Shown piece by piece: positions 1-45,756 of a DNA stretch of 45,756 bases. The stretch's first letter is position 1, and every line of letters starts with the position of its first letter. The DNA is taken from the NCBI GenBank assembly GCA_021372515.1, contig JAJFUG010000065.1, positions 1 through 45,756 on the forward strand. Direction: 5' to 3'. A program made the position numbers and the translations under genes. Below the pieces are notes generated by a model that was given only the letters and a program-made list of their open reading frames with translations, made no database searches and was not told where the DNA came from. Origin of the DNA: a bacterium. Its GTDB lineage: Bacteria; Gemmatimonadota; Glassbacteria; GWA2-58-10.

Positions 1-413
1 GGAGACATATAGATCATGTGGAAGGCTTCATCGAAGAACTTCTTCATTTCCCAGCTCATCTGCCCAAAATGCGCCGGGCTGCCCAGCACGAAATAATCAT
101 AAGCCTCCACCTCGCGCCAGTCTTTCTTCTCGAACTCCTCCACGCGCGCCAGCCGCACCTGGAGTCCCTCCGCTTCCAGGGCCGCGCCGATAATCCGCGC
201 CGCCTGGGCGGTGTTGTGCGCCACCGGCGTCGCGGCGCTCACCGCCTCCAGGGTTTCGCTGGACATGGTGCTGTCGTACAATCCGGCAACCGGGGTCCCG
301 GAGCTGTAAACCACCAATACCGCTGTTTTTTTCGGCTGCGCCTGGTCCGCGGCAAATGCGGCCGAAGACAGAAGAAGCATAAGAAAAAAACAGGATCTGA
401 TTTTGCCGCTCAT
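1..413 (-). CDS. Exported flavodoxin-like protein (cut by window edge)
   Basis: The gene begins with ATG at 413 and runs off the left edge, leaving about 137 residues. Residues 1-21 are a signal peptide (SGKIRS, a hydrophobic core, then AAFAA). The mature part opens with a flavodoxin-like first strand (AVLVVYSSGT). It then has HNTAQAARIIGAAL, which matches the phosphate loop and first helix of WrbA-type flavodoxins, and VLGSPAHFGQMSWEMKKFF, which matches the second FMN loop. About 25 extra residues sit between the first strand and the NT loop. Flavodoxins are normally cytoplasmic electron carriers, so a signal peptide is unusual and suggests a periplasmic FMN protein. It lies 35 bp downstream of the URO-D family gene and is probably co-transcribed with it. 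The fold call is fairly secure; the redox partner is unknown. Confidence 0.78.
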   Translation of the reverse strand, partial: MSGKIRSCFFLMLLLSSAAFAADQAQPKKTAVLVVYSSGTPVAGLYDSTMSSETLEAVSAATPVAHNTAQAARIIGAALEAEGLQVRLARVEEFEKKDWREVEAYDYFVLGSPAHFGQMSWEMKKFFDEAFHMIYMS

Positions 414-448
414 TTTTCCGACCTTTCCAAAAGTCCGTTTTATGAAAA

Positions 449-1609
449 TCACCCGCGCCATTTGGCGTTCTGTGTTTCGTACTCGTCCAGCATGGCCATG
501 AAATTGTAGTATTTCGTGCCCACGGCCACCGAATGGCTCGGCCCCAGGATGAACCCGCCCTCGGCCATGCGCGCCGCCTCGAACGCCCGGCGCACATCCG
601 CGCGCACATCCTCGGGCGTGCCGCTCACCAGGTGCTCCACCTCCACCCCGCCCCAGAGCGCCATGCGCCCGGCGAAACGCTTGCGCAGCTCCATTAAGTC
701 CATCCCGGCGCTGGCCTGGATCGACTGATAGCAGTCGTAGCCCGCCTCCAGGAACATGTCCAGCAGAAGGGCGTTGTTGCCGCAGGCGTGCTTGAGCACC
801 TTGAGCCCGCGCGCGTGAACCGAGGCCGCGCGCTGGATGATGTTGGGCAGGCAGAACTCGCGGAACATGGCAGGCGAGATCATGGGGCCTGTGTTGTACG
901 AAAAGTCCGTGCCCCAGAGCACGGCATCCTGGCCGGGACGGATGTACCACTGGTCCTGCAGCAGGCCCACGGCCAGCGCCCGGACATGGGCCGCACGCAC
1001 CGCCTCCGGGTTGAGCATGAACTCCAGCAGCCCGCGCTCGTAGTTGTCGCCCAGGAGCACCATCGAGGCCTCCTCGCCCGAGGGGCCGATCACGAACTTG
1101 TCACCCTTGAACGCGGCGATCACTGCATCCACCACCTCGAAACAGGAGGGGTCGGGCGCGGGCAGGCTCCCGGGCGCCGGGAAATCCTGGGCTTTGAACA
1201 CGCACGCATCCAGCACCGGGTCGCTGATACATGTGATGTCATCCGTGACCGGGCTGTAGCGGAACACTCTCCCCTCGCGGTCGCGCCAGGTGCTGTCGTC
1301 CACGCGCTCGGGAGGCCGCGGCTCGTAGCCCGCCGGCGGCAGGACCGAGCTGGCCCCGGCGTGCACGCCCACGATGTCGATCAGGTCGAGCTTGCGGTGG
1401 AACTCGATCGCATCCTCGCGCCAGCTTGCCGCCACCTCATCCCGGCGGCCCTCCCACAGCGCTATCTGGCTGCGCGCCTTGTTGCGCAGGAAAGTCTCGT
1501 GCCCGATCACCCGCGAGACAGTGTCGTGGTCAAAGGCGAACGAGCCCAGCGGCACTCGCGCCGTGGCGCGGTGCTCCAGGGCGGCGAGGACTGTTTCGCG
1601 GCTGTTCAT
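449..1609 (-). CDS. URO-D family protein (uroporphyrinogen decarboxylase / corrinoid methyltransferase superfamily)
   Basis: This is a 386-residue protein starting at ATG 1609, with AGAAAGGAAG just upstream. The start overlaps the stop of the upstream glycosylase gene (ATGA), so the two are translationally coupled. The middle and C-terminal parts carry URO-D family landmarks: GTDFSYNTGPMISPAMFREF, then KHACGN, where the H and C correspond to the zinc ligands of MtaA/MtbA-like methyltransferases, then the barrel-closing GGVEVEHL and a GGFILGPSHSV segment. The arginine-rich N-terminal motif of true haem-pathway HemE (MRQAGRY) is absent. It is therefore more likely a catabolic or methyl-transfer paralogue than a haem enzyme. 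Such paralogues are numerous in anaerobic and uncultured bacteria. The substrate cannot be told from the sequence. Confidence 0.85.
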   Translation of the reverse strand: MNSRETVLAALEHRATARVPLGSFAFDHDTVSRVIGHETFLRNKARSQIALWEGRRDEVAASWREDAIEFHRKLDLIDIVGVHAGASSVLPPAGYEPRPPERVDDSTWRDREGRVFRYSPVTDDITCISDPVLDACVFKAQDFPAPGSLPAPDPSCFEVVDAVIAAFKGDKFVIGPSGEEASMVLLGDNYERGLLEFMLNPEAVRAAHVRALAVGLLQDQWYIRPGQDAVLWGTDFSYNTGPMISPAMFREFCLPNIIQRAASVHARGLKVLKHACGNNALLLDMFLEAGYDCYQSIQASAGMDLMELRKRFAGRMALWGGVEVEHLVSGTPEDVRADVRRAFEAARMAEGGFILGPSHSVAVGTKYYNFMAMLDEYETQNAKWRG

Positions 1610-2394
1610 CGCTTCCTTTCTCCGGTGGTGAGTGTAGCCTGGGCCATTTTCCGGCCGGGCTGAACGGGAGGATTCACGCCCTTCCTGGCGCAGAGGTCGG
1701 CCAGGGGGCACTCGCCGCACAGGGGGTCCCGTTTGCGGCAGTAGACCACGCACTGGCGGTCGAGCAGGGCATGATACTCCTGGTACAGGTTGACATCCGG
1801 CGCGCAGGCGGCCTCGAAACGCGCCTTGAGCTGATCGTAGGTCGCTTTTTCTGAAGCCAGTCCAAGACGGTACAACAGACGGCGGGTGTAGGCGTCGATC
1901 ACGAACGTGGGCTGGCCCGCGGCGTCGAGCACGATGCAGTCGGCGGTCTCGGGGCCGATCCCGTTCACTGCCAGCAGGAAAGGCCGCAGCACCGCGACCG
2001 GCTCCTGAAACAGCGCCTGCCAGCGCAGGCCGTGGCGCGCGTGTACCGCCCCAACCAGGGCCTTGATCTTTTTCGCTTTCTGATTGAAATAGCCCGAGGG
2101 CCGCAGGAGTGGAGCGAGCCGCTCCACTGGCGTCTCCAGCAGCCGGGAGAAATCCATCAGACCGGCGGCGTACAGGTTGCCCACCGCGCGGGCGGCCCCG
2201 CGCCAGGCCGTGTTCTGGGCCAGGACCGCACCCAGGATCACCTCGAGGCGCTGGGTGTCGCTCACCGGGCCGCCGCTGTAGAGCGGCTCGCCGCCAGCTT
2301 CCGGTGTGACCGGCCACCAGCGCCGCGGCCCGAAATTGGCCATCAGGCGCTCGTACAGCCGCGGCAGCTCCAGCCTGTCCCGCTCCCTATCCAT
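1606..2394 (-). CDS. HhH-GPD DNA glycosylase with Fe-S cluster (endonuclease III / MagIII-like)
   Basis: This 262-residue base-excision-repair glycosylase acts on damaged bases in DNA. ATG 2394 is preferred over an upstream TTG because AGAGGGGA lies 9 nt before it. The helix-hairpin-helix reads VNGIGPETADCIVL and is followed by the catalytic aspartate strand VIDAYTRR. The C-terminus has C-x6-C-x2-C-x5-C (CRKRDPLCGECPLADLC), the complete 4Fe-4S ligand set of endonuclease III. At the position of the Nth catalytic lysine (GxGRKTA) the sequence has Glu (GIGPETA). Classical AP-lyase chemistry is therefore not expected, and the enzyme resembles the 3-methyladenine glycosylase MagIII branch. It is first in a possible three-gene run with the URO-D and flavodoxin genes. 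Confidence 0.87.
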   Translation of the reverse strand: MDRERDRLELPRLYERLMANFGPRRWWPVTPEAGGEPLYSGGPVSDTQRLEVILGAVLAQNTAWRGAARAVGNLYAAGLMDFSRLLETPVERLAPLLRPSGYFNQKAKKIKALVGAVHARHGLRWQALFQEPVAVLRPFLLAVNGIGPETADCIVLDAAGQPTFVIDAYTRRLLYRLGLASEKATYDQLKARFEAACAPDVNLYQEYHALLDRQCVVYCRKRDPLCGECPLADLCARKGVNPPVQPGRKMAQATLTTGERKR

Positions 2395-2474
2395 CGCCGA
2401 TAGTCCCCTCTGCCCGGCGGCCAAGCCAGTCCTTACTGCCGGCGCGATATTGCCGAAGCCCCGCCAAAGGAGCT

Positions 2475-2503
2475 AAGATAATATACCGTCGAGTTTCGCA
2501 CAA
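2475..2503 (-). promoter_or_regulatory. Candidate sigma70-type promoter for the glycosylase gene
   Basis: Read on the minus strand: TTGTGC, 17-bp spacer, TATCTT. It lies about 80 bp upstream of ATG 2394 in an AT-rich patch within otherwise GC-rich DNA. Each hexamer matches consensus at four of six positions. Confidence 0.42.
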
Positions 2504-2560
2504 TTTTTTGCCCCCCCCTCGCGCCGCACCGCTCAACCGGTCGGCCTTACAGGCAGAGCA

Positions 2561-2594
2561 ACAAAAAGCCCGCGACGGCACTCGTCGCGGGCTT
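2561..2594 (-). terminator. Intrinsic terminator of the LolD/radical SAM/LolA operon
   Basis: There is a perfect 12-bp stem (AAGCCCGCGACG and its complement) with a 5-nt loop. On the minus strand it is followed by TTTTTG. It begins about 30 bp after the stop of the LolA-like gene. Confidence 0.85.
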
Positions 2595-2624
2595 CGCAAT
2601 TCTCTATCCGGTTTCGCCGCCGTC

Positions 2625-3332
2625 CTACTGGGTCACTCCGCTGTCCGGGCTGTGCTGGATCACGGTGGTGCCCTCGGGCGCCTTGAACGTGAACCGCGAC
2701 TCGGCCAGCCTGAGGTTCAGACGGTGGTGCGTGTACTCATACACCGAGCGGTCGCCGTTTTTCTGTACGATCTCGGTGCGCACCGGGTACCAGCGTCCCT
2801 CGGGCACGGTGAGCAGCACTTTCTGTATCCCCAGCACCGGGCTGGCGGCCGAGGTGCCCTGGATCGGGGTGAGCCCCAGGGTGACCAGCATCGCGCCGGT
2901 GCTGTCCGCGGCGCGGGACTCCAGGCTCACCTGGAACTGCTCGCGGATACGGGCCGCCGAGCCGCCGAAGCCCACGAACAGTGCGCTCATGTCCTGGGCC
3001 TGCTTGACCGAGAACTCGTGCACCTGCTTCAGGTCGGGATAATGCAGCCAGCCGCGGTTGTGATTGATGATGAGCTGCTGGTGCTCCGGGTTCTGGGTGT
3101 CCAGGATCAGCTTGTCCGGGTTGCGGAAATAGAACTTGCCGCTCGAGACGATGGTCTCATCGAACACGGTCATAATCTTGGTCTGGACGAAATCGGCCTG
3201 TATGTCCTCCAGGCGGGCCGAGCTTTCGGCCATGCGGTCCAGGATCTGGTCCACTTCCGCGCCCGCGGCCCGTGCCGACTGGACCAGGCCCAGCAGGGCT
3301 GTCAGGATTAGCATTGTGATAGTCTTCTTCAT
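2625..3332 (-). CDS. LolA-like periplasmic lipoprotein/lipid carrier
   Basis: This 235-residue protein has a signal peptide (KK, a hydrophobic core, then QSARA, cut near residue 22). The mature N-terminus, ILDRMAESSARLEDIQADFVQ, followed by SGKFYFRNPDKLILD, is the typical opening of the LolA / outer-membrane lipoprotein-sorting fold. That fold is a half-open barrel that shields an acyl chain in the periplasm. The length suits the family. The gene follows the radical SAM gene after 26 bp and is closed by a strong terminator. LolA normally receives lipoproteins from the LolCDE ABC exporter. Here a LolD-like ATPase gene is two genes upstream, but no LolC/E permease gene lies nearby. The cargo could be lipoproteins in general or a product of the neighbouring radical SAM enzyme. 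Confidence 0.85.
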   Translation of the reverse strand: MKKTITMLILTALLGLVQSARAAGAEVDQILDRMAESSARLEDIQADFVQTKIMTVFDETIVSSGKFYFRNPDKLILDTQNPEHQQLIINHNRGWLHYPDLKQVHEFSVKQAQDMSALFVGFGGSAARIREQFQVSLESRAADSTGAMLVTLGLTPIQGTSAASPVLGIQKVLLTVPEGRWYPVRTEIVQKNGDRSVYEYTHHRLNLRLAESRFTFKAPEGTTVIQHSPDSGVTQ

Positions 3333-3358
3333 CTTCCACCCTGTCCTTGTCTTAATCC

Positions 3359-4381
3359 TCAGACTGTCGCTGCCACCAGCGCCGGACTACGCCGCACCGA
3401 ATGCGACGAGAAATACTCTTTCAGCAGGTCTCCCATCGGCTTGTCCAGATAGGAGCGGATCGAAACATAGCAGCCGCCGCAATGGTTGTTGGGCACGAAT
3501 TCCTTGTGTATCTGACGCAAAGAGGTGTACTTGCGCTCGTGCATCGAGCAGGGCTTCAGGAACCCGTCCGGCGTGATCACCAGGAACCGCAGCCCCGCAC
3601 GGCAGGGCAGTATCTCGCCCTTCTCGAAGAACTGGTACGTGCCCTCGATATTGAAATCGGCGTTCTGGATCAGGCCGCAATGGGTTTTCTTGTACTCCTT
3701 CAACTGGTCGAGCTGCCCGCGCAACTGGGCCAGGTCCTCGGGCCTGTCGATGGTGTAGGCGCGCTCGCCGGTGCGCAGCACCGAATAGGCGCTGAACGAG
3801 ATCGACACCCCCCAGCGTTCGGCCACTTTGACCAGGTCCATGATGTGCGGCATGTTCTCGTGGGTGATCGCGCTGTTGAGCACGATATCATCGAAGCCCA
3901 TGCCAGCCAGCTCCGGGATGGTGCGGTCCAGATGCGCAAACAGGCCGTTGATGTGACGCCAGCTGTCGTGACGCTCATCCGGGAAGCAGAGCGAGATCGA
4001 GAGCTGGTTGATCCCGGCCGCGCGCAGCTTGAGGTAGCGCTCACGGTTGAGCAGCCAGCCGTTGGAGACCACGATCAGGTATGGCGACTCGTGGCCCACC
4101 GGCTTGACCGCCCGCAGCACACCCTCCAGGTCATCGCGCAGCAGGGGCTCGCCGCCCGACACTTGGACGATCATCGGCTTCAACGTCTTCATCAGGCGGC
4201 CGTAGTCCTCCGGCCCGATACGCTGCTCGCCCGGGATCAGTCCGCCCATGTTGCAATGGTTGCAGTTGGCGTTGCAGCAGTGGGTCATTTCCAGCGAGAC
4301 CACCGTGGGGTAGCTCAACATGTACCCTGGAATGCCGCGGGTCAGCAGCGCGGCGGTCTGTCTTTTGGTCAGTTTTCTCAT
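3359..4381 (-). CDS. Radical SAM enzyme with SPASM-like cysteine-rich tail
   Basis: This is a 340-residue enzyme. C36-x3-C40-x2-C43 binds the catalytic 4Fe-4S cluster, and GGEP at 76-79 is the S-adenosylmethionine-contacting motif. A strand ISLCFPDERHD and the rest of the partial TIM barrel follow. Near residues 255-305 the cysteines in LPCRAG, KPCSMHER and HCGGCY suggest an auxiliary cluster of the SPASM/twitch kind, and KPCSMHE is the usual reporting segment. Such enzymes modify peptides, cofactors or lipids by radical chemistry. The start codon overlaps the stop of the ABC ATPase gene (ATGA), and a LolA-like gene follows. The substrate is unknown; a HpnH-like lipid role is an alternative. 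No small precursor-peptide gene was seen next to it. Confidence 0.85.
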   Translation of the reverse strand: MRKLTKRQTAALLTRGIPGYMLSYPTVVSLEMTHCCNANCNHCNMGGLIPGEQRIGPEDYGRLMKTLKPMIVQVSGGEPLLRDDLEGVLRAVKPVGHESPYLIVVSNGWLLNRERYLKLRAAGINQLSISLCFPDERHDSWRHINGLFAHLDRTIPELAGMGFDDIVLNSAITHENMPHIMDLVKVAERWGVSISFSAYSVLRTGERAYTIDRPEDLAQLRGQLDQLKEYKKTHCGLIQNADFNIEGTYQFFEKGEILPCRAGLRFLVITPDGFLKPCSMHERKYTSLRQIHKEFVPNNHCGGCYVSIRSYLDKPMGDLLKEYFSSHSVRRSPALVAATV

Positions 4382-5139
4382 GTCAGTTCTTCTCTATCGC
4401 TGATACACCCGTCCACCAGGTGCAGTATCCGGTCACCCTGCTTCGCCACCAGAGGATCGTGGGTGACCATGATGATGGTTTGATTTTCCTCCTGGTGCAG
4501 GCGCTCGAAAATGTCGAGCACGCGCCGGGTGTTCTCGCGGTCCAGAGAGCCTGTGGGCTCATCGGCCAGAAGGATCGCGGGACGGCGCACCAGGGAGCGC
4601 GCAATTGCCACCCGCTGCTGCTCTCCGATCGAAAGCTCGCGCGGGTGGTGGTGCATCTTGTTACCCAGCCCGACCCGGTTCAGCAACTCGCTCGGGTCGG
4701 CGAAACCATCCCGCCCGTTGGCAAACAGGGTCAGCTTGAGCGCAATGGCCACGTTCTCCAGGGCGGTGAGCGTGGGCAGAAGGTTGAAACGCTGGAACAC
4801 GAAACCGATCTTGTCGTGGCGCATACGGGTGACCGCGCTGTCACCGCGTCCGGTCAGCTCCTGCCCATCCAGCCAGATACGTCCCCCCGTGACCGGGGCC
4901 AACCCGCCGATCAGGTAGAGCAGTGTGCTCTTGCCCGAGCCGGAGGGCCCCATCAGGCTGAAAAACTCTCCATACGCCACGCCGAAAGATATGCCTTTCA
5001 ACACCCGGCTGGTTTCACTGCCGATCGTGTAATCTTTGACAATATTTTCAACGACAACGGCTTGTCTGTCCAGGTCTCCGGAAATAAAAAAACCCCCCTC
5101 TACGACACTGAAAGGCTCAGATCGCTTCGTGGCCAACAT
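4378..5139 (-). CDS. ABC transporter ATPase, LolD/MacB type
   Basis: The 253-residue ATPase has every catalytic motif: Walker [10 protein letters not shown] (64-72), Q-loop [17 protein letters not shown], signature LSIGEQQR, Walker [10 protein letters not shown] and switch histidine MVTHD. The LLP-T-TALENV stretch and overall length fit the LolD/MacB/FtsE subfamily, which powers lipoprotein release or envelope export through an FtsX-type permease. No permease gene is adjacent, so the partner must be encoded elsewhere. ATG 5139 gives about 25 residues ahead of the usual family start, and only a weak ribosome site precedes it. A purine-rich AGAGGGGGG lies inside this extension without a standard start codon after it, so the true N-terminus is uncertain. 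It is the first gene of the operon with the radical SAM and LolA-like genes. Confidence 0.87.
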
Positions 5140-5178
5140 GCGGCCCCAAGGCCGGCGAGTATGTTTTACTTAGCCGTT

Positions 5179-5207
5179 AGTATAGTCCAGTACAGGAATT
5201 ATGTCAA
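5179..5207 (-). promoter_or_regulatory. Near-consensus sigma70 promoter for the LolD/radical SAM/LolA operon
   Basis: Read on the minus strand: TTGACA, exactly 17 bp, TATACT. The -35 is perfect and the -10 matches five of six. The predicted start site near 5172 leaves a leader of about 33 nt before ATG 5139. It is among the strongest promoters visible in the window. Confidence 0.8.
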
Positions 5208-5257
5208 GATTTTAGCGTTGCACCCGACCTGCCATCGTGTTAACGCGACAAAGCCGA

Positions 5258-7570
5258 CTACAGTTTCCACTTAAACAGGTCCCCGTTCCCGCCGTATACC
5301 TCCTGGTAGCGCCAGAAATTGGTCAGCACCTGGAGGTTGTAGTCGTAGGTCTCATCCAGCGGGATCAGCTCGATAAACAGGTCGAGGTCGAAATCCGACT
5401 CCCGGTCGCCGTGGGAGCGTTCCAGCCAGGCCGGAAGGTTGCGCGGGTCGGCGTTGTAGGAGCTGATCGCCAGCGCGATGTTCCCGTCGCAGTCGTTCAG
5501 GTTCGAGGCCAGGAAACGCGTGCCCAGGGCGATGTTGATCTCGGGGTCGAGCAGCCGCGCGGCGCTGACTGTCCCGTAGCCGGCCTTGCGCCCCAGACGC
5601 CGTCCCACCGAGGGCAGCAGCTGCATCAGCCCCACCGCCCCGGCGTGGCTCTTGGCCCGGGGATGGAAATTCGACTCCTGGCGCATCACCGCGGTGACCA
5701 GAGCCGGCGGGATGCCGTTCTTGCGGCCTTGGGTCTCGATGAAGCGTCGGTACGGCTCCGGGTCGAGGAAAGCGATCTGCCAGAAACCCGAGGGCAGGCC
5801 CTCGCCACCGCGCTGGAGGTAATCGCGGAACGGTCCGCGGAAACCGCGCAGGACCCTGTTGTACCAGCCGGCCTGGAACAGGTTCTCGTGCATGCGGAAC
5901 CGCAGCAGGTCATCCTGAGGGACCAAATTCAGGCCGTTGTTGTAGACATAGGCCGCCTCGGCGTAGAACCCCAGGGCGCGCCAGGCGGCGGCTGTTTTCT
6001 GGATTTCCGCCCCCAGGGGCGTGTACTCCTGCGGGAATTTCGGTGAATCGGCCGTGGGTGGCCCAGCTGCGGGGTCGAGCGGGGCGGGCGGCTTCATCCC
6101 GGCCCGGATCGCCCGCGCCCGGAGACCGTAGTAGGTGTAGGGATAGGCCCCCGCCAGGGCGTTGAACGCCCGCAGCGCGCCCGGCTTGTCTCCCAGGGTC
6201 AGACGGGCCTTGCCCAGGAACAGCATGGCCCGTGACCAGTAGAGCGGGTCGCGCCGTGAGATGTTTTCCAGTGGGCCCAGGTTCTGCGTCACGGCGACAT
6301 AGTCGAACTTGAGGTAATCGGCCAGGGCGATGTACCAGTAGATCTGGTTGACCGATTCGGAGTCGGGCTTTTCGGCGGCCAGATGGTTCAGGCACTGCAG
6401 GGCCGGATCGAAACGGTCCTGCTCGATCAGGCCGAGGGCCTCCAGGATGCCGACCTGAAAATAGGCCGCGCTGCCGTGATAGCTCTGCTCGATCTGCCGT
6501 GCCAGGTGCTGCACCTTGCCGAAATGCTCCTCGGCCAGGGTTTTGTATTTCTGGGCCGTGCTGCGGCGGCTCTTGCCCCCGTGCTTGCGCCAGGCGTAAT
6601 CGTTCTTGCGCGAGATGGCCATGCTTTTCTTGCCGCACTGGTAGAGGAAATCGGCGCGCAGGCGCAGGAACTCCGGCAGACGGGGGCTGCCGGGATAGCG
6701 CGCGGCGAACTGGTCACAGGCCTGGTCCAGCTTGTCGGCCTGCAGGAAATTGGCCGAGAGCGCCCGCACCGGGAAACTGTCGTGCAGAAGCCTGGCGCTT
6801 TCCAGGGCCGCGGCCTCGGCCTCGGGCGAGTCGGGCCAGGTGTCGAGCAGACGGGTGTAGGCGGCCCGTCCGGCCCCGCCCAGCCTACGGGCCCAGTCCA
6901 GCATGCGCGCGGGCGGAATGTCCGGCTTGCCCGTGCCCTTGAGCGCCCAGGCCAGACGGTAGGAATCGATGGCCTGGCTCGAAGAGGAGGCCTCGTTCCA
7001 GAGCGGGTCGAACGCCCGGCGCGCCAGGTCCCAGTCGCCGCGCGCCGCCATGCGGCAACCGGACAGCAGCAGCAGACGGCGCCAGAATCGGCTGGAGGGA
7101 TAGCGGGTCTTGAACTCCAGGGCCGCCTCCAGCAGCGAGCGGCCATCGCTCCAGCGCTCGGAGATCAGGCGCGCGTTGTCGGCGTAGGCGTTCAGAAAGG
7201 GCAACTCGGAGCGCAGGCCGGCGAATTCCTCGGCCGCGCGGCGGTAATCGGGCAGGAACGGCGGGTTGGAGATGGGCAGGCGGCCAAACGACGGGGCCGA
7301 GGCGATGAGCTGGTCGATGAAATCATCCTCCAGGTCCATCGCCCGCTGGTTGAGCGCCACGGCCCGCGCCAGGAGATGGTCCCGGCTGGCCACGCCGCCC
7401 TCGGCATCCACGTCCGCGATCACCGCGGCGTAGGTCTGGCGGCGGTTGGCGCCGGTCTGGTCGAAACTGTCCTGGAGCCGCTCGACCAGGCTGTCCGCCG
7501 CGGACAGGGACAGGCTGTTCAGCGACATGAGCGCCAGGCCGGTAAGAATAATCTTTATCACATTGTTCAA
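5258..7570 (-). CDS. Soluble lytic murein transglycosylase, Slt70-like
   Basis: This 770-residue periplasmic enzyme would cleave the MurNAc-GlcNAc bond of peptidoglycan to form anhydro-muropeptides. A signal peptide (ending LSLSAA) leads into a long helical region with TPR-like repeats (for example YWSRAMLFLGKARLTLGDKP), matching the superhelical ring of Slt70. The C-terminal SLT domain begins near residue 618. It has the catalytic glutamate E632 in VMRQESNFHP, then SHAGAVGLMQLLPS and the closing ISSYNADPRN motif. The only starts that keep the signal peptide are TTG 7570 or GTG 7561, and neither has a clear ribosome site, so the exact start is uncertain. It lies 44 bp downstream of the IMPase family gene and close to a muramidase gene, which fits wall turnover. 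Confidence 0.9.
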   Translation of the reverse strand: MNNVIKIILTGLALMSLNSLSLSAADSLVERLQDSFDQTGANRRQTYAAVIADVDAEGGVASRDHLLARAVALNQRAMDLEDDFIDQLIASAPSFGRLPISNPPFLPDYRRAAEEFAGLRSELPFLNAYADNARLISERWSDGRSLLEAALEFKTRYPSSRFWRRLLLLSGCRMAARGDWDLARRAFDPLWNEASSSSQAIDSYRLAWALKGTGKPDIPPARMLDWARRLGGAGRAAYTRLLDTWPDSPEAEAAALESARLLHDSFPVRALSANFLQADKLDQACDQFAARYPGSPRLPEFLRLRADFLYQCGKKSMAISRKNDYAWRKHGGKSRRSTAQKYKTLAEEHFGKVQHLARQIEQSYHGSAAYFQVGILEALGLIEQDRFDPALQCLNHLAAEKPDSESVNQIYWYIALADYLKFDYVAVTQNLGPLENISRRDPLYWSRAMLFLGKARLTLGDKPGALRAFNALAGAYPYTYYGLRARAIRAGMKPPAPLDPAAGPPTADSPKFPQEYTPLGAEIQKTAAAWRALGFYAEAAYVYNNGLNLVPQDDLLRFRMHENLFQAGWYNRVLRGFRGPFRDYLQRGGEGLPSGFWQIAFLDPEPYRRFIETQGRKNGIPPALVTAVMRQESNFHPRAKSHAGAVGLMQLLPSVGRRLGRKAGYGTVSAARLLDPEINIALGTRFLASNLNDCDGNIALAISSYNADPRNLPAWLERSHGDRESDFDLDLFIELIPLDETYDYNLQVLTNFWRYQEVYGGNGDLFKWKL

Positions 7571-7614
7571 TATCGGACCACGAAGTTGAGTAATAACGCG
7601 AACGAAAGATGCAA

Positions 7615-8415
7615 TCAGGCTTCAATCTCCCGGCGCAGCGCCGCCTCGAGGGCCACGCTCCCGGCGGCGATCACCCCACCCGGGCGGCCGTCGGCATGCT
7701 CCCCGCCGCTGAAAGATTTCACTACGCCTCCGGCCTCGCGCACCAGCAGCACTCCTGCCGCGGTGTCCCAGGCCTTGAGGTCCTCCTCCCAATACCCGTC
7801 GAACCGGCCCGCGGCCAGGCAGGCCAGGTCATAAGCCGCGCTGCCGTCGCGCCGCACCGCGAAACTGGCCGCCATCAGACGCTTGAACCGTGACAGGCAG
7901 CGATCGAGCACCTCGCTCTGACGGATATTGTAGGGGAAACCGGTGACCAGGAAAGAACTGCCCAGCTCGGTCTGCGGGGACACTGCGAGGCGCTTTCCGC
8001 CCAGCCAACCCCCTGCGCCCTGCACCGCGGTGAACATCTCGTTCGTGGCGGGCTGGTACACGACGCCCAGGCGGGTGACACCCTCGTACAGAAGGCCGAT
8101 GGACACGGCGAAACAGGGGTAGCCGTGGGCGTAGTTCGTGGTGCCGTCCAGCGGGTCGATCACCCAGAGCCAGGGAGAATTGCCGCGCGCGCGGGTGTCC
8201 TCCTCGGCCAGGAAATCATGGTCCGGGAACTCCTGCGACAGACGTCCGACCAGCAGCGCCTCCACCCGTCGGTCCATCTCGGTCACCGGGTCAATCTCGC
8301 CCTTGAGCTGCATGCCCACATCCGTGCCCAGGCGCTGCATCAACAACTGCCCCGCCTCCAGGGCCAGATTGCGGGCCAGTTCCAGCGCTCTGTCGACCGT
8401 ATCGCCCAGCGGCAT
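7615..8415 (-). CDS. Inositol monophosphatase family phosphatase (SuhB/CysQ superfamily)
   Basis: This is a 266-residue magnesium-dependent phosphatase. ATG 8415 is chosen because AAGGAG lies 6 nt upstream, although a GTG at 8430 is also in frame. All three metal-site motifs are present: EED (71-73), IDPLDGTTNYAHG with D87 and D90, and AWDTAAG with D217. The family covers inositol-1-phosphatase, fructose-1,6-bisphosphatase and PAP phosphatase activities. The sequence alone does not separate these, though DGTTNY and the length fit the SuhB-like branch. It is transcribed with the downstream lytic transglycosylase gene from a strong promoter in the divergent region. Confidence 0.9.
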   Translation of the reverse strand: MPLGDTVDRALELARNLALEAGQLLMQRLGTDVGMQLKGEIDPVTEMDRRVEALLVGRLSQEFPDHDFLAEEDTRARGNSPWLWVIDPLDGTTNYAHGYPCFAVSIGLLYEGVTRLGVVYQPATNEMFTAVQGAGGWLGGKRLAVSPQTELGSSFLVTGFPYNIRQSEVLDRCLSRFKRLMAASFAVRRDGSAAYDLACLAAGRFDGYWEEDLKAWDTAAGVLLVREAGGVVKSFSGGEHADGRPGGVIAAGSVALEAALRREIEA

Positions 8416-8483
8416 GCCTGTCTCCTTCACTCTCTCAGCCTGTTCGTTTGCCTTACCGCGCCGACCGCTATGTACAAGCCCCT

Positions 8484-8511
8484 AAGATAACCCGCCCGCT
8501 CCGGGTGTCAA
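8484..8511 (-). promoter_or_regulatory. Sigma70-type promoter for the IMPase/lytic transglycosylase pair
   Basis: Read on the minus strand: TTGACA, 16 bp, TATCTT. The perfect -35 hexamer and good spacing lie about 69 bp upstream of ATG 8415. It is back-to-back with the plus-strand promoter at 8526-8554. Confidence 0.65.
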
Positions 8512-8525
8512 GCGCCACAGTCGTC

Positions 8526-8554
8526 TTGCCCGCGCCGCGCGGCGGGGCTATCTT
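8526..8554 (+). promoter_or_regulatory. Candidate promoter for the NamZ-like gene
   Basis: TTGCCC, 17 bp, TATCTT, ending 47 bp before ATG 8602. The -10 hexamer is identical to that of the divergent promoter at 8484-8511. Confidence 0.5.
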
Positions 8555-8601
8555 TGTGCAGATACACTCAGCACACAACTGTCCCTCAGACGGAGCCAGT
8601 C

Positions 8602-9828
8602 ATGAGCCTATTCAGGCTGCCGCTGTTTTTCTGCCTCAGCCTCCTTCTTTGCGCCCCCGCCTGCCAGGCCCGCCCGCGGGAGCCGCAGGCCGTCCCGGTG
8701 CTGACCGGGCTGGATGTGCTGGAGGCCGGCTCTTTCCAGGCTCTTTCCGGCAAGCGGGTGGGCCTGGTGACCAACCACACCGGCCGCGACCGCCGGGGCC
8801 GCTCGATTGTGGACCTGCTGAGCGCCGCCCCCGGGGTGAAGCTTGCGGCCCTGTTCGCACCCGAGCACGGACTGTGGGGCAAGCTGGACCGCGAGTACGG
8901 CGATTCCTCGACTGCTCAGGGCGGCCTGCCGGTCTACAGCCTGTACGGCAAAACCCGTAAACCCGAGCCGCGCTGGCTGGAGGGCCTGGACATTTTGGTG
9001 TTCGACATCCAGGACATCGGGACACGCTTCTACACCTACAGCACCACCCTGGCGCTCTGCATGCAGGCCGCGGCCGAGGCAGGCCTGGCGGTGACCGTGC
9101 TCGACCGTCCCAACCCGATCGGCGGCCTGGCCGTGGAGGGACCGGTGCTGGAAAAAGCCCTCTGCGGAAATTTCATCGCCTACTACCCCATTCCGGTGCG
9201 CCACGGCCTGACCCTGGGCGAGCTGGCTGGGCTGTACAACGCCGAATTCGGGATCGGGGCGAAATTGAGCGTGGTGAAAATGCAGGGTTGGAGGCGCGGG
9301 ATGCTCTGGGACGACACGGGGTGCAACTGGATCAACCCCTCGCCCAACATGCGCAGCCCGATGGCCGCGCTCCTGTACCCCGGGCTGGGGATCGCCGAGG
9401 CGACCAACCTCTCGGTCGGCCGCGGCACCGAGGCGCCGTTCGAGCTGTACGGCGCCCCCTGGATCACCCGGCCCGGCCTGGCCGACAGCCTTAACGCCGC
9501 GGGAGTGGACGGGGTGAGTTTCCGCGATACGACATTCACCCCAGCCGACTACGTGTTCAAGGGCCAGGCCTGCCGCGGAGTGCGTGCCACGGTGACCGGC
9601 CCGCAGCGGCTCGAAAGCCTGAAAGCCGGGCTGCTCCTGCTGGCCGTGATCGAACGGCTGTACCCGGAAAAATTCGAACTGAATAAAATAGACCTGTGGA
9701 TTGGGCGGCAGGACGTGAAAGAGCGCTTGCGGCGGGGCGAAGCGGTGGAGTCGATCATGCAGAGCTGGCAGCCCGAGCTGGAGCGTTTCAAAGCCACCCG
9801 GTTGAGATACCTTCTTTACCCCGACTGA
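8602..9828 (+). CDS. namZ: DUF1343 / NamZ-family exo-beta-N-acetylmuramidase, secreted
   Basis: This is a 408-residue protein. ATG 8602 has CGGAG 6-7 nt upstream. The N-terminus is an export signal (RLPLFFCLSLLLC, then APAC21), possibly a weak lipoprotein signal. The mature protein has the DUF1343 hallmarks: KRVGLVTNHTGRD, ALFAPEHGLWG with E88-H89, PVYSLYG, LVFDIQDIGTRFYTY and DRPNPIGG. Characterised members (NamZ, GH171) remove terminal MurNAc from peptidoglycan fragments. The EHG motif corresponds to the catalytic region. It is divergent from the IMPase and lytic transglycosylase genes, so this stretch can supply both endo- and exo-acting wall-recycling enzymes. Its last 13 bp overlap the convergent nuclease gene. 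Confidence 0.88.
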   Translation: MSLFRLPLFFCLSLLLCAPACQARPREPQAVPVLTGLDVLEAGSFQALSGKRVGLVTNHTGRDRRGRSIVDLLSAAPGVKLAALFAPEHGLWGKLDREYGDSSTAQGGLPVYSLYGKTRKPEPRWLEGLDILVFDIQDIGTRFYTYSTTLALCMQAAAEAGLAVTVLDRPNPIGGLAVEGPVLEKALCGNFIAYYPIPVRHGLTLGELAGLYNAEFGIGAKLSVVKMQGWRRGMLWDDTGCNWINPSPNMRSPMAALLYPGLGIAEATNLSVGRGTEAPFELYGAPWITRPGLADSLNAAGVDGVSFRDTTFTPADYVFKGQACRGVRATVTGPQRLESLKAGLLLLAVIERLYPEKFELNKIDLWIGRQDVKERLRRGEAVESIMQSWQPELERFKATRLRYLLYPD

Positions 9829-11336
9829 GCCTTTCCTTTCGCCACCAGTTCCTGCAGGTATTCCACCAGGCGCAGCATGGCCAAGGTGTCGAGAAGGCAG
9901 TACTGGCGCAGCTCGCTCTCCAGCCGCTCTCGCTCGGCGTCCTCGGGCGGGTTCTCCACCAGGAGATAGTGGACCGCCCCGGCGGTGACGCCGTTGTTCA
10001 CGGGCAGAGCCTCGTAGCTCATGCCCGGCAGGAGCGCGGGCAGGACGTTCTTGATCGAGAACGAGCCGCACATGCCGGGATGGTAGACATTGTTCTGCAC
10101 CACGGCGCAGAGGTCCCAAAGCCTGCGGCGCAGGCTCTCGACCGGACCGGCCAGCTCCGGGAACATCACGGCCGCCTCTTTCAGACGGTCCGATTCGAAA
10201 TCCTTGTTGTAGACCACCACACTGCCCTCCAACCCGGCTGTCGCCTGCACCAGCGAGCGGATAAAACCCTCGCGCGGGTCTCCCGGACCACAGTCCAGGA
10301 ACTCGACATGCCGCGGCTGTTGCCCGGGGGCCGCCTGGATATGCAGCGACCACTGGAACGGCAGCGGGTCGAACGGGTGCATCCCGGCAAAGCGCGGCAG
10401 GGCCGGGCTCGAGGCCTCGAAATCCACGAACAGCAGCGGGTAGCGCAGGACTTTCAGTTCGGAGGCCAGCCCCGGCTCGAACACCGTCCCGCCGTTCTGG
10501 CAACTCAACCGGGCACGCCGCTGGCGCGGGTTGAGGGGGAAGTCGGCCGGGATGTCGCGGATACCGGCTATCCCCATCCCGGCCAACTGCTCCAGCAGCT
10601 CGGGCGGGGTTTCGGGCAGGCAGCCGAGGCTGTCAGAGCCGGAGGGCCCGGCTTGGCAGCAATCGAAAAAGTCGCAGCGGGAGGAGCGCTGGCACTGCGG
10701 GCCGACTGACACCACGGGTGGCTCGGGGGCCTCAAGGATTTCGCGGATGCGGGGCAGCTCGCGCAGAAGGCGCTCCTCGCTGGGCGGCAGGGCCTCGCTC
10801 ACCTCGCGAATGGAAAAAAGGCCACACAGGTCGTAGTCGCCGCCGGAGAAGACATAGCCCCGGTTGAGGTGCATCACCATGAAACCGTCCAGGCGAAGGC
10901 CGCAGGCGCCGAGCACGTGCTTGATCAGGGCCAGCTCGTTGAGGTTGTTCTCCTTGAGCGAGGCCGAGGACTTGACCAGCCGCACCCGCCAGACGCCGTC
11001 CTCCAGCCGCTCCAGGATATCGGCCCGCACGAAGATGCCGCCGCTTTCGAACGCCCCGTCGAATATGACCCGCAGCGACGGGTCGGCCAGGGCGCGGGCG
11101 GTCTCCTCGACCGCGACAGCCTCACCGCCCGGGCCGCCCCAGGGCGCGCTCCAGGACTCACCAGGGTTTGTGCCCACCGAGCGGCGGGCCAGCTCGCCCA
11201 CGCGACGGGTCTGCGCGCTGAACATGCGCGCGGCCAGGTCGGGGCCGCTTTCGCGCGGCTGGCCGTGCAACTGGTAGTACATTTTTTTCGGGCAGCGCAG
11301 GGCGGACAGGTAGGCGGAACGGGTCAATCGCATCAT
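9816..11336 (-). CDS. Cas4/RecB-like domain fused to DUF2779 RNase H-fold exonuclease
   Basis: The protein has 506 residues and two nuclease-type modules. The N-terminal half resembles the TM0106/Cas4-like RecB group. It has C15 near the start and C215, C221, C226 and C227 later, which could hold a 4Fe-4S cluster. The PD-(D/E)xK core is represented by RAD (D106) and VKSS (K122). The acidic residue expected two before the lysine is leucine (RLVKSS), so this site may be inactive. The C-terminal half is DUF2779: LLFVDFEASSP carries the D-x-E pair, VVVYNKDFESDRL and GSFSIKNVLPAL follow, and QYCLLDTLAM closes a DEDD-type site. The role is probably DNA or RNA end processing. Two adjacent ATGs (11336 and 11333) are possible starts with a weak ribosome site. 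Confidence 0.8.
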   Translation of the reverse strand: MMRLTRSAYLSALRCPKKMYYQLHGQPRESGPDLAARMFSAQTRRVGELARRSVGTNPGESWSAPWGGPGGEAVAVEETARALADPSLRVIFDGAFESGGIFVRADILERLEDGVWRVRLVKSSASLKENNLNELALIKHVLGACGLRLDGFMVMHLNRGYVFSGGDYDLCGLFSIREVSEALPPSEERLLRELPRIREILEAPEPPVVSVGPQCQRSSRCDFFDCCQAGPSGSDSLGCLPETPPELLEQLAGMGIAGIRDIPADFPLNPRQRRARLSCQNGGTVFEPGLASELKVLRYPLLFVDFEASSPALPRFAGMHPFDPLPFQWSLHIQAAPGQQPRHVEFLDCGPGDPREGFIRSLVQATAGLEGSVVVYNKDFESDRLKEAAVMFPELAGPVESLRRRLWDLCAVVQNNVYHPGMCGSFSIKNVLPALLPGMSYEALPVNNGVTAGAVHYLLVENPPEDAERERLESELRQYCLLDTLAMLRLVEYLQELVAKGKAQSG

Positions 11337-11389
11337 CGGCTCGGGCGGCTCTCGGACTGAGTGGGCTCAACTGAACGGCATTGAATGAC

Positions 11390-11418
11390 AAAATAAGTCG
11401 CCGGGAGCAATAATTCAA
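11390..11418 (-). promoter_or_regulatory. Candidate promoter for the Cas4-like/DUF2779 gene
   Basis: Read on the minus strand: TTGAAT, 17 bp, TATTTT, about 54 bp upstream of the start codon. Each hexamer matches consensus at four of six. Confidence 0.35.
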
Positions 11419-11584
11419 CCGGCTTGGCATACCATTTCCCGCTGCCAGGATGATATGCAGATAGCGTCGAAAACCGTCGCAAAAAAACGAGACCGGGGCT
11501 GGCGCTTGGGACGGTGCAAAGGGAGCGTAGCCTGAACGATCCGGCGAAGGCTTCACTTGCGGAGATAAACACTCAGGTGAGGCT

Positions 11585-11950
11585 TCAGTCGAGCAGCATG
11601 ATCTTGTCCAGCTTTTTCACCAGATCGTCGTAATTCACCGGCTTGAGCACGTAATCGGTCACTCCGGACTGAATGGCTTTCTTGACCGCCGACTCGTCGC
11701 TCTCCACTGTCACCATGATCACCGGTACTTTCTTCATCTTGTCGTACTGGCGCAGTTGGCGGCAGGTCTCGAACCCGTCGATTCCCGGCATGCGTACATC
11801 CAGCAGTATTACGTCCGGACGCACAGCCAGAGCGAGCTTGATCCCGGCCTCACCGTTCTCGGCCTGAAAAAGTTCGAACCCGTAAGTCTTGAGCCGGGTC
11901 TCCATGCTCGTGCGCATGAACTTGCTGTCGTCGATTATCAGGATCTTCAT
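11585..11950 (-). CDS. Single-domain response regulator (CheY-like receiver)
   Basis: This 121-residue protein is one receiver domain and nothing else. It has the acidic pair D7-D8, phospho-acceptor D51 (ILLDVRMPG), T81 (MVTVESD) and K103 (YVLKPV). With no output domain it must act by protein contact or by passing phosphate on. GGGGGTCA lies just before ATG 11950. It is the last gene of the operon with the hybrid kinase (42 bp gap), YfiR-like and TonB-receptor genes, and is the natural diffusible output of that kinase. Confidence 0.93.
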   Translation of the reverse strand: MKILIIDDSKFMRTSMETRLKTYGFELFQAENGEAGIKLALAVRPDVILLDVRMPGIDGFETCRQLRQYDKMKKVPVIMVTVESDESAVKKAIQSGVTDYVLKPVNYDDLVKKLDKIMLLD

Positions 11951-11992
11951 TCTGACCCCCTTTCTTCTCTCTCCCTTGCCGGTACACTGCTA

Positions 11993-14815
11993 TCATGCCT
12001 TTGAGGCCGGATTGTAGTCGCACTGCTCCAGCCACGAACGGAGATGCTCGAATTCACGTTCCAGCGTGGGCAGCAGCTCGCGCGCGCACTCAAGGTCTGA
12101 GGCCTTGACCGCCGCATGCAGAGCGCGGCAGGCCCGGTTGAGCGGCAACGCCCCCACTGTGGCGCTGGACCCCATCAGGCTGTGCGTGTGCTCCGAGGCG
12201 TCAGTCAGCCGGCCCTCCCGCAGCAGCGCGACCAGCGCCGCCAGCTCGGCGGAGGCATCCTCGATGAAGCTTTCGAGTAGGGGCCTAAGTTTCTCCGGCT
12301 CCAGGCCCGAGAACAGTGCGGCTCCATTGACCGCCAGCGGCGGTGCGGCTGCCGGGCCGGGCGACAGGTCCTCCTCCGCTCTTTTCTCCCCCCCGGCCGC
12401 AGTCGCCTGCGCGCGGGCAGTCTGACGGGAACCCGGGGCCCAGCGTTCGAGCACTCGGCGCAGTTCGGCCGGGCGCAGCGGCTTGCCCACGTGGTCGTCC
12501 ATCCCGCTGGACAGGCAACGCTCCCGGTCTGCCTGCAGCGCGCTGGCGGTGACCGCGATGATCGGCAGGTGCGCGCTCTGTGCGCCCTCCAGACGGCGTA
12601 TCTCGGCCGCCGCCTCCAGCCCGTCCAGCTCCGGCATCTGGCAGTCCATCAGCACCAGGTCGTAGTTGTTCCGCTGGGACATATCCACCGCCTGGCGTCC
12701 GTTTTCGGCCAGGTCCACCCGGCAACCCAGCTTGCCTAACATCCAGAGGGCCACTTTCTGGTTCACCCGGTTGTCCTCAGCCAGCAGCACCCGGGCGGCA
12801 TAGCCCACCCGGCCGAAATCGCCGGCGAGCTGGACCAGTCCGGAGAGCGGCTTCTCATGGCGTTCCGGGTCGATCCGTCCACCCGAGCCGAGTTCCCAGG
12901 CGATCACCAGGGCGTCGAGCAGCTTGCTCGCCCCGACCGGACGGGTGATGAAAGCCGAGTACCCGGCCCGGGCCATCTTGCCCACCTGCTCCGGGCTGCG
13001 GACCACCGCGATCAGAGCCGGCCGCCGCGCCCCGATGCTTTCGCGCAACTGCTCGATGCGGTGCGCCAGCTCCACCGCGCCCTCGGCCGGGAGCTCACTG
13101 TCCGCGATCACCAGCGAGCTGGGCTGGCCGCCCGAGGCGGCGCACCGTTCCAGTTGATCGAGCGCCGACTCGACCGAATCGGCGACACTCACCTCCAGTC
13201 CCATCTGCTCGATCAGGGGCATCAGCACCAGCCGCTCGGTCCCATCCGGCAGCACGACCAGCAGGTGCAGCCCGGCCAGGCGCGACAAGGTCTGGGGGTC
13301 CATGTTCTCCCGGCTGAGCACCGGCAGCTCCAGCTCGAACCAGAACCGCGTGCCCCGTCCGAGCTCGCTGTCCACCCCGATGCGGCCGTGCATCAGCTCG
13401 ACAAGCTGGCGGCTGATGGCCAGGCCCAGGCCGGTCCCGCCGAAACGACGGCGGTTGGAGGAATCGACTTGGGTGAACTTGTCGAAAATCGTCGAAAGCT
13501 TGTCCTCAGGGATGCCGATCCCTGTGTCGGCGACCGAGAAGAACAGCCGGACATTGCCCCGCTCGCCTTCCACCGCGCTCACCGCCAGGGTGACCGATCC
13601 GCGCAGGGTGAATTTCACCGCGTTGCCCAGCAGGTTCATCAGTATCTGACGGATACGCCAGGGATCGCCCAGCAGGTGGTTGGGCACCTCGGGCGCCACC
13701 GAGCTGACCAGTTCCACTCCCTTTTCCCGGGCCGGGCGGCCGAACAGGTCCATAACCTCCTCGATCACCGAGCTGAGGGCGAAGGGGACATACTCGATCT
13801 TCAGCTTGCCGGCCTCGATCTTGGAATAGTCGAGCAGGTCGTTGATAATGTAGAGCAGCGACTCCACCGACACCCGGGCCGTCTCCACATACTCACGCTG
13901 CTCGGGGTTGAGCGACGTGTCGAGAAGCAGGATCGATGAGCCCACCACCCCGTTGAGCGGGGTGCGTATCTCGTGGCTGATATTGGCCAGGAACTCGCTC
14001 TTGGCCCGGTTGGCCGCCTCGGCTTTCTCCTCGGCCCGCTTGCGCTCGATTATCTCCAGGCGCAGCTCGACGGTGCGCTCCTCCACCTCCTGCTCGAGCA
14101 TGCGATTCATGTTGCCCAGCTTGGCGTAGGCGATCTCCAGGTTGGCGGCCATGGAGTTCAGGGCCAGGGACAGATGGCCGATCTCATCCGCGCTGACCGA
14201 GGGGGCGCGCTGAGACAGGTCGCCGCTGGCGATCTGGCGGACTGTCTCCACCAGCTCGGACAGGGGCTTGGTCACGGCCCAGCTGATAACGAGCACAGCC
14301 CCCATACCGAGCAGGAAAATGGCCAGGCTGACCAGGGCCACCGTGGTCCGGCTGCGCGCGATTTCCAGGTGCAGCTTGTCCAGGCTCAACCCGAGGTACA
14401 GCCGTCCGATCACCCGCCCGCCCGACTCGATCTCGCTGACCGTGCGGCAGTAGTCGCCGCGGATCACCACCTCGTCCGGCCGGGTGGGTATCAGGTAGGC
14501 GGCCGCGAACGCCCGGGTGCTGTCCACGGCGGCGAACATCTCGCCGTGCTCGTCCAGCACCATCACGTAGGCCAGGTCATCCACCCGCCGCGCCCCCTCC
14601 AGCCCCTCCCGCACCGCCTCACGGTCGTTGAAAAGCAGGGCGGGCCCCACGCTGAAAGCCGCCATGCGGGCCAGCCCCACCGCCTTGCGCCCCACCGACT
14701 CCATCGCCTGCGCCTCGATCCGCCCCGGCACGTAAAGGTAGTAGAACACCGAGATGGCGGCGATCAGCACCGTGATGACCGCGGCGAATTTCATCCTGAG
14801 GGAATTGCGCAACAT
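11993..14815 (-). CDS. Hybrid sensor histidine kinase (BarA-like: TM-sensor-TM-HAMP-HisKA-HATPase-REC-REC-HPt)
   Basis: The 940-residue inner-membrane kinase has a first membrane helix (10-29), a periplasmic sensor of about 125 residues, a second helix (158-180), HAMP and a coiled coil. HisKA follows with H281 ([11 protein letters not shown]), then the HATPase with [18 protein letters not shown] and [10 protein letters not shown] boxes. A degenerate receiver spans about 510-630 (IADSELP). An intact receiver follows ([30 protein letters not shown]), then a C-terminal HPt domain. In the HPt the phospho-histidine is present ([10 protein letters not shown]), but the usual following lysine is methionine. 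GGAGA precedes ATG 14815. The YfiR-like gene just upstream is a likely periplasmic partner of the sensor domain, by analogy with YfiN control by YfiR. Confidence 0.93.
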
Positions 14816-14865
14816 GTTCTTTCTCCGTCCCCCACTGCTGAACTACAGGAGCCCGGGTGCGGGTC

Positions 14866-15447
14866 TCACTGCACCACCCGGGCCAGCTTGAGCAACTGCG
14901 AGCTGAAATCCGCCCCATCCTCCCGGGCGGCCCGTATGTTGATCAGGATTTCGGGCCGGTCCCGATTCTGGCCGATCCCCACGGCCAGCCCCTGGCCGCA
15001 GTACTCGGGCACCCCGGTCACGCTGACAATACCCCGGCTGCGGCACAACTCGCCGATCGTCCGGATGTCAAAGGCGCGCAGCGGTGCAACATAGAGGATA
15101 TCCACCCCGCGCTGCGAGACGGCCTCATCCAGTTTTTCACGATATATATCGATCGGCGCCAGGGCCAGGGGGAGACCTTTGACCAAGGGCGTTCCCAGAC
15201 TCCGGTACACCCGTTCGATCTGCTCGCAGACCAGCAGGGAATTGCGGAACGGCTCCTGGTAGACAATCCCCAGGCGCAGGCTGTCACCGCCGCGGGAGGC
15301 GAGGTTGCGGTTGAATGTGATGACTTTGAGCAGGAGGTTGAGCTGCAGGTCCACCGGGACAGGCATATCCTGGGCCGGACAGAGATCGGCGGACAGCCAG
15401 GCTGTCGACAGCAGCAGACTCAGAAGGATGATGGGCATCCTTTTCAT
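14866..15447 (-). CDS. YfiR-like (DUF4154) periplasmic protein
   Basis: This is a 193-residue exported protein with a signal peptide (KRMPIILLSLLLSTAWLSA). The mature domain matches the YfiR/DUF4154 pattern: SLRLGIVYQEPFRNS, ILYVAPLRAFD, IVSVTGVPEYCGQG, LAVGIGQ, then RPEILINIRAARE and the closing SSQLLKLARVV. YfiR of Pseudomonas is a periplasmic repressor of the diguanylate cyclase YfiN and responds to envelope redox state. Here the gene lies between a TonB-receptor gene (46 bp) and a hybrid kinase gene (50 bp). It may tie receptor state to kinase sensor state. A GGAG lies rather far (12 nt) from ATG 15447, and a second ATG at 15438 could be used instead. Confidence 0.85.
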   Translation of the reverse strand: MKRMPIILLSLLLSTAWLSADLCPAQDMPVPVDLQLNLLLKVITFNRNLASRGGDSLRLGIVYQEPFRNSLLVCEQIERVYRSLGTPLVKGLPLALAPIDIYREKLDEAVSQRGVDILYVAPLRAFDIRTIGELCRSRGIVSVTGVPEYCGQGLAVGIGQNRDRPEILINIRAAREDGADFSSQLLKLARVVQ

Positions 15448-15493
15448 GGCAGTCCGGTCTCCACTCTACGGGCGGCGGATTAAACCACTTCGC

Positions 15494-17461
15494 TCAGAAC
15501 CAGCATTCCAGCCTCAGTTGCACCGTCCGTCCGTTCTGCGGCACCACGGCCTGAAGAAGCGGAAGCCCGGCCGGATAGTCGTAGCGGCTGTCGAACAGGT
15601 TCCGCACCTTGAAAGCCAGTCGCAGGCGGTCCGGTACGATCTCGCCGGCCAGGTTCAGGTCGAACAGGGTGAACGCGTCCGCAGTCACACCCTTGTCGGA
15701 GCGGCGCGAGGAGGAATAGCGGCATTGAAGCGCCGCGCTGAGGCCATGGGGCAGAGAGGCGCTGGCCCCGGCCTGCACGAGGTTGCGCGGCGAGTTGGGC
15801 AGCCTGTACCCGTTGGTGCGGTTGCGCGGCAACTGGTAGGCATAGTTGAGATACACCCCGTACCTGGAGGCGAAATCGGCTTTCAGGCCGGTCTCGATCC
15901 CACGCGCGCGCAGACGGCCGGCGTTGACGAAATGGCTCAGTTGATCCTCCGAAGCCTCCACCTGCTCGATAAAATCGCGCATGGAGTTGTCGTAGAACGA
16001 GAGCGTGCCGTGCAAGCTCGCGGCCAGACGGCTTTCCAGCACCAGCTCGAAGGTCTGGATTTTCTCGGGCTTGAGGTTCGGGTTCCCCTGGGCGATGGAC
16101 GGTGCGTCGTAGAACACCTCGTTCACATTGGGCGCCCGGAAAGCCTCGCCATAGAGCAGCTTCACCGAGCTTCCCCGCGCGGCCGCCCACACCAGGGCCG
16201 CCCGCGGCACGGTGGAGTTGCTGCGCGAGGCGTACTTGTCGTGGCGCAGGCCCAGGGTCAGCAGCAGATTCGTCCGCAACTGGAGCTCTTCCTCCAGGTA
16301 GGCCGACCAGGTGTGGAAAGGATGGTCCTGGTCGAAATAGACCTTATCCGGACCCCAGGAACGGAAGAAAGCCCGCGGGTGTTTCTGGAACTCGGCCCCG
16401 GCGATCAGGCGCAGGTAGGGCTTCGGGTCCCACAGATAGCGGACCTCGGAGCCGTAATGGTTCTCGGCGAATTTCTCCTGCCCGATCACTCCGTCGAAAA
16501 AGTAATGCCCACGCTGGCCGTAATGGTCGACATAGGTCCGCAGCATCAGCTCGTGCCCGGAACTCAGCCGGTGCTCGTACTTGAGCTCGGTCAGCTTGTA
16601 TTCTTCCAGGAAAGAGGTGGCTGGGATGTTGAAATCGATGCCCCAGGGCGAGGTGGGCACCCCTTTCTTACGGGTGCCGAGGAAACCCAGGAAACTGAAA
16701 TCACCCCAGGCGGCGGTGGCCAGCAGGCTGCGCTGACGCTCCCAGTCGCAGTCCCGTGCCACGCCGTTGTTGGTCTGCGGGCTGTCGTACTCCGGGAAAT
16801 AGAGGTCGGCGCCGTCGGCGCGGGTCACCCGGCCGGACAGGCTCACATCCAGGCCGTTCGAGAAAAGACGGCCCGCGGTGAGCCCGGCTGTCCGGCGGCC
16901 GTAGCTGCCCAGCTCGCCATAGGCCTTCATCCCGTTGACCGCGGCCCCGTCGCGCGTTATCACGTTGATCACCGCGAACATGGCGCTGGTGCCGTAGAGC
17001 ACCGAGCCCGGCCCGCGTACGATCTCGATCCGCTCGACCGCATCCAGGTTCAGCCCCAGATCGTCCCCGTAGTACGAGGAGCCGAAATAGCTCTCGTTCA
17101 TGGTGTGGCCGTTGATCATCAGCAGCAGGCGGTTGTTGTTGTCGGCCGTGCGGTTGAAACCGCGCGTGCCGATGTAATCGAGCAGGCGGTCGTTGGTGGA
17201 ATAGAAGCCGCGGACATTTTCCAGCACCTCGGTCAGGGTGCGGTAGCCGAAACGGGCAATCTCCTCCGCGGTGACAATGGTCACCGCGGCCGGGGCCTCG
17301 CCCGCGGTCTGCTCGTACTTGGAGGCCGTGCTGATACGCACCTCCAGCAACGAGTCGAGGTCGGTCAGCCCCGGGACCGCCTCCTGTGACGTCGCCGGCG
17401 AGGATAAAGCACTGGAGATAAAGACAACAAGGCCGATTGCCGCCAGGCGTAGCGGTTGCAC
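15494..17461 (-). CDS. TonB-dependent outer-membrane receptor
   Basis: The 655-residue protein starts at GTG 17461 with GGAG 7 nt upstream. A signal peptide (ending PATSQ) is followed by a plug domain (EAPAAVTIVTAEEIARFG, ENVRGFYS, IGTRGFN, LLLMINGHTMNE, ERIEIVRGPGSVLYGTSAM). A 22-strand type beta barrel follows and ends in LRLECWF with a terminal aromatic residue, the usual BAM signal. The length is typical of vitamin B12/siderophore-class receptors. A segment like a TonB box (SLLEVRISTAS) lies near the mature start. It heads the operon with YfiR-like, hybrid kinase and response regulator genes, so it may work as a transducer as well as a transporter. The ligand is unknown. Confidence 0.92.
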   Translation of the reverse strand: MQPLRLAAIGLVVFISSALSSPATSQEAVPGLTDLDSLLEVRISTASKYEQTAGEAPAAVTIVTAEEIARFGYRTLTEVLENVRGFYSTNDRLLDYIGTRGFNRTADNNNRLLLMINGHTMNESYFGSSYYGDDLGLNLDAVERIEIVRGPGSVLYGTSAMFAVINVITRDGAAVNGMKAYGELGSYGRRTAGLTAGRLFSNGLDVSLSGRVTRADGADLYFPEYDSPQTNNGVARDCDWERQRSLLATAAWGDFSFLGFLGTRKKGVPTSPWGIDFNIPATSFLEEYKLTELKYEHRLSSGHELMLRTYVDHYGQRGHYFFDGVIGQEKFAENHYGSEVRYLWDPKPYLRLIAGAEFQKHPRAFFRSWGPDKVYFDQDHPFHTWSAYLEEELQLRTNLLLTLGLRHDKYASRSNSTVPRAALVWAAARGSSVKLLYGEAFRAPNVNEVFYDAPSIAQGNPNLKPEKIQTFELVLESRLAASLHGTLSFYDNSMRDFIEQVEASEDQLSHFVNAGRLRARGIETGLKADFASRYGVYLNYAYQLPRNRTNGYRLPNSPRNLVQAGASASLPHGLSAALQCRYSSSRRSDKGVTADAFTLFDLNLAGEIVPDRLRLAFKVRNLFDSRYDYPAGLPLLQAVVPQNGRTVQLRLECWF

Positions 17462-17492
17462 GAGGAGTCTCCAGATGATTATGAAAACCGGA

Positions 17493-17521
17493 ATTAAAAG
17501 GCTGGTATATCAATCTAACAA
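17493..17521 (-). promoter_or_regulatory. Candidate promoter for the TonB-receptor signalling operon
   Basis: Read on the minus strand: TTGTTA, 17 bp, TTTAAT, leaving about 25 nt of leader that contains the GGAG before GTG 17461. It lies in an AT-rich stretch. Confidence 0.4.
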
Positions 17522-17627
17522 ATAATCTGTGTCCAAAGAAGGCTTTCGAGCCCTTTGACACTTAAATGGCAATCTTTTTTTCGCGCTTGTTTTCCATCCC
17601 CGCGGTTTGCGGACACAGGCCGGCCTC

Positions 17628-17665
17628 AAAAAATAAAAACGCCGCCCTCCAGTCCGGAGGGCGGC
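17628..17665 (-). terminator. Intrinsic terminator after the Gfo/Idh/MocA gene
   Basis: A perfect 10-bp stem (GCCGCCCTCC and its complement) with a 5-nt loop is followed on the minus strand by GTTTTTATTTTTTG. It sits about 30 bp past the oxidoreductase stop codon and isolates it from the TonB-receptor operon. Confidence 0.88.
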
Positions 17666-17694
17666 GGCTTATCAAAACAGGCGGGCCGGATGGA

Positions 17695-19050
17695 TCAGAC
17701 CACTTCCGGCACCACGTAGGGATAGCGGTACTCGCGGCTGAGCTGGGAGTTGGCCTCCTCATCGCCCGGGAATGTCTCGGTGGCCGAATCGAAGATCACG
17801 GTGCGGCCGGTGCGGTAGGCGATGTTGCAGAGGTGGCACATCGAGGTGGACAGGTGGCCCTCCAGGATGTCGGCGTGGAGCATCGAGCGGTCGTGCGCCC
17901 GCACGGCGTCGATGAAATTGCCGAAATGCGGGTCGCCGGCCTCGCCGCGGGTGTTGGTCGCGGCTTTCTGGGCATCAGCCTCGTTGCCGCCCATGCCCGG
18001 CCCTGGCTCGTTCTTGCGGCCGAAATAGCTCTGCCAACTCGAACCGCCCAGCTTGAGCCAGCCCTCGGTGCCGTAGAAGAACTCGCCCTGCTCGATGTCC
18101 TCCTCCTTGTTGGAGTAGAGGCCGCGCACCTCGAGCTGGACTATCTTGCCGTTGGAATACTCCATCACCGAAATCTGCTGGTTCGGGGTCTCCTGGTCGC
18201 AGACATTGCCGAACTTGTAGTAGCCACCCAGGCTCTGGATCTTGCGCGGGTGCTCGTAGAGCTGAAGGCCCCAGCGGGCGCGGTCGCAGTTGTGCGGGCC
18301 GGTGTTGCCGGTGTCGCCGTTTCCGGTGTTCCAGAACCAGTGCCAGTTGTAGTGGAACTTGCACTCGTTGAACGGATACCAGGCGGCCGGGCCGACCCAG
18401 AGGTCGTAGTGCACGCCCTGTGGCACCGGGCTGTTGGGGGCGCGGCCGAAGCTGTCGCGGGCCTTGATCAGGCAGCTGCGGCACATGTAGACATCGCCCA
18501 GCTTGCCCGAGTGCAGGAACTCCATCGCCGACTGCATCATCTTGTTACTGCGGCTCTGGGTGCCGGTCTGCACGATACGGTCATACTTGCGGGCCGCTTC
18601 CACGATCTTGCGGCCTTCCCAGATGTTATGGGAGGTGGGTTTCTCCACGTAGACATCCTTGCCCGCCTGGCAGGCCCAGATCGCGGCCAGGGCGTGCCAG
18701 TAGTTGGGGCTGGCGATCGAGACCGCGTCGATGGTCTTGTCCTCCAGCACCTTGCGAATGTCTACCGCGGTGCGTGGTTTCTTGCCGCTGATCTTTTCCA
18801 GTGCGTCCACCGCCTCCGGGAACAGGCGCTCATCCACATCGCAGAGCAGCGAGACTTCGACACCCGGCAGGGCGGCGAAGCTTTCCATGTGGGCGCGGCC
18901 GCGGCTGTGGATACCCATCACGGCGATATTCACCCGGTCCGAGGGCGGGTTGGCGGCCCAGCCGGAGGCGATGTAGGGCCCGGCGGCGGCCACTGCGGCC
19001 GCTCCGATGCCCGCGCTGCGAAGAAAACCGCGACGGTCGATCGGTTTCAT
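17695..19050 (-). CDS. Tat-exported Gfo/Idh/MocA-family oxidoreductase
   Basis: The protein has 451 residues. ATG 19050 has GGAG 6 nt upstream. The N-terminus is a twin-arginine signal (DRRGFLRSAGIGAAAVAAAG), so it should be folded with its nicotinamide cofactor before export. The Rossmann part follows (NIAVMGIHSRGRAH, VSLLCDVDE, DAVSIASPNYWHA), with the catalytic-loop VEKPTS (E136-K-P138). The C-terminal domain has a GNTGPHNCDRARW segment, where H and D are the usual catalytic residues of this subgroup. Family members oxidise or reduce sugars and cyclitols, and some cleave glycosides through 3-keto intermediates. The gene is monocistronic, with its own promoter and terminator. Confidence 0.9.
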   Translation of the reverse strand: MKPIDRRGFLRSAGIGAAAVAAAGPYIASGWAANPPSDRVNIAVMGIHSRGRAHMESFAALPGVEVSLLCDVDERLFPEAVDALEKISGKKPRTAVDIRKVLEDKTIDAVSIASPNYWHALAAIWACQAGKDVYVEKPTSHNIWEGRKIVEAARKYDRIVQTGTQSRSNKMMQSAMEFLHSGKLGDVYMCRSCLIKARDSFGRAPNSPVPQGVHYDLWVGPAAWYPFNECKFHYNWHWFWNTGNGDTGNTGPHNCDRARWGLQLYEHPRKIQSLGGYYKFGNVCDQETPNQQISVMEYSNGKIVQLEVRGLYSNKEEDIEQGEFFYGTEGWLKLGGSSWQSYFGRKNEPGPGMGGNEADAQKAATNTRGEAGDPHFGNFIDAVRAHDRSMLHADILEGHLSTSMCHLCNIAYRTGRTVIFDSATETFPGDEEANSQLSREYRYPYVVPEVV

Positions 19051-19152
19051 CAATCACTCCCTCGTTGAAGTGTGCGGAGCTTGAATCTGCAGTTGAAAGA
19101 CAGATTGTTTTCGCTGGTCTGGACGGATGCGGCAGTTCGTAACCATGGACGA

Positions 19153-19181
19153 ATTATTGCACGGGCCCCGGCCAGGGTCAA
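19153..19181 (-). promoter_or_regulatory. Near-consensus promoter for the Gfo/Idh/MocA gene
   Basis: Read on the minus strand: TTGACC, 17 bp, AATAAT. Each hexamer matches consensus at five of six. It gives a leader of about 95 nt. Confidence 0.65.
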
Positions 19182-19293
19182 GGCTTTTATCATTCAAAGC
19201 GGCTCGAAAGCAGACGAAAGCACACGAAAATTGCAGACCAGCCACAGTCGCGGACAGGCGCAAGCGGGCCGCCTGTCCACGGTTCAGATCCAG

Positions 19294-20952
19294 TCACCGG
19301 CCGGACCCGTCGTCTCCCTGCTGCTCCAGAAAAGCCCCCAGCCGGTACATAGTCTTCGCGGAGGCAATCGAACAGTTGATCCAGCCGAAACGGTCCGACA
19401 GCTTGTACCGCGACCGCCACCAGTAGGTCGGGTAGTGGCCGCCGGTCTCATTCTGCACCGTCACCATCGAATTGGCCAGGGAGACCGCCTTGGCCAGGAA
19501 CAACCGGTCACCGGTAACCCGATAGGCTTTCAGGAAGACGTCGATGAAATTGGCGGCGCTGCCATCGATGGGCACATAGTAGTCGTACTGCTCCAGGGCG
19601 CAGGGAGTGACCCAGTCGGAGGAATCCTTCTTTCTCCACTCCGGTCCGGGCGACGGGCTGGGCCGCTCCCAGACCACGAACTGGTCCTCGGCGAAACGCA
19701 GGTACTCCCGGGCCATGCCAAGGTTTTCCGGGTTCTCCGTGGCATGGTCCAGATAATAGTTCGCCCCATCCACGGCCCCGTAGTGCGTAAGGTTATAGTA
19801 CGGCTTGCTCGGTTCCACGTCTTCGAACTGCCCCTCGAAATTGAAACTCTCGAACGGCCGCAGATAGTTGGGCCAGGCTGCCTGATAATTGCCGCTGTAC
19901 CTTTCGATCCCGAAATCAGTTTTCAGGCGGGTGAACAGCTCAAGAATCGGCCCGACCCTGACATAGTTGCTCGCGACCGCCTTCCCGGTGTGAATATCCA
20001 TTTTCAGCGGCCAGTTGCCATCCGCGAGCTGAATCCTGGCATAGGTGCCGGCGATCCTGACCGCCGCGTTCAGGAGAGACGTATCCGCCGTGACCCCGTA
20101 CAGATCCAGGTAAGCCAAGGCCGCCTGGGACGGATAGGACAACATGAGCTGGTCCCGGTACAGCAGCGAGGCATCGTTGGTCTTTCTCGCCTGCTGGTCC
20201 AGGAAGGACGGATCGTAGGTCGGCGGGAAGAACTCCAGGGGCGAGCCGGCGGGCAGGCTGTGGGCGATCAGGTATTTGCCCGCGTTTATCGCCACTGTCA
20301 TGGCTCCAGCGCTGTCCTGGGGGGCCAGTCTGGAGTACAGCAGCATGCCCTCGATAATGGCGGCCTCCATCTTGGAGGGGTAGCAGTAGAGGAAATACGC
20401 GCTGTCCGGCGCGCCTGTGGTGATCCAGCTCTGAAGGTACCGGTGGTGGAACAGATAGCCCAGGGCCCGCTGGGCGCTCTTGCAGTAATTGTACTGCGGG
20501 TCTTCACGATAGGGGCCGTCGAACGCGGCCGAGCGGTAGAAGCGGCGTTTCCCTGCCGTGCCCAGCGTTTTCCCGGCCTTGTCCAGCCCGCTGACCTCCA
20601 GGTCGACATAACCCACGGGCAGATCGTTCCAGATCGGGGCCAGCGCGGCCCACGGCTCCTGTGCCTGGAAAACGTATCCTTTTCCGCTGGAGTCCGGGAC
20701 CGCACTAAAACGGTAAGCCACCGCCCCAGCAACCGGGCTGAAATCGAAAGCCGGCGCATAGATGAACTGGCTGGCATTCACATTCCAGAACGCAAACTTG
20801 CCCGGCGCTCCCGGCCTGACCGGCGTGAGGGATTCCTCCAGCGCCTGGGCGTGCAGGGCCGGACGGTCGAATTCCGGGGCTTTTTCCGGCAGCGCCGGCG
20901 ATAGCAGTCCGGATAGAGCGATAAGAAAGAGTGAAAGAAAATGCGCCTTCAT
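19294..20952 (-). CDS. Secreted alpha/alpha-toroid hydrolase-like protein, family not recognised
   Basis: This is a 552-residue exported protein. ATG 20952 has a strong GGAGGGGA site upstream. A signal peptide (KAHFLSLFLIALSGLLSPA) is followed by an Ig/Fn3-like domain (about 50-150: FDFSPVAGAVAYRF, YVDLEVSGLDKAGKTLG). A helical region with spaced aromatic and acidic residues follows (YNYCKSAQRALGYLFHH, YPSQAALAYLDLYG, NWPLKMDIHTG, ALEQYDYYVPIDGSAANF, YPTYWWRSRY). This layout resembles (alpha/alpha)6-barrel polysaccharide hydrolases, lyases and epimerases, but no family-defining catalytic motif was recognised. Its neighbours are Tat-exported oxidoreductases, so a role in extracytoplasmic glycan handling is plausible. 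A candidate operator overlaps its promoter. Confidence 0.6.
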   Translation of the reverse strand: MKAHFLSLFLIALSGLLSPALPEKAPEFDRPALHAQALEESLTPVRPGAPGKFAFWNVNASQFIYAPAFDFSPVAGAVAYRFSAVPDSSGKGYVFQAQEPWAALAPIWNDLPVGYVDLEVSGLDKAGKTLGTAGKRRFYRSAAFDGPYREDPQYNYCKSAQRALGYLFHHRYLQSWITTGAPDSAYFLYCYPSKMEAAIIEGMLLYSRLAPQDSAGAMTVAINAGKYLIAHSLPAGSPLEFFPPTYDPSFLDQQARKTNDASLLYRDQLMLSYPSQAALAYLDLYGVTADTSLLNAAVRIAGTYARIQLADGNWPLKMDIHTGKAVASNYVRVGPILELFTRLKTDFGIERYSGNYQAAWPNYLRPFESFNFEGQFEDVEPSKPYYNLTHYGAVDGANYYLDHATENPENLGMAREYLRFAEDQFVVWERPSPSPGPEWRKKDSSDWVTPCALEQYDYYVPIDGSAANFIDVFLKAYRVTGDRLFLAKAVSLANSMVTVQNETGGHYPTYWWRSRYKLSDRFGWINCSIASAKTMYRLGAFLEQQGDDGSGR

Positions 20953-20986
20953 GAAAATCCCCTCCGGTAAGCGAGTCAGCGCCAGT

Positions 20987-21014
20987 AGTCTAAGAAGGCA
21001 TAAGTAGTGATCAA
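20987..21014 (-). promoter_or_regulatory. Candidate promoter for the secreted toroid protein gene
   Basis: Read on the minus strand: TTGATC, 16 bp, TAGACT, about 35 bp upstream of ATG 20952. It is of moderate quality, and its -35 lies inside the inverted repeat at 21008-21030. Confidence 0.35.
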
Positions 21015-21030
21015 CAGTGATTGTTAATCA
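21008..21030. promoter_or_regulatory. Inverted repeat, candidate transcription-factor operator
   Basis: The arms are TGATCAACA and TGTTAATCA, 9 bp each with one mismatch, separated by 5 bp. It covers the -35 region of the candidate promoter for the secreted protein gene, as a repressor or activator site would. The factor is unknown and no regulator gene lies next to it. Confidence 0.45.
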
Positions 21031-21192
21031 AGAAACATGCCTCTGGCAGGACTGACCTATCTTACTATTTTTCAACCGTCAAAGATTTTGGAGGTTGAAG
21101 GGATTCTCATTTTCAAAAAAAGGGTCTCATTTTTTTGACAAAAACATCTGCACCGGTTTCCAGATGAAGAAGGAATATAACGACCACCCGGC

Positions 21193-23061
21193 TCAACTGT
21201 AGCAGCGCACCTCGAACACGCGGGCCTCGGGTGCGCCGTTTGTCGCGGTCACCTCCAGGCGCACGGCATCGCAGCGCAGGTCCTTGAAGCGGTGCACACA
21301 CTTGCGCTGCCAGTTGCCGCTCACCTCGGCCACGGTGCTCCACTTGCGGTCCACCCGGCACTGGATGCGGTAGTCGCGCACGGTCTCGGGCTGGGCGCCC
21401 GCGAGCATCGATTTGTCGTAGCTGTCCTCGTGGGTCAGGGTGAGTGCGCGAGTCAGATCGGTGTCGAAAGTCAGGTGAAGCTCGCCCAGGACCTGCGCCT
21501 TGCCGAATTCCAAGGTCAGCGCGGCTTTGCCCGGCTCCAGAGACTGCGAGCGCCACTGGTGCGAATCGTTCCCCACGGTGCGCGCCACGCCGTCGGTCAC
21601 CTTACGCGCCTCGAAACCGCTCTGCTCCGTGGTTGCGGAGATTTTAGCCGTGCGGGCGAAATCCTCCGGGTCGCGGTTGGGGGTGCCCAGAAGGTAGGCA
21701 TCCTGCCGCAGCAGGGTCTGCTTGACCGCCTCGATGTCCTGCGGGCCGAACTCGCACGGCAGGCTGTCCTTACCCGCCGCCAGCGCCGCGGCCACGCCCG
21801 CGCCCTGGCCCATCACCGCGCAGGTGGCCATGACCCGCGTGGAGCAGAACGCCACGTGGCTGGCGCTGACCTGCCGGCCGGCGAAGAACAGGTTGGGCAC
21901 TTTGGCGGAATACAACGAGCGCAGCGGGATGGAATAGAGCTTGTCCAGCCGCTGCTGGTAGAAGAAATCGTCGTTCTTGCGGTAGAAACCCTCGCGCTGG
22001 TGGTGGTCGATCGGCCAGCCGCCGTAGGCCACCTCGTCCTCGAACACCCGTCCGCTCGTGAGGTCGTTCTGTCGCAGCCAGTAGGCGCCCTCCAGGCGGC
22101 GGCTCTCGCGGCGCGCCGGGATGAAACCGAACCAGTCCAGGGCCCAGGAGTCGGCCCCGTGGTCGCCGCGGTTCTTGATATGGTCCCAGACCCCCAGCAG
22201 TATTTTCAGCAGTTCCTCGCGGATACGGTTGTCGTCTTTGATCGTATCCAGCATGCCGCCCCACTCCAGCCACCAGTAGCCGTATTCGTAGCTTTCGTGC
22301 CCGCGGCCCAGTTCCTCGTCAGTCGCGTAGCGATAGGCCCAGGCCGGCGGGATGAATTTCATCGGGCGGCCGAAATCGCGGGCCTGGAACAGAAGCGTGG
22401 AACCCAGGGTGTAGGGCTCGGGCTGCTCCGGGGCCAGGGATTCATCGAACTCGCCTCTCGCCTCGCAGCCCACGCGGAACGGGTTGCCGGCCAGCACGCC
22501 CAGGGTCCCGTCCCCGGTGCAGTCGACAAACTGCAACCCCTCTATGGTGAGGTGCTCCTCGCGCCGCATGTCGTAGCACTGCACCGAAACGATCCGGCCG
22601 TTGTCCAGGCGGCAGCCGTCGAGCGTGGTGTTGAGCAGAAGGGTCAGGCCCGGCTGGTAGAATGTTTTCTCCCAGAGGATAAGGTCCCACATCGCAGCCG
22701 AGCGCTGGGGGTTACGCACCTGGTTGTCCAGGCGCATCTCCTCCAGGCTGCCGGTCTCGCGGCTGTCCGGGATGCCGTGGGTGTTGGCCCCGCAGATATG
22801 CATCCGCACCTCGCTGGAGGAGTTGCCCCCCAGCACCGGACGGTCCTGGATCAGCACCACGCTGGCCCCGGCGCGCGCGGCGGCCAGGGCCGCGCAGACC
22901 CCGCTCATCCCGCCGCCGGCCACCACGACATCCGCCTGGAGAGTGCTTCCGGATTTCGCCGCGCCGGCTGAGTCCGCCTGCGCTCGCGCGGGGACCGGTG
23001 AGGCCAGGGCGCCGCCCAGGCCCAGGGCGCCGCCCGCCTTCAGAAAATCCCGTCTTTGCAT
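21193..23061 (-). CDS. Tat-exported FAD-dependent oxidoreductase with F5/8-type C-terminal domain
   Basis: The protein has 622 residues. The N-terminus QRRDFLKAGGALGLG is a twin-arginine signal. The FAD-binding Rossmann motif is ADVVVAGGGMSGVCAALA, followed by VLGGNSSSEV, as in the FAD_oxidored group. FVDCTGDGTLGVLAG and, near the C-terminal side of the catalytic part, VPNLFFAGRQVSASHVAF complete the FAD fold. The last 130 residues or so (from about 490) look like a discoidin/F5-8 beta sandwich (HQWRSQSLEPGKAALTLEFG, LGELHLTFDTDLTR, CDAVRLEVTATNG), which often binds carbohydrate. Expected substrates are sugars or sugar-linked compounds in the periplasm or at the cell surface, but none can be named. 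The gene stands alone on its strand between intergenic regions. Confidence 0.85.
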   Translation of the reverse strand: MQRRDFLKAGGALGLGGALASPVPARAQADSAGAAKSGSTLQADVVVAGGGMSGVCAALAAARAGASVVLIQDRPVLGGNSSSEVRMHICGANTHGIPDSRETGSLEEMRLDNQVRNPQRSAAMWDLILWEKTFYQPGLTLLLNTTLDGCRLDNGRIVSVQCYDMRREEHLTIEGLQFVDCTGDGTLGVLAGNPFRVGCEARGEFDESLAPEQPEPYTLGSTLLFQARDFGRPMKFIPPAWAYRYATDEELGRGHESYEYGYWWLEWGGMLDTIKDDNRIREELLKILLGVWDHIKNRGDHGADSWALDWFGFIPARRESRRLEGAYWLRQNDLTSGRVFEDEVAYGGWPIDHHQREGFYRKNDDFFYQQRLDKLYSIPLRSLYSAKVPNLFFAGRQVSASHVAFCSTRVMATCAVMGQGAGVAAALAAGKDSLPCEFGPQDIEAVKQTLLRQDAYLLGTPNRDPEDFARTAKISATTEQSGFEARKVTDGVARTVGNDSHQWRSQSLEPGKAALTLEFGKAQVLGELHLTFDTDLTRALTLTHEDSYDKSMLAGAQPETVRDYRIQCRVDRKWSTVAEVSGNWQRKCVHRFKDLRCDAVRLEVTATNGAPEARVFEVRCYS

Positions 23062-23216
23062 GAGAGAGTCCCTTTCCAGCCCCTGGCAGGCCTCTTAGAA
23101 GAGTCAATGGCGCCCGGCGGACAGGTGTTTTGCAAATCCGCATCGGAGATTATATTCAACATCGGACCGGAAATGCAGCGGAACAACCATCCATACCGAA
23201 ATCAGGAGAACAGGTC

Positions 23217-23501
23217 ATGTCCTTTTTCGGCTTCATTTTCATCCTGCTCATCGCCGCGGTCTGCGGGGCGATCGGCCAGGCGATAGCCGGCTACTCGCTG
23301 GGCGGTTGCCTGGTCTCGGCGGCCGTGGGCCTGATCGGCGCACTGCTGGGCACCTGGCTGGCCCGGGCGAGCCACCTGCCGCTTCTTTTCAGCCTGCCCA
23401 TGGGCGAGGACCGATTCCCGGTGGTCTGGGCGATCCTGGGCTCGGCGCTGTTCAGCCTGATCGTGGGTTTCATCTCCCGCGGCCGCCACGACAAGCATTG
23501 A
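23217..23501 (+). CDS. GlsB/YeaQ/YmgE family small membrane protein
   Basis: This is a 94-residue, very hydrophobic protein. ATG 23217 has AGGAG 8-9 nt upstream; earlier in-frame starts lack one. The pattern is SFFGFIFILLIAAVCGAIGQ, then IAGYSLGGCLVSAAVGLIGA, then a TM segment ending LFSLIVGFISRGR. It gives three or four glycine-rich helices typical of the transglycosylase-associated (stress response) family. The biochemical role of this family is not established. It is transcribed toward the PH-like gene, with only 5 bp between the stop codons and no visible terminator hairpin. Confidence 0.8.
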   Translation: MSFFGFIFILLIAAVCGAIGQAIAGYSLGGCLVSAAVGLIGALLGTWLARASHLPLLFSLPMGEDRFPVVWAILGSALFSLIVGFISRGRHDKH

Positions 23502-23506
23502 GGCTT

Positions 23507-23977
23507 TCAGATATCCTCGTTCCAGCCCAGCCGCCGGGCGAAAGCCACCGGGTCGCTCGGTGTCAGGTGGACCTCCCGCCCGTCGTCCATGCTCAGCCGC
23601 AGGCAGTCATCGTAGCGGTTGCAGAAAGCCTGCGGAAAGACTGCCTCTATCCGGCGGATGCGGCTCGTCGCCACCGGCAGAAGTTCCACTTTCTCGATCT
23701 CATCCAGCCGCTCCCGGCGGCGGAACGGGCCGCAGCTCAGCTCCAGCACGCCGCCGCTCACACGGTAGCGCGTGTGAAACATGCAGTAGAGAAAGGCCGC
23801 CGCGGCCACCAGGACAGACAGCAGAATGGTCTGGAACCAGGCCGGGTCGCCCTCGAAAGTCCGCCCCTTGTATAGAATAGTTCCCTCGGCCGCAGCCGTG
23901 CCTGCCGCGATCGTGACAACCAGCCCCCAACTGGGCGTGGGACGGTCCTCGAACGGGGCTACCGGATCGTAGCTCAT
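23507..23977 (-). CDS. Two-TM membrane protein with bacterial PH-like domain
   Basis: This is a 156-residue protein. ATG 23977 has CAGGGGGCA just upstream. Two hydrophobic stretches (WGLVVTIAAGTAAAEGTILY and a TILLSVLVAAAAFLYCMF segment) are followed by a beta-rich domain (RYRVSGGVLELSCGPFRRRERLDEIEKVELL and LRLSMDDGREVHL). This is the usual order of bacterial PH-domain membrane proteins: a short hairpin anchor and then a cytoplasmic PH fold. Its stop-to-start spacing from the upstream GH36-like gene is 11 bp, so it is the last gene of that operon. No specific function can be assigned. Confidence 0.68.
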   Translation of the reverse strand: MSYDPVAPFEDRPTPSWGLVVTIAAGTAAAEGTILYKGRTFEGDPAWFQTILLSVLVAAAAFLYCMFHTRYRVSGGVLELSCGPFRRRERLDEIEKVELLPVATSRIRRIEAVFPQAFCNRYDDCLRLSMDDGREVHLTPSDPVAFARRLGWNEDI

Positions 23978-23988
23978 TGTGCCCCCTG

Positions 23989-26127
23989 TCAGAAAGCGAT
24001 TGTCAGGTTCACCGGCTCCGCGCCCGGCGCCTCCAGGCTGAGGAGACCGCTGTCCGGGTCGTACTCGAACGCCACAGCCGCCCCGGCTTCGGTGGACGCC
24101 GAGACGGGTTTCTTCTGGCTGTAGAAAGCGATCTTCCCGCCCGAGAGCAGCCCGGCGGCGTAGGTGTTCTGGTCCTTCCAGCCGCAACTGGCGAAAATCC
24201 CGGCAGCGTTGTACATATCGGTCCGTCCCAGCGGGGCGACCCCGTTGTCCACCCGGGCCACAGTGCAAAGCTCGAACTGCCTCGGCCCCAGCTCCAGCGG
24301 CCAGAACTCGCCCACTTTGCGCAGGGAGAGTTTGCCCGAACCGAACGACCAGACCGCGTACTCGTCCTCCGCGCTCAGGCCGGGGATGAGCGACACCCCC
24401 AGGCTGTCGTGGACCGTGACCGCGCTCAGGCTGTCGTAGCGGCAGTTCCAGGCCCCCAGGACCCAGGCGCCGCAGCGGTTGTGGTTGAACATTTTGAGGG
24501 CCACATCCTCACGTTGCGGGTCACGGAACAGGACATCCGCCGTGGGGCGGGCCGGCCCCGGGCAGCGCAGCACCCGGCCATCCGGCAGGCTGATCCGGGC
24601 CAGGATGCCGAAATCCTGCGCGCCGGGGCGGTCGGACAGATAGACCGGCCCCCCCGACACGGCGCGCGCCGAGGCGTGGAACGCGCCCCACGCGTGGCCG
24701 GACTGGAACATGTCCCAGTCCGGGACCCCTAACTGGCCGGTCATCAGGTCGTTGAAAGCGTTGGTGGTCAGGTGCTGGCCGTGGGTTTCCGGCTGGTCCG
24801 GGAAAAAGTCATCCGAGTTGCGGACCACGCTGGAGGTGGCGTTCATGAACAACTCATCCGTGCCCTGGCCCATGCAGTTGATCAGGTTGCCCACGCCGAA
24901 CAGGCTGTCCACCGAGGCCTCCAGGGCGCGCTTGTAGGCCTCCATCACCTCGGTCATGGGGCCCAGGCCGTAGGTCATGAATTCCAGGTGCGACTGGTTG
25001 TCCACCTTGAGGCCGGTCACGCCCTGGCTGGCCATCCAGCCGTGGTAGGCGGCGTAGAAAGCCCGGATGTCCTGGGGCGTGACCACGCTGAACGGCCTGG
25101 GCAGCGATTCGAGCATGGTCTCGTTCAGCGGACGGTTGGACTTGCCGACAGAATTCCAGGTGCGGAACGGCTTCAGCTCCGCGGCCGCGGTGTCGATCCC
25201 GTTCCAGTAGCCCTGCAGGGTCTGCCAGACAAAAAAGTCGGGCACCCCGTAGGTGTCGCGCGCCGCGGAGACAGTGGCGGCCAGCCCCTGGGGGAATTTC
25301 ACACTGTCCACGCCCAGGCCGCAGAGGAAAGTCCCCTTGATGTCTCCCCCGCGCACACGGACCTGCTGCCAGCCGTCATCCAGCACCAGCCAGCCCAGGT
25401 GCACCCCACCGACCTTGAACGATTTCAGGCCATCCAGCACACCCTGGTGCGTGACCTCGTGATAGAACGAGTTCCAGGTGCACCAGCCCAGGCTTTCGAG
25501 CCAGAGTGGCGGGGTTTTCTCCGTGCGCAGCCGTCCCTTGCCCACGGCGTGCACCGCCGCGGCGAACGCGCTGTCGAGCAGGGTGTAGGGGTCATCCCCC
25601 AGGGCGACATAGGCCCCGCGCAGCTCCACACCCGCCGGGCCCTCAGGCATATTGTCGTCCGCGGTGAGCATCAGGGCGCCCCCGGCCCCGCCGGCGTTCA
25701 TCCGGTAGCCCTTGTCGATCAGCGGCAGCAGCAGCCCGATCCGGCCATCCGCGCAGCGCCAGAGCAGGAACTGCACCTCGGTGGGCAGCTCGGATTCGCT
25801 GGAGCCGAAGGCCGGATTCATCCACCAGGCTTTTTTTCGGTACAGGGCGGTGAACCGCTCCAGGCCCTCGATGTGCATTCCGGTCCAGCAGTAATAACCG
25901 TTGTCGCTCCGGCCGGTGGTTAGGTGCAGGAACGCCCCGCTCGCGGTGTTTCCGCTGTCCGCCACGGCGACCCCGGCGGGCAGGCCGCTCAGCACCGGAC
26001 GACCCTCCAGGCTGAGCACACCCTCCGCCACGCTCCAGGGGGCCGGGCTGACCCGGCCTCCACCTGCAGAACACGCACAGAACACGAGCGACAGGAACAG
26101 GACCGCAGACAGGCAGGCTCTAAGCAT
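23989..26127 (-). CDS. GH36-like (raffinose synthase / alpha-galactosidase family) secreted protein
   Basis: The protein has 712 residues. ATG 26127 has GGAG 8 nt upstream and an earlier in-frame GTG does not. A signal sequence ending near FCAC (C17 and C19) may be a lipoprotein signal, though the lipobox is not canonical. Family motifs are WCTWNSF (215-221), VLDDGWQ (248-254), GLKVDNQ with probable nucleophile D376, and RNSDDFF with probable acid/base D439 or D440. This is the raffinose synthase/Sip1 branch of GH36, which acts on alpha-galactosides. The bacterial members are mostly uncharacterised. It lies 17 bp after the aspartic protease gene and 11 bp before the PH-like gene, so the three share transcription from the promoter at 27106-27133. 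Confidence 0.85.
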   Translation of the reverse strand: MLRACLSAVLFLSLVFCACSAGGGRVSPAPWSVAEGVLSLEGRPVLSGLPAGVAVADSGNTASGAFLHLTTGRSDNGYYCWTGMHIEGLERFTALYRKKAWWMNPAFGSSESELPTEVQFLLWRCADGRIGLLLPLIDKGYRMNAGGAGGALMLTADDNMPEGPAGVELRGAYVALGDDPYTLLDSAFAAAVHAVGKGRLRTEKTPPLWLESLGWCTWNSFYHEVTHQGVLDGLKSFKVGGVHLGWLVLDDGWQQVRVRGGDIKGTFLCGLGVDSVKFPQGLAATVSAARDTYGVPDFFVWQTLQGYWNGIDTAAAELKPFRTWNSVGKSNRPLNETMLESLPRPFSVVTPQDIRAFYAAYHGWMASQGVTGLKVDNQSHLEFMTYGLGPMTEVMEAYKRALEASVDSLFGVGNLINCMGQGTDELFMNATSSVVRNSDDFFPDQPETHGQHLTTNAFNDLMTGQLGVPDWDMFQSGHAWGAFHASARAVSGGPVYLSDRPGAQDFGILARISLPDGRVLRCPGPARPTADVLFRDPQREDVALKMFNHNRCGAWVLGAWNCRYDSLSAVTVHDSLGVSLIPGLSAEDEYAVWSFGSGKLSLRKVGEFWPLELGPRQFELCTVARVDNGVAPLGRTDMYNAAGIFASCGWKDQNTYAAGLLSGGKIAFYSQKKPVSASTEAGAAVAFEYDPDSGLLSLEAPGAEPVNLTIAF

Positions 26128-26144
26128 GGCGGAAGCTCCGGGGA

Positions 26145-27017
26145 TCACTGTTTCTTGATTATCACGTACTGCTCGGGAAGGTTGAAGGTAAGCACCCGGC
26201 CGGTGAAGAAATTCCAGCCGATCCGGCCATCGTAGAGCATGTTCGGCACGAAACCCACCGGGGCGTCGTCCAGGCCCACTCCGTTGGCAAAGGTCAGGGC
26301 GATGTACTCCAGGCTGCCGCTCCAGGCGAACTGGCGCTCACCCTTCTCGCCGATTCCCACCCACTGCTGCGGCTTGATGACCTTGAGCAGCTTCAGATAG
26401 CGCTCATCGAGCGTGGTGCCGGCCCCGGTGTCGAACAGGCATTCCAGGATGTGGTCCACCGGTGCGGAGACATCGAAGAACACCAGCAGGCCCCGGCCGC
26501 GGTCGTCCTGGGTCTTGACCGGGACGATCTCGCCCTCCTCCAGACGTTTCAGGAGCGAAAGACTGTCCTCGAAAACCATCTCGCGGGCGGTGAAATCCAG
26601 GGTCACCACCCGGTTGCGGAAAAAGGCCGCCGAAAGGATACCGTCCACCCCGCTGCTGTCGAGCATGTCCCAGACCGCCACCGCCGGGGCCACCTGCACG
26701 GCCGGCCCCACACCGAGTGCGGGTATCTCGTACATCGGACGGTCCTGGCGCGTGCCATCCGCCTGGAAATTGACATAGCGGCCCAGTTCGCTGGCCTGGA
26801 GCTTGCGCAGGGCGCGGTAGGAAATCACGTGGCAGCCGGCCCCGGTGTCCAGTACGAAGCGGGCCTTGAGCGTATCGCCCAGAATGCCCTGCACCAGGAT
26901 CGTCCCCTGGCTGGTGAACTCCAACGGCACGGAGCGCTGGAGGCTCTGGGCCAGGATCGGGCCGCAGGTCAACAGCAGCGCGGCCATGGAAAACTGAAAG
27001 ATGGACTTCGGAATCAT
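26145..27017 (-). CDS. Single-chain aspartic protease-like protein with two DTG sites, exported
   Basis: The 290-residue protein has a signal peptide (PKSIFQFSMAALLLTCGPILAQ). The mature part contains two retropepsin-type halves. The first has FVLDTGAG (D57) and VDGILSAAF (124-132); the second has CLFDTGAG (D196) and DGRIGWNFF. The D-T-G plus hydrophobic-hydrophobic-G pattern in both halves means a complete active site could form within one chain, as in pepsin, whereas retropepsins need a dimer. ATG 27017 is preceded by GGAGAAAGAGGC. It is the first gene of the operon with the GH36-like and PH-like genes. A regulatory or ligand-binding role without proteolysis cannot be excluded. Confidence 0.82.
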   Translation of the reverse strand: MIPKSIFQFSMAALLLTCGPILAQSLQRSVPLEFTSQGTILVQGILGDTLKARFVLDTGAGCHVISYRALRKLQASELGRYVNFQADGTRQDRPMYEIPALGVGPAVQVAPAVAVWDMLDSSGVDGILSAAFFRNRVVTLDFTAREMVFEDSLSLLKRLEEGEIVPVKTQDDRGRGLLVFFDVSAPVDHILECLFDTGAGTTLDERYLKLLKVIKPQQWVGIGEKGERQFAWSGSLEYIALTFANGVGLDDAPVGFVPNMLYDGRIGWNFFTGRVLTFNLPEQYVIIKKQ

Positions 27018-27066
27018 TGCCTCTTTCTCCTGTCGGCTTCCGGTCTTGTCGGATGAGGATTTATCG

Positions 27067-27085
27067 CACACACGCACACACACAC
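27067..27085. repeat. (CA)n-type simple repeat
   Basis: A 19-bp run of CA dinucleotides is broken once by a G. It lies in the 5' leader of the aspartic protease gene, between its promoter and start codon, and could vary in length by slippage. Confidence 0.6.
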
Positions 27086-27105
27086 GCGCGGAAGACTCTG
27101 GGAGG

Positions 27106-27133
27106 AATATAAGCGGACAGGCCGGAGGCGCAA
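27106..27133 (-). promoter_or_regulatory. Candidate promoter for the aspartic protease/GH36/PH operon
   Basis: Read on the minus strand: TTGCGC, 16 bp, TATATT. The -10 matches five of six. It sits just after the methyltransferase stop codon and about 90 bp upstream of ATG 27017. Confidence 0.5.
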
Positions 27134-27147
27134 GATTTCGGCGGAGA

Positions 27148-27825
27148 TCAGGCCGGAGTGCGGCCGGCCCACTGGAAAGCCCGGGCCGGGTTGCCGTTCA
27201 TGGTGACCACCGGGAACTCTTTCCAGAGCAGCGGCTCGAACCCCGCGAAAAGGCCATCCAGCCAGGGACGCTCGTGGTGTCGCAGCACGGCACCCTCGGG
27301 CAGCTCGAACACCCCGCGCACGCCGAAGCGGGCCTGGCCGCGCTCGTAGCGCTCCAGGTTGCGGCTGTCGTTCTGCAGAAGGTAGTCGCTCACGTAGAAA
27401 ATCCCGCCGGGGCGCAGCACGCGGGCCGCCTCGGCCACGAGGCCGCGCTGGCCGCTGTCGGTGGGCACGCAGGTCAGGACCGCGAAGAGCAGGACACAGT
27501 CGAAACCGCGGTCCGCGAACGGAAGGCGCGCGCCCTCCAGCAGCCTGTAATCCGGGCCGGGGTGTTCGGCCCGGGCGCGCTCGAGCATGGACGGGGAGGG
27601 ATCGGCCCCGCTCAGGCGGGTGTAGCCCAGAGCGGCAAGACGGTTCAGAATGCGGCCCCAGCCGCAGCCGTAATCCAGGATCGAAGCCTCAACTGGGAGC
27701 TGCCGCTCCAGGAAAGTCTCATCCAGCGGATGGCTGAACGCCTTGCCCCGCGCCGCACCGTTCCAGTACTCCACCTGGCGGGACAGGTCGGTGCCTGCCC
27801 GTATTTTGCTCTTCTCCGTGTTCAT
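27148..27825 (-). CDS. Class I SAM-dependent methyltransferase
   Basis: The protein has 225 residues. Of two adjacent ATGs, 27825 is better spaced from GGAG. Motif I is ILDYGCGWGRIL (D51, then G-C-G-W-G at 53-57). The acidic end of strand 2 is SGADPSPSML, and motif IV is FDCVLLFAVLTCVP, followed by LRPGGIFYVSDYLL. These fit the Methyltransf_11/UbiE-like fold using S-adenosylmethionine. The substrate is unknown. A hairpin that can end the upstream gene separates it from the ADP-ribosylglycohydrolase-fold gene, so it is probably read separately. Confidence 0.88.
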   Translation of the reverse strand: MNTEKSKIRAGTDLSRQVEYWNGAARGKAFSHPLDETFLERQLPVEASILDYGCGWGRILNRLAALGYTRLSGADPSPSMLERARAEHPGPDYRLLEGARLPFADRGFDCVLLFAVLTCVPTDSGQRGLVAEAARVLRPGGIFYVSDYLLQNDSRNLERYERGQARFGVRGVFELPEGAVLRHHERPWLDGLFAGFEPLLWKEFPVVTMNGNPARAFQWAGRTPA

Positions 27826-27860
27826 CATTCTCCAAATACTATCCGGGCGGAGTGTGGAGC

Positions 27861-27898
27861 AAAAACTTGTAGGGGAGGGTTTGAGACCCTCCCCTACA
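27861..27898 (-). terminator. Perfect 13-bp inverted repeat, terminator and possible dispersed repeat
   Basis: The arms TGTAGGGGAGGGT and ACCCTCCCCTACA flank a 5-nt loop (27868-27898). On the minus strand the hairpin is followed by AAGTTTTTG, so it can terminate the ADP-ribosylglycohydrolase-fold gene. The arm sequence looks like the GTAGGGG-type short palindromes seen dispersed in many bacterial genomes. No second copy was found in this window. Confidence 0.65.
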
Positions 27899-27968
27899 GA
27901 TGGATTCACTGTTTTCCACTCCGCGGCAAGAAACGGGGAGCATATGCCGATTTGTTAAAGCCAAAAGC

Positions 27969-29456
27969 TCAATGGTAGAGGAGCAGGCGGTTGAGCACCG
28001 GCACGCCCTCGCCGCCGATTTTCCTGATCTCCAGCGTGTGCGGCCCGTCCTCCAGGTCGTAGTTCCAGAACAGCGGGGTGCGATGGTCATGCGGATCGGC
28101 CGAGAGAGTGACCTGCTCGATCTCCTTGCCGTCCAGGAACACGTGGCATTCGGCCAGGCCACTGGTCCCCTGCATCACGCCATCCACCACGAACGCCCGG
28201 CCGGTGAACTCGGCGCGCCAGCTCTTGTCCAGCACGATGTCGTTTAACCGCCGCAGCTCGAAAGGAGTCAGGCCCTCGAACGAAACCTCCAGGCTGTCCG
28301 GCGGTACCGGCTGCTCGCGGTTGATGACCCAGGAATTTTCCTGCACCGAGCCACCACCGCGGGTGACCAGCTCGGAGGCCAGGCGGTAGTTGACCTCGTA
28401 GACCTGGTTCAGGCTGTAGTCGGTGTAGTCGAACCGGCGGTCCTCGATGCCCTCGTAACCGACTTTCCACTGCTCGGGGATTTTGCTGTAGCCCAACAGA
28501 GTGCCCAGCACACCACCGGCGTTGGAGGGGTTGCAGTCGGAGTCCTGGCCGCAGCGGGTGGCGATCTCGAGGGTCTTGCCGAAATCACCGCCGCCGTAGA
28601 GCAGGCCGATCACGATATAAGCCCCGTTGAGCTTGGCGTCGATGTTGTTGGGCTGCATCACACCCTCCGGGCAGCCGATCTCCTCGGACCATTTTTTCTG
28701 CACCTCGTACCAGCAGGCTTTCCAGTCATCCGGGTTCTCGCGCCACCAGCCGATCACGTCGCTGATACAACGCGCATAGCCGCTGGCCGGGGGAATGCTG
28801 AGCAGGGCCTTTTCCACCACCTTGACGATGTCCGACTCGATGTAGGCGTGCGAGTACATGGCCGCCACGAACATCCCGCCGTAGACCCCGTCGCCGTAGT
28901 TCATGATATGCCCCACCCGGTCACAGAGCTTCACCGCGGTGGCCGGCATGGCCGGAGTGAGCAGGCCGATGAAATCGGCTTCGATCTGGAAATCGATGTC
29001 ATCGGCGTGGGGGTTGTTCTTCCAGTAGCCGCTGGCCGGTGGCATGATCCCGTGCAGGATGTTCCAACGTCCGCCCATGTTGGCGTGCCAGAGGCCGAAA
29101 CCGGCGTTGGCGAACTTGAGCGCCAGGGCGTCCGAGGAGGCATCCAGTCCCAGGCTGTCGAACACGGCCAGGAACGAGAAATCCATGTACAGGTCGTCGT
29201 TGTTGAAATACTCCTCCAACTGCTTGGCGCTGTAGTCCAGCTTGATGTAATCCTGGATCCAGGCCCCCTCCCAGCGGAACTCGGTCGGCCCGCCGTAACA
29301 GACCCCGATGGTCTGCCCGGCCCAGCCGCCCTTGATCTTGTCGCGCATCACCTTGGCGCTGATTCTCACCGTGGGCGATTCACCGCCGGAGCACCCGGCC
29401 AGCACGACTGCGGCAAAGAGGACGATACCTGCACGACGGAGAAAGTGACTGGACAT
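27969..29456 (-). CDS. ADP-ribosylglycohydrolase-fold lipoprotein
   Basis: This is a 495-residue protein. ATG 29456 has AGGAG 8 nt upstream. The lipobox LAGC with C22 marks it as a lipoprotein. The family (DraG/ADPRH-like, dinuclear metal) is shown by GGWAGQTIGVCYGGPTE, the metal-site motif NNDDLYMDF (85-93) and the later CGQDSDCNPSNAGGVLGTL. Cytoplasmic enzymes of this fold remove ADP-ribose from arginine or other acceptors. Secreted versions like this carry NDD instead of TDD and GQDSDCN instead of GGDTD, so their substrate may differ. The last 130 residues or so look like an appended beta domain (RAEFTGRAFVVDGVM, then LAECHVFLDGKEI). It lies in the block of exported sugar-related proteins. 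Confidence 0.85.
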   Translation of the reverse strand: MSSHFLRRAGIVLFAAVVLAGCSGGESPTVRISAKVMRDKIKGGWAGQTIGVCYGGPTEFRWEGAWIQDYIKLDYSAKQLEEYFNNDDLYMDFSFLAVFDSLGLDASSDALALKFANAGFGLWHANMGGRWNILHGIMPPASGYWKNNPHADDIDFQIEADFIGLLTPAMPATAVKLCDRVGHIMNYGDGVYGGMFVAAMYSHAYIESDIVKVVEKALLSIPPASGYARCISDVIGWWRENPDDWKACWYEVQKKWSEEIGCPEGVMQPNNIDAKLNGAYIVIGLLYGGGDFGKTLEIATRCGQDSDCNPSNAGGVLGTLLGYSKIPEQWKVGYEGIEDRRFDYTDYSLNQVYEVNYRLASELVTRGGGSVQENSWVINREQPVPPDSLEVSFEGLTPFELRRLNDIVLDKSWRAEFTGRAFVVDGVMQGTSGLAECHVFLDGKEIEQVTLSADPHDHRTPLFWNYDLEDGPHTLEIRKIGGEGVPVLNRLLLYH

Positions 29457-29739
29457 GTTGAGGACTCCTCGGCATGGATTTCACATCCGGAACGTCAGGG
29501 CGCCGGGCTTTATTCCGCGGCGCTCTGACGGTCGGGTTCACGGGCGAATAAATGTTAACCTGTCACGGGCCAGGAAGCAAGCCTGAATTGTAAATATTTC
29601 CTTCCGGCACAGGAGGGCGCCGGGGAATCCGATCCCTGAAGCTCGGGAAACTCCCCCTGTCCCACTGTGCCTGGCCCGCGGCCGGTCCATCCATCGGAAT
29701 TCCCGCGCCGGGTGAGGTGCCAGCCCAAGGACTGAAACT

Positions 29740-30462
29740 TCAGAAAGATGCGGCAAAAGTGATCCCGGCGATGAAACTGTCGTCGTGCGGCATGGCCCGC
29801 CGGATGCGCCGGTCCAGCAGGCCGGCGTAGCCGAGCAGGGGCGTGAGCGTGTAATTCTCCCCCAGGGCCAACGGCAGGCTCAGGCTGAGCTGGAGGTCGG
29901 TGAACGCGGCCCGGCCGGCGCCGTAGTAGTAGCGGTTGTGGCTCCCGGAGCCGTAACCCAGAGTCGCGCCGAACACCGGCCCGGAATCCTCGCCACCCCA
30001 GGGCAGGCGCGGGCTGAGCCCCAGCGACAGGTATTCGCCCTCGACCTCGGCGATGTCGCGGTAGAACCGCAGGCTGGGGCTGAGCGCCGAGCTGTGGGAC
30101 AGGCCGAGGTAGACCTCGGTGGTGGCTGCGATGCCGGTGTTGGGGAAAGAGTAGTATATCGCCCCGGCCTCCAGGTTGAACGCGCCTTTGGAGCCGCACC
30201 AGCCCAAGGTCAGGTCCACCTCGTTCAGACCGGCCTCGCCGTTCAGGTCGACATTGCCCCACAGGTCGAGGCTCACACCCCGCCAGGCCAGGTTGGCCGA
30301 GGGCTGAAGCACCGGCTTGCCGCTACCGGCGATCCCGCGCCAGACATAGCGGTTGAGTATGGAGCTGCGCGCGGACAGAGTGATGTCCTCGGCAGGCTGC
30401 GCCGCGCAGGGCTGGGATAGGACGCTCAGGAGGAGCAGGGGGAGAAAGGGTCTGAAATTCAT
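29740..30462 (-). CDS. TorF-family putative outer-membrane porin
   Basis: The 240-residue protein has a signal peptide (ending PCAAQ). A beta-rich sequence follows, with SILNRYVWRGIAGSGKPVLQ near the mature start, the signature of the TorF/Gcw_chp family. Alternating strands follow, with DLTLGWCG, LEAGAIYYSFP and TEVYLGLSHSS, and the chain ends in GITFAASF with the terminal phenylalanine used for barrel insertion. GAGG lies 8 nt before ATG 30462. Family members are small barrels of unknown cargo. It is transcribed alone, and 283 bp without a recognisable element separate it from the ADP-ribosylglycohydrolase-fold gene. Confidence 0.78.
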   Translation of the reverse strand: MNFRPFLPLLLLSVLSQPCAAQPAEDITLSARSSILNRYVWRGIAGSGKPVLQPSANLAWRGVSLDLWGNVDLNGEAGLNEVDLTLGWCGSKGAFNLEAGAIYYSFPNTGIAATTEVYLGLSHSSALSPSLRFYRDIAEVEGEYLSLGLSPRLPWGGEDSGPVFGATLGYGSGSHNRYYYGAGRAAFTDLQLSLSLPLALGENYTLTPLLGYAGLLDRRIRRAMPHDDSFIAGITFAASF

Positions 30463-31024
30463 GGTTAGGGCCTCACGGATTTGGTGCGCATGGACATGGC
30501 TGGGAGCAGCCGGAATAACGGTGGATTGTGTTAGATACGCACCTCCGGGAAAGAGTGGTTTTTAAGGACAATCGATGCAGGTCTAAGTTAACCCGGAATG
30601 ATTAAGTCCCGGTTTCATGACGGTTAATTCCATGTTGAGATCGGGATAAGCAATGTTTCGGAGGCGGCCGGACAGAACACGGTTCCAGCCTTTCGAGGCT
30701 CTTGCGCGGAATGTGGAAACGAGTTGATTTCAGGACAACGGAGAGTGTCGTACGTTTTTATGACCGTCTGTCCATTACTCCGGCACGGCCTCCGGCGCCA
30801 CGGAGTGAATTGCCTCAGGCCACGGCTTTCGGGGCTATGCGCAGCCTGTACAGGCGGGCGGGCCGGTTTTTCTTTCCGCAGTCACCCCGGATTTCACCAT
30901 TTCTTGAAATACTCGTCAATACCTTGACAAAGTGTTCAGCTCGAATAACCTTTAACCGCTGAATCCGCATCCCCCCGCGCGCGCAGTCCGCGGGTCACTC
31001 CAGGGCCGAGGGAGATTCCCGACC
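30463..31024. other. Divergent intergenic region, 562 bp
   Basis: No credible gene was found; the few short open frames have no ribosome site and atypical composition. It is more AT-rich than its surroundings. It separates the TorF-like gene (minus) from the UDP-glucose dehydrogenase gene (plus) and holds the candidate plus-strand promoter at 30924-30951. No convincing minus-strand promoter was identified. Confidence 0.6.
30924..30951 (+). promoter_or_regulatory. Candidate promoter for the UDP-glucose dehydrogenase gene
   Basis: TTGACA, 16 bp, TAACCT. The -35 is perfect but the -10 is weak (three of six). It lies about 73 bp before ATG 31025. Confidence 0.42.
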
Positions 31025-32398
31025 ATGCAAGTCAAAGACATCCTCTGTATCGGCGCCGGCTACGTGGGCGGCCCGACCATGGCCATGATCGCCGACAAAT
31101 GCCCCGGCTGCCGGGTCACGGTGGTGGATATCAACGCGGCGCGGATCGATGCCTGGCAAAGCGACAGCCTGCCGATCTACGAGCCGGGGCTTATCGAACT
31201 GGTCCGTCAGTCGCGCGGCCGCAACCTGTTCTTTTCCACCGATATCCACGCGGCGATCAAGAAAGCCGACCTGATCTTCGTCTCGGTCAACACCCCGACC
31301 AAGACTTTCGGCGAGGGCGCGGGCATGGCCGCCGACCTTCAGCACTGGGAGGCCACGGCCCGCTGTATCCTGGAAGCGGCCGCCAGCGACAAGATCATCG
31401 TGGAGAAAAGCACCGTGCCAGTGCGCACGGCCCACGCCATGGAACGTATCCTCAACGCCAACGACCGGGGCCTGCATTTCGAGGTCCTCTCCAACCCGGA
31501 GTTCCTGGCCGAGGGCACCGCCGTGGCCGACCTGCTCAGCCCCGACCGCGTGCTGATCGGTGCGCGGCGCACCGAAAGCGGGCTGGCGGCCCAGGCCGCC
31601 CTGGTCGAGGTCTACGCCCAGTGGGTGCCGCGCGAGCGCATACTCACCAGCAACGTCTGGAGCGCCGAGCTGTCCAAGCTCACGGCCAACGCGTTCCTGG
31701 CTCAGCGTATCAGCTCGATCAACAGCATCTCGGCCCTGTGCGAGAAAACCCAGGCGGATGTCGAGGAGGTGGCCCGCGCCGTGGGGGCGGACAGCCGGAT
31801 AGGGCCGAGGTTCCTGCGCTCCAGCGCCGGTTTCGGCGGCTCCTGTTTCCGCAAGGACATCCTGAACCTGGTCTATATCTGCCGCTATTACGGCCTGGGC
31901 GAGGTGGCGGAGTACTGGGAGCAGGTGGTGCGGCTGAACGAGTATCAGCAGGAGCGTTTCGTGCGCAAGATGCTGGAGGCGATGTTCAACACCGTGGCCG
32001 GCAAGCGGATCGCCCTGTTCGGGTTCGCATTCAAGAAAGACACCGGGGACACGCGCGAGTCGCCCTCGATCCATATCGCCTCCAAGCTTCTGGCCGAGCA
32101 TGCCGCCCTGGCGGTCACCGACCCGCAGGCCCTGGACAACGCCCGCGCCGACCTGGCCGGCGCCCCCGGCACGGTGGAATACTGTGCGGACCCCTACAAG
32201 GCCGCAGCCGGGGCGCACGCCGTGGCCGTGCTCACCGAGTGGGACCTCTACCGCTCTCTGGATTACGGGCGCATTTTCAAGTCCATGCAGAAACCGGCGT
32301 TCCTGTTCGATGGCCGCAATCTGCTGGACCACGAGGCGCTGTTCGAGCTGGGGTTCAACGTCTACCCCACCGGCAAACCGTCCCTGACCCATTTCTGA
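31025..32398 (+). CDS. ugd: UDP-glucose 6-dehydrogenase, animal-type
   Basis: The 457-residue cytoplasmic enzyme oxidises UDP-glucose to UDP-glucuronate with two NAD+. It has the NAD site [11 protein letters not shown] (8-18), the substrate strand [30 protein letters not shown] and catalytic C274 in FGGSCFRKD. The wording across these motifs, including [20 protein letters not shown] and [15 protein letters not shown], is much closer to vertebrate and invertebrate UGDH than to common bacterial Ugd/TuaD. UDP-glucuronate feeds acidic exopolysaccharide or glycan synthesis. GGGAG precedes ATG 31025 at 11 nt. It has its own promoter candidate and is not obviously part of a larger polysaccharide cluster, although glycosyltransferase genes lie 6-7 kb away. 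Confidence 0.95.
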
Positions 32399-32430
32399 GG
32401 CGGGAACGGCCCGCCACACGCAGAACTGGT

Positions 32431-32459
32431 TTGACAATCGGGCGGAGCGGCCCTAAGAT
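32431..32459 (+). promoter_or_regulatory. Promoter for the glycerophosphodiesterase gene
   Basis: TTGACA, 17 bp, TAAGAT. The -35 is perfect, the spacing optimal and the -10 four of six. It ends 66 bp before ATG 32526. Confidence 0.68.
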
Positions 32460-32525
32460 ATGGCATCCCTGTCCTGGCTTATATTCGAACCGCAGATCGG
32501 AACAGAGTGAACAGAGGGGATGACC

Positions 32526-33332
32526 ATGCAGCCTGAGTACTTCTTGACCGCAACGGGCCGCATTTCGCCGCGGCGTAGCGTTGCCCTGGCGCTTGTGATC
32601 GCGCTGGGGCTTTTTCTCAACTGCAGCCGGGAGTCGGCATTGGAAAGCGGCTGTTTGAAAATAGCGCACCGCGGGGCCTCGGGGGCCTATCCCGAGAACA
32701 CCCTGGCAGCCTTTGCCGCGGCCGTGGAGCAGGGCGCCGACATGGTGGAGCTGGATGTCCACCTGAGCGCCGACAGCCAGCTCGTTGTGATCCACGATGA
32801 GACCGTGGACCGCACCACCGGCGGCTCGGGAGCCGTGGGCGCGCTGACTGTAGCCCAGATGGCGGCCCTGGATGCCGGCGGAGGGCAAAAAATCCCGACC
32901 CTGGCCGAGGTGTTTGCCCTGGTCCGGGGCAGGTGCAACGTGAACGTGGAACTCAAAGGCCCCGGCACGGCCGGGCCGGCGGCGGCGCTCATCCGTCTGG
33001 AGGTGCTGGGACACGCCGTGCCGGTTGACAGGTTCGTGGTCAGCTCCTTCGACCTGGATCAACTTGAGCAGATCAAAGTGATCGCGCCGGAGATACGCCG
33101 GGCGCCGCTCTATGGGGACAAGCTGCCGGAGGATTATCTGGCGGTAGCGCACGCGCTCGGGGCCTGGTCGGTGAACCTGAACAAAGGCGTGATAACGGCC
33201 GGGCTGGTGAAACGATGCCATAAGCAGGGTTTCCGGGTCCTGGTCTGGACAGTGGACGAGCCGGAGGAAATCGCGCGCCTCAAGGCCTTGGGCGTGGATG
33301 GCATCATCGGCGACTACCCGGACCGGCTGTGA
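32526..33332 (+). CDS. Glycerophosphodiester phosphodiesterase, exported
   Basis: This is a 268-residue protein. ATG 32526 is chosen over the ATG at 32520 because GAGGGG is 6 nt from it and abuts the earlier one. An N-terminal hydrophobic segment ends FLNCS and may be a signal anchor or a weak lipoprotein signal. The GDPD barrel follows: IAHRGASGAYPENTLAAF (H48, R49), MVELDVHLS (E75, D77), VVIHDETVDRTT (H90), NVELKGPG, then FVVSSFDLDQL and the closing VWTVDEPEE. It should release glycerol-3-phosphate from deacylated phospholipid head groups. The next gene is a solute:sodium symporter, with its own promoter. Confidence 0.9.
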   Translation: MQPEYFLTATGRISPRRSVALALVIALGLFLNCSRESALESGCLKIAHRGASGAYPENTLAAFAAAVEQGADMVELDVHLSADSQLVVIHDETVDRTTGGSGAVGALTVAQMAALDAGGGQKIPTLAEVFALVRGRCNVNVELKGPGTAGPAAALIRLEVLGHAVPVDRFVVSSFDLDQLEQIKVIAPEIRRAPLYGDKLPEDYLAVAHALGAWSVNLNKGVITAGLVKRCHKQGFRVLVWTVDEPEEIARLKALGVDGIIGDYPDRL

Positions 33333-33424
33333 TTCGATGAAACCGGGCGAAGGTGACTTTCTCCGCGCCCGAAAAGGTATGCAATCAAATCTTTGATCCG
33401 CTCCGACAAGATCAAGACACTGTC

Positions 33425-33453
33425 TTGCCCTCCGACTGACCACCCCTTATTTT
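33425..33453 (+). promoter_or_regulatory. Candidate promoter for the SSS symporter gene
   Basis: TTGCCC, 17 bp, TATTTT, about 88 bp before ATG 33542. Each hexamer matches four of six. Confidence 0.38.
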
Positions 33454-33541
33454 CTCTGCCATCGCCCTGGCGCATTCTCTCCTTTTCCCTGACCAACCGG
33501 GCGGCTTCTCCCATCCACATCTCCCGAAGGCGGGCTCGCAG

Positions 33542-35428
33542 ATGAAAGCCATTTCCTATCTCGATATCGCGGTGATAATCGGGTATCTGGTGCTGATGAT
33601 CAGCATGAGCTTCCTGTTCAACAAGCTGAACAAGGACGAGGATGAGTATTTCAAGGGCGGGAACAAGATGCCCTGGTGGATCTCCGGGGCGAGCTGTTTC
33701 ATGGCCAGTTTCAGCGCCTGGACATTCACCGGAGGGGCCGGGTTCTCGTACGATTACGGTTTCACCGGGGTGCTGATGTACGCCCTGGGCGGCCTGTCTT
33801 TCTTTGTCGGCGCGTTCTGGCTGGCCGGGGTCTGGCGGCGCACCCGGATCACCAGCGCCATGGAATTCCTGGAGACCCGCTACGGCCTGTCCACCCATCA
33901 GTTCCTGAGCTGGACCACGATCCCCATCTCGATCATCTACTGCGGCATCTTCCTCTACTCGATCAGCATGATCCTCGCCTATGCCATGAAAACCAACCTT
34001 CAGCTGATGATCATCATCACCGGGGTGGCGGTGCTGGTCTACACGGTCATCGGCGGGTTCTGGGCGGTCTGTGTCAACGATACGATCCAGTCCCTGCTGC
34101 TGCTGGGGACAATCAGCGTGGTGTTCGTGCTCAGTCTGATCCATATGGGCGATTTCCACACCTTTATGGTCCGGGCAAACGAGCTGCATTATTTCCAGAT
34201 CAACGGCTGGCAGGGAAACAATTCCTGGTTCTACCTGGTGGCATACTTTCTGAATTCGATTTTCGGCAACAACACCGGCAGCAACGCCCAGCGCTATTTT
34301 GCTGTGCGGGATGAAAAAGCGGCCAAAAAAGTGGCCCTCCTGTCGGGCATCCTGTTCATCGCCGGGGCGATCCTCTGGTGCCTGCCGCCGATGATCGCCC
34401 GGGCGACCGGGCTGGATGTGGAGTCCGCCGCCGCGGCGCTCAATTTCTCGCGTCCCGAGGAGGCCAGCTATGTCGCCATCGCCATGGCCGTGCTGCCCAC
34501 CGGCCTGGTGGGTCTGCTGATCGCCGCGATCTTCGCCGCCTCGGTCACCTCGATCGACTCCAGCTACAATTACCTGGCCGCGATCCTCAGCCGGGATGTC
34601 TACCAGCGGGTGTTCCAGCGCAACGCCAGCCCCCGGGCCCAGATGCTTATCGGACGGCTCAGCACCCTGTTCGTCGGCCTGGTTGTGATCCTGGTCGCCT
34701 CGTTCTACGCATCGATCAAGGATATGGGAGTGTTCGAGATCATGATCCTGGTCAGCGGGCTGATCGTGGTGCCGGCCAATGTCCCGCTGATGATCGGCCT
34801 GCTCTACAGGCGCACTCCGAGCTGGATCGCGATGCTGGTGATGAGCGTGGGCGTGAGCGTGGGGCTGGTCGGGGTCTACGTGTTCCATATGGACTGGAGC
34901 CTGAAAGAGCTGGTCACTATCCTGTTCCCGCTCTGCCTGTTCCTGTTCCTGGTGCCGGGACTGCTCACCACGCTGTGGCGGGCCGTGGCGGCCTGGGTCT
35001 CGGTGGCCGCTGTCCTGGCCGGAGTGGACCTGTTCCTGGACTATCATTGGGGTGTGACCGCATACTCGCTGATGCTCGTTCCGCTGGGGGTGTTCCTTCT
35101 GGCCATGCCCTGGCTGAACGCGCACCAGAGCGAGGAATACAACCACCGCCTGGACTCTTTCTTCGAGAAGCTCAGGACGCCGATCGACCCGGTGGCCGAG
35201 GGGATCGGGGATGAGGAGACAGGGCTGAGCTCCTATGTCGTGATCGGCCGGATCAGTATGGGCATCGGAGCGGCAGCCCTGGTCCTGATGCTGATCAGCC
35301 GGGTGCTGGGCTACTGGACCACTCTCGGGGCCGGCCTGGCCTTTCTGGGTGAGGCGGCGATCATGTTCCTTCTGGGGCAGGGCATGATTTACCTGGGACG
35401 GTACCGCAAATCCACGAAACAGGCCTGA
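33542..35428 (+). CDS. Sodium:solute symporter (SSS family)
   Basis: The 628-residue inner-membrane transporter has about 13-14 hydrophobic helices. Helix 1 begins LDIAVIIGYLVLMISMSF, followed by the SSS-typical loop DEYFKGGNKMPWWISGASCFMASFSAWTFTG. Later come GGFWAVCVNDTIQSLLLLG and AAIFAASVTSIDSSYNYLAAI; the S-x-x-S-x-x-D-S pattern of the latter lies near the second sodium site. A C-terminal extension includes a soluble loop (NAHQSEEYNHRLDSFFEKL) and two further helices. The transported solute cannot be read from the sequence; sugars, amino acids and carboxylates are all used in this family. Only a weak ribosome site precedes the start. A bidirectional terminator follows. Confidence 0.9.
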   Translation: MKAISYLDIAVIIGYLVLMISMSFLFNKLNKDEDEYFKGGNKMPWWISGASCFMASFSAWTFTGGAGFSYDYGFTGVLMYALGGLSFFVGAFWLAGVWRRTRITSAMEFLETRYGLSTHQFLSWTTIPISIIYCGIFLYSISMILAYAMKTNLQLMIIITGVAVLVYTVIGGFWAVCVNDTIQSLLLLGTISVVFVLSLIHMGDFHTFMVRANELHYFQINGWQGNNSWFYLVAYFLNSIFGNNTGSNAQRYFAVRDEKAAKKVALLSGILFIAGAILWCLPPMIARATGLDVESAAAALNFSRPEEASYVAIAMAVLPTGLVGLLIAAIFAASVTSIDSSYNYLAAILSRDVYQRVFQRNASPRAQMLIGRLSTLFVGLVVILVASFYASIKDMGVFEIMILVSGLIVVPANVPLMIGLLYRRTPSWIAMLVMSVGVSVGLVGVYVFHMDWSLKELVTILFPLCLFLFLVPGLLTTLWRAVAAWVSVAAVLAGVDLFLDYHWGVTAYSLMLVPLGVFLLAMPWLNAHQSEEYNHRLDSFFEKLRTPIDPVAEGIGDEETGLSSYVVIGRISMGIGAAALVLMLISRVLGYWTTLGAGLAFLGEAAIMFLLGQGMIYLGRYRKSTKQA

Positions 35429-35442
35429 GACTCCAAAGAACA

Positions 35443-35470
35443 AAGGGCCTGCGTAGTGACGCAGGCCCTT
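35443..35470. terminator. Bidirectional hairpin terminator between convergent genes
   Basis: A perfect 12-bp stem (AAGGGCCTGCGT and its complement) has a 4-nt loop. It lies between the symporter stop (plus) and the Asp-box protein stop (minus). The minus-strand side continues CTTTGTTCTTTGG, which is T-rich; the plus side lacks a T tract. Confidence 0.7.
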
Positions 35471-35512
35471 GCTGTTCACTCTGCCGGGTGAGCGATTGCC
35501 TCCATCCCGTCT

Positions 35513-37618
35513 TCAGTTGAATTCCCTGACCCGCTGCCAACTGTTGCCGAAATCGCCGCTGGCGTACTCGTCGTTCTTCATCCGCATGGTCAGTGTCCCG
35601 TCCGGGTCGAAACCGAACATGTTGATCCCGTACTCCGAGAAATCCTTTACCAGCCAGGAGCGGCCCTGGTCGTAGCTGCAGATCAGCCTGTCCAGATAGG
35701 GCGGGTTTTTCGGCGCGTTGATATCGCGGCAGGCAATGTATATCGCCCTTTCGGAGCTGATATGGACCGGGTTTTTCGGGTTGGGACGGGTTTCATAGCC
35801 GGCGATGTCCTCCCAGGGCCCCTCCAGCCCCTCCCGGCTGAGCTGGAAGAGCCGTTTCTGGTTGACATACCGGTAATAGACTATCAGTTTCCCCGAACTG
35901 TCGATGTCCCCGGCCAGCGAGAAATCCGGAGTCTCCTTTGTCCTGCGCAGCAGCACCTCGTCGCCGGAGTGTGTCAGCACGTGCAGGGGCAGGCCCTGGC
36001 TGAACAGCATCGCGTGGGGGCCGCGGCCCAACAGGTTGATACAGTCGCCGCCGCCCGTGGACAGACCGGGCGCGGCCACCGCGATGAAACTCTGCCCGCC
36101 GTCGGCGCTATAGGCGAAATACTCCCTCCCCGCCGCCACGATAAAACCCCTGCCGTCACCGTACACAGCGCAGACATTCAACTCAGTCAACCCCTGCTGC
36201 GGGGTGACAGTGCGGAAATCGCGCCCTCTGTCACGGCTGATCGCCAGACCCATCCCGGTGCCGACAAGGAGCGTGTCCCCGACCTGGAACTGACAGAGGG
36301 CATTGGCGGGCAGCCGTCGGTTGCTGATCCCGGTCTGCTTGAATGAGATTCCCTCATCGCGGCTGAGAAACACCCCCTCTTTCCGGGAGACATAGATTTC
36401 ACCCTCGGGGCCTATCACACAGCCCGCGGCGCACTTGTCAGGCCAGGACCGTCGGAGGAGAGGCTTGTTCCAGTCATGGATGGAGGGGTGGATGGTGTAG
36501 GTGTCGAGGTGGGTCAGCGCCGGGTCGGCGATAAAGATACTGGTGCAGTCGAACAGGTAAAGCCGGCCGCCGGCCAGGGCGAGATCGTTGATGTACATGG
36601 GGAACGGAGAGGTCGTCCGGCGGCTGTACTGGCCGCACAGGCGCCCCTGCCCGTCGACCACGAACAGTTCCTCCCCCGTGCCCGCATAGTATTTCCCGCC
36701 GTACGAGTCAACCGTCAGGACCGCTCTGTCGCCCAGCACTTCCGGAGCGATCTCGATCCAGCTCTGGCCCAGGTCGCGGCTCACACTCACCCCGTGGCAG
36801 CCGTTGTCTTGCAGGTAACTGCTCAGGCCAAAATAGACCGTACCGTCCGGGCAGACTTTCAGCAGCCCCGCCTGCCCCGGCAAGGGCATTGTGTTCCAGG
36901 TGGCGCCCAGATCACCGCTGCATCCGACTTCCCTTTCTTTCAAGGGTATTCTCGGATCGTATTTTAGGCAAAGAAACCCCTCCTTGTACGGATAGATGGA
37001 AACCCTGCCATCATCGGAAGTCTTTCGCCAGGTCTGACCCGTGTCAGCCGAGACATAGATTTCGCCCCTCCATCTCCAGGCGACTATCCGGTCCCCGTTT
37101 GCGCAGAAAGTGTTGGGGATATTCTTCGGGTGGGGAGAGACGATTCTATCCCACCTGTCGCGCGAGGGATCGTAGATAAGGCCGTCGCTGCTGATCAGCC
37201 GCCCGCCGGACATTTCGTACAGCTCGGCACTGGAGGGATAAAGGTCGCTCCCGATCTCTTTGAGCACGCTCTGCGGGTTGGCCACGTATCCGTCGCCAAT
37301 CCGGCTGTAGGTGCCCTTCGCCTGGACAATCCGGCTCTTGTGGATAAAACCCCGCAGGCGCAGGTCCAGCATGTCCTGGAAATAGACTTTCCACCAGGCG
37401 AAGAGGGCGCTCGGCTCGAACAGGAACGTCTCCCCCTCGGCGATCCGGCCGATAACTTTCGAATCTCCGTCCGCCCGCTCGCGGACGTTCGAGTACCCAT
37501 CCGGGTCGCTGATGCGGCCGTAGAAAATCGCCTCGGCTGCTGTCAGCCGGGAGGCCGTCAGGAGAAACAGAACCAGCGTAACGGCGGCGACAACTATTTG
37601 TTTTATTTTGTTCTGCAC
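35513..37618 (-). CDS. Exported SH3b plus Asp-box (BNR) beta-propeller protein
   Basis: This is a 701-residue protein. A signal peptide (hydrophobic core ending TASRLTAAEA) is followed by an SH3b domain (about 32-100: GYSNVRERADGDSKVIGRIAEG, WWKVYF, RGFIHKSRIV), which commonly binds peptidoglycan or peptides. The rest carries eight Asp-box units of S-x-D-x-G-x-S/T-W/F form (SADTGQTW, SGDLGATW, SRDLGQSW, SRDEGISF, SRDRGRDF, SADGGQSF, SYDQGRSW, SGDFGNSW). That implies one or two beta propellers of the sialidase/photosystem-assembly type. Sialidase catalytic residues were not recognised. The only usable start is GTG 37618, which has no ribosome site, and a consensus promoter places transcription start on it, so the mRNA may be leaderless. 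Confidence 0.82.
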   Translation of the reverse strand: MQNKIKQIVVAAVTLVLFLLTASRLTAAEAIFYGRISDPDGYSNVRERADGDSKVIGRIAEGETFLFEPSALFAWWKVYFQDMLDLRLRGFIHKSRIVQAKGTYSRIGDGYVANPQSVLKEIGSDLYPSSAELYEMSGGRLISSDGLIYDPSRDRWDRIVSPHPKNIPNTFCANGDRIVAWRWRGEIYVSADTGQTWRKTSDDGRVSIYPYKEGFLCLKYDPRIPLKEREVGCSGDLGATWNTMPLPGQAGLLKVCPDGTVYFGLSSYLQDNGCHGVSVSRDLGQSWIEIAPEVLGDRAVLTVDSYGGKYYAGTGEELFVVDGQGRLCGQYSRRTTSPFPMYINDLALAGGRLYLFDCTSIFIADPALTHLDTYTIHPSIHDWNKPLLRRSWPDKCAAGCVIGPEGEIYVSRKEGVFLSRDEGISFKQTGISNRRLPANALCQFQVGDTLLVGTGMGLAISRDRGRDFRTVTPQQGLTELNVCAVYGDGRGFIVAAGREYFAYSADGGQSFIAVAAPGLSTGGGDCINLLGRGPHAMLFSQGLPLHVLTHSGDEVLLRRTKETPDFSLAGDIDSSGKLIVYYRYVNQKRLFQLSREGLEGPWEDIAGYETRPNPKNPVHISSERAIYIACRDINAPKNPPYLDRLICSYDQGRSWLVKDFSEYGINMFGFDPDGTLTMRMKNDEYASGDFGNSWQRVREFN

Positions 37619-37623
37619 AACCC

Positions 37624-37652
37624 ATCATATTGAAAATCATTTGTCATGTCAA
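37624..37652 (-). promoter_or_regulatory. Consensus sigma70 promoter abutting the start codon (leaderless mRNA)
   Basis: Read on the minus strand: TTGACA, exactly 17 bp, TATGAT. The -35 is perfect and the -10 matches five of six. Only 5 nt separate the -10 from GTG 37618, so the predicted start site falls on the start codon itself. Confidence 0.75.
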
Positions 37653-37745
37653 CTGTTTTTGGCTTTCTCACGTATTATTAACTTTACCCCCGGGCAACCG
37701 CGCAGCGGCCGCGGCCGCCGACAGAGGCGCTGGGTACACGGGAGA

Positions 37746-38426
37746 TCAATCCCTGAACCTGAAATAGACTATGGCCAGCAATGCGGTTATCGCGTCTTTC
37801 CAGCCGATTTTCTTGCCTTCCCTGTAGTCGCGTCCGGAATAGGAAATGGGGACCTCGTAAATCCGGCAGCGTTTCCGGGCCACCTTGGCTGTGACCTCCG
37901 GCTCGAAACTGAAACCGTTGGAGCGCAAAGTAAGGCTTTTGAGGATTTCGATCCGGAACATCTTGTAGCAGACCTCGATGTCCGTAAGGTTGAGGTTTGT
38001 GAAGATATTGGAGACAGTGGTGAGCAGACGGTTCCCCACCGCGTGCCAGTACATGTGCACCCGCACCGTGCTGCCGCGGAAACGCGTGCCGAACACCACA
38101 TCCGCCCGCCCGTCGAGGATGGGCGCGATCAGGTGGTGGTACTCCCCCGGATCGTATTCCAGGTCGGCGTCCTGGATGACCACCACATCCCCCCGCGCCT
38201 CCTGGATGCCGCGGCGCACGGCGGCGCCCTTGCCACGGTTGTGCGGCAACGAAAACACCCTGACCCGCGGATCGTCCAGCTTAAGTAAAAACTCGGACGT
38301 TCCATCCGTCGACCCGTCATCCACGACAAGGAGTTCTTTGTCCAGGTCCACCGCCAGCACACGGGCAATGATTTCTTCAATCGTTCCGATTTCGTTATAG
38401 ACTGGCATGATCACTGATAATTTCAT
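37746..38426 (-). CDS. DPM1-like family 2 glycosyltransferase
   Basis: This is a 226-residue enzyme. ATG 38426 has GGGAG 7 nt upstream. GT2 motifs are [26 protein letters not shown] (35-43) for nucleotide-sugar binding, [12 protein letters not shown] and QDADLEYDP (85-93) with the metal-binding DAD. The C-terminal part has [18 protein letters not shown] and then [11 protein letters not shown]. These are the DPM1/DPG-synthase marks: sugar transfer from a nucleotide donor to polyprenyl phosphate at the inner membrane. There is no C-terminal membrane domain. It is divergent from a GT-C membrane glycosyltransferase gene, whose class uses polyprenyl-linked sugars as donors, so the two likely act in sequence. 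Confidence 0.9.
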
Positions 38427-38473
38427 TGCCGCTCTCCCGATTTCCAACGGATACGGTGGCACAAAGCGGATTG

Positions 38474-38491
38474 CCGCCGGCATGCCGGCGG
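38474..38491. repeat. 18-bp perfect palindrome
   Basis: The sequence CCGCCGGCATGCCGGCGG is its own reverse complement. It lies about 48 bp upstream of ATG 38426 of the glycosyltransferase gene. It may be an operator, or a hairpin in the leader of that mRNA. No partner factor is known. Confidence 0.5.
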
Positions 38492-38726
38492 TGCATCGAA
38501 TATCAGAGTCTGCTTTCAGCGCCGCGACTCCCCGCACCGGCAAGGACATCCGGAATCGCCGGGAAGAGCGAGGAACCAAGCACCCGGATCAACGATTGGA
38601 TTGTCAGATCAGGCCGACAATCGGATTTACCAGTCCCAGTGTTCGCCAATCAGCGCAGTATATGCATTCATACCTGCCGCTTAATGGACAATCTACACCA
38701 ATGGCAGTATTCATGGAATGATTCAC

Positions 38727-38755
38727 TTGACCACAACAGCAAGTAATTATACACT
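38727..38755 (+). promoter_or_regulatory. Promoter for the GT-C/TPR glycosyltransferase gene
   Basis: TTGACC, 17 bp, TACACT: five of six and four of six matches with optimal spacing. The predicted start is near 38762, about 110 nt before ATG 38873 and 36 nt before ATG 38798. Confidence 0.58.
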
Positions 38756-38872
38756 ATTCGACATGTTATCCTTGATTCTCGAAGCGTTCGATATCGCATG
38801 ATGAAAGATGTAGAGGCAAGTTTTGCGTGTCAATGTCTTATATCGTTTCAGACAAGGGCGGGTCGACCGACA

Positions 38873-41062
38873 ATGGGCAAAAAAGCTAAACGCAGAATTC
38901 CGGCGGTGAAAAAGAGAACCCATCCTTTTCAATTCGTTTCCGATTTTATCGGGAGCAGCCGAATCGCATTCGGCCGGCTGAGCCTGAAAGGAATTGCCGT
39001 CGCAGCGGTCCTGATCCTGATCGGGATACTGATCCGGCTTGAATTCATAAACCAGACAATCAAATACGACGAGGCTTTCACTTTCATCCGGTTTGCGAGG
39101 CTTCCGTTCACCAAGCTGATCGGCTACTACCCGCTGCCCAACAACCACATCCTGCACACTATCCTCGTAAAAGCCTCGATTCTGGCTTTCGATCCGTGGG
39201 AATGGGCGATAAGGTTGCCGGTATTCCTGGCGGGAATACTTCTGCTGCCGGTGATGTTCGTGCTCGGCAACAAAGCTTTCGGGCCGGGCTCAGGCTACTG
39301 GGCCCTCGCCCTGTCCGCCACCTCGTCCGGGCTGGCCGCCTATTCGGTCAACGCGAGAGGCTACATGCTGGTCTGCCTCTTTACCGCGGTTGTCTTCTGG
39401 GCCGCGGTGAATATTCGTGGCAAAGGCGGTTCGACGAAAGACTGGACCCTGTTCGTACTCGGTTCGGTGGCGGGTCTGTTCACGGTGCCGGTTATGCTGT
39501 TCTCTGTCGCGGCGCTGTCGGCGTGGTTACTGTGGGACGTGAATCCGGCCCTGAAAGGCGGGAGGAAGACCGTATTGCTCCGCCTGGCTGCGGCAGGGGG
39601 CTGCATTCTGGCCGGGACCGCTTTGTGCTACACTCCATTGATGCTCGATTCAGGTCTGAAAGCCCTGATCGCCAACAAGTATGTCACCCCGCAGCCCATG
39701 CCGCAGGTGCTCTCACAGCTCCCGGAATTTGCGAAATCGGTGATAGAATATTTCGTCGAAGTCCTGCCACTGCCGATGCAGATACTGCTGGGTGTAGCAT
39801 TCATTCTCGGTCTGCGGCGCGCTCCGTTGCTGGCCCTGTCGCTCGTCCTGACCACACTGTTGCTGATTATTTACCAGAGAGTGATTCCACCGGTCAGGGC
39901 CCTTTCGTCCGGCCTGGTGTTTTTCCTTCTGTTCAGCGCGTCCGGGATGCAATCAATCGGCGGGTGGATCACCCAGAGGGTCAAGCTGCCACGGGGCATT
40001 CCGCTCGACCTGATTCTCGCCGTGGCCTGGGCGGTCACCGGGTCCATCTTTCTGCTGAAACAGCCTTCTCTCGGCCGTCAGGACGAGCATTATCCCGAAG
40101 CGCGGGAGGTTGCCGCCTATATGGACCCGCTGATGAACGACAAGTCCGACGTCGTCGCGATGCCACCGGAGTGTGAGATCATCGCCTATTACCTTTCGGA
40201 CCGTGCCCAGAAAGACGTCAACATCGACTCCGACATCAACAACCCGAAGGAAAAGATGCTGTTTGTAGCCAACCTGCGTCACGGGAGCGTGGACAGCATC
40301 ATGCAAAGCCATCTCTTCCGGTTCTTACCTTACAACTACCCGCAGCAGCTCACCCTGATCGACTCGACAGCCATCTGCATACTCGAATCGATCCAGGCGA
40401 CAGGCTTGAAACCGAACTCGATGCTCGAAAAATTCATTTCCGATTTCAAGCTGAAAAAGCAGCTCTCGCAAAATGACATGCTTGATATCAAGGCCGGATT
40501 GAACTGTCTGCACCATCTGAATAGAGAGAAAACTATCGACTCCCTGTTGACTCGAATGCTGGAGATCGACCCGGACAACCAGTTCGCCCTCGAAAAGCTC
40601 GGGGATCTCAAATTGCAGACAGATCAACACGACCAGGCGGAACAGTATTACAGGCGGTTGCTCAGACTCAGCCCGCAAAATGGCGCCGGGCTGTGTGGGA
40701 TAGGAGTCCTGGAAGGCATCCGGGGCAACCTGGAATCGGCCAGACGATACCTTCTGGCCGCGCTCAGTCAGGACAGCACGGATTTCAACTCACTGTACAA
40801 TATCGGACTTGTGTGTCTGAAAGCCAACGACAACAGGGAAGCCATCGCGTGGTTCAACAAAGCCGCTGCCCTCCGTCCGAATGATCATAGCACCATTCTG
40901 GGCCTGGGCATGGCCTATTCCGCAAGCCCCGAGCAGCGCGATAAAGCCTTGGAGATGTACCGTAAGGCCCAGGAACTCAACCCGGACCAGCGGGAATTCA
41001 TCCAGCGGAGGCTTGTGGAACCGCTACTGCGCGGCGAGGCCCCAACCGATACTGACCCTTGA
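38873..41062 (+). CDS. GT-C family membrane glycosyltransferase with C-terminal TPRs
   Basis: The 729-residue inner-membrane protein begins with a basic N-terminus (GKKAKRR). The first helix (41-56) is followed by the first periplasmic loop with IKYDEAFTF (D66-E67), the acidic pair typical of the PMT/ArnT/GT39 group. About nine further helices extend to residue 410 or so. A soluble region of mixed alpha/beta character follows, and then three or four TPR units from about 540 (NQFALEKLGDLKLQTDQHDQ, FNSLYNIGLVCLKANDNREA). Members transfer a sugar from polyprenyl phosphate to proteins or lipids on the outer face. The start is uncertain: ATG 38798 is in frame but has no ribosome site, and the extra 25 residues look untranslated. 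It is paired with the divergent DPM1-like gene. Confidence 0.83.
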   Translation: MGKKAKRRIPAVKKRTHPFQFVSDFIGSSRIAFGRLSLKGIAVAAVLILIGILIRLEFINQTIKYDEAFTFIRFARLPFTKLIGYYPLPNNHILHTILVKASILAFDPWEWAIRLPVFLAGILLLPVMFVLGNKAFGPGSGYWALALSATSSGLAAYSVNARGYMLVCLFTAVVFWAAVNIRGKGGSTKDWTLFVLGSVAGLFTVPVMLFSVAALSAWLLWDVNPALKGGRKTVLLRLAAAGGCILAGTALCYTPLMLDSGLKALIANKYVTPQPMPQVLSQLPEFAKSVIEYFVEVLPLPMQILLGVAFILGLRRAPLLALSLVLTTLLLIIYQRVIPPVRALSSGLVFFLLFSASGMQSIGGWITQRVKLPRGIPLDLILAVAWAVTGSIFLLKQPSLGRQDEHYPEAREVAAYMDPLMNDKSDVVAMPPECEIIAYYLSDRAQKDVNIDSDINNPKEKMLFVANLRHGSVDSIMQSHLFRFLPYNYPQQLTLIDSTAICILESIQATGLKPNSMLEKFISDFKLKKQLSQNDMLDIKAGLNCLHHLNREKTIDSLLTRMLEIDPDNQFALEKLGDLKLQTDQHDQAEQYYRRLLRLSPQNGAGLCGIGVLEGIRGNLESARRYLLAALSQDSTDFNSLYNIGLVCLKANDNREAIAWFNKAAALRPNDHSTILGLGMAYSASPEQRDKALEMYRKAQELNPDQREFIQRRLVEPLLRGEAPTDTDP

Positions 41063-41141
41063 GGCATGTCTCCGGCCTGACGCCGTTTCCACAACCCGGC
41101 GCGAGGGGCTTCGTAGCGATCAAGGCAGGTACAAACATAGC

Positions 41142-41178
41142 AAAAACAAGGGCCTGCGAATTCACGCAAGCCCTTGTT
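41142..41178 (-). terminator. Intrinsic terminator of tRNA-Pro
   Basis: Read on the minus strand, AACAAGGGCTTGCG pairs over 14 bp (one G-U) across a 6-nt loop and is followed by TTTTTG. It starts 7 bp past the tRNA 3' end. Part of the stem matches the terminator at 35443-35470. Confidence 0.88.
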
Positions 41179-41184
41179 CTATAA

Positions 41185-41261
41185 TGGTCGGGGCGACTGG
41201 ATTCGAACCAGCGACCACTGGCCCCCCATGCCAGTGCGCTACCGGACTGCGCTACGCCCCG
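41185..41261 (-). tRNA. tRNA-Pro (anticodon GGG)
   Basis: This 77-nt gene includes an encoded CCA. The acceptor stem CGGGGCG pairs with CGCCCCG. The D stem is GCGC/GCGC. The anticodon stem CTGGC/GCCAG closes a 7-nt loop ATGGGGG, giving anticodon GGG. The T arm has the invariant TTCGAAT loop. The discriminator base is A. It reads CCC and CCU proline codons. The promoter is at 41277-41305 and the terminator at 41142-41178, so it is a free-standing unit. Confidence 0.96.
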
Positions 41262-41276
41262 AATTGTACTCTTTCC

Positions 41277-41305
41277 ATTTTACAGCACCTTCCCGGCCGT
41301 GCCAG
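41277..41305 (-). promoter_or_regulatory. Promoter for tRNA-Pro
   Basis: Read on the minus strand: CTGGCA, 17 bp, TAAAAT. The -10 matches five of six and the -35 four of six. The start site would lie about 8-9 nt before the tRNA 5' end. Confidence 0.6.
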
Positions 41306-41352
41306 GCGAGCTATTAAATATATTTTGATTTCCGGCTCAGGCAAGGGAAAAG

Positions 41353-41712
41353 TTACTTCCGCAAAACCTCCTGCAACTCAAGCAGTTCCCTGCGGATTGA
41401 GGCCAGGGTGGCCCGGTTTTTCTCCTCGCGGGGCAGCGCCTCCTCGGCCGCCTTGCCCATGTGCTTGAGCTGGTTCAGCTTGCGTCGCGCCCCGTCGATC
41501 GTGTATTTCTCGGTGTACAGCAGGTGCTTGATCAGCTGGATCACCTGGATCTCGCTCTTGCGGTAGGCACGGTTGCCGGCCCGGTTCTTGGACGGGCTCA
41601 GGAACTTGAACTGCGTCTCCCAGTACCGCAGCACATGGCTTTTGAGGCCTGTAATGTCGCAGACCTCGCTGATCGAATAATATTCCTTGTCCGGAAATAC
41701 ACTGGAATTCAT
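41353..41712 (-). CDS. MerR-family transcriptional regulator
   Basis: This is a 119-residue protein. ATG 41712 has GGAG 5 nt upstream. The N-terminal winged helix is YSISEVCDITGLKSHVLRYW, with the ETQF turn and then NRAYRKSEIQVIQLIKHLLY, all typical of MerR. The C-terminus is a helical, coiled-coil-like dimerisation segment (RRELLELQEVLRK). No metal-binding cysteines or drug-binding domain are present. It belongs to the compact one-domain MerR type often found near core genes. It follows gpsA with a 49-bp gap and may be the last gene of the der-plsY-gpsA run. Confidence 0.9.
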   Translation of the reverse strand: MNSSVFPDKEYYSISEVCDITGLKSHVLRYWETQFKFLSPSKNRAGNRAYRKSEIQVIQLIKHLLYTEKYTIDGARRKLNQLKHMGKAAEEALPREEKNRATLASIRRELLELQEVLRK

Positions 41713-41761
41713 ACTGGCTCCATGCAGAGGGGCTTGAGGGTTGCCCGCCGTGACACAGCCT

Positions 41762-42766
41762 TCATTCGGATTCTTTTCTCAGCTCGCGGCCCATCAGGCC
41801 GCAGACCGCCTCGCCCACCGAGCGGCCCTGGAACAGGATACTGTAAATCTGCTGCGTGATCGGCATCTCCACCTGCCGGCTGCGGGCGAGCTGCCAGGCG
41901 CTCTCGGTGGTGCGGATGCCCTCGGCCACAGTACGGCTGCCCGCGGTGATCGCCTCCAGGGTCTCGCCCCGGCCGATCCGGAGGCCCACGCTGCGGTTAC
42001 GGCTGAGGTCGCCGGTGCAGGTGAGCACCAGGTCGCCCAGGCCGGAGACGCCGGCGAAAGTTGAAGACTTGGCCCCCAGCGCCACTCCCAGACGGGTGAT
42101 CTCGACCAGGCCGCGGGTGATAAGCGCCGCCCGGGTGTTCATCCCCAATCCCGCGCCCTCGATCATCCCCGTGGCCAGGGCGATCACGTTCTTGAGCGCG
42201 CCGCCCAGTTCCACTCCGATCACGTCGTCATGCTTGTACACGCGCAGGTAGTCACTGGAGAACAGCGCCTGCACCAGCGTGGCCGTGGCCTCCTCGGTCG
42301 AGGCGGCGGTGATCACCGTGGGGCGCCGGCGCGCCACCTCGGCGGCAAAGCTCGGGCCCGAGAGCGTGGCGTGGCTGAACTCAAGCCCGGCCTCGCCCAG
42401 CACCTGGGCCTCGATCTGGCTCATTCGCAACAGGCTGCCGTTCTCGATGCCCTTGCTGGCGTTGACCAGCACCACGCCCGGCCGAAGCACGGGGCGCATC
42501 CGCTCCAGCATGGCGCGGGTCACGTGGCTTGGGCAGACCATCAGCACCAGCTCGGCCGGCGCGATCACAGCCTCGAGGTCGTTGTCGCACTCCAGGGACG
42601 GCTCCAGGCCGACCCCGGCCAGATACATCTCGTTTACGTGATTTTCCCGGATCGAGCGCACCACCTCGGGCTCGAAGGCCCAGAGACACACGCTCTCACC
42701 CTTGAGCGCCAGATGGTTGGCCAGGGTCGTGCCCCAGCTCCCGGCGCCCACCACAGCGATCCTCAC
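41762..42766 (-). CDS. gpsA: Glycerol-3-phosphate dehydrogenase [NAD(P)+]
   Basis: The 334-residue cytoplasmic enzyme reduces dihydroxyacetone phosphate to sn-glycerol-3-phosphate, the backbone for phospholipids. The start is GTG 42766, with AGGGAG 5 nt upstream; the first four bases overlap the plsY stop (GTGA). The NAD(P) site is RIAVVGAGSWGTTLA (2-16). Other family motifs are VNASKGIE, HATLSGPSFAAEVA, the catalytic-lysine segment GGALKNVIALATG and FAGVSGLGDLVLTC. The length is normal. Direct coupling to plsY makes sense because PlsY consumes the glycerol-3-phosphate. Confidence 0.96.
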   Translation of the reverse strand: MRIAVVGAGSWGTTLANHLALKGESVCLWAFEPEVVRSIRENHVNEMYLAGVGLEPSLECDNDLEAVIAPAELVLMVCPSHVTRAMLERMRPVLRPGVVLVNASKGIENGSLLRMSQIEAQVLGEAGLEFSHATLSGPSFAAEVARRRPTVITAASTEEATATLVQALFSSDYLRVYKHDDVIGVELGGALKNVIALATGMIEGAGLGMNTRAALITRGLVEITRLGVALGAKSSTFAGVSGLGDLVLTCTGDLSRNRSVGLRIGRGETLEAITAGSRTVAEGIRTTESAWQLARSRQVEMPITQQIYSILFQGRSVGEAVCGLMGRELRKESE

Positions 42767-43422
42767 TGTTTCTCCCTCCCCTGGCCGCCGCGGCTCAGGC
42801 GTTTTTCCTCTCCACGGACCAACCGCCCGATGTTGGAGCGGTGTGTGATTATTACCGCCAGGCAGATCAGGATCCCGAAGCCGCGCAGAAGCCAACTCTC
42901 GCCGGTTCCGGCCTCGGTGGTCAGCACGATCGCCACGGGCAGGGCCAGGGCCGCCGCAATCGAGGCCACCGAGACGATCCGGGTAAGCAGCATCAGCAGA
43001 GCCCAGACCACCACGCAGACCGCCAGGGCCTTGGGCGCCAGGGCCAGGAACACTCCGGCTGCCGCGGCCACGCCCTTGCCGCCGCGGAAACCGACAAACG
43101 GGCTGTAGACATGCCCGGCGATGGCCGCAAACCCCAGGGTCATGCCGAGGGCCACCCGGTGGCTGGCGCACAGCAGCGGGGCGATCAGGGGCAGCCAGTG
43201 CGCCGCGCTGAAACCCTTGAAAATGTCCAAGGCCAGCACGAACACAGCCGGGGCCACTCCCAGGGTGCGGAACACGTTGGTCGCGCCCAGGTTGCCGCTG
43301 CCGTGGGCGCGCAGGTCGATGCCGCGCAGCAGACGGCCGGTCAGGTAGCTCGTGGGCACTGCCCCCAGAAAATAGGCGGCCACAGTCGCTGCCAGCAGAC
43401 TCAGGACAAGGACGACGCTCAA
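42763..43422 (-). CDS. plsY: Acyl-phosphate:glycerol-3-phosphate acyltransferase
   Basis: The 219-residue inner-membrane enzyme transfers an acyl group from acyl-phosphate to glycerol-3-phosphate. Its motifs are all present: GSGNLGATNVFR, LDIFKG and GHVYSPFVGFRGGKGVA. Five to seven hydrophobic helices are visible. The start is TTG 43422, overlapping the der stop (TTGA); a later GTG would cut the first helix short. The C-terminus has a basic tail (RLVRGEEKRLSRGG). It is followed by gpsA with a 4-bp overlap. Confidence 0.95.
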   Translation of the reverse strand: MSVVLVLSLLAATVAAYFLGAVPTSYLTGRLLRGIDLRAHGSGNLGATNVFRTLGVAPAVFVLALDIFKGFSAAHWLPLIAPLLCASHRVALGMTLGFAAIAGHVYSPFVGFRGGKGVAAAAGVFLALAPKALAVCVVVWALLMLLTRIVSVASIAAALALPVAIVLTTEAGTGESWLLRGFGILICLAVIITHRSNIGRLVRGEEKRLSRGGQGREKQ

Positions 43423-44765
43423 GATTCAGTCTCTCTGGGCTTGCGCGCGCTCTTGCGGAAATCCAGCCGCAGAGGCGAGCCGGTTAACGGGAAGCTCTCG
43501 CGCAGACGGCGCGTGAGATAGCGCTTGTAATGCTCGGGCACCAAGTCCGGCTCGTTGGAATATACGGCGATCACCGGGGGACAGGTCTGCACCTGGGTGC
43601 AGTAGAGCAGCCGGATGTGCTTGCCGCTCACCGAGGGGGGATGGCTGCGGGCCACCGCCTCGCGCAGCGCCTCGTTCAGCCGCGCCGTGGCGATGCTCCG
43701 CGCCCGCTCCTGGCTCACCTCGAGCGCCAGGTCGAGGAGGCGGCTCACCCGCTGGCCCGTGAGCGCCGAGATGAACACCATCGGCGCGAACTCCAGGTTC
43801 GGGTTGTCGGCTTTCAATCCGGACTCGATCTTCGCCGGAAGGTTCGTTTCCTTGTTCTCGACCAAGTCCCATTTGTTCAGGGCCAGGATCAGCCCCTTGC
43901 CGTTGTCCACGGCCATGTTGGCGATGCGCAGGTCCTGACGGTTGGGGGGCTCGCGGCTGTCCAGCAGAAGGATCGTCACGTCGCAGCGCTCGATCGAGTG
44001 CACGGTGCGCAGCAGGGTGTAGTAATCCAGGCCCACGCTGGTTTTCATCTTGCGTCTCAGCCCCGCCGTGTCGATCAGCACCAGCGTACGCCCGTTGTAT
44101 ATCAGCGGTGTGTCCACCGGGTCACGGGTCGTGCCGGGGATGTCACTCACCAGCATTCGGTTCTCGCCGCACAGACGGTTGACCAGCGAACTCTTGCCAA
44201 CGTTTGGCTGGCCGATCACCGCCACCAGCACGGCGTCCTCGGGCAGCGGGGCGGGACGGGCCTCGCTGGGCGGAAGGGCCGACACCATCAGGTCCAGAAG
44301 GTCGCCGATACGCGTCCCCTCCATGGCCGAAATGGCCACGGCGCGCTCGAACCCCCAGCGGTGGAATTCCGCCGGGAGAGCGCGCGCGCCGCCGTCGATC
44401 TTGTTCACCGCCAGGACCACCGGCTTGCCGGTGCGGCGGAACATCTCCACCAGGTCATCCTCCTGTGCGGTGGGGCCCTCACGGCCATCCACCACGAACA
44501 GCAGGACATCCGCCTGCTCGATGGCGGCGTCCACCTGGTGGCGCACCTCCACCTCGAACTCGCCCAGCACCTCGGCCAGGATTCCGGCCGTGTCGACCAG
44601 TTCGAAGGCCTCACCGGCCCACTCGACCGGGGCGTAAAGACGGTCGCGGGTCACACCGGGTGTGCTGTCCACAATGGCCACCCGTCGGCCGACCAGACGG
44701 TTGAAAAGGGTGGATTTACCCACATTCGGCCGTCCCACCACGGCCACCAGCGGCAATGACTTCAA
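43419..44765 (-). CDS. der: GTPase Der (EngA), 50S ribosome assembly
   Basis: The protein has 448 residues and two tandem GTPase domains plus a KH-like C-terminal domain. Domain 1 has GRPNVGKST (11-19), DTPGVTRD-like DSTPGVTRDR, DTAG and NKID. Domain 2 has GQPNVGKSS, DIPGTTRDP, DTAGLRRK and NKWD. The KH-like end contains PPVIAVYSNEPDLVPEHYKRYL, usual for Der. TTG 44765 is preferred: AGGA lies 7 nt upstream and the protein then begins just before the P-loop as in other Der proteins. Longer starts at TTG 44867 or GTG 44861 cannot be excluded. It is part of the run with plsY and gpsA. Confidence 0.95.
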   Translation of the reverse strand: MKSLPLVAVVGRPNVGKSTLFNRLVGRRVAIVDSTPGVTRDRLYAPVEWAGEAFELVDTAGILAEVLGEFEVEVRHQVDAAIEQADVLLFVVDGREGPTAQEDDLVEMFRRTGKPVVLAVNKIDGGARALPAEFHRWGFERAVAISAMEGTRIGDLLDLMVSALPPSEARPAPLPEDAVLVAVIGQPNVGKSSLVNRLCGENRMLVSDIPGTTRDPVDTPLIYNGRTLVLIDTAGLRRKMKTSVGLDYYTLLRTVHSIERCDVTILLLDSREPPNRQDLRIANMAVDNGKGLILALNKWDLVENKETNLPAKIESGLKADNPNLEFAPMVFISALTGQRVSRLLDLALEVSQERARSIATARLNEALREAVARSHPPSVSGKHIRLLYCTQVQTCPPVIAVYSNEPDLVPEHYKRYLTRRLRESFPLTGSPLRLDFRKSARKPRETES

Positions 44766-44874
44766 TTCGTTTTCCTGTCCTTCTCCTGAGGGCGTCGCAT
44801 TCAACCGCAGCACCCGGATGGGTTGCTCCGTGCCGAACACCGACTCCACGGAGGACAACACTGTCAAGCCTGGA

Positions 44875-45330
44875 TCAGAGTTTCACCAACCAGACATCGC
44901 TCTTGTACTTTTCGCGGATTTCCGCAGCCGCTGTCTCGGCCTCGGCATAGCTGGGGTAGTTGCCCACCCGGACCCGGTACCAGCGTCCGTTGTTCAGATC
45001 GGCGTTCTCCACCCGGGCCTCGAACCCGTTGCGGCTGTAGAAAGCGGCCAGCTTCTCGGCCGACTCGCGGGTCTCCCAGGCCGCCACCTGGATCGTGTAC
45101 GGCCCGGCGGGCATGCCGGTGCGTGAAACGGCTTTCTTCACCTTGACCGGCTGAGCGGCCGGGGCGGCGGCCTGGGCCGTGTCGGCGGGCTGGGCCGCCT
45201 GCTGCGTGGTGTCCGGGGCCGCGGCTGCCGGCTGGGCCTGCGGCGGAGTCGCGCTCATCGGCGGCTCCTTCGGGCCACAGGCTGTCATCAGCATCGCCGT
45301 AAGGCCGATCAGCATCCAGTACTTTTTCAT
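44875..45330 (-). CDS. SPOR-domain lipoprotein
   Basis: The 151-residue protein has a lipoprotein signal with lipobox MTAC and C18. A flexible Pro/Ala/Gln linker (about 20-65) follows, then a SPOR domain (about 75-151): YTIQVAAWETRESAEKLAAF, NGFEARVENADLNNGRWYRVRVGNYPSYAEAETAAAEI. SPOR domains bind glycan strands stripped of stem peptides, chiefly at division septa. GGAG lies 6 nt before ATG 45330. It sits between the DUF512 protein gene and der, probably in the same transcription unit. Confidence 0.92.
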   Translation of the reverse strand: MKKYWMLIGLTAMLMTACGPKEPPMSATPPQAQPAAAAPDTTQQAAQPADTAQAAAPAAQPVKVKKAVSRTGMPAGPYTIQVAAWETRESAEKLAAFYSRNGFEARVENADLNNGRWYRVRVGNYPSYAEAETAAAEIREKYKSDVWLVKL

Positions 45331-45428
45331 CGTACTCTCCGTGGTTGAAGTGCATTGATTTCCGATTCAGTCCACTTTCCGAAAACCACGTCCTGTCAGC
45401 CGGTGCCGGTTCGACACGCCTGATTCTG

Positions 45429-45756
45429 TCACAAAGCCAACTCCAGAAGGGCCTGACCCAGTTCCCGCTCGGCGACCACCCGCGCCGGGGCGAGTTGGCT
45501 GGAAAGCTCCTCCAGAGTCATGTCATCCAGAAAATATCCTCCATCGTTCACCGCCTCGCCCGGCACGAGCCAGATATCGGCAAGGCCGGCCGCTTTCGCC
45601 GCAGCCAGGATGTCCCGTCCGGGCAGAAGCCCGGCCACGGTCACGCGGTCGCCCAGCAGGCTGTTAGTCGCCCGGGCCAGGCTGAAACGCGGCCCGAAAC
45701 GCCGCTCCAGGCGCGGGATTACCCGTTTCTCTATTATCGGCGCGAAATCGGTCCCG
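45429..45756 (-). CDS. DUF512 radical SAM/PDZ-type protein, C-terminal fragment (cut by window edge)
   Basis: About 108 C-terminal residues are visible; the N-terminal part lies beyond the right edge. The segment contains DFAPIIEKRVIPRLERRFG, ATNSLLGDRVTVAGLLPGRD and a NDGGYFLDDMTLEELSSQL stretch. These match the end of DUF512 proteins, which combine an N-terminal PDZ-like domain with a radical SAM barrel and are usually encoded next to der. The function of the family is not established. The neighbourhood supports the call. Confidence 0.85.
   Translation of the reverse strand, partial: GTDFAPIIEKRVIPRLERRFGPRFSLARATNSLLGDRVTVAGLLPGRDILAAAKAAGLADIWLVPGEAVNDGGYFLDDMTLEELSSQLAPARVVAERELGQALLELAL

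Follow-up and report, generated by a model that had tools for sequence, protein, structure and literature searches.

A conserved operon for an ABC ATPase, a radical SAM enzyme and a LolA-like carrier in Glassbacteria: a candidate second Lol-like export branch

The closest described system is the E. coli LolCDE-LolA pathway, which comprises a LolD/MacB-class ATPase, a LolC/E-like permease and a LolA-family carrier. LolA-type carriers are known mainly from lipoprotein transport; for a few of their paralogues the partner is a pigment or another lipid. We analysed a window of 45,756 nucleotides (contig JAJFUG010000065.1) from a bacterium of the Glassbacteria, in which genes for an ABC ATPase, a radical SAM enzyme (rSAM) and a LolA-like protein form one operon, hereafter the triplet. 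The genome of the window encodes an ATPase of this class, a LolA-family protein and, away from the operon, a LolC/E-like candidate permease; unlike the E. coli system, the triplet proteins fall under the equivalog cut-offs, the permease is unlinked, an rSAM is present and there is a separate housekeeping set. In the case of flexirubin LolA2 (NF053544), an additional LolA is tied to a lipidic product other than a lipoprotein. The five triplet LolAs found in this study matched this whole model with 74-79 bits, although below the cut-off of 125, and the housekeeping LolAs gave 26-41 bits over part of the model only. MacB/DevC/darobactin-type FtsX exporters have the same ATPase class and the MacB_PCD and FtsX domains of our candidate permease, but the triplet operon contains no membrane-fusion protein or TolC and has a soluble LolA-like carrier instead. 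With the SPASM/twitch enzymes (BtrN, MoaA, SkfB and BlsE) the triplet rSAM shares the radical SAM core and a CX12GX4C motif followed by CX2C; unlike them, it falls into no sequence family above cut-off and has no full SPASM domain and no RRE. To TIGR04133 (rSAM_w_lipo, named for a neighbouring lipoprotein) it scored 57.7 bits, far under the cut-off of 425.

The triplet was confirmed to be real, conserved and under one promoter (Table 1). Three genes on a single strand, an ATGA overlap at the ATPase/rSAM junction and a 26-bp gap between the rSAM and LolA-like genes had been given in a preliminary description of this DNA, and all were seen again in the window's open reading frames (ORFs). The near-perfect promoter was also confirmed, and at the place of the terminator there is a terminator-like hairpin. 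Near-consensus promoters precede the ATPase gene in all five genomes that carry the triplet (TTGAC[AGT]-17-TATA[AC]T in the four sisters), 77-97 nt from the probable ATT or ATC start. The three proteins matched the Pfam families ABC_tran (115.6 bits), Radical_SAM (51.9 bits, cut-off 29.5) and LolA (54.6 bits), all above cut-off, and none reached an NCBIfam equivalog cut-off: the ATPase scored 208.4 against 307.75 bits for LolD, and the LolA-like protein 86.6 against 112 bits for LolA. Housekeeping proteins were likewise under these cut-offs (254.4 bits for the LolD on contig C23 of the window genome; 84-102 bits for the LolAs of the sisters).

Table 1. Positions of the triplet features in the window and of related loci in other genomes.
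Feature	Position	Strand	Remarks
LolD/MacB-class ABC ATPase	4378..5139	-	ORF from ATG 5139; probable start 5085; ABC_tran Pfam
Radical SAM enzyme, twitch-like	3359..4381	-	CxxxCxHC and C260, C278, C301, C304; Radical_SAM Pfam
LolA-like periplasmic carrier, signal-like N-terminal segment	2625..3332	-	LolA Pfam; paralogue of housekeeping LolA
Sigma-70-type promoter TTGACA-17-TATACT	5179..5207	-	11/12 matches
Intrinsic-terminator-like hairpin	2565..2595	-	13 pairs
Probable ATPase start, GAGGGGGG	5083..5100	-	Shine-Dalgarno-like run and ATT at 5085
Acidobacteriota operon VTT - lipoprotein - FtsX permease - ATPase - LolA	L208:7971-12366, L209:10800-15170		genes on the same strand
rSAM-VTT loci	L121, L126, L127, L129-L134, L136-L160, L162, L163		

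We found the triplet in five of six Glassbacteria-family genomes, belonging to four genera, with identical gene order and 58-72% protein identity across the three genes. The sixth genome (G009), without the triplet, is 88% complete, and with six family genomes only the co-occurrence has little statistical weight. Transglycosylase and inositol-monophosphatase genes flank the triplet in four genomes, and in G007 it lies elsewhere, as a unit. Two relatives with the triplet are recorded as Candidatus Glassbacteria. Another (G005; locus L118, JAJRTS010000107.1) was deposited as Gemmatimonadales, but it has the Glassbacteria operon and groups with Glassbacteria, and the name looks wrong. Outside the window genome, rSAM copies with 67-72% identity were confined to four members of its family (the next at most 43% in 200 genomes of the phylum). 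At all five loci, the window's included, the rSAM gene is preceded by the ATPase gene and followed by the gene for the LolA-like protein. At the 25 further rSAM loci taken from the 200-genome sample, this arrangement was not seen within 1.5 kb. The triplet is not unique to this genome, which the preliminary description had named as a possible objection. The test that it had proposed, for LolA- and LolD-like genes next to the rSAM across phyla, did not bear out the exact triplet elsewhere: a single pattern-based scan, which distant cases may escape, covered 84,980 species genomes and gave 48 rSAM loci, and among these only the loci of Glassbacteria had both an ATPase and a LolA beside the rSAM.

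The window ATPase has an intact Walker A motif and the signature LSIGEQQR, not LSGGEQQR. This change of Gly to Ile in the ABC signature was present in all five Glassbacteria ATPases (LSIGEQQR or MSIGEQQR); relatives in Acidobacteriota have LSGGEQQR. The Q-loop motif is common to the Glassbacteria and Acidobacteriota ATPases and differs in the window-genome paralogues compared; in ABC transporters the Q-loop region faces the permease. Through the sequence comparison, the ATPase gene probably starts at the ATT and not at the ATG of the ORF. ATT or ATC stands where protein conservation begins in five of five genomes, with a Shine-Dalgarno-like GGAG or similar about 5-9 nt before it. In G003 and G001 an in-frame TGA lies six codons upstream, and in G003 no in-frame ATG, GTG or TTG occurs between this TGA and the conserved N-terminus, so that a non-canonical start is likely. 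A non-canonical start codon is known for infC, and sigR is a further precedent (PMC5472188).

The absence of a permease, stated in the preliminary description, holds for the operon but not for the genome. We found 14 FtsX-domain matches in the window genome. Those on contigs C53, C180, C13, C23 and C144/C86 accompany ATPases, C55 has an FtsE-like linkage, and on C204 and C74 duplicated permease genes stand so near the start of the contig that their upstream neighbours lie beyond it. A permease of 364 aa on C201 stands alone, and besides its MacB_PCD and FtsX domains it matched the LolC/E model TIGR02212 with 63 bits over nearly the full length. Its orthologues, 72-77% identical, were found in exactly the five triplet genomes (719-737 bits); this type was absent from G009 and the rest of the 200-genome phylum sample (at most 93 bits). 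In the clearly readable cases no ATPase adjoins the orthologues, and linkage of this type to an ATPase was never seen in Glassbacteria. The missing permease appears, from its distribution, to be this unlinked LolC/E/MacB-like protein. A polyprenyl-synthase-like gene is its neighbour (L063:4384-5478 for the C201 permease, L098-L100), with an ApbE-like gene next in several, and an isoprenoid link is possible. Permease matches in G183 and G198 were rejected as relatives of the system, since they scored only about 66 bits and had neither a LolA nor a close rSAM in their vicinity.

The triplet LolA profile was run against 13 genomes with other rSAM relatives. The two strongest matches came from two members of the Acidobacteriota, the ones with an rSAM that forms the sister group of the Glassbacteria rSAM (support 97/90), and in both genomes the LolA gene ends a linked operon of five genes. 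This operon holds the best non-Glassbacteria matches to the triplet ATPase and to the orphan permease: with the Glassbacteria profiles its ATPases scored 263-267 bits, where the next protein reached no more than 235.5, and its permeases scored 217-219 bits, with no other above 87. The ATPases of Glassbacteria and Acidobacteriota grouped with moderate support (85/78); the LolAs grouped with 95/95 in a midpoint-rooted tree with long branches, and their identity is only 25%. The rSAM is unlinked to the operon, being elsewhere in the chromosome in bin48 (CP070717.1) and on a separate contig in the other genome. MlaE/F/D-like genes and a CDP-alcohol phosphatidyltransferase gene lie on the opposite strand, converging on the operon. 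The lipoprotein-like gene encodes a Cys after a signal-like segment, and its product had no Pfam, NCBIfam or PDB match and no homologue among the loci compared; a LolB/LolA-like fold found no support (hhalign probability 9.7% and 0.8%).

Membership of the radical SAM superfamily was given by the Radical_SAM profile and the invariant C36-C40-C43. Only four auxiliary cysteines are invariant, and neither a full SPASM domain (at least seven C-terminal Cys; CX9-15GX4C, CX2CX5CX3C, C) nor a Pfam SPASM match was found. Of the earlier assignment as radical SAM/SPASM, the first part stands and SPASM in full does not, as the later cysteines are missing. The sequence and the predicted model (pLDDT 84.8) are consistent with one four-cysteine, twitch-like auxiliary site, and the modelled fold resembles SkfB (6efn), BlsE (7vob), CteB, SuiB and MoaA. 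Outside Glassbacteria, a VTT/DedA-type membrane protein is encoded beside the rSAM relative at 36 of 44 loci, often as the immediate neighbour; many of these loci are closely related, but some come from Neomarinimicrobiota, Myxococcota and Zixibacteria. This rSAM-VTT pairing is an undescribed pair. VTT/DedA proteins include undecaprenyl-phosphate flippases (PMC12893004). In Glassbacteria we found only weak VTT matches, adjoining surE/pcm-like genes, and these were not counted in the system.

We estimate at roughly 0.5 the probability that this operon supplies the larger part of a dedicated Lol-like export branch, by which a lipidic or lipid-anchored product, probably modified by the rSAM, is brought to the outer membrane. 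The ATPase would work with the unlinked LolC/E-MacB-like permease, and the two would extract from the inner membrane a cargo that is lipidic or has a lipid anchor; the cargo would be loaded on the LolA-like carrier and then taken to the outer membrane. The rSAM would modify the cargo, or a membrane lipid, by radical chemistry on the cytoplasmic side before export. That ATPase, orphan permease and LolA-like carrier make up one transporter unit is quite likely, and that the rSAM acts on the cargo of this transporter is a tentative proposal. A lipid theme recurs in the VTT/DedA pairing and in the mla-like and phosphatidyltransferase genes near the Acidobacteriota operon. The preliminary description had proposed such a dedicated modify-and-deliver route, and the second conserved Lol-like set, the candidate permease and the linked Acidobacteriota operon speak for it; complex formation, a lipidic cargo, outer-membrane delivery and, above all, the action of the rSAM on the cargo are what we infer.

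Another reading, possible but doubtful, is that the ATPase, the unlinked permease and the LolA-like protein are a second lipoprotein or lipid carrier, and that the rSAM is a passenger of cofactor or metabolite chemistry sharing the promoter only. The unlinked rSAM of Acidobacteriota fits this, and the triplet profile found no LolA match in three Dehalococcoidia genomes with the rSAM, so the rSAM can work without a LolA carrier. The HMM matches of the rSAM (MoaA, AhbD, HpnH) are also generic, all far below cut-off. However, in five genomes the rSAM gene is flanked by those for the ATPase and LolA, and in the window it overlaps the ATPase gene, and both Acidobacteriota with the sister rSAM also have the transport operon.

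It is improbable that the locus is a RiPP-like pathway, in which the rSAM would be a peptide maturase and the transporter would export a modified (lipo)peptide. SkfB, CteB and SuiB are among the best fold matches, and LolD/MacB-class ATPases export darobactin and bacteriocins (the DarD NCBIfam score was 184.6 bits, under cut-off). But the modelled rSAM core starts after a short N-terminal helix, which leaves no room for an RRE, no convincing precursor ORF was found beside the operon, where intergenic ORFs reach at most 70 aa, and the rSAM has only four auxiliary cysteines.

That the triplet is the organism's housekeeping Lol set is very improbable: its LolA is the sole LolA match in the window-genome assembly, but a lysS-lolC/E-lolD locus already contradicts this, and the sisters have a second LolA. 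Every family genome but the window's has a LolA at a fixed FtsK-adjacent locus, most of them with a RimO-like gene close by, and the triplet LolA is 20-29% identical to it. Contig C143 of the window genome runs only a little beyond the stop codon of FtsK and breaks off after ATGAAAAAGAACGGACTGCTGTGGCTGGCC, a stretch that looks like the beginning of a signal peptide; the break falls about 30 nt into the presumed housekeeping lolA. Contig C34 starts inside an alkylation-repair-like gene, which follows lolA in the sisters, and from these contig ends the housekeeping lolA was most likely lost to an assembly gap. The gap cuts this gene despite an estimated completeness of 99.5%. The lysS-lolC/E-lolD locus is on contig C23, with lolC/E at 348.9 bits to TIGR02212. 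The search for a second lolA/lolD set, suggested in the preliminary description, thus led to separate housekeeping loci, and they support the triplet LolA/LolD-like pair as a second, non-housekeeping set. The AlphaFold model of the LolA-like protein was poor (pLDDT 50 from four sequences).

Returning to the dedicated export branch, Glassbacteria inherit the ATPase, the rSAM and the second LolA together, apart from the housekeeping lolC/E-lolD and lolA. This second Lol-like set with an rSAM suggests that they have their own surface-delivery route for a modified lipid-like molecule. We might also speculate, though we hold it rather unlikely, that an undescribed envelope pathway exists in Glassbacteria and some Acidobacteriota, where a private LolC/E-D-A-like set carries an rSAM-modified lipid or lipid-anchored molecule, and that elsewhere a VTT/DedA-type flippase replaces the transporter beside the rSAM. 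In the open-access literature we found no paper on radical SAM enzymes with LolA and LolD, with Glassbacteria or with a VTT domain; among the matches listed for radical SAM with LolA, all were unrelated by title and abstract. A second, conserved Lol-type set with an rSAM of its own would be a genetic handle on the passage of non-protein amphiphiles through the periplasm, and it points to a surface molecule of these uncultured bacteria that is radical-modified and undescribed. The proteins encoded apart in Glassbacteria and together in the Acidobacteriota operon are a concrete set for reconstitution.
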